Of a stretch of 45,373 bases of DNA, positions 1-45,373 are shown piece after piece. Numbering within the stretch: the first letter of the stretch is position 1; the number at the start of each line of letters is the position of its first letter. The notes beneath the pieces were generated by a model. That model was not told where the DNA came from and made no database searches. It worked only from the letters and a program-made list of their open reading frames with translations. Made by a program: the position numbers and the translations under genes. Source of the stretch: Clostridia bacterium (lineage in GTDB: Bacteria; Bacillota; Clostridia; DUPQ01); contig JAFGIJ010000086.1 in the NCBI GenBank assembly GCA_016929655.1, positions 1 to 45,373 on the forward strand, written 5' to 3'.

Positions 1-597
1 AAGGCAGACAAGATTCTGGTCAGCATCGGCAGAAAGCCCATGACCAAAGGAATCGGAATCGAAAATATCGGTGTGGCAATGACTGAACGCGGAGCAATTA
101 TAACAGATGATATGGGAAGGACCAATGTAGCGGAAGTTTATGCGGCAGGTGATGTAAACGGGAAATCCATGCTCGCCCACACTGCATACCGTGAAGCCGA
201 GGTATGTATAAACAACATACTTGGCAAGAAAGACAGAATGCGTTATAACGGAGTACCTTCAGTCATATATACAAATCCTGAAGTGGCAAGTGTCGGAGAA
301 ACTGAAGAAACCGCCAAAAGCAAGGGAATTGAATATGAATGTGCCAATATTTCAATGCGTTATTCAGGTAGATATATTGCAGAAAATGAAGGCGGAAACG
401 GAATATGCAAGGTTTTAATAGACAAGAAGAGAAGAAATGTAATAGGTGTGTCAGCCATTGGCAATCCTGTCAGTGAAATTATATACGGCGCATCATTCAT
501 GATAGAAACAGAAATGACGGTGGATGACATCAAGGAATTGGTATTCCCCCATCCGACAGTAAGTGAAGCCATAAGAGAAGCATTGTTTGCATTTTAG
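1..597 (+). CDS. Dihydrolipoamide dehydrogenase (E3), C-terminal part
   Basis: The reading frame is open from the first base, so the gene begins outside the window; about 198 C-terminal residues are present. Visible are the second FAD-contacting motif (VYAAGDVNG, with AHTA following) and the dimerisation domain ending in [11 protein letters not shown], whose His-Pro and Glu are the catalytic base pair of the lipoamide dehydrogenase family. The enzyme reoxidises dihydrolipoamide on an E2 subunit with NAD+. It ends 14 nt before the fused E1 gene, so it is probably the E3 of the same 2-oxoacid dehydrogenase complex. The redox disulfide lies upstream of the window and could not be checked. Confidence 0.9.
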
Positions 598-611
598 AAA
601 GGAGCATTAAA

Positions 612-3074
612 ATGCCAAGAGAATTATATGTAGATCCCAATGAGATAAGGAAAAGCGGAAAAATCAAATTCAAGGATATTCCGGTAAACCAGTATAACAA
701 AACAGTCGATGAGGAAAAGAAGAATTTTTCATCAGATGACTTCATGCGTATATACAGGGACATGTCCATCATAAGGGAATTTGAGGGCATGCTCAATGCC
801 ATAAAAACAACCGGCCAATACAATGGAACAGAGTACAACCATCCCGGACCTGCCCATCTTTCCATCGGACAGGAAGCTTCTTCGGTAGGACAGGCTTACC
901 TTCTTGACGCAAACGACTATATTTTCGGTTCACACAGAAGCCATGGGGAAATAATTGCCAAAGGTCTTTCTGCAATAGAAAAGCTGTCAGACAAAGAGCT
1001 TATGGATATTATGGAAACATACTTCGATGGTGCAATACTGAAGGTTGTACAGAACAAACAGGAAACCGTCAAGGAACTTGCAAAGGACTTTTTGATTTAT
1101 GGAACACTGGCAGAGATTTTTGCCCGTGAAACAGGATTCCACAGAGGCCTTGGAGGTTCAATGCATGCCTTCTTCACACCATTTGGAATCTATCCGAACA
1201 ATGCGATAGTCGGTGGTTCGGCGGACATAGCAACAGGTGCGGCCCTTTACAAAAAAGTCAATGGTAAAAGCGGTATAGTCATTGCCAATATAGGAGATGC
1301 TTCGCTTGGATGCGGTCCTGTCTGGGAGGGAATGTGTTTCTCATCCATGGATCAGTTCAGAACACTATGGGAAGGTGAATACAAAGGCGGCCTGCCGATT
1401 ATATTCAACTTCTTCAACAACCAGTATGGAATGGGTGGACAGACCATGGGAGAGACCATGGGCTATGAATTCCTGGCCCGTTTCGGAGCAGGTGTCAATC
1501 CTGAACAGATGCATTCTGAAAGAATTGACGGATATAATCCACTTGCAGTAATTGATGCAATAAAGCGTAAAAGGGAGATTCTTGAAAACAAGAAAGGCCC
1601 TGTTCTTCTGGATACAATAACATATAGAATATCCGGTCATTCACCATCAGATGCATCATCATACAGAAGCAAGGAAGAAATCGATGCATGGATGGAACAG
1701 GATTCACTTCTTACATATAGAAAGGCATTGGTTGATGCAAAGGTAGCCGGAGATGATTCATTTGAAGAGACCCTTGAACAAACAAGGCAACTGATTGAAA
1801 AAGTTTTCAAATTGGCAATAGATGACAAAGTTTCTCCTAGAATGGACATCATTGGTAATCCGGATGTCATAGGAAATATGATGTTCTCAAATGAAAGAAT
1901 AGAAAAACTGGATGACCGTGAACCCGAAGTAAATATGCCTTATGAAGAGAACCCGCGGGTACAGCAGATCGCCAGGAAGGAAAGATATGCATATCAGGAC
2001 GGTAAACTTGTTTCAAAGAACAAGGTTTTCCAGCTGAGGGATGCAATATTTGAGGCGGTTGCACACAGATTCTATACAGATCCTACCCTGGTTGCCTACG
2101 GTGAAGAAAATCGTGACTGGGGCGGAGCTTTTGCAGTATACAGAGGACTTACAGAAGCCCTTCCATACAACAGACTGTTCAATTCATCTATAAGTGAAGC
2201 CGCTATAGTCGGTACTGCAGTCGGTTATGGAATGTGCGGTGGCAGAGCACTGGTTGAACTCATGTACTGTGACTTCCTCGGAAGAGCCGGTGACGAAGTT
2301 TTCAACCAGCTTCCGAAGTGGCAGGCAATGAGCGCAGGTGTCCTTAAGATGCCGGTCGTTCTCAGGGTTTCAGTTGGATCCAAGTATGGCGCACAGCATT
2401 CCCAGGACTGGACCAGTCTTGTTGCACATATACCGGGGCTGAAGGTTGTATTCCCCGTAACACCATATGATGCAAAGGGTCTCATGAACACAGCCCTTGC
2501 AGGAACCGACCCTGTCATATTCTTTGAAAGCCAGAGACTATACGATAAAGGTGAGGAATTTGTTGAGACGGGCGTCCCTGAAGGATATTATGAAATTCCC
2601 ATGGGCGAGCCGGACATAAAGAGGGTAGGAAAAGATGTTACCATCCTTACAATAGGAGCAACCCTTTACAGGGCACTTGAGGCAGCAGATGAGCTGAAGG
2701 AAAAATATGGGATGTCTGCAGAAGTCATAGATGCAAGAAGCATAGTGCCGTTCAATTATGAAAAAGTAATAGAATCCGTCAGGAAGACAGGAAGAATAGT
2801 TCTTTCCAGTGATGCATGTGAAAGAGGTTCGCAGCTTAAGGATATGGCACAGAACATAAGCGAACTGGCTTTTGATTACCTTGATGCACCTCCTGTTGTA
2901 GTAGGGGCAAGGAATTGGATAACACCTGCTTCTGAGTATGAACAATTTTTCTTTCCTCAGCCAGGCTGGATAATCGATGCTATCCATCAGAAGATAGTGC
3001 CGCTTGAGGGTCATGTGGCAAAACAGAATTATACGGAAACGGAAATGTACAGGCTCAACAAATATGGGGTATAG
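612..3074 (+). CDS. Fused alpha/beta 2-oxoacid dehydrogenase E1 (thiamine diphosphate)
   Basis: An 820-residue protein that joins both E1 subunits. The N-terminal half (about residues 40-430) is E1-alpha-like: HRSHGE, GGSMH, and the thiamine-diphosphate motif beginning GDASLG and closing with NNQYG. The C-terminal half (about 475-800) is E1-beta-like: [18 protein letters not shown], a pyrimidine-domain core and a transketolase C-terminal domain. It decarboxylates a 2-oxoacid and passes the acyl group to lipoyl-E2. GGAG precedes the ATG. Substrate is not readable; pyruvate, acetoin or a branched 2-oxoacid are all possible. No E2 gene lies in the window, so it must be upstream or elsewhere. The neighbouring DeoR and sorbitol-phosphate-dehydrogenase-like genes hint at a role in sugar or polyol breakdown. 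Confidence 0.88.
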
Positions 3075-3076
3075 CC

Positions 3077-3835
3077 ATGAACAACAGGCAGCAGCAAATA
3101 AAAAAGATGCTGGAAGCCGCCGGTGAAGTTCACCTTCAAGAATTGAAGAAGGTCTTTCCTGATATGTCAGAAATGACATTGAGGAGGGACCTTAGCCTTC
3201 TTGAAAACGAGGGTTATGCAATAAGAACCCACGGTGGGGCTGTCAGTACTAACAAGGTTGACATTAATGATGGTCAGGAAAATGAGTACTCCAAACGTGC
3301 AAAAGAAGGTGTTGTTGCAAAAACGAGCATAGCTGCAAAAGCCGTGGGGTTCATAGAAAAAGGGCGTTCTATATATCTTGATGCTGGAAGTACGGTAATG
3401 AATCTGGCTAAGCTGATAGAAGGTGATGGATGTACATTTGTTACCAGCGCCATAAACACTGCACTCAAACTTTCAGGAACTGCACATTCGGTAATACAGC
3501 TGGGCGGAGCGGTAAATAAGAACACACTATCATGCTCAGGACCTGATGCAATGTTGATGATGGATACACTGAACATTGATGTTGCAGTCATGTCAGCTTC
3601 AGGATTTTCATTGGACAGAGGATTTACTGTTTCAAACAGGTATGAATGTCAGCTTAAGCAAAAGGTACTGAAAAAGGCAAAGAAAGTCGTAATGCTTATG
3701 GATTCAAGTAAAATAGACAAGGATCTGACATTTACATTTGCATACCTTGAAGATATTAACCATTGGGTCTGTGACGGTGCACTGGATAAAGACATAATTG
3801 CAAAATGCAGGGAATTTGGAGTAGAGTTGATTTAG
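3077..3835 (+). CDS. DeoR/GlpR-family transcriptional regulator
   Basis: 252 residues, usual size for the family. An N-terminal winged helix (residues 1-57) shows the DeoR signature MTLRRDLSLLENEG followed by THGGAV. The remainder is a DeoRC sugar-phosphate-sensing domain with SIYLDAGSTV and a late MLMDSSKI stretch. It starts 2 nt after the E1 stop, with a weak ribosome site, so it is probably translationally coupled. Family members repress sugar-catabolic operons until a phosphorylated sugar binds; here the likely target is this same operon (inference from position). Confidence 0.9.
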   Translation: MNNRQQQIKKMLEAAGEVHLQELKKVFPDMSEMTLRRDLSLLENEGYAIRTHGGAVSTNKVDINDGQENEYSKRAKEGVVAKTSIAAKAVGFIEKGRSIYLDAGSTVMNLAKLIEGDGCTFVTSAINTALKLSGTAHSVIQLGGAVNKNTLSCSGPDAMLMMDTLNIDVAVMSASGFSLDRGFTVSNRYECQLKQKVLKKAKKVVMLMDSSKIDKDLTFTFAYLEDINHWVCDGALDKDIIAKCREFGVELI

Positions 3836-3845
3836 GAGGATTTTT

Positions 3846-4625
3846 ATGAGTTGTAAAAGACTTGAAGGAAAAGTGGCGGTTATAACCGGAGCTGCCCAGG
3901 GACTTGGTGAAGCACTTGCTCAAAGGCTTGACAAAGAAGGATGCAAGGTTGTAATCGGGGATATCAACATAGAAAGCGCAATAGAAGTTGCCAAAAAGCT
4001 TACTGATGCAACAGCAGTAAAAGTGGATGTTACTTCTGAAGAAGATGTTGAAGCATTGTTCAATGTTGCCATAGATAAATACGGAAAGGTAGATATTGCT
4101 GTAAGTAATGCTGCTGTTTTGATATCCGGTCCGACAACTGAATTTGATGTCAAGAAGTGGCAGTTTGTAATGAATGTCAATCTGCTTGGTTATTTCATTT
4201 TTGCCAAATCTGCCGCCAAGAGAATGCTATTGAATAAAAAAGGTTCAATTATTCAGATTAACAGTAAATCAGGCAAGAAAGGTTCAAATAAAAATTCAGC
4301 TTATTCAGCATCCAAGTTTGGTGGAATAGGCCTCACACAAAGCCTTGCACTGGAATTTGCTGAAGACAATATAAGGGTCAATGCAATTTGCCCTGGTAAT
4401 CTTTTGAATTCACCTCTATGGGTAAACAGCCTATTCAAGCAGTATGCCGAAAACCAGGGAATCACGGAAGAAGAAGTCCGGCAGAAGTACCTGAATCAGG
4501 TTCCGATGAAGCGTCCGTGCGAATATGAAGATGTCGCCAATATGATGGTTTTCCTTGCATCAGAGGAAAGTTCATATATCACAGGCCAGGCCCTCAATGT
4601 AACAGGGGGACAACAGATGCAGTGA
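3846..4625 (+). CDS. Short-chain dehydrogenase, sorbitol-6-phosphate 2-dehydrogenase-like
   Basis: 259-residue classical SDR. The Rossmann motif TGAAQGLGEA is at about 15-24, the NAD-site Asp is in the DINIE stretch (NAD preference), the NAAV motif follows, and the catalytic Ser/Tyr/Lys are in INSKSGK and YSASK. The segment INSKSGKKGS..YSASKFGG plus GNLLNSP and the ending TGQALNVTGGQ closely recall the SrlD (sorbitol-6-phosphate dehydrogenase) family, as remembered rather than aligned. An AGGAGG site precedes the ATG. It is the last gene of the operon. The exact polyol-phosphate substrate is an inference. Confidence 0.8.
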   Translation: MSCKRLEGKVAVITGAAQGLGEALAQRLDKEGCKVVIGDINIESAIEVAKKLTDATAVKVDVTSEEDVEALFNVAIDKYGKVDIAVSNAAVLISGPTTEFDVKKWQFVMNVNLLGYFIFAKSAAKRMLLNKKGSIIQINSKSGKKGSNKNSAYSASKFGGIGLTQSLALEFAEDNIRVNAICPGNLLNSPLWVNSLFKQYAENQGITEEEVRQKYLNQVPMKRPCEYEDVANMMVFLASEESSYITGQALNVTGGQQMQ

Positions 4626-4716
4626 CTTCCTCTTAGTTATTTAACGGGAAGTCACTAATATAGACATAACTATGCAAGCCACCAATCGGAATTACATCCA
4701 TTGGTGGCATTTCTTT
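4621..4716 (+). terminator. Double hairpin terminator after the SDR gene
   Basis: Two hairpins follow each other. The first has 10-bp arms AGTGACTTCC (4621-4630) and GGAAGTCACT (4647-4656), overlaps the SDR stop codon and has no T-run. The second has 9-bp arms GCCACCAAT (4678-4686) and ATTGGTGGC (4700-4708), followed by ATTTCTTT, and is the more convincing intrinsic terminator. It lies between convergent genes. Confidence 0.75.
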
Positions 4717-4741
4717 ATAAAAAGTTGCAAGTCTCTTAGAG

Positions 4742-5620
4742 TCATAATTTTATTTCAAGGGAGAGGTCATCTGAATTACCATAATGATATTCATGAACAG
4801 TTATATGTTCAGCATCATTAGATTTGTCTGGTAATGTCAAATCACCTGAATATCCATCAATGTATGGAAGCCTATGAGTGGATATAGTCAATTTATTTTC
4901 TGAAATTTCCAAAATTCTGTATGAATTGGTTCCAAGTACTGTACTTGCAGTTTCAATTTGATAAGTGTCTCCCATTGGAACAATACTGTTAATATGCTGG
5001 TGACCACAAAAATAGGCCTGAACTTCATTATCCTTGTTTCCCAGGAGGAGCTTTAAAGATTCAATGACATTACCAATTCTTTCATAGCCCCACCAGGAAC
5101 AAAAACCACCGGTTCTTGTGTGCTCCAGAGGGTAGTGACCTATGACGATTTTTTTGCCGGGTTTTTTAAGCTCAGCTTCCAGCCAGGCCAGCTGTCTGTC
5201 AGGATCGTCGTTTCTTATTGCGAATCCAATGAATTGTATTCCCTTGAGTACTTTTGAGCAGCGAACTCCGGTTTCTCCGAATGATCTATAATAAAGAGTA
5301 TTTTCAAGTTCCGTATACTCATATTCCTCGAGGTCAGGATATCTTTCCTCCATTCCTTTTACCGGGCACAGGTCATGGTTCCCGGGAACAACAATATATG
5401 GTTTTCCGAGGGAATCCATCATAATTTTCACATACTCTATTTCATTTATATGTGTCGTACCCTTGACAGTTAGGTCGCCGCATATGGCAACAAGGTCATA
5501 TCCCTGCGATTCTGAACGAAGCCACTGCCAAAATCCATCCACTGCCTCTGATGAAGCGGGATAGTGCAGGTGTCTGGATTTGTCATCATAATGTGTGTCA
5601 GCAAGAAGCAAAACTTTCAT
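4742..5620 (-). CDS. Calcineurin-like metallophosphatase
   Basis: 292 residues with all blocks of the metallophosphatase fold in order: LLADTHYDD (Asp8, His10), CGDLT, PGNHDLC, GHYPLEH and a final CGHQH. These bind two metal ions and hydrolyse phosphoesters. There is no signal peptide or membrane segment, so it is probably cytosolic; the substrate cannot be told (cyclic nucleotide, nucleic acid or sugar phosphate are options). The start at 5620 puts the first Asp motif close to the N-terminus as usual. No Shine-Dalgarno precedes it, and an extended -10 sits 7 nt upstream. It stands alone, divergent from sigI. Confidence 0.88.
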   Translation of the reverse strand: MKVLLLADTHYDDKSRHLHYPASSEAVDGFWQWLRSESQGYDLVAICGDLTVKGTTHINEIEYVKIMMDSLGKPYIVVPGNHDLCPVKGMEERYPDLEEYEYTELENTLYYRSFGETGVRCSKVLKGIQFIGFAIRNDDPDRQLAWLEAELKKPGKKIVIGHYPLEHTRTGGFCSWWGYERIGNVIESLKLLLGNKDNEVQAYFCGHQHINSIVPMGDTYQIETASTVLGTNSYRILEISENKLTISTHRLPYIDGYSGDLTLPDKSNDAEHITVHEYHYGNSDDLSLEIKL

Positions 5621-5627
5621 ATAATGG

Positions 5628-5636
5628 ATTATATCA
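5628..5636 (-). promoter_or_regulatory. Extended -10 element of the metallophosphatase gene
   Basis: On the minus strand TGATATAAT occupies 5636-5628, a consensus extended -10. Seven nucleotides separate it from the ATG at 5620, so transcription should begin at or one base before the start codon. No clear -35 and no ribosome site are visible. Confidence 0.55.
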
Positions 5637-5673
5637 GCAATATGATAAAATTTAGTCAGTAAAATAAATTCTA

Positions 5674-5702
5674 ACCCCTGAAAACAGAAGCCATGCTACG
5701 AA
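5674..5702 (+). promoter_or_regulatory. Candidate SigI-dependent promoter of sigI-rsgI
   Basis: ACCCC (5674-5678) is followed closely by an A-tract (AAAA, 5681-5684) and, 20 nt after the C-run, by CGAA (5699-5702). A C-rich/A-tract -35 with a CGAA-like -10 is how clostridial and Bacillus SigI promoters are described; the operon would then be autoregulated. The exact spacing was not compared with mapped promoters. Confidence 0.5.
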
Positions 5703-5748
5703 TATTATATTGAAAGGCATTCCTAAGTGGAACAGCCGGGAGAACCTG

Positions 5749-6384
5749 ATGAAGTATGAAAGCCTTGAACAACGTGTTATTGCAGCAAAAAGAGATGAGA
5801 ACGAGTTGGAAGAAATGATAAGGGAGTATTTACCCTATATCAGAAGCAAAACAACTGAGGTTATACCCTCTGCAAAATTTGATCAATTCAGTTCGACCGC
5901 AATGGAGGCATTCGCAGAGGCAATAAATGCATTCGATGAAGAAAAGGGATCATTTCTGGTATTTGCTTCATTGGTTATCAAAAGAAGAATAAAGGATCAA
6001 ATTCGCAGGGAATTTAAACCAAGTGAAGTCCCGACGGAAGAAATTGAAGAGGTTACAACAATCGGTGAAGACAGTGAAAGAGCAATAGAGATAGAGATGT
6101 TCCGGTCTGAACTTCGGGATTATGGGATAAAGTTAGTTGATTTACCGGGAGCCAGCCCGAAACATAAAGGCAGCAAGGAAAAGGCGGACAATGCAGCAGG
6201 AGTGATATTCAGAAGTCCGGAAATGATGAGCATCTTGGTTTCCACAGGAAAATTGCCGGTAACAAGATTAAGCAAAGAGTCAAAGGTGCCGGTGAAGTTA
6301 ATTGAAAAAAAGCGGAAATACATAATTGCACGGGCATTGCTGCACCAGGACAAATATGGTTATCTGAAAGAATATATAAGGTAG
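5749..6384 (+). CDS. sigI: RNA polymerase sigma factor SigI
   Basis: A 211-residue protein read from ATG 5749, which has GGGAG 7-8 nt upstream; an in-frame TTG at 5710 lacks such a site. The N-terminal part carries a sigma region 2 (EYLPYIRSKTTEV to LVIKRRIKDQIRREFKP) and the C-terminal part a SigI-specific helical domain ending in LIEKKRKYIIARALL. It lacks the usual sigma-70 region 4 helix-turn-helix, as is typical of SigI. It directs RNA polymerase to a small regulon, heat-related in Bacillus and polysaccharide-related in cellulolytic clostridia. rsgI follows 9 nt later, which strongly supports the assignment. Confidence 0.9.
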   Translation: MKYESLEQRVIAAKRDENELEEMIREYLPYIRSKTTEVIPSAKFDQFSSTAMEAFAEAINAFDEEKGSFLVFASLVIKRRIKDQIRREFKPSEVPTEEIEEVTTIGEDSERAIEIEMFRSELRDYGIKLVDLPGASPKHKGSKEKADNAAGVIFRSPEMMSILVSTGKLPVTRLSKESKVPVKLIEKKRKYIIARALLHQDKYGYLKEYIR

Positions 6385-6393
6385 GTGGCGTAA

Positions 6394-7752
6394 ATGAAAG
6401 GTATTTTAATAGAAAAGAATGGAAGAAACTCAGTAGTAATGGCAAATGATGGCAAATTCATGAGAATAAATGGTCGTAGAAACTGGAAACAGGGTGATGA
6501 AGTTAATTTCGCATCACCTGTAGCCAAAGTTGCAAAGGTGGCATCTTTTGCAGTAATGTTGGTCCTTGTCATGGCCCTTAGTCTTTTCGGTGTATATGCA
6601 GTAAATTCATACACTGTTAATCTTGATGTCAATCCATCAATTGAAATTAAAGTCAATGCATTCAATAATGTAACTTCAATAATTGCATTGAATGACGATG
6701 CAGAAGAAATTGTTGTTGATCTTCAGAGTTTTGTAGGAACGAAGCTTGGACCGGCAGTCAATGGTGCCATTTTGGTATTGCTGGATGAGGGATTCCTTGA
6801 GGAAGACGGAACTGTTGTTCTTTCCATTGACAGTAAAAATAAAGTCAAGACAGTTGTTAAGGAAGTTTCAGAGGCTGTACTAGATGCTGATGTCGAAGAC
6901 GATGAGTCTGACACTGATGAAGATAGTGTAAAAGATAATTCTATGAAGATTTATGTTGGTCGGATAACAGAGGATATAGCACTTGCAGCAGAAGAGCTGG
7001 AGGTTCCTGTGGGAAGAATTGTACTGGCACAAAAAGCAATGGAAGAAGGGTCAACAATTGAATATGGAGATGTTTCTGTTCTAAGTATTCAGGAAATTCA
7101 AAGTATAAGAAACATTTCAAAGACAATTAACAAGATGAATTCTATCGTTGAAGGTATTTCCGAAGAGTCCGCTGGAAATGGCAATCTCAATCAGTATGAA
7201 GCAATAAGCCGCAAACTGGTTAAAGAAGCTACAGGGATGGAAGAGGAAATAGCAGCTCTTGAAGAAGAAATGGCAGGTGGAGATTCAAGCCCTGAAACCA
7301 TAGAAAGATATCGTGTTCTGCAGATGCAGTTTGCTTTAATTCTTGGTAAGCTTGATGAGCTGGGAGTTCAGGCTGATGAAGAAACTGAAGAAATTATAAA
7401 TGGTATGGCTCAGATGAAGGGTGCAGATAAAGAGGAAAAAGAAAGAATCCGCGAGGAAGTGAAAATTGCCAAAGAAGCGGAACAGGATGCAAAGCAGGAA
7501 GAAGTCCGAAACCGCATAGAGACAAAGATGGAAGAGATTGCTGATAAAGTTGCAATGCTTAAGAGTGCAAAAGGCAAGTCTGATGAGGTAATCGGAACAG
7601 GAGAAGGTCAGCCGGAAAGTCCCGGAGTAGGTAATGCAGGTTCAGAAAGCACTACAGGTTCAGAAGGTAATTCTGGATCAGAAGATAATAACAACAAAGG
7701 TCAGGGTTCTGATAGTAATAGTGGAAATTCACAAGGCAATGGAAAAAATTAG
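6394..7752 (+). CDS. rsgI: Anti-sigma-I factor RsgI
   Basis: 452 residues. The cytosolic N-terminal RsgI domain (about 1-45) would hold SigI; a single membrane helix spans about 50-70. Just outside it, VNLDVNPSIEIKVN carries the conserved Asn80-Pro81 pair that in RsgI proteins is a self-cleavage site (family knowledge). The periplasm-facing domain extends to about 190. A long Glu/Lys-rich, probably coiled-coil segment (about 240-395) and a Gly/Ser/Asn-rich tail follow. No carbohydrate-binding or glycosidase module of the kind fused to cellulosomal RsgIs can be recognised, so the external signal is unknown. Confidence 0.9.
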   Translation: MKGILIEKNGRNSVVMANDGKFMRINGRRNWKQGDEVNFASPVAKVAKVASFAVMLVLVMALSLFGVYAVNSYTVNLDVNPSIEIKVNAFNNVTSIIALNDDAEEIVVDLQSFVGTKLGPAVNGAILVLLDEGFLEEDGTVVLSIDSKNKVKTVVKEVSEAVLDADVEDDESDTDEDSVKDNSMKIYVGRITEDIALAAEELEVPVGRIVLAQKAMEEGSTIEYGDVSVLSIQEIQSIRNISKTINKMNSIVEGISEESAGNGNLNQYEAISRKLVKEATGMEEEIAALEEEMAGGDSSPETIERYRVLQMQFALILGKLDELGVQADEETEEIINGMAQMKGADKEEKERIREEVKIAKEAEQDAKQEEVRNRIETKMEEIADKVAMLKSAKGKSDEVIGTGEGQPESPGVGNAGSESTTGSEGNSGSEDNNNKGQGSDSNSGNSQGNGKN

Positions 7753-7779
7753 TAAATAAATCCGCAAAATAGGACTTTG

Positions 7780-7807
7780 TGCTCCGGATACACCGGAGCA
7801 TTTTTTT
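7780..7807 (+). terminator. Intrinsic terminator after rsgI
   Basis: An 8-bp stem TGCTCCGG (7780-7787) / CCGGAGCA (7793-7800) with a 5-nt loop is followed directly by seven T. Confidence 0.92.
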
Positions 7808-7844
7808 GTTATAAAAAAATATGGTAAATTATGGAATAATATTA

Positions 7845-7873
7845 TTGACAAATAATGGAAACAAGAATACGAT
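7845..7873 (+). promoter_or_regulatory. SigA-type promoter of the SLH-protein operon
   Basis: A perfect -35 TTGACA (7845-7850) is separated by 17 bp from TACGAT (7868-7873), placing the transcript start about 25 nt before the GTG start codon. This separates the surface-protein pair from the SigI promoter. Confidence 0.65.
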
Positions 7874-7904
7874 TAATATACAATAATTACCAGGAGTGTG
7901 AGTT

Positions 7905-9176
7905 GTGTTAAAAAAGCTTATTCCTAATTTAGTGATATTCCTTGCCCTTATGAGCCTTATTTATCAAAGTCCTCAGGCAGCATCAATATACAATGATGTA
8001 CAGCAGGGTGACTGGTATTATGAGTATATAGAAAATCTATCGTCCATGGGCATAATCAATGGCTTCCCGGACGGCACATTCCGACCGGATGAACCTCTGC
8101 AAGGAGACCAGTTCATTAAGATGATAGTTACAGCCCTTGGATATAACCCGGTCAATGGAACAAATTACTGGGCTTCTTCGTATATAGATATAGCAAGGGA
8201 AATTGGCTTGCTTGAAAAAATAAATGAAAATAATTTAAAAAAACCCTTGCAAAGAGGCCAGATCGCCTGTATAATGTCGAAGGCTCTTGAGATAAGAGGC
8301 GAAGACCCGGCAATTGATGTGTGCGGACTTGTGGACTTATTCGGATATACTCCGGAAGAATATATCCAGGATGTTTTAAGGATACACAATGCGGGTATTA
8401 TAACAGGGTACATGGATGAAACATTCCGGTACGATACAAGTATCACTCGTGCAGAAGCCTGTACAGTGACGAATAAATTAGTTACCCCCATTACCAGACG
8501 GGAACACCAAATCACATCTCTTACCCCAGTTCCCGTCTGCTATTCTGTTAACAGGGATTCCCATGTGGAATTCTTAAATAAATATGAAGGCAATGTAAAT
8601 TGCCTTTTTAGTTTGCAAAAAATAAAATCAGGTGACATTGAACTTGAAATCGACTTCAATACTGACATAAATCAACAAGTGATGAATTCAATGCTTCTTA
8701 TGGCAGACAACATTTCATATCCAGTTATTGAAATGAAACCACTCATTGACAAAAACATAATAAGCATAGATCTTTTCAATGATAGCCGTCTTTCAAATAA
8801 CAGTGATTATGCTATGTTTTCACTTCATTACTATGATTCAATTACAGGATACCCGGAAAAAAACTGGGGATACGACACAATGTTCCTGAAACTGGATATC
8901 AGAAGGCTGAGTGACCTGGGGTTGGTTGATCCGGAAACAAAAAAACCTGATGTATATTATGAATATAAGGTCAGGGGACTGATGAGGTTACTTTTTGGGA
9001 TTGATAAAGGTGATACCTTCTCTGAATTCATTCTGGAGAGATATACGGAATTTTCAAAATACAGCCCCGGTGAAATACCTGAGAGTTCTATAACTCTAAT
9101 CTATGGTGATACAAGGCTGGTATTCACATCAGGAGTTGCCGGGAGGCAGCTGACATTTACATTTTCGGAGGATTGA
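7905..9176 (+). CDS. Exported S-layer-homology (SLH) domain protein
   Basis: 423 residues from a GTG start with AGGAG 8 nt upstream. A signal peptide (about 1-26, ending near PQAAS) precedes three SLH repeats: about 30-80 (with GIINGFPDGTFRPDEPL), a diverged one at about 85-130, and about 145-193 (with AGIITGYMDETFRYD and SITRAEA). SLH repeats anchor proteins to pyruvylated secondary wall polymers. The C-terminal 225 residues are not recognised and have no catalytic motif I can name. The next exported protein starts 1 nt after the stop, so the two probably work together at the cell surface. Confidence 0.85.
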   Translation: MLKKLIPNLVIFLALMSLIYQSPQAASIYNDVQQGDWYYEYIENLSSMGIINGFPDGTFRPDEPLQGDQFIKMIVTALGYNPVNGTNYWASSYIDIAREIGLLEKINENNLKKPLQRGQIACIMSKALEIRGEDPAIDVCGLVDLFGYTPEEYIQDVLRIHNAGIITGYMDETFRYDTSITRAEACTVTNKLVTPITRREHQITSLTPVPVCYSVNRDSHVEFLNKYEGNVNCLFSLQKIKSGDIELEIDFNTDINQQVMNSMLLMADNISYPVIEMKPLIDKNIISIDLFNDSRLSNNSDYAMFSLHYYDSITGYPEKNWGYDTMFLKLDIRRLSDLGLVDPETKKPDVYYEYKVRGLMRLLFGIDKGDTFSEFILERYTEFSKYSPGEIPESSITLIYGDTRLVFTSGVAGRQLTFTFSED

Positions 9177-9177
9177 C

Positions 9178-10713
9178 ATGAAAAAAAGAACGATAATTAT
9201 GTTTCTGGTGTTATCAATGGTTGTGATCCCTCTGTCTGCAGCAGTTTCTGGCACAGATCAAATAAACAACAGCAGCCAGTTCTTCAATTGGCTGAGCCAA
9301 ACCGGGACCCCGATTTATAGTGTAAGCGGCAGCTATCTGGCCAATTACGAAACTTACAGAGATTATGGTTTAATAGTTTATGGAAGCCCGTCAAATGTCA
9401 CGGGAAATGAGACAAGGGACGGAGAGTACAGGTATCTTGGTTATACTTTCCTTGAATCAAAATATACCAACCAGCTTTTTCCCAATGATGCAACTTATGG
9501 CAATCTGCCTGAAAACTGGGATTATGTCAATGTCAGTGGAGCTATTGAAAGCTGGGATTCACTTGAACAAACAGTTCAAAAACCATATATGCTATATACA
9601 AAACTCATCGGTCACGGGGCAACTTCACTGACAGCTGCAGATATAGGAATATACAAGACCAGAATCCAAAGTCCCGCAACCTGGATGAATACGGGCAGTA
9701 TATACACATATAAGTCAAACGATTACTATGCAACATTCAGCGTTCCCTCAATGGGAATCGGAGTGCTGACAGCATCAATGGAACCCGACACAACAAGTAT
9801 AACAGTTGAAAAAGCAGTAAAAAGTGAAAAAGTACGCATCAATCTTGCTGCTTCGGTCAATAAACCAAAGGATGAAGTCAGTTATATCAAGGTGGTCTTT
9901 CATTTTCCAGGAGGTGACATTCCAAGGTTCTTTCACAACACAAATTCCATTGATATAAATCAGGACGCAAATATCCCGGTTTCAGATAATCTTCCTGACA
10001 CAGTCATGCTGACTGCTACCGTTACATCTGAAAGCATTTTTGGGGACAAGCTTGTGAGAAACCTCAGTTGCAGCATTGATGTTTTTGAAGTAAATTCCGG
10101 AACAACGGGATCTTCTACCCCGGTTCCGACTTCTACACCCAGACCACCTGTGCCAACATTTTCACCAACAGTGACACCGGTACCCACATCAAGCCCTTCA
10201 CCAACTTCCACACCTGCACCTACCTCTTCTCCCGAGCCGGAAGAATACCTGCCGGTAAGAAGTGTCATGTTATGGGGAGACTGGAATTATTGGGAAAACT
10301 CCCCGCATAGATTTCTTGCCCTTGAGAAAATTCATGTAAAAGTAACATTTGCAGGTTATGTCCGGAACATTGTTGTCAGAATGTCATCACAGCTTGAAAG
10401 TATGCAGTATACAAATTCCGATGGGTATACATATGATTACTGTAATGATTTCTTCGGGTATTATGTTGATTTTCCTGAAGACTCAACAGTAGTACCTGAT
10501 TACAGTTTATGGGGACTTCCTTATGTACAATGGGATTATATAATTCCTTTATGCAATGAAACCATTGATTGGAGCGGAGCAAGGGTAAGGCAACCATATA
10601 AAATGACTATTACAGTGAATGGAAGAATAGGTGAATCACAGGTCATCACGATAGAGGACATAGACATAACAGGAAATACATATGAACTTCTTCACCCGCA
10701 GCCTCTGAATTAA
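9178..10713 (+). CDS. Exported two-domain protein with Pro/Thr/Ser linker, unknown function
   Basis: 511 residues. A signal peptide (about 1-25) is followed by a Tyr/Asn-rich beta-type domain (about 30-310), a low-complexity Pro/Thr/Ser linker (about 312-350) and a Trp/Tyr-rich C-terminal domain (about 355-511). Such linkers are typical of secreted clostridial proteins with separate modules. I do not recognise either domain, and no catalytic or binding motif is evident. It has GGAGG inside the end of the SLH gene and is translationally coupled to it. The SLH partner may tether this protein to the wall (inference). Confidence 0.75.
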   Translation: MKKRTIIMFLVLSMVVIPLSAAVSGTDQINNSSQFFNWLSQTGTPIYSVSGSYLANYETYRDYGLIVYGSPSNVTGNETRDGEYRYLGYTFLESKYTNQLFPNDATYGNLPENWDYVNVSGAIESWDSLEQTVQKPYMLYTKLIGHGATSLTAADIGIYKTRIQSPATWMNTGSIYTYKSNDYYATFSVPSMGIGVLTASMEPDTTSITVEKAVKSEKVRINLAASVNKPKDEVSYIKVVFHFPGGDIPRFFHNTNSIDINQDANIPVSDNLPDTVMLTATVTSESIFGDKLVRNLSCSIDVFEVNSGTTGSSTPVPTSTPRPPVPTFSPTVTPVPTSSPSPTSTPAPTSSPEPEEYLPVRSVMLWGDWNYWENSPHRFLALEKIHVKVTFAGYVRNIVVRMSSQLESMQYTNSDGYTYDYCNDFFGYYVDFPEDSTVVPDYSLWGLPYVQWDYIIPLCNETIDWSGARVRQPYKMTITVNGRIGESQVITIEDIDITGNTYELLHPQPLN

Positions 10714-10716
10714 AAA

Positions 10717-10738
10717 ACGGACCGCATCCGCGGCCCGT
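10717..10738 (-). terminator. Terminator between convergent genes
   Basis: The hairpin ACGGACCGC / GCGGCCCGT with loop ATCC has one mismatch. On the minus strand six T follow it, so it chiefly terminates the isomerase-family gene; it may also stop the exported-protein operon. Confidence 0.75.
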
Positions 10739-10749
10739 TGAACTAAATG

Positions 10750-12243
10750 CTATTCAGGTTTGATACCGAATGGGTTTTCCTTCCGGTAAAGCATTGAGGC
10801 AGGTTGGTTGAACCCGATATCAGATACTCCCATCATTTTTAAAGCTTCAAACAGAATTCTTCCCTTGTGTTCAAAACCAATACCTGCATGGTGGGGGAAT
10901 CTTTTTTCAATTAACACATGTCTGTAGAACCGCTTCATTTCATTGATTGCAATGACCCCTATGCTGCCGAATGAGGCGGGATCCACATCAAGGACTTCAC
11001 CCTCAGCTACATAACTGCTCAGTGCACTTTCGGCAGTTCCCTGAAGCCTGAACATTGTAACAGGATTCGGAGCAATTCTACCTTCAAGGGTTCCTCTTGA
11101 TATATTGGGTTCTGAATCCGGTTCAAGAAGCCGGTGCATTATCAGCTGATATTTCATCTTTGGATCAACCATGAGACTTTTTGGGGTGTTTCCGCAGTGG
11201 AAACCCATGAAAACATCTGTTGATTTATAGTTGAATTTTTCTTTTATATGCTCATCATACATGTCCTTTGGGACAGTGTTGTTTATATCAAGCAGAGTTG
11301 AGGGTTTCAGTGTGGCACATGTCAGCATGTATTCACTTAATGCACCATATATATCAGCTTCACAGGAAATGGGAATACCCCTTGATGCAAATCTAGAATT
11401 TACGTAGCAGGGGACAAAACCGAACTGGGTTTGGAATGCGGGCCAGCACTTGTTTGCAAATACCACATGCTTGGAATATCCCAGATTCTTTTCCATCCAG
11501 TCGGACAGAGTCAGTTCATACTGTGCTAATTTCAATAGAAATTCAGGATATGTGTTACCTGTTCCAAGTTCCTCTGCCATATCTGCAGCAACATCCTTTA
11601 TCCTTGGATCATTGGAATGATTGTTATAGGCTTCAAAAAGATCCAGTTCAGAATTTTCCATGATTTCAACACCCAGATTATAAAGAGGTTTTATTGGGGC
11701 ATTGCAGGCAAGAAAATCGAAGGGTCGTGGGCCGAAGGAAATAATCTTCAGGTTTCTTACACCGGTCACTACCCTTGAAATTTCAATGAAGTCATAAATC
11801 ATGTGGGCGACTTCAATTGCTGTACCCACAGGATATTCAGGTATATATGGAGTAAGGTTTCTCAGACCTATGCTATATGAAGCATTAAGCATACCGCAGT
11901 ATGCGTCACCCCTGCCATTTATGAGGTCCTTGCCGGTTTCCTCTGAGGCAGCTGCGAACATGACAGGCCCGTTGAATTCCTGTGCGAGTAATGTAGACGG
12001 ACCTTCAGGTCCGAAATTCCCAAGGAAAATACAAAGGGCATTTGCATCTGTTGCTGCAATCTCGGAAAGAGCCTTCCTGACATCCATTTCATTTTCTATG
12101 GTAGTCTGTATTTCGACTACAGGCATATTCATTTCATTGGCATAAGCCATGACTGCTCTTCTTCTTTTTTCGGAAAGTTCAATTGGAAAGCAGTCTCTGC
12201 TTACCGCAACAAGTGCTACTTTTATATTTGGTATATTGTTCAT
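10750..12243 (-). CDS. L-fucose/L-arabinose isomerase family protein
   Basis: 497 residues, the size of fucose isomerase-like proteins (COG2407). The C-terminal half contains ISCEADIYGAL, in which the acidic residue in CEAD is a metal ligand of the family, and GFHCGN. The N-terminal half has a Rossmann-like start (IKVALVAVSRDC) and substrate-loop FLGNFGPEGP. These enzymes interconvert aldoses and ketoses or related sugars with a divalent metal; the specific sugar is not readable. A GGAGGG site precedes the ATG. It is a single-gene unit here with no kinase or aldolase beside it. Confidence 0.8.
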   Translation of the reverse strand: MNNIPNIKVALVAVSRDCFPIELSEKRRRAVMAYANEMNMPVVEIQTTIENEMDVRKALSEIAATDANALCIFLGNFGPEGPSTLLAQEFNGPVMFAAASEETGKDLINGRGDAYCGMLNASYSIGLRNLTPYIPEYPVGTAIEVAHMIYDFIEISRVVTGVRNLKIISFGPRPFDFLACNAPIKPLYNLGVEIMENSELDLFEAYNNHSNDPRIKDVAADMAEELGTGNTYPEFLLKLAQYELTLSDWMEKNLGYSKHVVFANKCWPAFQTQFGFVPCYVNSRFASRGIPISCEADIYGALSEYMLTCATLKPSTLLDINNTVPKDMYDEHIKEKFNYKSTDVFMGFHCGNTPKSLMVDPKMKYQLIMHRLLEPDSEPNISRGTLEGRIAPNPVTMFRLQGTAESALSSYVAEGEVLDVDPASFGSIGVIAINEMKRFYRHVLIEKRFPHHAGIGFEHKGRILFEALKMMGVSDIGFNQPASMLYRKENPFGIKPE

Positions 12244-12298
12244 GGTTCCCTCCTGTAATTTATGAAATTATATCATAATAATCCAAGGCAGTGTCATC

Positions 12299-13327
12299 TC
12301 AGTCAGTGTCAATGATTTTATCCGAGGCTTTGATAAGGCGGTTCATTACGGCTTCCTCCAACTCTCCTATATTAAAATACTCGCTGTATATTGCGCTAAC
12401 ACCAGTCTTGTCAAACAAACGAAGTGCATGAAAAATATTGGATGCAATTTCACTTGGATTACTGCGGCTGCCTGCACTGATTTTATTATTGGAATTGTAC
12501 AGTGAAATGGTTTCATCCGAACAAAGTATACCGGTAGTGAAATCATCTGCAGACAATTCATTGATTCTTGCAGCAACCTGACTTATGGAACCTTTGACTA
12601 TTATTAGGGGAGATTCCGGGGAATAATGCCGGTATTTCATACCGGGTGATTTAGGTGCGTTGCCTGCATCATGGATGAATGCTTTTCTGACATCGGGTAC
12701 AACCATTTTTATTTCATTGAATGATATGCCACCGGGCCTTAGGATTTCAATGGGAGAAACTGTAAGGTCCAGGACTGTTGATTCAAGACCGATTACACTT
12801 CTTCCTGAATCAATGATGGCATCTACCCTCCCAGCCAGGTCTTCTATTACATGAGAACCGTCTGTAGTACTGGGTTTGCCTGATAGATTTGCACTGGGAG
12901 CTGCAATGGGTAAGCCGGTTGCTTCTATCAAGGCCATAGCTATTTTATCAGAAGGTATTCTAAATGCAGCAGTTGAAAGACCCCCTGTGGCTGAATCCGG
13001 AACCATTGGCTTTTTCTCAAATATCATGGAAAGGGGCCCGGGACAGAAAAAATGAGCCAGCGTACCGGCTATCTTCGGAATATTATTTGCGTACTTTTTT
13101 ATTTCATCAAATGAGTGAACATGAAGAATAAGAGGATTGTCCGATGGGCGTCCCTTAGCAGTAAATATTTTTTTTATTGCTGATTCATCAAGCGCATTGG
13201 CTCCCAGCCCATAGACGGTTTCTGTCGGAAAAGCTACGGTTCCCCCACTTTTCAGGATATCCGCACACTGCAGGATTGACTTTTTATCAATATTGTCGGG
13301 ATCAATTCTAAATATCCTGGTTTCCAT
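12299..13327 (-). CDS. tsaC: L-threonylcarbamoyladenylate synthase (Sua5/YwlC type)
   Basis: 342 residues: an N-terminal YrdC/TsaC catalytic domain (about 12-200) with GGTVAFPTETVYGLGANA, KGRPSDNPL and SANLSGKPS, and a C-terminal Sua5 domain (about 225-335) joined by SPGMKYRHYSP. It makes threonylcarbamoyl-AMP from threonine, bicarbonate and ATP for the universal t6A37 tRNA modification. AGGA lies before the ATG. It follows prfA by 8 nt, a pairing seen in many Firmicutes. The Sua5 domain distinguishes it from the short enterobacterial TsaC. Confidence 0.95.
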   Translation of the reverse strand: METRIFRIDPDNIDKKSILQCADILKSGGTVAFPTETVYGLGANALDESAIKKIFTAKGRPSDNPLILHVHSFDEIKKYANNIPKIAGTLAHFFCPGPLSMIFEKKPMVPDSATGGLSTAAFRIPSDKIAMALIEATGLPIAAPSANLSGKPSTTDGSHVIEDLAGRVDAIIDSGRSVIGLESTVLDLTVSPIEILRPGGISFNEIKMVVPDVRKAFIHDAGNAPKSPGMKYRHYSPESPLIIVKGSISQVAARINELSADDFTTGILCSDETISLYNSNNKISAGSRSNPSEIASNIFHALRLFDKTGVSAIYSEYFNIGELEEAVMNRLIKASDKIIDTD

Positions 13328-13335
13328 GGCAATCC

Positions 13336-14406
13336 TTATAAATCTGAATGGGATAGTTTCTTTGCCTGGTCTTCGGTAATCAGTGCATCAATCAATTCGT
13401 CCAGGGTACCATTCATTATTTCTTCAATTTTATAAAGAGTCAGGTTTATTCTGTGGTCGGTGACCCGCCCCTGTGGGAAGTTATAGGTTCTTATGCGTTC
13501 ACTTCGGTCTCCTGTTCCTACCTGGCTCTTCCGGTTCTGTGCAATTTCTTTATCCTGCTCCATCTGTGCAATTTCAAAAAGCTTGGCACGAAGAATTTTA
13601 AAAGCCTTATCTTTGTTCTTGTGCTGGCTTCTTTCATCCTGGCATGTAACTACTATCCCTGTCGGTGTGTGGGTGAGACGTATTGCCGAATCGGTTTTGT
13701 TGACATGCTGTCCGCCGGCTCCGGAAGATCTGTAAGTGTCAATTTCCACATCGTTTGGATTTATATCAACATCAACTTCATCAGCCTCGGGAAGAACTGC
13801 CACAGTAACGGTGGATGTATGTATTCTTCCGCTGGATTCGGTTTCAGGAACCCTTTGCACCCTATGAACGCCACTTTCATATTTAAGCCTGCTGTATGCA
13901 CCGGCGGCATCTATGGAAAACGATATTTCCTTTATTCCACCGATGCCGGTTACGTTTGCATCAAGTATTTCGCTGCTCCAACCCCTGTTCTCAGCATACA
14001 TTGTATACATTCTGTGAAGGTCTGCTGCAAACAAAGCTGCTTCATCGCCGCCGGCACCACCACGAATTTCGATTATTACGCTTTTACTGTCATTTGGGTC
14101 GCTGGGAAGAAGGAGAACACGTAACTGGTCTTCAATTGACGGCATCATTTCCCTTGCTTCCTTGAGTTCGTCATCATACATTTCCTTGAAATCAGGATCA
14201 AGGCTCCCTGACAGCATTTCAAGTGCTTCGGCAATCTTTTTCTTGACTTCCTTGTATTCCCTGTACTTTTCAACAATGGGTTGCAAATCATTAATTTCCT
14301 TCATAAGACTGCGGTAACGGTCCTGGTTTGATATAACAGAAGGATCAGACAGCTGTCTGCTTATTTCTTCATACCTATTTTCAATATTTTCCAATTTATC
14401 AAACAT
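13336..14406 (-). CDS. prfA: Peptide chain release factor 1
   Basis: 356 residues. The GGQ peptidyl-hydrolysis motif sits in [15 protein letters not shown], and the anticodon-like PxT motif is represented by RVPETES. RF1 reads UAA and UAG and releases the peptide. The start at 14406 gives MFDKLENIE, the family's normal N-terminus; an in-frame GTG at 14421 would add five residues. The prmC gene, which encodes the GGQ methylase and often lies beside prfA, is absent from this spot. Confidence 0.96.
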
Positions 14407-14582
14407 AATCCACCAATTCACTTAAATTTCAACGGTTGTTCAGAAACAATATATCATTGAACAGCCGCTACCAATTATGTCATATTTGACAATATAGTGC
14501 AATAAATCTTCATGTCAGTGAGATATGAAATAAGTATCATTTAGTTACTTGTTGTGCAAATCCTTTCTACAAAGGCATTACA

Positions 14583-14592
14583 CAATTTGTAG
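14583..14592 (+). promoter_or_regulatory. NrdR box 1 (degenerate)
   Basis: CAATTTGTAG matches 8 of 10 positions of the NrdR core CwAtATaTwG. It starts exactly 32 bp, about three helical turns, before the perfect second box, which is the expected tandem arrangement. Confidence 0.6.
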
Positions 14593-14614
14593 TAAAAAAA
14601 AAAGAGGGAAACCA

Positions 14615-14624
14615 CAATATATTG
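14615..14624 (+). promoter_or_regulatory. NrdR box 2
   Basis: CAATATATTG matches all 10 core positions of the NrdR box and is a perfect palindrome when extended to ACAATATATTGT. It abuts the -35 region, so NrdR binding at high dATP should block nrdD transcription. Confidence 0.75.
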
Positions 14625-14654
14625 TTGATTTTTTTAATCAAAGGTGCGTATAAT
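14625..14654 (+). promoter_or_regulatory. nrdD promoter
   Basis: TTGATT (14625-14630), 18-bp spacer, TATAAT (14649-14654). This predicts an untranslated leader of roughly 50 nt before the ATG at 14714. Confidence 0.6.
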
Positions 14655-14713
14655 ATTTATAACAGTTTCTAGTTACAACAACAAAATATAATACGGGAGA
14701 TAAATCATTTACT

Positions 14714-16807
14714 ATGAAAAAAATACAAAAGAGAGATGGGCGCATTGAGCGTTTTTACAAAGAGAAAATTACATGGGCAATCTTCAAAGCGGCACAGGCC
14801 TGCGGCGGTGATGACTTCAAGAAGTCAGAGGAACTAGCCAATCAGGTTGTAGAGGTCGCTTCTTTTCGCTATAAGGACGAGATACCAAGCGTAGAACAAA
14901 TCCAGGATATAGTTGAAAAAGTCCTTATTGAAAACGGTCATGCCAAAACAGCAAAAGCATATATTCTTTATCGTGAAAAGAGAAGCGGTGCCAGACAGAT
15001 GAATGCACTGATTGGTGCAACCATCGAGATGTTTGGAGATTATCTTGGTGAAAAAGACTGGCATGTCAAGGAAAATGCCAACACTCAGAAAAGTGTTAAT
15101 GGTCTTAATAATTATGTCAGGGAAGTATTTACAAAAAGTTACTGGCTCCATGAAGTATATCCTGAAGAAGTGAGAAATGCACATCTTGAGGGTGAGTGCC
15201 ATATCCATGACCTTGGTTTTTTTGGACCGTATTGTGCCGGTTGGGATCTTCGCCAGCTTCTTACAATAGGCTTCGGAGGCGTATATGGCAAGGTTGAGAG
15301 CAGTCCGGCCAAACATCTGCGCGCTTTCCTAGGACAAATTGTAAATTCCACTTTTACTACCCAGGGAGAAACAGCTGGTGCACAGGCCTGGTCAAGCTTT
15401 GATACATATTGTGCTCCATTTATCAGATTTGATGAGCTGGATTACAAAAAAGTCAAACAGGCACTCCAGGAATTTATATTCAATATCAATGTTCCGACCA
15501 GGGTTGGATTTCAGTGTCCGTTTTCAAACCTGACATTTGACATAACAGTGCCTTCAACACTTAAAGACCATCCGATAATAATCGGAGGACAGTACAGGGA
15601 GGAAACCTACGGTGACTTCCAGGCTGAAATGGATATGTTCAATAAAGCATTCTGCGAAGTAATGCTGGAGGGTGACGCCAAGGGCAGGGTCTTCACTTTC
15701 CCGATTCCGACACTGAATATAACAAACGAGTTCAATTGGAACAGCGAAGTAGTTGATGATTTTATGAAAATCACATGCAAATACGGTATCCCGTATTTTG
15801 CCAACTATGTAAATTCAGACCTTTCACCTGAAGATGCAGTATCAATGTGCTGCAGACTTAGACTGGATACAAAGGAGCTCAGAAAGAGGGGCGGGGGTCT
15901 TTTCGGCAGTAATCCTCTTACCGGTTCAGTTGGTGTATGTACAATCAATCTTCCAAGGCTCGGGTATATATCTGAAACCAAGAATGAATTCAAGGCTAGA
16001 CTTTGGAAACTGGCTCAAACCTGCAAGACAAGCCTGGAGATAAAAAGAAAAATCATAGAGAGTCAGACGCTGAATGGACTTTATCCTTATTCAGCACATT
16101 ACCTGAAGGAAGTTCATGAAAAAACCGGGGAATATTGGTTCAATCATTTCAGCACCATAGGAATTGTCGGTATGAATGAAGCTCTTCTCAATTTCATGGG
16201 CAAGGACATAACAACTGAAGAAGGCCAGGAGTTTTCTGTTGAAATAATGGAATACCTAAGGGATCTGTTAAAGGATTTCCAGACCGAAACAGGCCATGTA
16301 TATAATCTCGAAGCAACTCCGGCTGAGGGAACTTCATACAGACTTGCCAAGATGGACCTTGAAAAATACCCTGATATAATTACCGCCGGAAACAATATCC
16401 CCTACTATACAAATTCTACACAAGTACCTGTTGAATTCTCAGATGATATCTTTGAAGTACTTGACAAACAGGATTTACTTCAGAGTCTTTATACCGGCGG
16501 AACTGTCCTTCATCTGTATATGGGCGAAAGCATTGAGGATATTGAAACCTGCAAGAATCTTATAAAGACCATTTTTTCAAAGTATAAGCTTCCATATATT
16601 TCTATAACACCTACTTTCAGCATCTGTAATAACCATGGTTACATCAGGGGAGAACACTTTAACTGCCCTGACTGCGGAGCTGAAACAGAGGTGTGGTCAA
16701 GGGTTACCGGTTACCTTAGACCGGTTGAAAATTACAATGCGGGTAAGAAGGAAGAATATATGGAGAGAAAGAAATTCGTACTCGAGGCAAAACAGATATC
16801 ATGCTGA
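14714..16807 (+). CDS. nrdD: Anaerobic (class III) ribonucleoside-triphosphate reductase
   Basis: 697 residues. An ATP-cone allosteric domain occupies about 1-90 (IQKRDGRIERFYKEKI). The glycyl-radical barrel follows, with SMCCRLRLD and GGGLFGSNPLTGSVG. The C-terminus has the radical site RVTGYLRP with Gly666. The zinc site reads Cys638-x2-His641 and Cys651-x2-Cys654, so one ligand is His where many homologues have Cys. It reduces NTPs to dNTPs with formate as reductant and only works without oxygen. GGGAGA lies upstream of the ATG. It overlaps nrdG by 7 nt. Confidence 0.96.
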   Translation: MKKIQKRDGRIERFYKEKITWAIFKAAQACGGDDFKKSEELANQVVEVASFRYKDEIPSVEQIQDIVEKVLIENGHAKTAKAYILYREKRSGARQMNALIGATIEMFGDYLGEKDWHVKENANTQKSVNGLNNYVREVFTKSYWLHEVYPEEVRNAHLEGECHIHDLGFFGPYCAGWDLRQLLTIGFGGVYGKVESSPAKHLRAFLGQIVNSTFTTQGETAGAQAWSSFDTYCAPFIRFDELDYKKVKQALQEFIFNINVPTRVGFQCPFSNLTFDITVPSTLKDHPIIIGGQYREETYGDFQAEMDMFNKAFCEVMLEGDAKGRVFTFPIPTLNITNEFNWNSEVVDDFMKITCKYGIPYFANYVNSDLSPEDAVSMCCRLRLDTKELRKRGGGLFGSNPLTGSVGVCTINLPRLGYISETKNEFKARLWKLAQTCKTSLEIKRKIIESQTLNGLYPYSAHYLKEVHEKTGEYWFNHFSTIGIVGMNEALLNFMGKDITTEEGQEFSVEIMEYLRDLLKDFQTETGHVYNLEATPAEGTSYRLAKMDLEKYPDIITAGNNIPYYTNSTQVPVEFSDDIFEVLDKQDLLQSLYTGGTVLHLYMGESIEDIETCKNLIKTIFSKYKLPYISITPTFSICNNHGYIRGEHFNCPDCGAETEVWSRVTGYLRPVENYNAGKKEEYMERKKFVLEAKQISC

Positions 16808-17517
16808 TTGCCGGACTACAGAAAAATTCTCTTGTAGACTATAGGGGCAAAGTGGCTGCGGTCGTCTTTGTCCCTTTTTGCAATTATAATTGCTTTTACT
16901 GCCATAATCGTATTCTGTTGGAAAAGGACCCTGGAAAAATAAAATACAGACCTACAGAAACGGAAGATTTCTTTCGTTTCCTTGAAAAAAGGATAGGGCT
17001 GCTGCAGGGAGTGGTTATTACGGGCGGGGAACCTACCCTCCATAAGGGTCTTGGAGAGTTCATAAACAGAGTGAGATCATTGGGATATCCTGTTAAACTT
17101 GATTCAAATGGATATAAGCCGGAAGTTCTGGAAGAATTGATTTCTGAAGGAATGCTTGATTCAATCGCAATGGATATAAAGGGACCTGTCTTAAAATACT
17201 CTGAAATATGCGGCGTTACAGTTGATATTGATAAGATTAGGAAAAGCATATCACTGATAATGGACAGCGACCTGGACTACGAATTCCGGACAACGGTTCC
17301 ACCCGGGTTCACTCTCGAAGATATTGAGGGGGCTGTTAAATTGGTGGAAGGAGCAGATCTTTATACTCTCCAGCAGTTCAGAAAACCCGAGAACACCGGT
17401 GATTTTACTGATATACGTAATAACCTAAAGCCGAATACTAAGGAATTTTTCAAAGAAGCAGTAGAAATCTGCAGGTCGTATGTTAAGGAAGTTAAAACAA
17501 GAGGCATAGCTCTTTGA
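16801..17517 (+). CDS. nrdG: Anaerobic ribonucleotide reductase activating protein (radical SAM)
   Basis: 238 residues with the radical-SAM cluster motif CNYNCFYC (Cys27, Cys31, Cys34) and the SAM-binding GGEP motif at about residue 76. It generates the glycyl radical on NrdD from S-adenosylmethionine and a [4Fe-4S] cluster. It is longer than the E. coli-type NrdG (about 155) and resembles the PflA-like NrdG group common in clostridia. The start overlaps the end of nrdD by 7 nt, which argues for translational coupling and fixes the partner. Confidence 0.93.
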   Translation: MLIAGLQKNSLVDYRGKVAAVVFVPFCNYNCFYCHNRILLEKDPGKIKYRPTETEDFFRFLEKRIGLLQGVVITGGEPTLHKGLGEFINRVRSLGYPVKLDSNGYKPEVLEELISEGMLDSIAMDIKGPVLKYSEICGVTVDIDKIRKSISLIMDSDLDYEFRTTVPPGFTLEDIEGAVKLVEGADLYTLQQFRKPENTGDFTDIRNNLKPNTKEFFKEAVEICRSYVKEVKTRGIAL

Positions 17518-17550
17518 TATCAAAAATGATACACAGATAAAAACTTATGG

Positions 17551-17556
17551 TATAAT
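17551..17556 (+). promoter_or_regulatory. -10 element of the SRP RNA gene
   Basis: TATAAT lies 7 nt before the expected 5' end of the RNA. The -35 is poor (TGATAC around 17527-17532 with an 18-bp spacer). Confidence 0.5.
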
Positions 17557-17563
17557 ATTTTTT

Positions 17564-17832
17564 GCCGCGCTAGACGGGGAATCAGCGGTGCCCTGTAACC
17601 TGCAACCCGCTATAGCAGGGTTTAATCCCCGCCCTAGGCCACCGGCGGTAAGGCAGCCCGGTGCTGGCGATGTTGAAGACTTGGTCCTTCGCAATGGTTG
17701 TTCGTGAATCCCGTCAGGTCCGGAAGGAAGCAGCGGTAAGTGAAATTTTCCATGTGCCGGAGGTCAACCTGGTCTGAGTCGTTGGCAGCGACAGCGCTTG
17801 TTGTTTGTGTTCGAAGGCGGGTGCGCGGTTTT
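17564..17832 (+). ncRNA. ffs: Signal recognition particle RNA, large Gram-positive type
   Basis: About 268 nt. The universal SRP core GTCAGGTCCGGAAGGAAGCA lies in the middle (about 17717-17736), with the matching strand of the Ffh-binding helix further on. The 5' part (CCGCGCTAGACGGGGA, then CGGTGCCCTGTAACC) is the Alu domain characteristic of Bacillus/Clostridium scRNA. The ends pair (CCGCGC 17565-17570 with GCGCGG 17823-17828) and a T-run follows. With Ffh it targets nascent membrane and secreted proteins. Location just before dnaX matches B. subtilis. Confidence 0.96.
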
Positions 17833-17837
17833 TATTT
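17821..17837 (+). terminator. Terminator of the SRP RNA
   Basis: The 3' strand GCGCGG of the terminal helix is followed by TTTTTATTTT, so the closing helix of the RNA itself probably contributes to termination. Confidence 0.55.
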
Positions 17838-17849
17838 TGCCGTTCATTT

Positions 17850-17857
17850 GATATAAT
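17850..17857 (+). promoter_or_regulatory. Possible extended -10 promoter of dnaX
   Basis: TTGATATAAT includes the extended -10 TGATATAAT ending at 17857, 26 nt before the dnaX ATG. No strong -35 is seen. It would let dnaX-ybaB-recR be transcribed independently of the SRP RNA. Confidence 0.45.
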
Positions 17858-17883
17858 TATAGTACTGAAAAAGCGGAGGAATT

Positions 17884-19479
17884 ATGTCTTACAAGGCATT
17901 GTACCGGGAATGGAGACCCGGCACATTCGAAGAAGTCATCGAGCAGGAGCATGTTACCAGAACTCTTAGAAATGCTGTAAAATCCGGTAGGGTCGCCCAT
18001 GCATATCTATTCTGTGGAACAAGGGGAACCGGCAAGACTACAATGGCATATATTCTATCCAAGGCTGTAAACTGTCTAAATCCCAAAAACGGTGATCCAT
18101 GTAACAAGTGTTCCATCTGCACGGGTATCAACAAAGGAAATGTGCTTGATGTAATTGAGATGGACGCTGCCTCCAATAACAGTGTTGACAACATAAGGGC
18201 AATCAGGGATGAGGTAGCATATACTCCCGCAATGACAAAATTCAAGGTTTATATAATCGATGAAGTTCACATGCTTTCAACAGGTGCATTCAATGCGCTT
18301 TTAAAAACACTTGAAGAACCACCTGAGCATGTTATATTCATTCTTGCAACAACTGAACCACACAAGCTGCCTGCAACGGTTTTATCAAGATGTCAGAGAT
18401 TTGATTTCCACAGGATAACAGTTGATGGGATAATTGAACGCTTGGGTCAGATCCTGGAATCAAAGGGTATTGAAGCCGAGGACAGGGCGCTTAGGATTAT
18501 TGCAAGGGTTGCAAACGGAGCAATGAGGGATGCAATAAGCATTTTGGATCAAACCCTTGCTTCGGGTGATAAAAAAATAACAGTTGAAATGGTTCTTGAA
18601 AGTGCAGGAATACTTCAGGATGAAGCAGCCATGGACCTGGCTCAGGCGCTTTATGAAAAGAACATCATAAAAGTCCTGGAAATAACCGACAGTGTACTGA
18701 TGCAGGGTAAGAGCACTTCGCAGTTTTTATCAAGCCTTATATTTTATTACAGGAATCTTTTGGTATGTACAGGAATGGATAATCCCGGTCTGTTCATAGA
18801 AGGAAGCGATGAAATAATAGATTTTATGAAGAAACAGGCTGATGAATTCGGCCGCGAATTCATTGTTTATGTAATAAGGGAATTATCTCAGGCAGAAAGC
18901 ATAATAAAAAGGTCTACCCAGCCAAGAACCTATCTTGAAGTTGTTTTGATAAATATATCCTCCATGAATATAACTTTTGCTGAACAAGCATCCATGCTTC
19001 AGCGGATATCAGCCCTTGAGGGTAAAATCAACAGATTAAAAAAAATACAGGCAGAACCCATCGCGGATAAGCCGCAGCCCAGATATATTGAAAAAGCTGT
19101 TGTTAGGGAACCAAAACCTGAGCAAGACAAAAATAATGAAAAAATGATGGTGGTTGTAAAGGATTTTGACTGGAATAAAGTAATCGATACATTAAACGAG
19201 CGGGGAGATGTAGATGTGGCACCTTATCTCAATGGCACCGCTGCAAAGCTGGAAAATAATGTTCTAAGCATTAATTTCCAAAGCAATTTTAATAAAAACT
19301 TTATATCCAAGGACAGGAAGAAGATACAAATACTCAAGGACTCCGTAGATGAAATGTATGGGGGAGACTTTGAAGTAAGTCTGTTCTGTGATACATCTTC
19401 ATCACTTGGTAAAAATGATTTTGAAGATAATGCCAGGAAGGCCGCAGAAGCGCTTGGCATAAAACTGGAAATAGAATAA
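17884..19479 (+). CDS. dnaX: DNA polymerase III subunit gamma/tau
   Basis: 531 residues. The AAA+ clamp-loader domain has Walker [10 protein letters not shown] (about 45-52), a four-Cys zinc module (Cys64, Cys73, Cys76, Cys79), Walker [11 protein letters not shown] and the arginine-finger SRC motif. Domain III is at about 230-360 and a C-terminal tail at about 415-530 would contact the polymerase. It loads the sliding clamp at the replication fork. GGAGG precedes the ATG. I saw no obvious slippage heptamer for a short gamma form, but this was not checked exhaustively. Confidence 0.96.
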
Positions 19480-19489
19480 GGAGGAACTT

Positions 19490-19834
19490 ATGGCCAGAGG
19501 AGTAATGGGCGGAGGAAAAAATAACAACAATAATTTCAATAACCTGATGAAACAAGCCCAGAAAATGCAAATGGAAATGGAAAAAGCACAAAAAGAGCTT
19601 GAGGAAAAAACGTTTGAGGGCCAGGCCGGTGGCGGAGCTGTAAAAATTGAACTTAATGGTAAAAAAGAAATGATGTCAATAAGCATCGAGCCTGAAGTTG
19701 CGGACCCGGATGATGTTGAAATGCTTCAGGATTTGATATTGGCTGCATATAATCTTGCGCTTGAAAAGGCTGAAGAAGAAACCCAGAAAAAAATGGGTGG
19801 AATAACCGGTGGAATGAAAATTCCCGGTATGTAG
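19490..19834 (+). CDS. YbaB/EbfC family nucleoid-associated protein
   Basis: 114 residues. An N-terminal helix rich in Met, Gln and Lys ([20 protein letters not shown]) leads into [20 protein letters not shown], the core YbaB/EbfC signature. The protein forms dimers that bind DNA. It sits between dnaX and recR, its conserved position in most bacteria. AGGAGG precedes the ATG. An Asn/Gly-rich N-terminus (about 6-16) is longer than in E. coli. Confidence 0.95.
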
Positions 19835-19840
19835 GTGAAT

Positions 19841-20437
19841 ATGTCCGGTTTATATCCAAAAGCCATGGCTAAATTGATAGATGCCTTTGAATCGTTTCCC
19901 GGCATAGGAAGGAAAATGGCTCAGCGGCTTGCTTTTCATACACTGACAATGGATGACAGTCATATTGATACCATTGCAGAAGCAATCAGGAATATCAAGA
20001 AGGAAATAACATATTGTTCAATTTGCTGTAACCTTGCTGACAGCGACCCATGCAGCATATGCAAAGGTAACAGGGACAAGAGTACTATTTGCGTTGTCCA
20101 GACACCAAAGGATGTCATTGCGATGGAGGGAACCGGTGAATTCAAAGGACATTATCATGTTTTGCATGGTTTGATTTCACCTATGGATGGAATCGGCCCC
20201 GGTGACATCAAACTTAAGGAATTACTGGCAAGAATAAGGGAAGGTGCGGAGGAAATAATCATTGCCACAAGCCCAACGGTTGAAGGAGAAGCAACAGCGA
20301 TGTATATATCCAGACTATTAAAACCACTGGGTGTTAGAGTAACAAGAATTGCCCATGGAATACCTGTTGGAGCTGATATAGAATTTACAGATGAGGCAAC
20401 CTTGATAAGAGCGCTCAAGGGTAGAACGGAAATTTAG
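19841..20437 (+). CDS. recR: Recombination mediator protein RecR
   Basis: 198 residues from the ATG at 19841, with AGGTG just upstream; a GTG at 19835 would add two residues. It shows the helix-hairpin-helix (ESFPGIGRKMAQRLAFH), a four-Cys zinc finger (CSICCNLADSDPCSIC) and a Toprim domain beginning ICVVQTPKDVIAMEGTG. With RecF/RecO it loads RecA on gapped DNA. Last gene of the dnaX-ybaB-recR set. Confidence 0.96.
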   Translation: MSGLYPKAMAKLIDAFESFPGIGRKMAQRLAFHTLTMDDSHIDTIAEAIRNIKKEITYCSICCNLADSDPCSICKGNRDKSTICVVQTPKDVIAMEGTGEFKGHYHVLHGLISPMDGIGPGDIKLKELLARIREGAEEIIIATSPTVEGEATAMYISRLLKPLGVRVTRIAHGIPVGADIEFTDEATLIRALKGRTEI

Positions 20438-20439
20438 GC

Positions 20440-20496
20440 AAAAAAAAGAGGTTCTCGGTTTAAATAATAATAATAATTTCGGGTTTGAGCACCTCT
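20440..20496 (-). terminator. Minus-strand-facing terminator-like hairpin
   Basis: The arms AGAGGT-T-CTC (20447-20456) and GAG-C-ACCTCT (20487-20496) enclose a 30-nt AT-rich loop. On the plus strand no T-run follows, but on the minus strand eight T follow directly (20447-20440). It may simply stop recR transcripts, yet its polarity suits a minus-strand transcript arising between here and galU. Confidence 0.35.
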
Positions 20497-20544
20497 CACA
20501 AATAATATTAACTTATATCAGATATATGTTCACGAGGAATATAA

Positions 20545-20622
20545 ATGAAAAATCGTATATCATGGCTAAAGTATACACTAAACAATGACGAAAATATACA
20601 TGAAAATATTAATATTTTGTGA
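20545..20622 (+). CDS. Possible 25-residue small protein or leader peptide
   Basis: The ATG has GAGGA 6-7 nt upstream. The peptide begins MKNRISWLKYTL and ends NINIL, followed by TGA. It lies in the 215-bp gap before galU with no overlap to other genes. The translation signal is good, but the length is within what chance allows in AT-rich DNA. No recognised attenuator follows. Confidence 0.25.
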   Translation: MKNRISWLKYTLNNDENIHENINIL

Positions 20623-20652
20623 ATAAAATTGTTATTTATGGAGGAAATGAGC

Positions 20653-21522
20653 ATGAAAGTTAGAAAGGCAGTAATTCCGGCAGCAGGATTGGGCACCAGA
20701 TTTCTTCCGGCTACCAAGGCGCAGCCAAAGGAAATGTTGCCGATTGTTGATAAACCGACCATCCAGTATATCATTGAGGAAGCGGTAAGTGCCGGTATAG
20801 AGGATATTTTCATCATATCCGGTAGAGGCAAAAGAGCCATTGAAGATCATTTCGACAAGTCATTTGAATTGGAGGATATGCTAAAGAAAAGAGGGGAATC
20901 CGAAGTCCTTGATATGGTGGAAGGCATTTCGAACATGGTTAATATCTATTATGTCAGGCAAAAGGAACCCGGAGGGCTTGGTCAGGCAATACATCTTGCA
21001 AAACCATTTATTGGCAATGAACCTTTCGCCGTAATGTTGGGTGATGATATCGTAGTTTCGGATATGCCCTGTATTGGGCAGATGATGAAACAATATGAAG
21101 AATGCAATGGTACAATCATAGGAATTCAAAAGGTTCCCATGAATGAGGTATCCAGCTACGGAGTAGTGGGTGGTTCAAGGATTTCTGAAAATCTTTATAA
21201 AATAAGTGAGATGGTTGAAAAACCGACACCTGAGGAAGCACCATCCAACATGGCTATAATGGGAAGGTACATAATTACTCCTGAAATTTTTGAATGCTTG
21301 GAAAGAACCAAGCCGGGTAAGAACAACGAAATTCAACTTACTGATGCACTGGCCCTGCTGTTGGAAAAACAAGACATTTATGCATATGAATATACAGGGA
21401 AAAGATATGATGTGGGGAATAAACTCGGCTTCCTGAAAGCAACAGTGGAGCTCGCGCTATCAAGGGATGATCTTAAGGATGACTTCAGGAAATATCTGAC
21501 AGACTTGCTGAAAGAGGATTGA
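20653..21522 (+). CDS. galU: UTP-glucose-1-phosphate uridylyltransferase
   Basis: 289 residues starting at the ATG with GGAGGA 7 nt upstream; earlier in-frame starts (20629, 20647) lack proper spacing. The nucleotide-binding signature AAGLGTRFLPATKA(Q)PKEMLP is at the N-terminus, followed by VDKPTIQYIIEEA, the FAVMLGDD metal site and GVVGG. It makes UDP-glucose from UTP and glucose-1-phosphate for wall polymers, glycolipids and galactose use. It is a single-gene unit before the convergent ttcA-like gene. Confidence 0.95.
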   Translation: MKVRKAVIPAAGLGTRFLPATKAQPKEMLPIVDKPTIQYIIEEAVSAGIEDIFIISGRGKRAIEDHFDKSFELEDMLKKRGESEVLDMVEGISNMVNIYYVRQKEPGGLGQAIHLAKPFIGNEPFAVMLGDDIVVSDMPCIGQMMKQYEECNGTIIGIQKVPMNEVSSYGVVGGSRISENLYKISEMVEKPTPEEAPSNMAIMGRYIITPEIFECLERTKPGKNNEIQLTDALALLLEKQDIYAYEYTGKRYDVGNKLGFLKATVELALSRDDLKDDFRKYLTDLLKED

Positions 21523-21525
21523 TTA

Positions 21526-22233
21526 TCACCAGCCTCCGATTTTATTTCTGATTATTGCACCAATTACATTGGCTTTGAAATGCGGATTATCCATTGAAAG
21601 GGTTTTTATGAGTTTGCGTATTTCCTTTCTCTTGGAATCCTTGTCTGCAGGACATGGGTTTTTAACAGTGGGAATGTCATGTATATTTCGATAATATCGC
21701 ACATCTTTGCTGTAGGAGAAGGAAAGGGGTCTTATAACTTCAATATCTTTCTTTGACAGGTAAGTTATTGGACTGAAAGTATGCATCCTTCCTTCATAGA
21801 AAAGAGCCATTAGATAGGTTTCAAGTAAATCATCCCTGTTATGTCCAAGGGCAACTTTATTGCAGCCAAGGTCAACTGCTGCATTGTTCAAGGCACCTCT
21901 TCTCATATTTGCACAAAGGGAGCATGGGTTCTCTTCTGTCCTTGCATCAAAAACTATTTTCCCTATTTGAGTTTCAACCACATTGAATGGTACATTCAGT
22001 TCCCTGCATAGGTCGAAAACAGGGGATGTATCAAATCCTTCAAAACCCAGTGATACAGTGACGGCATATATATCAAAGGGAACTGAAAGATACTCACGTA
22101 TCGAAGAAAGGGCATGAAGCAGAACCATACTGTCTTTCCCGCCTGATACACCGACACATATCTTATCGCCCTTTTTTATTGCATTGTAGGCCTTGAGATA
22201 TTTTCTAATCTGGCCTTCAAGGATATCACTCAT
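21526..22233 (-). CDS. TtcA-like tRNA 2-thiocytidine synthetase (PP-loop ATPase)
   Basis: 235 residues read from the start at 22233, which has GGAGG 5 nt upstream; the open frame continues further but without a site. The PP-loop SGGKDS is at about 30-35. CSLCANMRRG supplies the CxxC pair and NPCPADKDSKR a later Cys, as in TtcA proteins that hold an iron-sulfur cluster. ALGHNRDDLLET also fits. The reaction is adenylation and thiolation of tRNA C32. The related TilS (lysidine synthetase) lacks the CxxC and is larger. Its stop is only 3 nt from that of galU, on the other strand. Confidence 0.85.
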   Translation of the reverse strand: MSDILEGQIRKYLKAYNAIKKGDKICVGVSGGKDSMVLLHALSSIREYLSVPFDIYAVTVSLGFEGFDTSPVFDLCRELNVPFNVVETQIGKIVFDARTEENPCSLCANMRRGALNNAAVDLGCNKVALGHNRDDLLETYLMALFYEGRMHTFSPITYLSKKDIEVIRPLSFSYSKDVRYYRNIHDIPTVKNPCPADKDSKRKEIRKLIKTLSMDNPHFKANVIGAIIRNKIGGW

Positions 22234-22397
22234 AAATCCTCCGTAATAAAAATAATTGTACAGCAGCAGGAGATAAAATGAAATAAGATGCACTATGACA
22301 GTTTGTTTCAATATGTGTATATTTGAAGTTCAATATTGGTAATTCATAAGTTTATCAGGTAAAATGATTATATAAAAAAAGAAAGGTAATCATTTAT

Positions 22398-23510
22398 ATG
22401 GGTATCATGAATTTTATTAAAGGCCAGTTCATTGATGTAATAGAATGGGTAGACACGACCACAGACACAATGGTCTGGAAATTTGAAAGAAAAGGCAATG
22501 AAATCAAGATGGGGGCTCAGCTGACTGTAAGGGAGTCACAGGCTGCTATTTTCGTAAATGAAGGACAGATAGCAGATGTATTCACACCAGGCAGATATGA
22601 ATTGTCAACTCAGAATATGCCTATCATGACCACCTTGAAATCATGGAAATATGGATTCAATTCGCCGTTCAAAGCTGATATCTACTTTGTAAACACAAAA
22701 CAATTTACAAACAGAAAATGGGGAACCGCCAATCCTATTATAAGAAGGGATTCGGACTTCGGTGTGGTCAGACTGCGGGCCTTTGGAATATATTCATTTA
22801 AAGTTGATGATCCGGCCCTGTTCCTGAAGGAGATCCTTGGAACAACACCCGATTTTTCGGCTGCAGAAATAGAAGGTCAGTTAAAGCGTCAGCTGGTGTC
22901 CGGAATATCTGATTCACTGGCTGAATCTAATATTCCTATACTTGATATCGCCATGAATTATGATGAGCTAGGAGAGGAAGCCGTAGGTACGCTTCAGCCA
23001 AGATTTTCTTCAATAGGTTTGAAACTTGTATCTCTCTATATTGAAAATGTTTCACTGCCTGAGGAAGTGGAAAAAGTACTTGATAAAAAGACTCAGATGG
23101 GTGTTGTAGGTGATATGAATAATTACACTAAATATCAGACAGCTGAAGCCATACGGGATGCGGCCCAGAATGAAGGTGGAGGAACTGCAGGTGCTGGTGT
23201 CGGCCTTGGTGCAGGTGTTGCTATGGGCAAGGCCATGGCAGATGCCATGACACAACCACAGCCACAGATTTCCGGCACTTCTAAATGTCCTGAATGTGGT
23301 ACCACAGTGCCTGATGGAGCAAGGTTTTGTTCTGGATGTGGAAAATCGTTCGGAACAGAAGCATGCGTTTCATGTGGAAAACCAGTGCCAAAAGGTGCAG
23401 CATTCTGCCATGAGTGTGGAAGTCCACAAAAAGAAAAATGTGAAAAATGCGGAGCTAATATGATACCGGGTGCAAAATTCTGTCCCGAATGTGGTAATAA
23501 AAAGGAGTAA
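22398..23510 (+). CDS. SPFH-domain protein with C-terminal zinc ribbons (YdjI-like)
   Basis: 370 residues. The N-terminal SPFH/virion-core-like region (about 20-230) reads WVDTTTDTMVWKF, RESQAAIFVNEG and FTPGRYELST. A Gly/Ala-rich hinge (about 255-285) leads to three consecutive double-CxxC zinc ribbons (about 297-368: KCPECG..FCSGCG, ACVSCG..FCHECG, KCEKCG..FCPECG). There is no membrane helix. SPFH proteins assemble on membranes as scaffolds; B. subtilis YdjI is a membrane-stress protein of similar design. The next gene, 13 nt downstream, is also a zinc-ribbon protein. Confidence 0.82.
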   Translation: MGIMNFIKGQFIDVIEWVDTTTDTMVWKFERKGNEIKMGAQLTVRESQAAIFVNEGQIADVFTPGRYELSTQNMPIMTTLKSWKYGFNSPFKADIYFVNTKQFTNRKWGTANPIIRRDSDFGVVRLRAFGIYSFKVDDPALFLKEILGTTPDFSAAEIEGQLKRQLVSGISDSLAESNIPILDIAMNYDELGEEAVGTLQPRFSSIGLKLVSLYIENVSLPEEVEKVLDKKTQMGVVGDMNNYTKYQTAEAIRDAAQNEGGGTAGAGVGLGAGVAMGKAMADAMTQPQPQISGTSKCPECGTTVPDGARFCSGCGKSFGTEACVSCGKPVPKGAAFCHECGSPQKEKCEKCGANMIPGAKFCPECGNKKE

Positions 23511-23523
23511 TCCAAGGTAGATT

Positions 23524-24654
23524 ATGACTGAAAACATTAAAAAAGAAACCAACCAGTTTCCATGCAGCTCCTGTGGAGCTGCTACGGTATTTGATCCTGA
23601 AAGCGGAGCGATGAAATGTGATTACTGCAGTACCATCACCGAAATTGAAAATCTTGATGATGAAATTTTGGAATATTCATTTGCTGATGCTGTTGAAAAT
23701 GAACCGAAGGAAACATGGCAGGGCGAAACAAAGATGGTTCAGTGTGAAAACTGTGGGGGTCAGACTGTTTTGGAGGATTCAGCCGTTGCAGACAAGTGTC
23801 AGTTCTGTGGATCACCCCATGTAGTAAGTATATCTGAGTTCAGGGGAATCAAACCTGAATCCCTTATACCATTTAAAATATCAAAGAAAAAAGTCAGGGA
23901 ATTATTTAAAAAATGGATTTCCAAAAAACCTTTCGCACCAAGGGCCTTGAAAAAAGAGTACAAGGGTGATTTGATCAATGGAATTTACATTCCCTACTGG
24001 ACCTATGATACAGATACATTTTCTGCATACACAGCAGAAGCCGGAACCTACTATTATGTTACAGAGCATTATACTGTTATGGTTAACGGCAAGGCGCAAA
24101 GACAGACAAGACAGGTCCGAAAAATAAGGTGGAGACATGTGAGCGGAACTTATCCAAGGTTCTTCGATGATATACTCGTAAATGCCTCCAACAGGGAAAA
24201 TGCGGAAATGATTTCCAGGGTTGAACCATTCAGAATAGAAGGGTTGGTGAACTATCAGCCGGGCTTTTTGTCAGGATTTGCTGCTGAGAGATATGCAGTT
24301 CCTTTAAAACTAGGGTGGGGAATTGCGAAAGAAAAGGCAACGGATATCCTAAGGCAGGAAATAACCAGGAATATCAATGCCGATGAAGTGAGAAATCTGA
24401 GACTTAAAACCAACTACTCTGGAGTCAGGTACAGGCATACACTGTTTCCGGTATGGATTTCTTCTTATCGCTATAGAAATAAAACTTTCAGGTATACAGT
24501 CAATGGACAGACCGGCAGATTCTATGGAAAAGCTCCTGTCAGTGCCTTGAAAGTCTTTTTTACAATATTGATAACCCTGCTTGTAATAGCTGCTGCGGTT
24601 TATCTACTGGGTGAATCAGGTTTGCTTGAAGGTAGTTCAAATTACTACGGATAA
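23524..24654 (+). CDS. Zinc-ribbon protein with C-terminal membrane anchor (YdjH-like)
   Basis: 376 residues. Two N-terminal zinc ribbons are seen: CSSCG..CDYCS (about 14-35) and CENCG..CQFCG (about 76-98). A middle domain includes the IPYWTYD motif and several Tyr/Arg-rich beta strands. One membrane helix (about 340-362, VFFTILITLLVIAAAVYLLG) sits near the C-terminus. The reaction or partner is not known; the gene typically accompanies SPFH/zinc-ribbon genes, so it probably works with the product upstream at the membrane. Confidence 0.75.
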   Translation: MTENIKKETNQFPCSSCGAATVFDPESGAMKCDYCSTITEIENLDDEILEYSFADAVENEPKETWQGETKMVQCENCGGQTVLEDSAVADKCQFCGSPHVVSISEFRGIKPESLIPFKISKKKVRELFKKWISKKPFAPRALKKEYKGDLINGIYIPYWTYDTDTFSAYTAEAGTYYYVTEHYTVMVNGKAQRQTRQVRKIRWRHVSGTYPRFFDDILVNASNRENAEMISRVEPFRIEGLVNYQPGFLSGFAAERYAVPLKLGWGIAKEKATDILRQEITRNINADEVRNLRLKTNYSGVRYRHTLFPVWISSYRYRNKTFRYTVNGQTGRFYGKAPVSALKVFFTILITLLVIAAAVYLLGESGLLEGSSNYYG

Positions 24655-24687
24655 TTGGTAACTTAAATAACAAAAAAAGTTTTACAA

Positions 24688-24726
24688 ACCTCCATCAGGG
24701 TATATATGTACCATAATGATGGAGGT
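24688..24726 (+). promoter_or_regulatory. Perfect inverted repeat covering the ferritin ribosome site
   Basis: ACCTCCATCA (24688-24697) and TGATGGAGGT (24717-24726) are perfect 10-bp complements 19 nt apart. The downstream arm contains the GGAGG of the ferritin gene. A possible promoter (TTTACA 24681-24686, 16 bp, TATATG 24703-24708) overlaps it. If transcription starts further upstream the RNA hairpin would hide the ribosome site; if it starts inside, the repeat can only act as a DNA operator. Confidence 0.6.
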
Positions 24727-24732
24727 ATTGTT

Positions 24733-25248
24733 ATGATAAGTAAGAAAATATTGGATTTATTAAATGAACAGATAAAAAAAGAATTTCATTCGGCATATCT
24801 TTATTTAGGTATAGAGGCATATTTTCAGGAAAAAGGGCTTAAAGGAATGGCAAACTGGTTCAGGATACAGGCTCAGGAAGAACTTGACCATGCTATAAAA
24901 TTCTTTGAATATGTATGTGAGGTTGGTGGACTTGCCCAACTGGGAACCCTGGAAGGGGTCACTAGTACTTATAAAGATCCACTTGAAGCAATGAAAGCAT
25001 CTTTGCATCACGAGCAGTATATTACAAAATCCATATATACCATTGTTGATGCAGCAAATGAAGAAAAGGACTATAAAACCAATTCATTCTTGCAATGGTT
25101 TATAGACGAACAGGTAGAAGAAGAAGCAAACGCAGAGGATAATGTAAGGAATCTAGAACTGGTAAAAGATCATCCAAACGGATTATTTATGATAGACCGT
25201 GAAATGGCGACCAGAGTTTATGTTCCATTAACACCGGCCGGAGCTTAA
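24733..25248 (+). CDS. ftnA: Bacterial non-heme ferritin
   Basis: 171 residues from the ATG at 24733, with GGAGG 7 nt before it. The ferroxidase ligands line up with those of E. coli FtnA at the same numbers: Glu17, Glu50, His53, Glu94, Gln127, Glu130. No Met haem ligand of a bacterioferritin is apparent. The protein should form a 24-mer shell that oxidises Fe2+ and stores iron, protecting this anaerobe from Fenton chemistry. It is a single-gene unit with its own terminator. Confidence 0.95.
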   Translation: MISKKILDLLNEQIKKEFHSAYLYLGIEAYFQEKGLKGMANWFRIQAQEELDHAIKFFEYVCEVGGLAQLGTLEGVTSTYKDPLEAMKASLHHEQYITKSIYTIVDAANEEKDYKTNSFLQWFIDEQVEEEANAEDNVRNLELVKDHPNGLFMIDREMATRVYVPLTPAGA

Positions 25249-25268
25249 TAGAGAAAGAGAATATTTTA

Positions 25269-25297
25269 AACAGCCGGTACTTCCGGCTGTTTTCTTT
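25269..25297 (+). terminator. Terminator after ferritin
   Basis: Stem CAGCCGG / CCGGCTG (25271-25289) with loop TACTT, extended by A-T pairs and followed by TTTTCTTTT. Confidence 0.9.
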
Positions 25298-25361
25298 TGA
25301 AGATTAATAAAATCTTGTAGACAATAGTTGCTTTATATTGTAAAATTTACTTCGCATGTAA

Positions 25362-25438
25362 CGGGATGTAGCGCAGTTTGGTAGCGCACCTGGTTTGGGA
25401 CCAGGGGGCCGCAGGTTCGAATCCTGTCATCCCGACCA
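25362..25438 (+). tRNA. tRNA-Pro (anticodon TGG)
   Basis: 77 nt that folds as a cloverleaf. The acceptor strands are CGGGATG / CATCCCG, the anticodon stem CTGGT..ACCAG holds a loop with TGG, and the T-loop is GGTTCGAATCC. The CCA end is encoded. TGG reads proline codons CCN/CCA/CCG. Confidence 0.97.
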
Positions 25439-25448
25439 TATTTTTGTA

Positions 25449-25478
25449 ACAAAACTCTGGTATTTCCAGAGTTTTGTT
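25449..25478 (+). terminator. Terminator after tRNA-Pro
   Basis: A perfect 12-bp stem ACAAAACTCTGG (25449-25460) / CCAGAGTTTTGT (25466-25477) with loop TATTT. The T-rich 3' arm makes it work in either direction. Confidence 0.8.
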
Positions 25479-25516
25479 GTATCCATGATACACTGAGTTT
25501 TTATTGAGCAAATAGA

Positions 25517-25528
25517 ACCCTAAAGGGT
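25517..25528. promoter_or_regulatory. hip operator 1
   Basis: ACCCTAAAGGGT, a near-perfect palindrome followed by ATAAATT. First of three sites with start positions exactly 40 bp apart. Likely bound by HipB (inference from position in the hip leader). Confidence 0.6.
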
Positions 25529-25556
25529 ATAAATTAAGATGTAAATAGCAAAATAA

Positions 25557-25568
25557 TCCCTATATGGT
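25557..25568. promoter_or_regulatory. hip operator 2
   Basis: TCCCTATATGGT, followed by ATAAATA. It has the same orientation and flank as operator 1 and lies 40 bp downstream of it. Confidence 0.55.
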
Positions 25569-25586
25569 ATAAATATATCTATATAC

Positions 25587-25615
25587 TTGCAATTATACCT
25601 TTTAGGGTGTAATAT
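25587..25615 (+). promoter_or_regulatory. hipBST promoter
   Basis: TTGCAA (25587-25592), 17-bp spacer, TAATAT (25610-25615). The -10 ends 7 nt before the hipB ATG, so the mRNA would have almost no leader. Operator 3 fills the spacer. Confidence 0.55.
25597..25608. promoter_or_regulatory. hip operator 3
   Basis: ACCTTTTAGGGT; its reverse complement ACCCTAAAAGGT followed by ATAATT matches operators 1 and 2 including the flank, so it is inverted relative to them. It sits between the -35 and -10 hexamers, an ideal place for repression. Confidence 0.6.
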
Positions 25616-25622
25616 ATTACAT

Positions 25623-25823
25623 ATGAGTACTATTGGTGATTATATAAAAACAGAAAGAAAAAAAGCAGGATTGACGCAGGAAGAATTTGCCATGCGTTCA
25701 GGATTGGGCTTGCGTTTTGTGAGGGAACTTGAACAAGGTAAAAAGACTGTAAGGCTTGACAAAGTAAATCAGGCTCTTGCTATGTTTGGAATGGAAGCTA
25801 TTCCCGGAAAACTGGAGGATTAA
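25623..25823 (+). CDS. hipB: HipB-type antitoxin / DNA-binding repressor
   Basis: 66 residues. The XRE helix-turn-helix covers about 5-58 (IKTERKKAGLTQEEFAMRSG, then FVRELEQGKKTVRLDKV, the usual HipB ending). The open frame begins further upstream at 25587, but ATG 25623 gives the normal N-terminus; no Shine-Dalgarno is present. In hip systems HipB dimers bind operators and, with partner proteins, repress their own operon and restrain the kinase. hipS starts 3 nt after its stop, with GGAGG inside the end of hipB. Confidence 0.88.
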   Translation: MSTIGDYIKTERKKAGLTQEEFAMRSGLGLRFVRELEQGKKTVRLDKVNQALAMFGMEAIPGKLED

Positions 25824-25826
25824 AAT

Positions 25827-26156
25827 TTGACATCGGAATACAGAAGAGGATATGTTTATATTCAGAATTCATTTGCGGGAGTTATTGCAGAAACAGATGT
25901 GGGGTACAGGTTTTTATATGACCCGGAATATTTACATAACAACGATGCGACTGCAGTCAGTCTGACTTTACCACTGGAGAAAACGGAATACAATTCATCT
26001 GTACTTTTTCCTTTCTTTGATGGACTGATTCCAGAAGGGTGGATGCTTGGTATTGTAAGCAGAAACTGGAAAATAGATATCAATGATCGCTTTGGTTTAT
26101 TGCAGGTAGCCTGCAAAGACTGCATAGGTGATGTCAGTATAAGAAACGAGGTGTAA
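25827..26156 (+). CDS. hipS: HipS-type protein: stand-alone HipA N-terminal subdomain
   Basis: 109 residues from a TTG start with GGAGG 8 nt upstream. It matches the HipA N-terminal subdomain 1: YIQNSFAGVIAET at the start, then FPFFDGLIPEGWML and IDINDRFGLLQVACKDCIGDVSI. In one-piece HipA this domain is fused to the kinase; here it is a separate gene. In the described E. coli HipBST system the separate HipS is the actual antitoxin that binds and neutralises the kinase HipT. The stop lies 1 nt before the hipT start. Confidence 0.85.
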   Translation: MTSEYRRGYVYIQNSFAGVIAETDVGYRFLYDPEYLHNNDATAVSLTLPLEKTEYNSSVLFPFFDGLIPEGWMLGIVSRNWKIDINDRFGLLQVACKDCIGDVSIRNEV

Positions 26157-26157
26157 G

Positions 26158-27120
26158 TTGAAGTGCTTGTATTGTGGTAAAGAGCTAAGAGCATCTAGTC
26201 CTGATGAAATTAAAAATAATTGGCACAGAAAATGCGTAAAGGATTTTTTTGGAATCGGAGAAATGCCACTTCTGGATATTTCCAACGATCAGCTCATTAA
26301 AATAGCGGAAAATGCAGTTAACCAAGGGATTACAATTCCCGGCGTACAAAAAAAGATTTCTTTGCACCTTTCAGGAAACGAAGACAAAAGACTGACGATT
26401 GTTGATTATCCTACTGGGTTCATTTTAAAACCTCAGACTGAAGAGTTCGAATCGCTCCCTGAATTTGAGTTTCTGGCAATGCGCCTTGCTGAAATGGCAG
26501 GAATATCGACAGTACCCAACGGGCTTGTAAAACTGAATGACAGGTATGCCTATATTACAAAACGTATCGACAGGGATATTTCCGGTAATTCTGCAAAACT
26601 ATATGCCATGGAAGATTTCTGCCAGCTTGCAAACAGGCTTACCTCGGATAAGTATAAGGGATCATATGAAAACTGCGGAAAAATAATAAAGCGGTTTTCT
26701 CATCGTCCGGGTCTTGATTTATCCGAATTGTTCATAAGGATTGTGTTTTCCTTTATCATAGGAAATTCAGATATGCATTTGAAGAATTTTTCCCTTGTTG
26801 AAACTGAACCTTCAAGCAGACAATTTTATTTATCCAAGGCCTATGATATGCTGCCTGTTAATATTATTATCCCAGAGGACAATGAACAACTTGCACTTAC
26901 ACTCAATGGGAAAAGAAGCAGGATAGAAAGAAATGATTTCCTGGCGTTTGCTGGTATCTGTGAAATTCCTCTTAAGGCAGCGACAGGTATGATGGAAAAG
27001 TTGTGTTCCATGACAGATTCGTTTCTTCTGGAATGTGACCAATCCTATTTATCCGTTGAAAACAAGACAAAAACCAAGGAATTGATTCTGCAGCGAGTAC
27101 GGAATATCAGTTCTGTATAA
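26158..27120 (+). CDS. hipT: HipT-type serine/threonine kinase toxin (split HipA C-terminal domain)
   Basis: 320 residues from a TTG start with GAGGTG upstream. An N-terminal zinc-finger-like motif (Cys3, Cys6, His23, Cys26) precedes the HipA kinase fold. Seen in order: the Gly-rich loop TIPGVQKK (59-66), the ATP-site Lys91 in ILKP, Glu102 in LPEFEF, the catalytic Asp205 in IGNSDMHLKN and the metal-binding Asp230 in AYDMLP. HipA-family toxins phosphorylate aminoacyl-tRNA synthetases (GltX for HipA, TrpS for E. coli HipT) and so halt translation; the target here is unknown. The position equal to HipA Ser150 is Thr59. No kinase motif is missing, so it should be active. Confidence 0.88.
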   Translation: MKCLYCGKELRASSPDEIKNNWHRKCVKDFFGIGEMPLLDISNDQLIKIAENAVNQGITIPGVQKKISLHLSGNEDKRLTIVDYPTGFILKPQTEEFESLPEFEFLAMRLAEMAGISTVPNGLVKLNDRYAYITKRIDRDISGNSAKLYAMEDFCQLANRLTSDKYKGSYENCGKIIKRFSHRPGLDLSELFIRIVFSFIIGNSDMHLKNFSLVETEPSSRQFYLSKAYDMLPVNIIIPEDNEQLALTLNGKRSRIERNDFLAFAGICEIPLKAATGMMEKLCSMTDSFLLECDQSYLSVENKTKTKELILQRVRNISSV

Positions 27121-27202
27121 CGAATTATACTCTGTCTGAAAAAATCTTTTTTTTCGTTTCAAAGCCAGCAATGCATTATATTTCAAGCAATATTTTCCAC
27201 AA

Positions 27203-27217
27203 GCAACCACTGGTTGC
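27203..27217. promoter_or_regulatory. Palindrome upstream of the membrane XRE regulator
   Basis: GCAACCA-C-TGGTTGC is a perfect 7-bp inverted repeat in the 176-bp gap after hipT. A further half site TTGCAACCA lies at about 27245-27253. It could be the operator of the following XRE gene. No convincing terminator for hipT was found in this gap. Confidence 0.4.
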
Positions 27218-27296
27218 GAATGTTCAAGGGATGATTGATGGTATTGCAACCATGACTACATTAAAATTTGGTATGATACTAAATGGAGGAGCAAAT

Positions 27297-27905
27297 ATGA
27301 AACTACAGGAAAAAATACTTTACTATCGGAAAAAATCAGGCCTATCCCAGGAAGCACTTGCTGAAAAACTGGGAGTATCCAGACAGGCGGTCAGCAAATG
27401 GGAAACAGGAGAGGCTGTCCCGGAAATTGGCAAAATACTTCTTTTGGCAAAAACATTTGACATTACTACAGATAGTCTGTTGAATGATGATGATCCTATT
27501 GAGGACACATCGGAATCCTATGGCTTTGATAGAACAGGAACTGGTGGAAATACCTGGGTGGACAGTATCCCCGGAGTGCTTGGCAAATTGCTTCGTCGTT
27601 ATGGATGGCTATTTGGAGTATATATGGCAGTTGCCGGATTCTTTTTTATTTTAATTGGATCTGGTGCAAGACTTATAAGCAAAAGAATGTTCAGTGGATT
27701 TGGAGACAATTTATTCCCTTCGGATCAAATTTTCTTTGACCAGACAGCATCATTGCCTGGGTTTGATATTATGACAAACAATCCTATTTCAATAATGGGT
27801 TCTGTTATTATAGTAATTGGAATTATTCTTATGGTTGCTGGAATTATTCTGACGGTGATATTGAAAAGAATGAGTAAAAAGCAAGTCGAATATCCTAATA
27901 ATTAG
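27297..27905 (+). CDS. XRE-family regulator with two C-terminal membrane helices
   Basis: 202 residues from the ATG with GGAGGAG upstream; the open frame extends further 5' without a ribosome site. The helix-turn-helix (about 1-60: KLQEKILYYRKKSGLSQEAL, then LGVSRQAVSKWETGEAVPE) is canonical. Two hydrophobic segments follow at about 108-132 (GWLFGVYMAVAGFFFILIG) and 165-192 (ISIMGSVIIVIGIILMVAG). A DNA-binding domain tethered to the membrane is implied; this layout is frequent in Firmicutes, often linked to sensing the cell envelope, but targets here are unknown. Confidence 0.85.
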   Translation: MKLQEKILYYRKKSGLSQEALAEKLGVSRQAVSKWETGEAVPEIGKILLLAKTFDITTDSLLNDDDPIEDTSESYGFDRTGTGGNTWVDSIPGVLGKLLRRYGWLFGVYMAVAGFFFILIGSGARLISKRMFSGFGDNLFPSDQIFFDQTASLPGFDIMTNNPISIMGSVIIVIGIILMVAGIILTVILKRMSKKQVEYPNN

Positions 27906-27988
27906 GAGAAAATTATTATTTAAAATTAAGAACATCGTTGAAATACACGGATTTCGATGTTCGATTATAGTGAAATTTGAGGTGAAAA

Positions 27989-28348
27989 ATGACAAAAGCA
28001 AATACATGGCAAACCGTTGGAATTTTCTTTTTAAGTATATCAGTATTATTGGCAGGATTATTCATAGGGCTATCTTTAAGGCATGATAACGAAGCAAATT
28101 CTGTTATGACAATTGAGCAGGCATCAAAATATCTGGATTTAAGCACTGAAGATATTACTGACATAATAATATGGGAATCTGCCCATTCTGAGATTTTCAA
28201 TTCAGAGATAATGAAACTGCCATATTATATCGTTGACAGGGAAAGATATTTTAACTCAGCAGATTTGGCATCTTGGGTGCATAATGTGTCAACCAGAAGG
28301 GTTTTCAATAAATTTGTATCAATGAATATTGGGTGGGCAACAAACTAA
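27989..28348 (+). CDS. Small membrane-anchored protein with excisionase-like helix-turn-helix
   Basis: 119 residues. One N-terminal membrane helix (about 9-29, TVGIFFLSISVLLAGLFIG) is followed by a domain that resembles the excisionase/MerR-type HTH_17 family: MTIEQASKYLDLSTEDI, then LPYYIVDRERYFNSADLASWV. Such domains usually bind DNA, yet here the domain is on a membrane anchor. The charge pattern does not settle whether it faces the cytosol or the outside. GAGGTG precedes the ATG. The gene lies 83 nt after the membrane XRE regulator and may be its partner. The family assignment is by pattern only. Confidence 0.6.
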   Translation: MTKANTWQTVGIFFLSISVLLAGLFIGLSLRHDNEANSVMTIEQASKYLDLSTEDITDIIIWESAHSEIFNSEIMKLPYYIVDRERYFNSADLASWVHNVSTRRVFNKFVSMNIGWATN

Positions 28349-28356
28349 TTATTTCC

Positions 28357-28398
28357 ACACTTTGGTTTGCAGAAACTATTTTTTGCAGACCAAAGTGT
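28357..28398. terminator. Bidirectional hairpin between convergent genes
   Basis: The arms ACACTTTGGTTTGCA (28357-28371) and TGCAGACCAAAGTGT (28384-28398) form 15 pairs with one G-U wobble and a 12-nt loop. No T-run follows on either strand, so termination is inferred from the strong stem and the convergent layout. Confidence 0.6.
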
Positions 28399-28808
28399 TA
28401 ATCAGAGTGCCCTTTAGAACGAAATACAAACAGTCGGTTCAATATATAGCCTGTACCTGTATAGAATACCATTCCGAGAATTACTCCAATGGTTTCATTG
28501 ATACCTGCAACATCAATAAGAAGATATTGCAGTAATTGGGTAAGACCTAGCAAAGAGCCGGTAACCAGCAGGAATTTCAAAGCCTGCTTTCCCGTTTTCT
28601 CAGTACTTCTGAATGTGAATTTTCTGTTCAGTATAAAGCTGACTGTAATTCCGACTGCATAACCGGCCAGGGTATAAAGTGCATAATGTATTCCTGTAAG
28701 CTTAAGCAAAAATATAACCAAAGCGGTTACCCCGGTGTTGACCAGACCAACTGCCCCGTAGCGTATCATTGTAAATATTTCAGCCAGAATCTTTTTTCTT
28801 TCAATCAC
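28398..28808 (-). CDS. GtrA-like membrane protein
   Basis: 136 residues with four hydrophobic helices (about 14-36, 40-60, 76-97, 103-122) and the GtrA family pattern: IRYGAVGLVNTGVTALV, then FILNRKFTFR and a repeat YILNRLFVFR. Family members help flip polyprenyl-linked sugars for surface glycan modification. The chosen GTG start has no ribosome site but a TATAAT 7 nt upstream; an internal ATG (residue 14) also lacks one. No glycosyltransferase is adjacent, so its partner is elsewhere. Confidence 0.85.
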   Translation of the reverse strand: MIERKKILAEIFTMIRYGAVGLVNTGVTALVIFLLKLTGIHYALYTLAGYAVGITVSFILNRKFTFRSTEKTGKQALKFLLVTGSLLGLTQLLQYLLIDVAGINETIGVILGMVFYTGTGYILNRLFVFRSKGHSD

Positions 28809-28815
28809 ATATGCA

Positions 28816-28821
28816 ATTATA
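28816..28821 (-). promoter_or_regulatory. -10 element of the gtrA-like gene
   Basis: TATAAT on the minus strand, 7 nt before the GTG start. No obvious -35. It predicts a leaderless transcript. Confidence 0.45.
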
Positions 28822-28856
28822 TAACAAATATCTTTTTACTGACTTAATTTTGATGG

Positions 28857-28862
28857 TATTAT
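28857..28862 (+). promoter_or_regulatory. -10 element of apbE
   Basis: TATTAT, 6 nt before the ATG, with TTTACT 16 bp upstream as a weak -35. No ribosome site is visible, so the mRNA may start at the ATG. The 60-bp gap to the gtrA-like gene therefore holds two divergent, overlapping promoters. Confidence 0.45.
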
Positions 28863-28868
28863 TTAATT

Positions 28869-29849
28869 ATGAAGAAACTTTTCATTCTGATGATTGCAGT
28901 AACAGTGATTTTAACATCCTGTACCCCGGTACAGGAACCATATTCAAAGACTGAATTTTATCTGGGTACTGTTGTAACCATTATAATTTATGATAAAAAC
29001 GCTGAAGAATTGATGGACGGAGCAATGCTTGAAATCGAGAGGTTAGAAAATCTTCTGTCCGGAAATATTGAAGACAGTGACATTTCAAAAATTAATTCAG
29101 CTGCAGGAATCGAAGCAGTTGAGGTTTCTGCTGAAACTCATGAAGTTATAACAAAGGGTATTGAATATCATGAAACAAGCAACGGACTTTTTGATATAAG
29201 CATCGGTCCGCTTGTTGATTTATGGGGTATAGGAACAACAAATGCAAGGGTTCCGACTCAGGATGAAATTAATATAGCTATGGACAATATTGATATAGAT
29301 GCAATAGTAAGCGATGGGAAAAGAGTAATTCTTCTTAATGAAGACATGAAAATTGATTTAGGAGGGATTGCCAAGGGATACATTGCTGACAGAGTAGCAG
29401 AGTATCTAAAGAAAAATGGCTGCGATGGGGCGATAATCAATCTTGGGGGCAATGTACTCACGGTCGGTGAAAAACCCGATGGAACCAAATGGAGAATAGG
29501 AATACAGAATCCATTTGAAGCTACAGGAACATATATCAGGGTGGTGGAAGTTGAAGAAATGTCAGTGGTAACCTCAGGTTCATATGAAAGGTTCTTTGTA
29601 GAGGATGGAATTACATATCACCACATACTTGATCCAAATACAGGTTATCCTGTAGAAACGGACATTGCAGGCGTTTCCATTATTAGCAGTCGTTCAGTCG
29701 ATGGGGATGGTCTTTCTACCACAGTGTTCGCTATGGGATATGAAAAAGGAATCAGCCTGATAGAACTCATATCAGGAGTTGAGTGTATAATTATCTTGAA
29801 AGACGGAAATATTCAATATTCATCGGGAATAGCAGAATTTCTTGACTGA
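28869..29849 (+). CDS. apbE: FAD:protein FMN transferase, lipoprotein
   Basis: 326 residues. A lipoprotein signal ends in LTSC (Cys18). The ApbE domain has FYLGTVVTI near the start, FDISIGPLVDLWGIG, the KIDLGGIAKGYIAD core, GAIINLGGNVL, and the metal-binding HHILDPNTGYP near the C-terminus. It attaches FMN through a phosphodiester to Thr/Ser of target proteins (Rnf/Nqr subunits, flavin reductases) outside the membrane. No rnf or nqr gene is in the window. Confidence 0.94.
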   Translation: MKKLFILMIAVTVILTSCTPVQEPYSKTEFYLGTVVTIIIYDKNAEELMDGAMLEIERLENLLSGNIEDSDISKINSAAGIEAVEVSAETHEVITKGIEYHETSNGLFDISIGPLVDLWGIGTTNARVPTQDEINIAMDNIDIDAIVSDGKRVILLNEDMKIDLGGIAKGYIADRVAEYLKKNGCDGAIINLGGNVLTVGEKPDGTKWRIGIQNPFEATGTYIRVVEVEEMSVVTSGSYERFFVEDGITYHHILDPNTGYPVETDIAGVSIISSRSVDGDGLSTTVFAMGYEKGISLIELISGVECIIILKDGNIQYSSGIAEFLD

Positions 29850-29914
29850 TGTTTATTGAAAACAGGATAAAATTCCTATACCATTTAGAGGTAAAAGGAT
29901 AGCAGGAGATTACA

Positions 29915-30880
29915 ATGTTAAAAATTTGTTTTATTGGAGAAGTACTAATTGATTTCACTCCGGCAGGTCTTTCTTCAAATGGTAATATACTGTTTGAAAG
30001 AAATCCAGGTGGTGGACCGGCCAATGCAGCTGTTGCGGCAGCTGTTCTTGGAGCTCCGTCATATTTTATCGGAATGGCCGGGAATGATATGTTCGGAACT
30101 TTTCTTAAAAAGACATTTGAGGATAAGAATGTAAACACAGCCGGATTCCGGTATTGTGAAGATGTAAATACCACCCTTGCGTTTGTTCAGCTCGATGAAA
30201 CGGGAAACAGAAGTTTTTCCTTCTATAGAAATCCCGGTGCTGATATGATGCTTACGGAAAAGGATGTGGATTTCAGTATCATAGATGACTGCGATATACT
30301 ACATTTCTCATCAGTTAACATGAGTAAGGGAGAATCAAGGAATACAACAAGAAAAGTTGTTGATTATGCCAGGGGAAAGGGAAAGATAATCTCATTTGAC
30401 CCCAATCTCAGGGAACTTCTATGGGACAGCCTTGATGAAGCCAGGGAAATAATTGGTGAAATGATCGGATATTCAGATATCCTGAAGATATCAGGTGAAG
30501 AAATTGAATTTTTAACTGGAGAAAAGGATATAGTAAAGGCTACTGAAATTTTATTCAAGCGTAATATTCCCCTGATATTCACAACTCTTGGTCCTGATGG
30601 CTGCTATTACCAGCATAAAAGCGGCAGTGGATTCCTCAGGGCATATGCGACCGAGGTAGTTGATACAACCGGATCGGGAGATGCCTTTGTCGGAGCTGTG
30701 TTATATAAAACAGCGATACTTGAAAAGGAGATATCAGAGCTTAACAATGCTGAAATACATGAGATGGCAGATTTTGCAAATGCTGCAGGTTCCATAGCAG
30801 CGACGAAAAAGGGAGGAATTCCTTCCATGCCGGATGTGGACAGGGTCAATGAATGCAGGACCACGACACCATTGCTTTGA
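29915..30880 (+). CDS. PfkB-family carbohydrate kinase, probably fructokinase
   Basis: 321 residues with both PfkB signatures: PGGGPANAAVAAAVLG near the N-terminus and DTTGSGDAFVGAVL (about 248-262) with the catalytic Asp. ICFIGEVLIDFTP and SFYRNPGADMML are as in fructokinase and 2-keto-3-deoxygluconate kinase relatives. It phosphorylates a free sugar with ATP in the cytosol. AGGAG precedes the ATG. purN follows 9 nt later, although the two pathways are unrelated. Confidence 0.88.
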   Translation: MLKICFIGEVLIDFTPAGLSSNGNILFERNPGGGPANAAVAAAVLGAPSYFIGMAGNDMFGTFLKKTFEDKNVNTAGFRYCEDVNTTLAFVQLDETGNRSFSFYRNPGADMMLTEKDVDFSIIDDCDILHFSSVNMSKGESRNTTRKVVDYARGKGKIISFDPNLRELLWDSLDEAREIIGEMIGYSDILKISGEEIEFLTGEKDIVKATEILFKRNIPLIFTTLGPDGCYYQHKSGSGFLRAYATEVVDTTGSGDAFVGAVLYKTAILEKEISELNNAEIHEMADFANAAGSIAATKKGGIPSMPDVDRVNECRTTTPLL

Positions 30881-30889
30881 GGAGAAAAT

Positions 30890-31486
30890 ATGAGACTGAA
30901 AATAGGGGTTTTTGCATCCCATGGCGGAAGTAACATGCAGGCAATAATTGATGCATGCAGAGATGGCACAATTGATGGTGAAGTGAGTGTTGTGATATGC
31001 AACAATTCAACGGCATATGCTGTGGATAGAGCTAGGGCAGCAGGAATACCGGTATATCACCTGAGTGGTTCGAATTATCCTGATGCCGATGATTTGGATG
31101 AAGCAATGCTGCTGGTTCTTGAAAAACATAAGGTTAATTTGGTTGTACTTGCAGGGTACATGAAAAAAATGAGTCCTGCAATTTTGAAGAAGTTCAGTAA
31201 CAGGGTTCTAAACATACATCCGGCTCTGCTGCCAAGGCATGGAGGCAGCGGAATGTATGGAATGAAGGTTCATGAGGCAGTAATAGCCGACGAAGATACT
31301 GAAACGGGTGCTACTGTACACTTGGTCAATGATAAATACGACGATGGCAGTATATTAGGCCAGGTTGTTGTAAAGGTTGAGGAGGAGGATACACCGGACA
31401 TTCTTGCAAAAAAGGTTCTGCCCCAGGAGCATATGCTTTATGTGGAAACCCTTAGAAGAATCGCATCAGGTGAACTAAAAATCTAA
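30890..31486 (+). CDS. purN: Phosphoribosylglycinamide formyltransferase
   Basis: 198 residues, normal for PurN. The active-site residues of the Asn-His-Asp triad are in LNIHPALLP and NDKYDDG; the phosphate loop is SHGGSNMQAI near the start. It transfers formyl from 10-formyl-THF to GAR in purine synthesis. GAGGAG precedes the ATG. The rest of the pur genes are not here, which is unusual for a Firmicute, where purN normally lies in a long pur operon. Confidence 0.94.
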   Translation: MRLKIGVFASHGGSNMQAIIDACRDGTIDGEVSVVICNNSTAYAVDRARAAGIPVYHLSGSNYPDADDLDEAMLLVLEKHKVNLVVLAGYMKKMSPAILKKFSNRVLNIHPALLPRHGGSGMYGMKVHEAVIADEDTETGATVHLVNDKYDDGSILGQVVVKVEEEDTPDILAKKVLPQEHMLYVETLRRIASGELKI

Positions 31487-31553
31487 CTTATATTCTAGAA
31501 AAGGGAACCTCAACCCACCGGAAATCGTATATATACAAAGAGGATATTGAAAA

Positions 31554-31838
31554 ATGATTTCAGGGAAGCTTAAAACAAGACATATAATCTTCTTTTTCTG
31601 CATATTGTTTTATGTAATCAATTTGCTTTGGATAGTTTTTTCCGGCAGATGTATATTTGCAGAAACCACAAGTGTCTATAATTGCATTATGCTGGTGCTT
31701 GATGCAGTCTTTTTGTTTATTTTCTATGCTTTTTTAAAAAAAGGTGCCCTGACAACAAGATATTTGAATATAATGTTTGTGGTACTTGTATTGATTCCTT
31801 TTCTGATTGCCCTGGCTTCAGGAGGGGTAAAATTCTAA
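31554..31838 (+). CDS. Small membrane protein, unknown function
   Basis: 94 residues with three hydrophobic segments (about 10-29, 40-60, 70-90) and little else. A ribosome-site-like AGAGGA lies before the ATG. I do not recognise a family. It is 24 nt upstream of the GlpA-like gene and may be the first gene of that operon. Confidence 0.6.
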   Translation: MISGKLKTRHIIFFFCILFYVINLLWIVFSGRCIFAETTSVYNCIMLVLDAVFLFIFYAFLKKGALTTRYLNIMFVVLVLIPFLIALASGGVKF

Positions 31839-31862
31839 ATATAGAAGAAATGGTCGGTGAAA

Positions 31863-33314
31863 ATGGATAAGATAAAAGATAACTATGACATCATGGTAAT
31901 TGGTGCAGGGGTTGTTGGGGGACTGATCGCCAGAAGTCTCTCATTTTTTAATGCAGCCATTTGTATCGTCGATAGGCACATAGACGCAGCAATGGGTGCA
32001 AGTGGAGCAAATTCAGGAATCGTACATGGTGGCTATGACGCAAAATCCGGAAGTCTTAAGGCAAAATTCAACATTCTTGGAACGGCCATGATGGAAGAAA
32101 CATGCAGGAAATTGGGAGTTCCATATAAGAACACAGGGTCTTTTGTAATAGCTTTTGGACCCGATGATGAACTTGAACTTGCCAGGCTTTACGAGAATGG
32201 AATCAAAGGTGGAATCAAAGGTCTTGAACTAATAAGTGGGGAAGAAGCAAGAAAGCTGGAACCTGCATTGAATGAGACGGTGACGAAAGCTCTTTGGTCA
32301 AAGACTGCAGGAGTGGTATCTCCCTACAAACTGAATATTTCAGCTGTTGAAAATGCAGTTATAAACGGAGTTGATTATCTAAGGGAAACCACTGTAACCG
32401 AAATTCAAAGGACAGAAAATGGTTTCAATGTCATTACTGACAAAGGTGCCTTGAATACAAAAGTAATAGTAAATTGTGCTGGAATCTATGCTGATGAAAT
32501 TGCCGGCATGGTCAATGACGGTTTTTTCAGCTTGACTCCAAGAAAGGGAGAATACCTTCTTATTGATAGGTCAGAGGGGGGGCTGGTAAAAAGAGTAATT
32601 TTCCAGACCCCGTCAGAAAAAGGAAAGGGCGTTCTGGTTATGACTACCGTTGACGGCAATCTGTTGATTGGTCCTGATGCAAACATCGCCGCATCCAAGG
32701 AAGATATTTCTACACATGCAGATAGTCTGGATTTTGTATATAAGACAGCCCTTAAAAGCTGCAGCAATCTTCATCTTGACAAAGTAATAACATCTTTTGC
32801 AGGATTACGGGCAACTCCTGACACAGGTGATTTTATAATTGGAGAAAGCAGGAAAGTTCCGGGGTTCTACAATGTAGCAGGTATTGAATCACCCGGACTG
32901 TCATCTGCACCGGCTATTGCAGAGTTTGTGGCAAATGAAATCAGCGAAATTCTCGGAGGACTGCCATATAAGGAAAATTATATAGAGGTTCTGGAAAGCC
33001 ACGAATTCTTCAGGGACATGACAATGGATGAAAAAGAACGGGCGATAAAGGAAAATCCGGAACACGGAAGATTGGTTTGCAGATGTGAAAGTGTCACCGA
33101 GGCAGAAGTCCTCGAGAGCATAAGAAGACCTGCAGGAGCCAGGACTGTTGACGGGGTAAAAAGAAGGACCAGAGCAGGAATGGGTCGATGCCAGGGAGGA
33201 TTTTGCATGCCGACTGTCGTGGAGATATTGTCAAAGGAACTTAAAATAGAAAAAGAGGAAGTCTTAAAGGGCGACAGAGGTTCATACATTCTTGCCGGGA
33301 GGAATCGGGGATGA
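31863..33314 (+). CDS. GlpA-like FAD-dependent oxidoreductase with C-terminal [2Fe-2S] domain
   Basis: 483 residues. The N-terminal FAD-binding motif MVIGAGVVGGLIARSL is followed by a DAO-type fold with GANSGIVHGGYD and LRATPDTGDF. The C-terminus is a BFD-type [2Fe-2S] domain: CRCESVTEAEV, then GMGRCQGGFC (four Cys). Anaerobic glycerol-3-phosphate dehydrogenase GlpA has this design. Together with the two next genes it forms the clostridial version of a GlpABC-like unit oxidising glycerol-3-phosphate or a similar 2-hydroxy compound. The ATG at 31863 is chosen; a GTG at 31857 is possible. It overlaps the next gene by 4 nt. Confidence 0.85.
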   Translation: MDKIKDNYDIMVIGAGVVGGLIARSLSFFNAAICIVDRHIDAAMGASGANSGIVHGGYDAKSGSLKAKFNILGTAMMEETCRKLGVPYKNTGSFVIAFGPDDELELARLYENGIKGGIKGLELISGEEARKLEPALNETVTKALWSKTAGVVSPYKLNISAVENAVINGVDYLRETTVTEIQRTENGFNVITDKGALNTKVIVNCAGIYADEIAGMVNDGFFSLTPRKGEYLLIDRSEGGLVKRVIFQTPSEKGKGVLVMTTVDGNLLIGPDANIAASKEDISTHADSLDFVYKTALKSCSNLHLDKVITSFAGLRATPDTGDFIIGESRKVPGFYNVAGIESPGLSSAPAIAEFVANEISEILGGLPYKENYIEVLESHEFFRDMTMDEKERAIKENPEHGRLVCRCESVTEAEVLESIRRPAGARTVDGVKRRTRAGMGRCQGGFCMPTVVEILSKELKIEKEEVLKGDRGSYILAGRNRG

Positions 33315-34564
33315 CTGAAAAAAGAAGTATAGTAATCATCGGTGCCGGACCGGCAGGTCTGGCGGCAGCGGTAAGGGCAAGAAAATCAGGAATAAAGGAC
33401 ATTCTTCTGCTGGAAAGGGATTATCAGCTTGGTGGAATTCTTAAGCAGTGTATTCACAATGGATTTGGACTCCATGTATTCAAGGAAGAACTTACGGGTC
33501 CGGAATTTGCATTAAGATACATAAGAAAGATACATGAGCTTGGGATTGAATATAAACTTGGTACAATGGTTATCTCCATTGATGAAAATAAAAACATTAC
33601 AACTGTAAATGAACAGGATGGACTGCGTATATATAAAGCTGAGGCGATAATACTTGCAATGGGGTGCCGGGAAAGACCCAGGGGTGCCCTCAGGATTCCC
33701 GGTACAAATCCAAGTGGAATCTTTTCTGCAGGAACCGCCCAGCGTTTTGTGAATATTGAGGGAATGAAACCGGGTAAAACCGCTGTTATTCTTGGCTCGG
33801 GGGATATAGGTCTTATAATGGCAAGAAGGATGACGCTTGAAGGCATGAAGGTCAAAGCTGTGTGCGAAATTATGCCGCATCCCGGTGGCCTTACAAGGAA
33901 TATTGTGCAGTGTCTGGAGGATTTTGATATTCCGCTGAAATTGTCACATACCGTAACACAGATTCATGGTAAAACCCGGCTTGAAGGCGTTACAGTAACA
34001 AAGGTTGATGAAAATTACAAACCTATTGAAGGTACGGACCAATTTATAAAGTGTGACACATTGTTGCTTTCCGTTGGACTGATTCCTGAGAATGAGCTTT
34101 CTGAAGAAGCGGGGGTATTACTTGATCCTTCCACCAAAGGGGCCGTTGTCAACCAATATCTTGAAACATCGGTTGATGGGATATATGCATGTGGAAATGT
34201 ACTTCATGTACATGACCTGGTGGACTATGTTGCACTGGAAGCAGAACGTGCAGCTGATTCTGCTGTTAAAAGAATCAAGGGAACGAATCCCCAAAAGAGA
34301 AAAAGAATGACAGTTACAACCGGTGAGGGAATCAGATATACGGTTCCACAAATTATTGACAGGGATGAAAAAGACAAAAAAATTAAAATATATTTCAGAT
34401 CAAAGGCAATCCTGAAGACAGTTAGAGTTAATGCTGTATGCAAGGGAAAAACAATTTATAGCAGGAAATTCAAGCAGTTGGTACCTGCTGAAATGGAGTA
34501 CATCAGGATTCCATCAGAGAAACTCAAAGGCAGGAATATAATTATCGAGGCGGTAAAAAAATGA
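33311..34564 (+). CDS. FAD/NAD-dependent oxidoreductase partner of the GlpA-like enzyme
   Basis: 417 residues, with two dinucleotide-binding motifs: IVIIGAGPAGLAAAVRARKS (FAD, N-terminus) and AVILGSGDIGLIMARRM (NAD, about 158-174), plus GIYACGNVLHVHDLVDYV near the C-terminus. It is of the type that often sits between a GlpA-like protein and a DUF1667 protein. It probably channels electrons from the substrate-oxidising subunit to NAD or another acceptor (inference). It overlaps both neighbours by 4 nt, so the three are translationally coupled. Confidence 0.85.
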   Translation: MTEKRSIVIIGAGPAGLAAAVRARKSGIKDILLLERDYQLGGILKQCIHNGFGLHVFKEELTGPEFALRYIRKIHELGIEYKLGTMVISIDENKNITTVNEQDGLRIYKAEAIILAMGCRERPRGALRIPGTNPSGIFSAGTAQRFVNIEGMKPGKTAVILGSGDIGLIMARRMTLEGMKVKAVCEIMPHPGGLTRNIVQCLEDFDIPLKLSHTVTQIHGKTRLEGVTVTKVDENYKPIEGTDQFIKCDTLLLSVGLIPENELSEEAGVLLDPSTKGAVVNQYLETSVDGIYACGNVLHVHDLVDYVALEAERAADSAVKRIKGTNPQKRKRMTVTTGEGIRYTVPQIIDRDEKDKKIKIYFRSKAILKTVRVNAVCKGKTIYSRKFKQLVPAEMEYIRIPSEKLKGRNIIIEAVKK

Positions 34565-34932
34565 AACGAGAAATGGTTTGCATCAGGTGTCCGAAGGGAT
34601 GCAGGATGACAGTTGAATATGAGGGAACCAAGGTGCTCAATGTCAAGGGAAACAGTTGCAGCAAGGGACTGGCTTATGCCATCGATGAAATAACCAAGCC
34701 GGTCAGAATCGTAACCAGCACAGTCAAGGTAATAAACGGAGAACTCCCTGTTGTTCCGGTGAAAACCGACAAGGCAATACGACGGAATCTGATTTTTGAT
34801 GTTATGGAAAAAATCATTGAAGCAGAAGTTGTGGCTCCCATAAAAGAGGGACAGGTAATATTGGAGAATCCGGCTGATTGCGGAGCTGATGTTGTTGCTA
34901 CATTGGAACTAAGAAAGGTTACAAATGATTGA
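34561..34932 (+). CDS. DUF1667 protein, third subunit of the oxidoreductase unit
   Basis: 123 residues. The N-terminal CIRCPKGCRM and the later NSCSKGLAYA supply a Cys-rich cluster, likely binding metal or an iron-sulfur centre, followed by PVRIVTSTVKV and LPVVPVKTDKAI. This is the DUF1667 pattern regularly found after GlpA-like and FAD oxidoreductase genes. It presumably replaces the membrane/iron-sulfur GlpC subunit (inference). It overlaps the following SDR by 8 nt. Confidence 0.82.
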   Translation: MKREMVCIRCPKGCRMTVEYEGTKVLNVKGNSCSKGLAYAIDEITKPVRIVTSTVKVINGELPVVPVKTDKAIRRNLIFDVMEKIIEAEVVAPIKEGQVILENPADCGADVVATLELRKVTND

Positions 34933-35644
34933 TTTGAAAGAACTCAGGATACTTATTACGGGAGCAAGCCGGGGGATAGGACTTGCCATTGCCAGAAGGC
35001 TTTCGCAGGAAGGTGCGACACTGTGTCTTGGTGCCAGTTCACCGGATAGCTTCAACGAAATTAAGCATGAATTCAAGGAAAGCAGAACTTTTTATGTAAG
35101 CGGTAATCTTCTAAAGAAAAAACCTCCTTTGAAAATGGTCAGAGAAGCTGCTGCATTGATGGGTGGAATTGATGTTGTGATAAATAATGCGGGAATCGCC
35201 TTTGCAAAACCGGTGGAAGAGACCAGTGCTGAAGATTGGGACAATGTTATGAAGCTTAATGCCAGGGCACCTTTTCTAGTCTGCAGGGAGAGTTTGAAAT
35301 ATTTGAAAGATTCTAAATGTGCAACGATTATCAATGTTTCTTCCGTAGTGGGAGTAAAAGGATATGAGAATCAGTCGGCTTATTCCGCTTCAAAGCATGC
35401 TCTTATGGGTTTTACCAGTGCAATGGCGAAGGAATTCCAGAAATATAATATAAGGGTCCATACAATTGCACCCGGTGGAGTAGCGACGGAAATGGTTTTA
35501 GGAACAAGACCCGATTTGGATGCTTCCGTATTGATTGAACCAGAAGAAATTGCAGATATTGTGTGGTTCCTGCTGACAAGGCGCGGTAATGCTGTTGTTG
35601 AAGAAATTAATATAAGAAGAAACGCAAACACTCCATTCAAATAA
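34925..35644 (+). CDS. Short-chain dehydrogenase/reductase
   Basis: 239 residues. Rossmann motif TGASRGIGLAIA, NNAG at about 88-91, catalytic Ser in INVSSVVG and YSASKHA (Tyr/Lys), and APGGVATEM. The family includes 3-oxoacyl-ACP reductases and sugar or polyol dehydrogenases; the C-terminus lacks the usual TGQ..VDGG ending, reading instead GNAVVEEINIRR. The overlap with the DUF1667 gene puts it in the oxidoreductase operon, so it may act on the product of that enzyme (inference). Confidence 0.85.
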   Translation: MIDLKELRILITGASRGIGLAIARRLSQEGATLCLGASSPDSFNEIKHEFKESRTFYVSGNLLKKKPPLKMVREAAALMGGIDVVINNAGIAFAKPVEETSAEDWDNVMKLNARAPFLVCRESLKYLKDSKCATIINVSSVVGVKGYENQSAYSASKHALMGFTSAMAKEFQKYNIRVHTIAPGGVATEMVLGTRPDLDASVLIEPEEIADIVWFLLTRRGNAVVEEINIRRNANTPFK

Positions 35645-35657
35645 CTAATATTTTTAC

Positions 35658-35711
35658 AAACACCTCTCTGGTAAATTGAAAAAAATTTATAAAACACCTC
35701 TCGGGTAAATT
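35658..35711. repeat. Two direct 20-bp repeats
   Basis: AAACACCTCTCTGGTAAATT (35658-35677) and AAACACCTCTCGGGTAAATT (35692-35711) differ by one base and lie 34 bp apart. A third partial copy, CGGGTAAAT, is at 35731-35739 inside the hairpin that follows. Confidence 0.7.
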
Positions 35712-35730
35712 AGCGAAAAGCAATAAAAGT

Positions 35731-35759
35731 CGGGTAAATACCTCAGAGGGGTTTACTCG
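35731..35759 (-). terminator. Hairpin at the end of the MFS gene
   Basis: The arms around GGTAAA/CCT and AGG/TTTAC form an imperfect stem with internal mismatches that spans the MFS stop codon. On the minus strand it is followed by GACTTTTATTG. It would serve as terminator of the MFS gene. Confidence 0.5.
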
Positions 35760-36984
35760 ATTTCATGTATAAAAGGCAGATCATTACACCGAGGGGAAAG
35801 AGTGCGCTGAATAAAAGACCGGTTCTCATACCGACTTGCTCGGCATTGAGACCAAGTCGGTATGCAATGTCGGCTATAAAAGAAACTTTAACGGCATTAT
35901 CGGCAATTACTCCCATTGCCCATGGTCCTACGGAAGCACCAATATCTCCGCCGGCAGCTAGAAAGGCAAAGAGCCAGGTGCCTGCAAAGGGGAACCGTTC
36001 GGCTGACAAAACCAGGATACCAGGCCACAAAAGACTTACAGCCAATCCGCTGATTGCGCATGCTAACAAAGACAAAATATCATACGGAGAAAGGGCAACT
36101 ATCAGGTAGCATAAAAACGCAGCTATAGTACCTGTAATCATTAGCGTGTAAAGACTTAAGTGCTTACCGTATTTACCATGCAGAAGTCTGCCTATTCCGA
36201 GCATCAGGGCAAACATAGCCATTCCACTGATATCCCCCAATGCTTTCGGTATATACATAACTTTTTCCATGAATGCGGAAGACCACTGACTGATGACAAG
36301 TTCAGATGCACCTCCAAAAGCTATTGCGAATACTGCAGCAATGAAAAATCTGTTTTTGATATGTTTCAGGATTCCTTCCCTGTGCTCTTCAGGAACAGCA
36401 GGCCCGAATGGAACTCTGGAAAACAGAAGAGCATTTAAAGCGGGTGGAACAGCCCAGAGAATCATAATGAAAGGCCATGACTGTCTTCCGAATATAAAAA
36501 GGAATAGTGTGGTTAATATTATTACTCCCATCTGGCCCCAGGCATAAAATGAATGAACCAGAGACATGGATGCTGATTTACTTTCAGAAGGAATTGCATT
36601 TACTGTAGGACTTAGCAGGAGCTCAAGAAGGCCGCCTCCTGATGAAAACAAAAAGGTTCCCATAATGAATCCAACATATGGATTTTTCATAAACAAAGGA
36701 GATATTGCAAAGAAAATAAATCCGGCAGCGACAAAAATGTGTGCGATTGTGAGAAAGGGTCTGTAACCATGCCGGTCAACTGTATGACTGAATAAAATAT
36801 CCACTGTAACCTGGGTTATGAAATTAATCAGTACCAGTAAGCCCAGCTGGCCAAAACTCAGGGAAAACTGTTCCCTCAGGGGTATGAATAATACAGGAGT
36901 AAGGTTAATTACAGTTGCCTGTACAAGAAACCCCAGATAGCATGCCTTCATTGTTACTTTATAAGTTAAGTTTGTTTTTGTCAT
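35743..36984 (-). CDS. Major facilitator superfamily transporter
   Basis: 413 residues with about 12 hydrophobic segments, the usual MFS count and size. A cytosolic-loop pattern DRHGYRPFL after the second helix corresponds to the MFS loop 2-3 signature. Similar proteins include sugar/H+ symporters of the FucP/YfkF kind, but the substrate cannot be told. The start has GGAG immediately before it with tight spacing and an extended -10 (TGATATAAT) about 10 nt upstream. It is divergent from the YesN regulator gene. Confidence 0.85.
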   Translation of the reverse strand: MTKTNLTYKVTMKACYLGFLVQATVINLTPVLFIPLREQFSLSFGQLGLLVLINFITQVTVDILFSHTVDRHGYRPFLTIAHIFVAAGFIFFAISPLFMKNPYVGFIMGTFLFSSGGGLLELLLSPTVNAIPSESKSASMSLVHSFYAWGQMGVIILTTLFLFIFGRQSWPFIMILWAVPPALNALLFSRVPFGPAVPEEHREGILKHIKNRFFIAAVFAIAFGGASELVISQWSSAFMEKVMYIPKALGDISGMAMFALMLGIGRLLHGKYGKHLSLYTLMITGTIAAFLCYLIVALSPYDILSLLACAISGLAVSLLWPGILVLSAERFPFAGTWLFAFLAAGGDIGASVGPWAMGVIADNAVKVSFIADIAYRLGLNAEQVGMRTGLLFSALFPLGVMICLLYMKSSKPL

Positions 36985-37111
36985 ACTCCAGCCGATTATA
37001 TCACAACAACAGAAAATTTCATGTAACTTGTCAACTTCGATGTATACAAGTAAACTGATTATAGGTTACCAACTTTGTAAAGCATCAAAACTTCGATATG
37101 AGGAATTTAAT

Positions 37112-38746
37112 ATGTTCAAGGTCCTATTGGTGGATGATGAAGAAGAAGTAAGAAGTGGTATCAAGGACAGGATAGACTGGAATCAGTTCAATCTGGTTGC
37201 TTGCGGTGAAGCTGAAAACGGTCGCGAAGCCCTTGAGTTCTTCGATGAAGTTATACCTGATATAGTAATAACTGATATCAATATGCCTTTCATGGACGGC
37301 CTTGAATTGGCCGAGAAAATAAAGGAAGGATTTCCTACTGTAAAAGTTGTTATCCTCACAGGATTCGACGATTTTAAGTTTGCACAAACAGCCATAAAAC
37401 ATGGTGTCAGAGATTATATTTTAAAGCCGGTTCTGCCTGCTGATATTAACGCGTTGCTTGAAAAATTGAACAACCAGCTTCTTGAAGAAATCAATGAAAA
37501 GGAAGATGTTGAGAAACTGAGAAAATATTTCAGTGAAAGCCTTCCGGTAATCAGGGAAAATTTTCTTATGTCACTGATACTGGGTAAATCAATAATTGAT
37601 GATATGGACTTAATCAACGAGTCTGATGTTGCCCTCGATGGCAAATGGTTTACTTCTGCAATTTGCAAAATAGATTCCGAAAGTATAAGCGGAATGAATC
37701 TTTCCGGAGAAGAGGTCAGGTTCAAGCGCTTTTCAATTTTCAACATAATAAACGAAGTCCTTGAAAAACATGGAAGCGGTGAAGCATTCATGTATGATGA
37801 TGGTATAGTTATAATTCTTCCGTCAAACAGCAGCAGCAGGCCAGCAGCAAGAAACCAGATGATAGACAGGCTGGATGAAATGAGGAGGTCCGTAGAAAGA
37901 TTCACTGACCTGACCGTTTCAATAGGAATGGGTAGAATTGTACAACAACTCAATCAGATAAGGGAATCATATCTTTCGGCAGTAACCGCGAGAAAGTATA
38001 AAACCATCCTCTCCGGGAACAAAGTCATATTCGTCGAGGACCTGGAACCCGGTATTGGTGGGTTTTTTCATCTTGACGAAAAAAATGAAGACCATCTTGT
38101 ATCAAGCATTAAATTTGGTGATGAATCCAAAGTAAGGGAGGCCGTTGACTGCCTTTTCGGAGACTTTGTCAAACAGCAGGTATCAATGCAGGAATGCCAG
38201 CTGTACTTCACTGAAGTGGTTTCAACTTTGATGAAACTGGCCAGGTTATTCAAGATTGATCTTGTTGATATATTCCCCGGGGGTTCGGGAATGTTCATGG
38301 AATTCGACAGGTTCAATTCAATAGATCAGGCAAGGGACTGGGTATTTGATTTTAGCTTTAATCTGATGAAGTCCATAAAAGAACAGAGGCAGGATGCTTC
38401 ACAGATTTTATACGAGAAAGCGGTGGACTATATCAATGAAAATTACAGTGATGCCGAAATGAATGTCCAAAAGCTCTCAAATCATCTTTTCATAAGCCCA
38501 AGTTATATGAATCTAATTTTTAAGAGAAAGTCCGGGGACACATTTTTGAAGAATCTAACTGCGGTAAGATTCGAAAAAGCCAGAGAACTCCTGAATGATA
38601 AAAGCATCAAGATTGCAGAGGTTGCTGAGAGAGTAGGGTATCCTGATGTGAGCTATTTCAGTTATTTCTTTAAGAAAAAAACCGGTATATCACCAAGGGA
38701 ATACAGAAAATCACTGGAAGAAGAGGCAGTATGGGAAAAAGGATAA
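37112..38746 (+). CDS. YesN-type AraC response regulator
   Basis: 544 residues from the ATG with GAGGA 7 nt upstream; the open frame starts at 37028 but without a site. The receiver domain (1-120) has the acidic pair DDEEE, the phospho-Asp in PDIVITDINMP and the Lys of DYILKPV. A long middle region (about 140-420) is followed by two AraC helix-turn-helices (about 440-535: VQKLSNHLFISPSYMNLIF, IKIAEVAERVGYPDVSYF). Phosphorylated by the kinase encoded next, it probably activates the sugar transporter genes downstream. Confidence 0.92.
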   Translation: MFKVLLVDDEEEVRSGIKDRIDWNQFNLVACGEAENGREALEFFDEVIPDIVITDINMPFMDGLELAEKIKEGFPTVKVVILTGFDDFKFAQTAIKHGVRDYILKPVLPADINALLEKLNNQLLEEINEKEDVEKLRKYFSESLPVIRENFLMSLILGKSIIDDMDLINESDVALDGKWFTSAICKIDSESISGMNLSGEEVRFKRFSIFNIINEVLEKHGSGEAFMYDDGIVIILPSNSSSRPAARNQMIDRLDEMRRSVERFTDLTVSIGMGRIVQQLNQIRESYLSAVTARKYKTILSGNKVIFVEDLEPGIGGFFHLDEKNEDHLVSSIKFGDESKVREAVDCLFGDFVKQQVSMQECQLYFTEVVSTLMKLARLFKIDLVDIFPGGSGMFMEFDRFNSIDQARDWVFDFSFNLMKSIKEQRQDASQILYEKAVDYINENYSDAEMNVQKLSNHLFISPSYMNLIFKRKSGDTFLKNLTAVRFEKARELLNDKSIKIAEVAERVGYPDVSYFSYFFKKKTGISPREYRKSLEEEAVWEKG

Positions 38747-40512
38747 AAAACAATAAGACCCTGCAGTCAATCAGTCGTATTTTCAGATTCGGAAGCATTC
38801 AGTCTGTAATTACACTGTCGTTTGCATCGATATCCATGATAGCGATGTTGTTGATAGGAATAGTTTTTTATAGCTCATTTTCTGAAAATGCCCGGAACAA
38901 TGCTACAGGAAGCACTACCCAAATAATGAATCAGACAAGACTTAACCTTGAATATTATCTTGATTCCATGATTGAGATATCCAATACAATAGAACACAAC
39001 ATGGATAGTTTTACCTCCGGTAGTATAGAGAGGCTTGAAGATATCCTCAGCCTGACACTTGATATCAGGGAAGATATAGAATCAATTACCCTGTATGCAG
39101 ATACCGGGTCCATTCTTATGTCAGTGCCTGATTTAAAATTTGATACCAATATGGTGCCATATGATCAGGATTGGTTTATATTTGCAGCAGCCAATCCCTT
39201 TGAATATATTTTCAGTACACCTCATGTTCAAAGGATATATCAGGACATCAGACCATGGGTTGTAACCCTCAGCAGAGGAGTGGTGCTGGACTTTCCTGAG
39301 GGCAGAAGAAATTATATTTCGACAGTTGATATGAATTTCAGTCGAATTGAAGAGGTCTGCAGCCAGGTTGCACTCGGACATAGGGGATATATATATGTAA
39401 TTGATGGCAACGGTAAAATAATATACCATCCGCAGCAGCAGCTTATATATGCAGGATTGAGGGATGAGGATATACAAAAGGCACTTTCAAGTGAGACCGG
39501 TTCATATTCTGAAAAAATCAACGGTGAAGAAATCAGCACGGTAATAATGGATGTGGGTACATCCGGATGGAAAATGGTCGGTGTCAGCTATGTTGACGAG
39601 ATAGTCAGGAATAGAAGAAACTTCAACAATCTTATTGTTGTAATTTTACTGGTGGGGCTTGCATTCATTGTTCTTGCATCAGTTTTTATGTCATATAAAA
39701 TATCACAGCCTATTCTAAGGCTTGAGAATCAGATGAACAGGATTGAAAAAGGAGATTTCAACGTTGATAACCTTGAGGTCAGGGGTGAGGATGAAGTAAA
39801 GCAGCTTACCCGCTCATTCAATCTGATGATTGAAAGAATAAGGGGCCTGATGTCCCAGATAATATCTGAGCAGGAAGCAAAGAGAAAGAATGAACTCAAG
39901 GCACTCCAGGCTCAGATAAATCCACATTTCCTGTATAATACTTTGGACTCAATAATCTGGATGAACGAAAACAAGAACCATGAAGGGGTATCTGCCATGA
40001 CTGCAGCTCTTGCCAAATTGTTCAGGATAAGCATCAGCAAAGGAAATGAAATCATATTGGTAAGTGAAGAAATTGAACATGCCATAAGCTATCTTACTAT
40101 TCAGAAGATGAGATATAAGAACAAATTTGTTTATACCATTGATATGCCTGAGGAACTAAGCGGATTTTCGACATTGAAATTGTTGCTTCAGCCAATCATA
40201 GAAAATGCGATATATCATGGAATCAATAACATACCAGATGAGGGTAAAATAGACATTTCAGTCAGCAGGGAGGAAGATGCCCTGGTGTATAAGGTGTGCG
40301 ACAATGGTTATGGAATAACCTCTGATAAACTTAAGAATATATTCATGAAGGAATCTACTAGCAGGCATTCGTCTGGGGTGGGTTTGAAAAATGTAAATGA
40401 AAGAATAAAACTCTATTATGGTCAGGATTATGGAATAGAGATTGACAGTGAACCTGAAGTCGGAACAACTGTATATATCAAAATACCGGTTACGGAGGGA
40501 AATAATGAATAA
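38731..40512 (+). CDS. YesM-type sensor histidine kinase
   Basis: 593 residues. TM1 (about 22-46) and TM2 (about 297-320) frame a 250-residue extracytoplasmic sensor of the Cache type. A HAMP linker follows, then the His_kinase motif QAQINPHFLYNTLDSI with the phospho-His, and an HATPase_c domain (LLQPIIENAIYHGI, DNGYG, GVGLKNVNERI). It overlaps the regulator gene by 16 nt and the binding-protein gene by 8 nt. Signal is probably a sugar, likely presented by the adjacent lipoprotein (inference). Confidence 0.93.
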   Translation: MGKRIKNNKTLQSISRIFRFGSIQSVITLSFASISMIAMLLIGIVFYSSFSENARNNATGSTTQIMNQTRLNLEYYLDSMIEISNTIEHNMDSFTSGSIERLEDILSLTLDIREDIESITLYADTGSILMSVPDLKFDTNMVPYDQDWFIFAAANPFEYIFSTPHVQRIYQDIRPWVVTLSRGVVLDFPEGRRNYISTVDMNFSRIEEVCSQVALGHRGYIYVIDGNGKIIYHPQQQLIYAGLRDEDIQKALSSETGSYSEKINGEEISTVIMDVGTSGWKMVGVSYVDEIVRNRRNFNNLIVVILLVGLAFIVLASVFMSYKISQPILRLENQMNRIEKGDFNVDNLEVRGEDEVKQLTRSFNLMIERIRGLMSQIISEQEAKRKNELKALQAQINPHFLYNTLDSIIWMNENKNHEGVSAMTAALAKLFRISISKGNEIILVSEEIEHAISYLTIQKMRYKNKFVYTIDMPEELSGFSTLKLLLQPIIENAIYHGINNIPDEGKIDISVSREEDALVYKVCDNGYGITSDKLKNIFMKESTSRHSSGVGLKNVNERIKLYYGQDYGIEIDSEPEVGTTVYIKIPVTEGNNE

Positions 40513-41473
40513 ATGGATGAAAACATTGACAGCGGCTTTGATTCTGGCAGGTTTGCTGGTATCTTGTTCATCCTCATCTTCAGTAAAGTTAAATGAGGAC
40601 ATTAATATAAAAGTAATAGTAAAAAAACAGAATCATGATTTTTGGGCTGTGGTGGAACAAGGTGCTTATGCAGCTGAAAAGGAATTTGGAATAAATGTTG
40701 ATTATGTCGGACCGGCAAGTGAGGAAGATATTTCCGGCCAAATCAGGATGGTTGAGGTAGCAATAGAGGAAAAGGTAGATGCAATTGTACTTGCTGCAAT
40801 AGACTATAATCTCCTGGTGCCGGTTGCTGAAAAAGCCAGGGCTGCGGGAATACCTGTTGTAATAATAGATTCAAATATCAAATCAGATAAAATGAATGGA
40901 TTTGTCGGAACGGATAATGTGGATGCAGGTAAGGTTCTTGGGGAGTCCATGGTTGCTGTCCTGGGTACTGATATTGATATAGTAATTGTCAGTTTTGTCA
41001 AAGGTGCGGCATCTTCAAATGAAAGGGAAGAAGGTGTGATGAAAATTGTCAACCAACATGAAAACATCAATCTGATAGACACTCTGTATTGTAATTCCGA
41101 TGAAGACATAGCTAAAAGATTAACCAAAGAAATACTTGAGAAGCACCCTGAAGTAGATGCTTTTATCTGCCTGAATGCCTACGCAACAGTGGGAACAGCC
41201 CGTGGAGTTATTGAAAAGGGTATGGAAGGTGAAGTCAGCATTATAGGTTTCGACAGTACTCCTGAAGAAATATCCTATCTGGAAAAAGACATCATTGAGC
41301 TTGTGGTAGTCCAAAACCCATTCAGCATGGGATATCTGGGAGTCAAACATGCCCTGGATGCAATCAAGGGTATCCCCTTTCCCAGAAGTGTCAACACCGG
41401 TGCGGTGGTCATAACAAAAGAAAACATGTATGATCCTGAAAACCAAAAGTTAGTCTTTCCATTTGTAGATTAA
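40505..41473 (+). CDS. Sugar-binding lipoprotein (LacI-type periplasmic fold), probable sensor accessory
   Basis: 322 residues from the ATG with GGAGGG upstream. Lipobox LLVSC (Cys21) and Ser-rich linker, then a type-I binding protein: HDFWAVVEQGAYAAEKEFG, VDAIVLAAIDYN, ARAAGIPVVIIDSNI and NGFVGTDN. The fold binds pentoses or hexoses. It overlaps the kinase gene by 8 nt, and is separated from the transporter by a 147-nt gap, so it is likely part of the sensing unit instead of the transporter, which has its own binding protein. Confidence 0.88.
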   Translation: MNKWMKTLTAALILAGLLVSCSSSSSVKLNEDINIKVIVKKQNHDFWAVVEQGAYAAEKEFGINVDYVGPASEEDISGQIRMVEVAIEEKVDAIVLAAIDYNLLVPVAEKARAAGIPVVIIDSNIKSDKMNGFVGTDNVDAGKVLGESMVAVLGTDIDIVIVSFVKGAASSNEREEGVMKIVNQHENINLIDTLYCNSDEDIAKRLTKEILEKHPEVDAFICLNAYATVGTARGVIEKGMEGEVSIIGFDSTPEEISYLEKDIIELVVVQNPFSMGYLGVKHALDAIKGIPFPRSVNTGAVVITKENMYDPENQKLVFPFVD

Positions 41474-41620
41474 GCAAAAAGTAACTTAAACCCAAATATC
41501 AAGACAGTTCTTTTTTACTTGTGTTTGAATTCACAAAAACTCTGTGGTTTTTCAAATGTTAAATTTGTGGTGGAAACATTACACTTACAGAATCAGATAA
41601 TAAGCAATTGAGGTATTTTA

Positions 41621-43105
41621 ATGGAAAAAACACTCCTTGAAATGAAGGATATAGAGAAGCAATTTCCCGGAGTCCATGCCCTTAAAAAGTGTTATTTCGG
41701 TTTGAGAGAAGGCGAAATACATGCATTGGTTGGAGAAAACGGTGCCGGTAAATCGACTCTTATGAATATACTTACCGGTTGTATACCATTTGATTCCGGT
41801 GATATATTCCTAAGTGGTGAAAAGCAGAATTTCACTACCCCAAAGCAGGCTCAGGAAGCGGGAATTTCCATGGTTCACCAAGAACTGAACCTCATGGATA
41901 ATCTTACAGTAGCTCAGAATATATTTATCGGAAGAGAGAGCAAGGGGCTCTTTGTCAATGATGATTTGATTAATGAACGAGCAAAAAAACTATTCGAAAG
42001 ATTGAATTTTCATATAGATCCAAAGGAAAAAGTCGGAAAACTATCAGTCAGCCACCAACAGATAGTGGAAATAGCAAAGGCTATTTCGTATAATGCAAAA
42101 ATTATTGTTTTTGATGAACCTAGCGCAACTCTTACCAGCAAAGAAATAACACAGCTTTTTAAAATAATGAAGGAACTGAGGGAATCTGGAGTCAGTATGA
42201 TTTACATTTCCCACAGGATGGATGAAATAAAAAGAATTTCAGACAGAGTTACAGTTATGCGTGACGGTGAATATATTGGAACAAAAGACTCAAGTGTGGT
42301 TGAAATTGATGAAGTAATTCAAATGATGGTAGGCCGGGTTATTTATGAAGAGCATAAAAAGATTAGTTTGATAGAGAAAAATACACCTGTGGTATTAAAA
42401 GCAGATAATTACAAATCCATGGATGTCAAGAATGTGTCCTTTGAGCTTTACAAAGGGGAGATACTTGGATTTGCAGGACTAATAGGGGCAGGCAGAACTG
42501 AGCTTGCCAGGCTTATATTTGGAGCAGATCCCAAAGAGAGCGGCGACTTATATCTAAATGGAGAGAAAGTAGATATTTCCAGCCCATACAAAGCCGTTGT
42601 CCATGGACTGGGATATTTATCTGAAGATAGAAAAAGATATGGTGTTGTTCTAGGAATGAGCATAGCGAATAATATTGTTTTATCAAAGCTGAAAAATTAT
42701 ATATCAAGACTGTTTATAAATGAAAATAAGATAAAGAAAACCGCAGAAGAATATGTGGAGATGATTGACATAAGGACTCCAAGTACAAACCAATTGGTAA
42801 AGAGTCTTTCCGGGGGAAACCAACAAAAAGTAATAATTGCAAAATGGCTTTTGAATAACAGTGATGTACTGATATTTGATGAACCTACAAGAGGGATTGA
42901 TGTAGGTGCTAAAAGTGAAATTTATAAAATAATAAATGATTTGGCTGCAAAGGGAAAATCAATTATTTTAATTTCTTCAGAGCTCCCTGAAATCATAAGA
43001 ATGTGCGATAGGGTATTGGTTATGTATGAAGGTGAGCACACAGCTACGCTTATGGCTGATGATATAAATCAGAAAACAATAATGAAATATGCTACCAAGC
43101 AATAA
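41621..43105 (+). CDS. Sugar ABC transporter ATP-binding protein (double ATPase)
   Basis: 494 residues with two nucleotide-binding domains, as in MglA/RbsA/XylG. First: Walker A GENGAGKST, signature LSVSHQQIVEIAKA, Walker B IIVFDEPSATLT. Second: Walker A replaced by GLIGAGRTEL as is usual, signature LSGGNQQKVIIAKWL, Walker B VLIFDEPTRGIDVG. It drives uptake of a monosaccharide through the permease that follows. GAGGT precedes the ATG. The permease gene overlaps its stop. Confidence 0.93.
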   Translation: MEKTLLEMKDIEKQFPGVHALKKCYFGLREGEIHALVGENGAGKSTLMNILTGCIPFDSGDIFLSGEKQNFTTPKQAQEAGISMVHQELNLMDNLTVAQNIFIGRESKGLFVNDDLINERAKKLFERLNFHIDPKEKVGKLSVSHQQIVEIAKAISYNAKIIVFDEPSATLTSKEITQLFKIMKELRESGVSMIYISHRMDEIKRISDRVTVMRDGEYIGTKDSSVVEIDEVIQMMVGRVIYEEHKKISLIEKNTPVVLKADNYKSMDVKNVSFELYKGEILGFAGLIGAGRTELARLIFGADPKESGDLYLNGEKVDISSPYKAVVHGLGYLSEDRKRYGVVLGMSIANNIVLSKLKNYISRLFINENKIKKTAEEYVEMIDIRTPSTNQLVKSLSGGNQQKVIIAKWLLNNSDVLIFDEPTRGIDVGAKSEIYKIINDLAAKGKSIILISSELPEIIRMCDRVLVMYEGEHTATLMADDINQKTIMKYATKQ

Positions 43106-43119
43106 TGGAGGGGAATATT

Positions 43120-44160
43120 TTGGAAAAATCAAAAGATAGGGGTATCAGACGATTTGTAGAAAAAATAAAAGATGGAATTCAGCAAGTGCCGATTCTAAAG
43201 AATATCGGTATGCAGAAAGTTCTTGCCTTCGGAGCATTGATAATAATATATATCTTTTTTGCGATTCTCGGAAGGAATTTTACATCCTCATCAACAACCC
43301 TTAACATTCTGGCATCATCATATTATGTAGGATTTCTTGCCATAGGTGTTACATTTATTATAATAACCGGAGGCATAGATCTTTCTCTTGGAGCACTTAT
43401 GATGTGCTCAGCCCTGGTTGGAGGAAAATTGTATAGGGACATGGGAGTTCCACTTTGGATAGCTCTGATAGTAATGATTCTGTTTGCTGTTCTGGTTGGT
43501 TTAATAAATGGACTTATGGTTACAAAACTCAAACTCCCGCCCTTTATTGCAACACTTGGTACAATGATGGTGTGTCTGGGACTAGGGTCAATAATAACAA
43601 ATACATCGTCTAAATATTTTCCAACTATTCTGGAATCAGACGGATGGTTTGGAAGAGTTTTCTTTAAATCAGCAAATGGATTTCCATTGGGTGCAGTTTA
43701 CCTGGTTGCATTTTATTTAATTGCATTTATTATTCTGAATAAAACCAAGATAGGTAGATACATCTTCGCAATAGGCAGTAACGAAGAAGCAGTCAGATTG
43801 TCAGGTATCAAAGTTGATTTGTGGAAAACACTTGCATATGTAATAAGTGGGGTTGGTGTTGGTGTAGGATCTATACTTTATGCCGCAACTTACACAGTTG
43901 TTATTCCCAATACAGGGAATGGAATTGAACTCCAGGCAATAGCAGCGGTTGTTATCGGTGGAACATCATTATCCGGAGGTGTTGGATCTCTGACGGGAAC
44001 CATGATAGGTGTTTTCATTATGAGTATATTGAAAACCGGCCTTATATCCATGAGCCTTCCGGCTCCTTATCAGACATTCTTTACAGGTCTTGTTGTTATC
44101 GGTGCAGTTTTGCTGGATGTTTACAGAAATAAAAAAGCTAACCAGCTTAAGAAAATTTGA
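43120..44160 (+). CDS. Sugar ABC transporter permease
   Basis: 346 residues from TTG 43120, which has GGAGGGG 6-7 nt upstream; an ATG at 43105 overlaps the ATPase stop but lacks a ribosome site. About 8-10 hydrophobic segments are present with the RbsC/MglC family patterns GGIDLSLGALMMCSALVGG, NGLMVTKLKLPPFIATLGT, AIGSNEEAVRLSGI and AVVIGGTSLSGGVG. It forms the membrane channel of the transporter. Confidence 0.92.
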   Translation: MEKSKDRGIRRFVEKIKDGIQQVPILKNIGMQKVLAFGALIIIYIFFAILGRNFTSSSTTLNILASSYYVGFLAIGVTFIIITGGIDLSLGALMMCSALVGGKLYRDMGVPLWIALIVMILFAVLVGLINGLMVTKLKLPPFIATLGTMMVCLGLGSIITNTSSKYFPTILESDGWFGRVFFKSANGFPLGAVYLVAFYLIAFIILNKTKIGRYIFAIGSNEEAVRLSGIKVDLWKTLAYVISGVGVGVGSILYAATYTVVIPNTGNGIELQAIAAVVIGGTSLSGGVGSLTGTMIGVFIMSILKTGLISMSLPAPYQTFFTGLVVIGAVLLDVYRNKKANQLKKI

Positions 44161-44183
44161 TTAATCAAGCTTCGGCTTATTAA
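44161..44183 (+). other. Intercistronic hairpin with UUCG tetraloop
   Basis: TTAAT-C-AAGC-TTCG-GCTT-ATTAA forms a 9-bp stem with one bulged C and a C(UUCG)G tetraloop, right after the permease stop. No T-run follows. Such hairpins often shield or cut the mRNA so that the downstream binding protein is made in excess. Confidence 0.6.
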
Positions 44184-44206
44184 TAGATAAATTGGAGGGA
44201 AATATT

Positions 44207-45265
44207 ATGAAAAAAGGGAAAAAATTATTAGCAATTCTCCTCGCAGTAGCATTAGTAGGCGTTCTGTTTACAGCATGCGGTGGGAGTGATGATACTGAGT
44301 ACTACTCAGTTATCGCAAAAGGTTTCCAGCATCAGTTCTGGCAGGTAGTAAAAGACGGTTCTGAAGCAGCAGCTGCAGACCTTGGAGTAGAAATATTCTT
44401 CACGGGTCCTGAAGGCGAAAGCGCTCAGGCTGCCCAGGTTGATATGCTCAATGCAGAACTCGCAAAGAATCCAAAGGCAATTGCACTTGCAGCACTGAAT
44501 ACTGAAGCCGTTCTTTCACAGTTGAAGGAAGCAGCAGACAAGGGCATTCCGGTTATCGGATTTGACTCCGGAGTACCAAATGCACCAGCAGGACAGATTG
44601 CAGCCAATGCATCAACAGACAATGAAAATGCTGCTGCAATTGGTGCAGAGCACATGTATGAAGTCATTAAAGCTCAGATTATGGCTGCAACGGTTGATGC
44701 TCCTGTTACTGTAGTATGTCTTTCACAGGATGCTACCAGCGCTTCTGTTACAGGGAGAAGCAAGGGTTTTGCTGAAAAAATGTATAAAATGGTTACGGCT
44801 GATGGACAGACCGCAGCAATCACAGGCGATTATGATGCAGTTAAAATGGGAAACGCAGCAAGCTCAGCAGTTGAGATTAAAGTTGTTGTCGGAGCTACTC
44901 CTGACATTACCGATATGACCAATGCTGCAAGCGGAGTTTTGAACACAGAAAACCTTCTTGGTGTATTCTGCTCAAACGAAGGTGCTGTAAATGGATTATT
45001 GGCTGCAGTTAACGCAGGTTCTTCAATTCCGAATGGTGCAGTTCTTGTTGGATTTGATGCCGGCGCAGGACAGAAAGCAGCTGTAAGAAGTGGGACATTC
45101 CTCGGTTCAATTACCCAGGATCCATTCCAAATCGGTTATCAGGCTGTTGCTCTTGCAGTTAAAGCTGCAAACGGCGAATCAGTAAGTGATATCGACACTG
45201 GAGCAAAATGGTATGATGCATCCAATATGGATGATGCAGGCATAGCAAATCTTCTCTACGACTAA
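44207..45265 (+). CDS. Sugar ABC transporter substrate-binding lipoprotein
   Basis: 352 residues from the ATG with GGAGGG upstream. Lipobox LFTAC (Cys near 22) and a type-I binding fold: HQFWQVVKDGSEAAAADLG, KGIPVIGFDSGVP, QIAANASTDNENAAAIG, GRSKGFAEKMYK, FCSNEGAVNGLL and VGFDAGAGQKAAVR. Ligand probably a monosaccharide such as ribose, xylose or a rare hexose. It shares the HxFWxVVxxG opening with the lipoprotein at 40505, but the two are clearly diverged. Last gene of the transporter operon. Confidence 0.92.
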   Translation: MKKGKKLLAILLAVALVGVLFTACGGSDDTEYYSVIAKGFQHQFWQVVKDGSEAAAADLGVEIFFTGPEGESAQAAQVDMLNAELAKNPKAIALAALNTEAVLSQLKEAADKGIPVIGFDSGVPNAPAGQIAANASTDNENAAAIGAEHMYEVIKAQIMAATVDAPVTVVCLSQDATSASVTGRSKGFAEKMYKMVTADGQTAAITGDYDAVKMGNAASSAVEIKVVVGATPDITDMTNAASGVLNTENLLGVFCSNEGAVNGLLAAVNAGSSIPNGAVLVGFDAGAGQKAAVRSGTFLGSITQDPFQIGYQAVALAVKAANGESVSDIDTGAKWYDASNMDDAGIANLLYD

Positions 45266-45282
45266 TACGTTTTCATTATTGT

Positions 45283-45320
45283 ACAAACATGCCCTCCGTC
45301 TGACGGAGGGCTGTTTGTCA
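45283..45320 (+). terminator. Terminator of the sugar transporter operon
   Basis: A long stem with arms ACAAACA-t-GCCCTCCGTC (45283-45300) and GACGGAGGGC-TGTTTGT (45302-45318), followed by CATTATGG. Very stable, though the T-run is only in the arm. Confidence 0.85.
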
Positions 45321-45356
45321 TTATGGTAGAATAAAGTAACATACGAAGGAACAATT

Positions 45357-45373
45357 ATGAATGAATTTGAAGT
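45357..45373 (+). CDS. Start of a further gene, cut by the window end
   Basis: ATG at 45357 with GAAGGA 6-7 nt upstream, reading MNEFE to the end of the window. Too short to identify. Confidence 0.4.

Follow-up and report, generated by a model that had tools for sequence, protein, structure and literature searches.

A putative three-site HipB operator array with conserved spacing in the leader of a clostridial hipBST operon

In the hipBST system of E. coli, HipB alone acts as a repressor and represses more strongly together with HipT (PMC10627512). Likewise, E. coli HipA is a co-repressor, and HipB binds cooperatively and bends its operator by 70 degrees (PMC3920265); complexes of HipB with O1-O2 and of HipA-HipB with O2-O3 have been solved (4yg1 and 5k98, respectively). 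Legionella has three evenly spaced operators bound by HipB, with 53-bp gaps between them across 28 species, and both HipT-HipB-DNA and HipS-HipT-HipB-DNA complexes are formed; the authors propose intermediate occupancy, unlike the cooperativity reported for E. coli (PMC10653801). For hipBST operons of Bacillota, Spirochaetota and Bacteroidota, we found no description of operator sequence or spacing in the literature.

Genes and promoter of the hipBST locus

The window, i.e. the whole 45,373-base stretch of DNA analysed here, contains a hipB-hipS-hipT operon preceded by three similar words, the last of them inside a predicted promoter:

25514..25531, no strand assigned: O1, putative distal operator, AGAACCCTAAAGGGTATA, with the 12-bp core ACCCTAAAGGGT at 25517-25528; held-out motif score 15.7, the second highest of the window
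25554..25571, no strand assigned: O2, putative middle operator, TAATCCCTATATGGTATA, with the 12-bp core TCCCTATATGGT at 25557-25568, 40 bp from O1; held-out score 13.3, third in the window
25594..25611, no strand assigned: O3, putative promoter-proximal operator, TATACCTTTTAGGGTGTA, with the 12-bp core ACCTTTTAGGGT at 25597-25608, 40 bp from O2 and inside the promoter spacer; held-out score 24.0, first in the window
25587..25592, + strand: predicted -35 box TTGCAA; 58 of 71 homologues have a TTGACA-like box at this position relative to O3
25610..25615, + strand: predicted -10 box TAATAT, after a 17-bp spacer; begins 7 bp past the O3 centre, as it does most often in homologues
25623..25823, + strand: hipB, 66-aa HTH repressor of the Y4mF/couple_hipB type (HTH_3 and TIGR03070 above cut-off)
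25827..26156, + strand: hipS, 109 aa, TTG start, HipA N-terminal-like antitoxin (Couple_hipA, 1.2e-23)
26158..27120, + strand: hipT, predicted 320-aa HipA_C kinase toxin (HipA_C, 2.2e-41)

Judged by gene order and by the features of the predicted HipS and HipT, the operon is a HipBST toxin-antitoxin system. As a member of this system, HipT would phosphorylate TrpS and HipS would neutralize it. The genes follow one another with gaps of 3 nt (hipB-hipS) and 1 nt (hipS-hipT). HipB scores 78.6 bits against TIGR03070, the family of Y4mF-type HipB antitoxins/repressors, for which the curated cut-off is 71.65; its AlphaFold model (pLDDT 93) has Legionella HipB (8ezt) as the best PDB match, and its predicted recognition helix comprises residues 30-37. 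HipS corresponds to N-subdomain 1 of HipA made as a separate protein, matching Couple_hipA over nearly its full length and the HipS structures 7vkb and 7ab3. HipT is devoid of N-subdomain 1 and has the catalytic motif GNSDMHLKNFS and the Gly-rich loop IPGVQKK; its gene is the sole HipA_C gene found in the genome, which is 89% complete. By sequence, the closest solved relatives of all three proteins are those of Legionella; for HipT and HipS, E. coli HipBST gives matches too.

Several further features of the locus and its relatives are worth recording. The N-terminus of HipT (26158-26240) displays a C-x2-C ... W-H-x2-C pattern, invariant in five homologues, with the look of a zinc-ribbon-like mini-domain. 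Downstream of hipT, a second HTH protein gene (27171-27905) combines an RstR/DicA-like HTH with a membrane-like C-terminus. A tRNA-Pro with its stem-loop lies directly upstream of hipBST (window 25362-25480; L165 700-921), and in a genome of the same genus (G002, contig C78) tRNA-Pro is followed by a sequence repeating part of the tRNA 3' end and then by the contig end, so that this contig yields no empty-site comparison. Two homologous loci (L063 and L080) have an extra open frame of ~140 aa, with no Pfam match, between hipB and hipS, possibly representing a four-gene hip variant.

The earlier note had described three 12-bp palindromes following one another at exact 40-bp steps, the third lying between the -35 and -10 boxes. 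All three words are present at the positions that it gave, with the flanks that it assigned to them (ATAAAT for O1 and O2, inverted ATAATT for O3), and O3 does lie within the 17-bp spacer between TTGCAA and TAATAT. As palindromes, however, they are imperfect, with complementary pairs in 5/6, 4/6 and 4/6 positions. The hipB ATG is located 7 nt past the end of the -10 box, and the predicted transcript start is near this ATG; the hipB mRNA thus appears to be leaderless (25610-25625), a predicted arrangement common to at least 32 homologues.

The window alone would not prove an array, because a motif-free search of this AT-rich leader for three similar words at equal spacing did as well in 17 of 300 shuffles. 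The comparison with homologues was therefore used.

Conservation of the array and its probable link to HipB

Orthologues were collected from the family and class of the window, from GTDB genomes (80 loci), plasmids and viral contigs; hipB was located in each locus and the leader upstream of it was extracted. Among viral contigs, the search with HipT yielded five remote matches, none of them useful, and the HipB matches were mostly HTH domains fused to other proteins. A simple consensus, TATACCC-N4-GGGTATA, occurs exactly three times in 65 of 76 distinct leaders, with nearly all steps being 40-42 bp. A weight matrix detected chains of three or more sites with steps of 39-43 bp in 72 of 88 related hipBST leaders, compared with 0 of 1,760 shuffled leaders. 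Thus, the alignment of homologous leaders that had been proposed as a check bears out the conservation of both sites and spacing. The leaders themselves are diverged (median identity 57%): clustering all 88 at 75% identity gives 85 clusters, of which 70 have the chain. The loci come from Bacillota, Spirochaetota and Bacteroidota (organism names include Lachnospiraceae, Oscillospiraceae, Erysipelotrichaceae, Treponema, Sphaerochaetaceae, Prevotella, Marinifilum and Bacteroides relatives); the array occurs in all three phyla and is also found on plasmids.

When the matrix was trained on loci outside the window's own family and applied to the full 45,373 bases, the three sites were the top three matches, the next one scoring 8.6, and none of 20,000 dinucleotide shuffles of the window leader held three such sites. 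Across the genome, about 104 motif matches with up to three mismatches were found, close to the 138 obtained with a reversed-pattern control. No second cluster is present among the matches listed, the hip leader being the sole one there, and a genome-wide regulon of the motif was accordingly rejected.

Of the 163 site-to-site steps in homologues, 85 are 41 bp, 56 are 40 bp and 14 are 42 bp. Since the commonest step is 41 bp, the exact 40/40 spacing is the window locus's own value. Deviations include one step lengthened to 51 bp in each of two loci (L002 and L028) and a last step of 25 bp in another (L018). When the homologues were checked for presence of hipB with loss of the motif or its phase, the refuting case named in the earlier note, just a minority turned out to have fewer than three sites, and the phase was retained by nearly all of them. 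L027, L052, L064, L070, L077 and L136 have one or two recognizable sites, and three sites are therefore not indispensable.

With the leaders lined up at O3, the conserved positions are those of the sites and the promoter boxes, and conservation in the spacers is low. In 58 of 71 loci, TTGACA has its first base 16 bp ahead of the O3 centre, and the -10 box most often begins 7 bp past this centre, indicating that O3 overlaps the predicted promoter in most loci. By their distance to the ATG, the loci form two classes, one with about 19 bp (exactly 19 in 32 loci) and one with about 45-60 bp; in the latter, most loci have a Shine-Dalgarno-like stretch and the leader is ~30 nt long. Because O3 is found in the promoter spacer in both classes, the array is tied to the promoter and not to the start codon. 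By having at least three putative sites, one of them overlapping the promoter, that are conserved in homologues, the window leader qualifies as a predicted multi-operator hip promoter.

The sequence of the sites also varies with that of HipB. The predicted recognition helix (residues 30-37) reads LRFVRELE in most HipBs. Where residue 34 is Arg, the base following GGG is T in 340 of 406 half-sites, whereas with His34 (two clostridial loci) or Val34 (nine loci, Proteobacteria only) it is A in 50 of 64. Furthermore, in L073, in which Arg31 is replaced by His, the sites are TATACT-N6-AGTATA at steps of 41 and 41 bp. Residues 31 and 34 are both inside the predicted helix, and helix positions of this kind would contact bases, by analogy with the 434 repressor. 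Although the numbers are small and partly confounded with phylogeny, this apparent covariation implicates HipB itself as the binder. Since the operator changes along with these HipB residue pairs, swaps of specificity could be tested directly. In L039, a hipST operon without an adjoining hipB, one partial operator, TATACCCGGACAAGTATA, is left between the -35 and -10 boxes.

Overall, we assign a probability of roughly 0.88 to the three sites being HipB operators. A functional array of HipB operators, kept at a conserved spacing, is supported by the conservation across phyla, the anchoring to the promoter, the covariation with the HipB helix and the lattice retained in L073 with a changed site; binding and repression by HipB have indirect support from this covariation.

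Possible mode of action and alternative explanations

We propose that one HipB dimer would be bound per site and that occupation of O3 would shut off RNA polymerase. With O1 and O2 at nearly constant helical phase, neighbouring HipB dimers carrying HipS-HipT might touch across the ~41-bp gaps, and such HipS-HipT contacts would make repression cooperative and dependent on the toxin:antitoxin ratio. Upon loss of HipB or HipS, the array would open and the operon would be re-expressed. The earlier note had suggested cooperative binding with DNA bending or looping and bridging by HipS/HipT. Such a mechanism seems plausible because of the near-helical phasing, the 51-bp steps in two loci and the E. 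coli complexes spanning neighbouring operators, and we lean slightly towards binding being cooperative through HipS/HipT. A step of ~41 bp represents nearly four turns and the 51-bp steps one more turn; because 40 bp corresponds to 3.8 turns, the sites do not share exactly one face of bare DNA. Toxin-to-toxin contacts across operators have been inferred from structures of E. coli HipA/HipB, and the array could serve as a test case for how general they are in hip regulation.

Alternatively, the three sites could be independent HipB operators without cooperativity, O3 alone being repressive, O1 and O2 titrating HipB or fine-tuning dosage, and the spacing merely avoiding clashes. The intermediate-occupancy shifts of Legionella HipB, with no clear affinity differences (PMC10653801), are in line with this explanation, as are the homologues with one or two sites. 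However, spacing is kept at 39-43 bp though the spacers diverge, and the 51-bp variants add one turn, both suggesting that relative position matters; we regard independence as rather unlikely.

Relative position might also obey a broader rule. The hip steps of 28, 39, ~41, 49-50, 51, 61 and ~71 bp have a phase of 0.67-0.89 turn at 10.5 bp/turn (R = 0.89, p about 0.002), the phase classes having been picked after seeing the data and being few and not independent, with 61 bp relying on two sites of a single locus (L169). A common phase is for these reasons, and because some classes are partly weak, a hypothesis only. It is conceivable, albeit on balance doubtful, that adjacent HipB dimers are set at near-equal rotational offset, regardless of operator sequence and of how many turns separate the sites, since neighbouring kinase units must touch; if so, the array would be a ruler coupling toxin dosage to repression. 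Another candidate rule, that spacing is set by kinase architecture (hipBST ~41 bp, hipBA ~49.5 bp), was rejected, given the 71-72 bp of Legionella hipBST and perhaps 61 bp (weak) in L169, and was confounded with phylogeny.

Sequence conservation taken alone would be compatible with a host-encoded regulator other than HipB owning the sites and controlling the hip operon. Such a regulator is very improbable, given that the array is common to three phyla and plasmids, that it covaries with the HipB recognition helix, that the window's own genome has no second cluster among the matches listed and that operator binding is proven for the HipBs of other systems. The equal 40-bp steps could also have been left behind when a 40-bp unit was duplicated in tandem, an origin that we reject as next to impossible because the window units are diverged outside the sites (7-10 of 22 positions identical), TRF detects no tandem array, no spacer homology between units was seen in a basal homologue, and homologues retain the lattice with unrelated spacers, or, in L073, with an altered site.

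Comparison with other hip systems

HipB operators upstream of the clostridial operon, our preferred explanation of the three sites, have counterparts in several known systems. The earlier note considered the array denser than a simple autoregulated operon needs. This does not hold, since three or four operators are the norm in the hip promoters examined (four in E. coli K-12, three in Legionella and three in proteobacterial hipBA).

Outside the conserved set, three leaders of other hipBST loci were inspected. An Aliivibrio fischeri plasmid (L167) may have a triple array with steps of 41/40 bp and another sequence, ATTCnnATTTGA (2 of 300 shuffles as good), and in an Arcobacter leader (L168) the motif-free array search was matched by 13 of 300 shuffles. 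A Bacteroides thetaiotaomicron plasmid with another hipBST type (L169) has two near-perfect palindromes, TCACAATACATTGTGA and TCACAATGTACTGTGA, 61 bp apart, a weak case with 9 of 300 shuffles as good.

Caulobacter crescentus hipBA1 and hipBA2 likewise have inverted repeats at regular promoter intervals, which the authors relate to higher-order HipA/HipB/promoter complexes (PMC7029023), but these are hipBA and not hipBST operons, and the likeness is by published description. E. coli K-12 hipBA shares with the window a multi-operator autoregulated promoter, and with 39 bp its middle step comes near the 40-42 bp seen here. By contrast, it consists of two genes with a full-length HipA, and its four operators, TATCC-N8-GGATA, are unevenly spaced (28/39/28 bp), whereas the window has three of the ACCCT-N2-AGGGT type. 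Closer in operator sequence are the proteobacterial hipBA operons with Y4mF-type HipB (for example on Acidovorax, Sphingobium and Rhizobium plasmids), which have the same HipB subfamily, three operators and the CCC-N4-GGG core; they differ in the flanks (TT..AA if residue 34 is Val), in steps of 49-50 bp and in having full-length HipA. Legionella HipBST has a tripartite operon and three evenly spaced HipB sites, the proximal one overlapping the promoter and all conserved across the genus (PMC10653801), as in the window. However, its operator is TACnGCnATAACAGTA-like with centre-to-centre steps of 72/71 bp in L. adelaidensis (L166), which agrees with the 53-bp gaps reported for the genus, so that the window array differs from the Legionella type (TACnGCnATAACAGTA, about 71 bp apart) in both sequence and spacing, and the two HipBs are about 30% identical over the structural match. 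Thus, multi-operator hip arrays are already known, and the novelty lies in the operator sequence, in its spacing and distribution over several phyla, and in a helical phase that may be common to hip systems; hipBST of Bacillota, Spirochaetota and Bacteroidota is thereby given an operator sequence together with a rule for its spacing.
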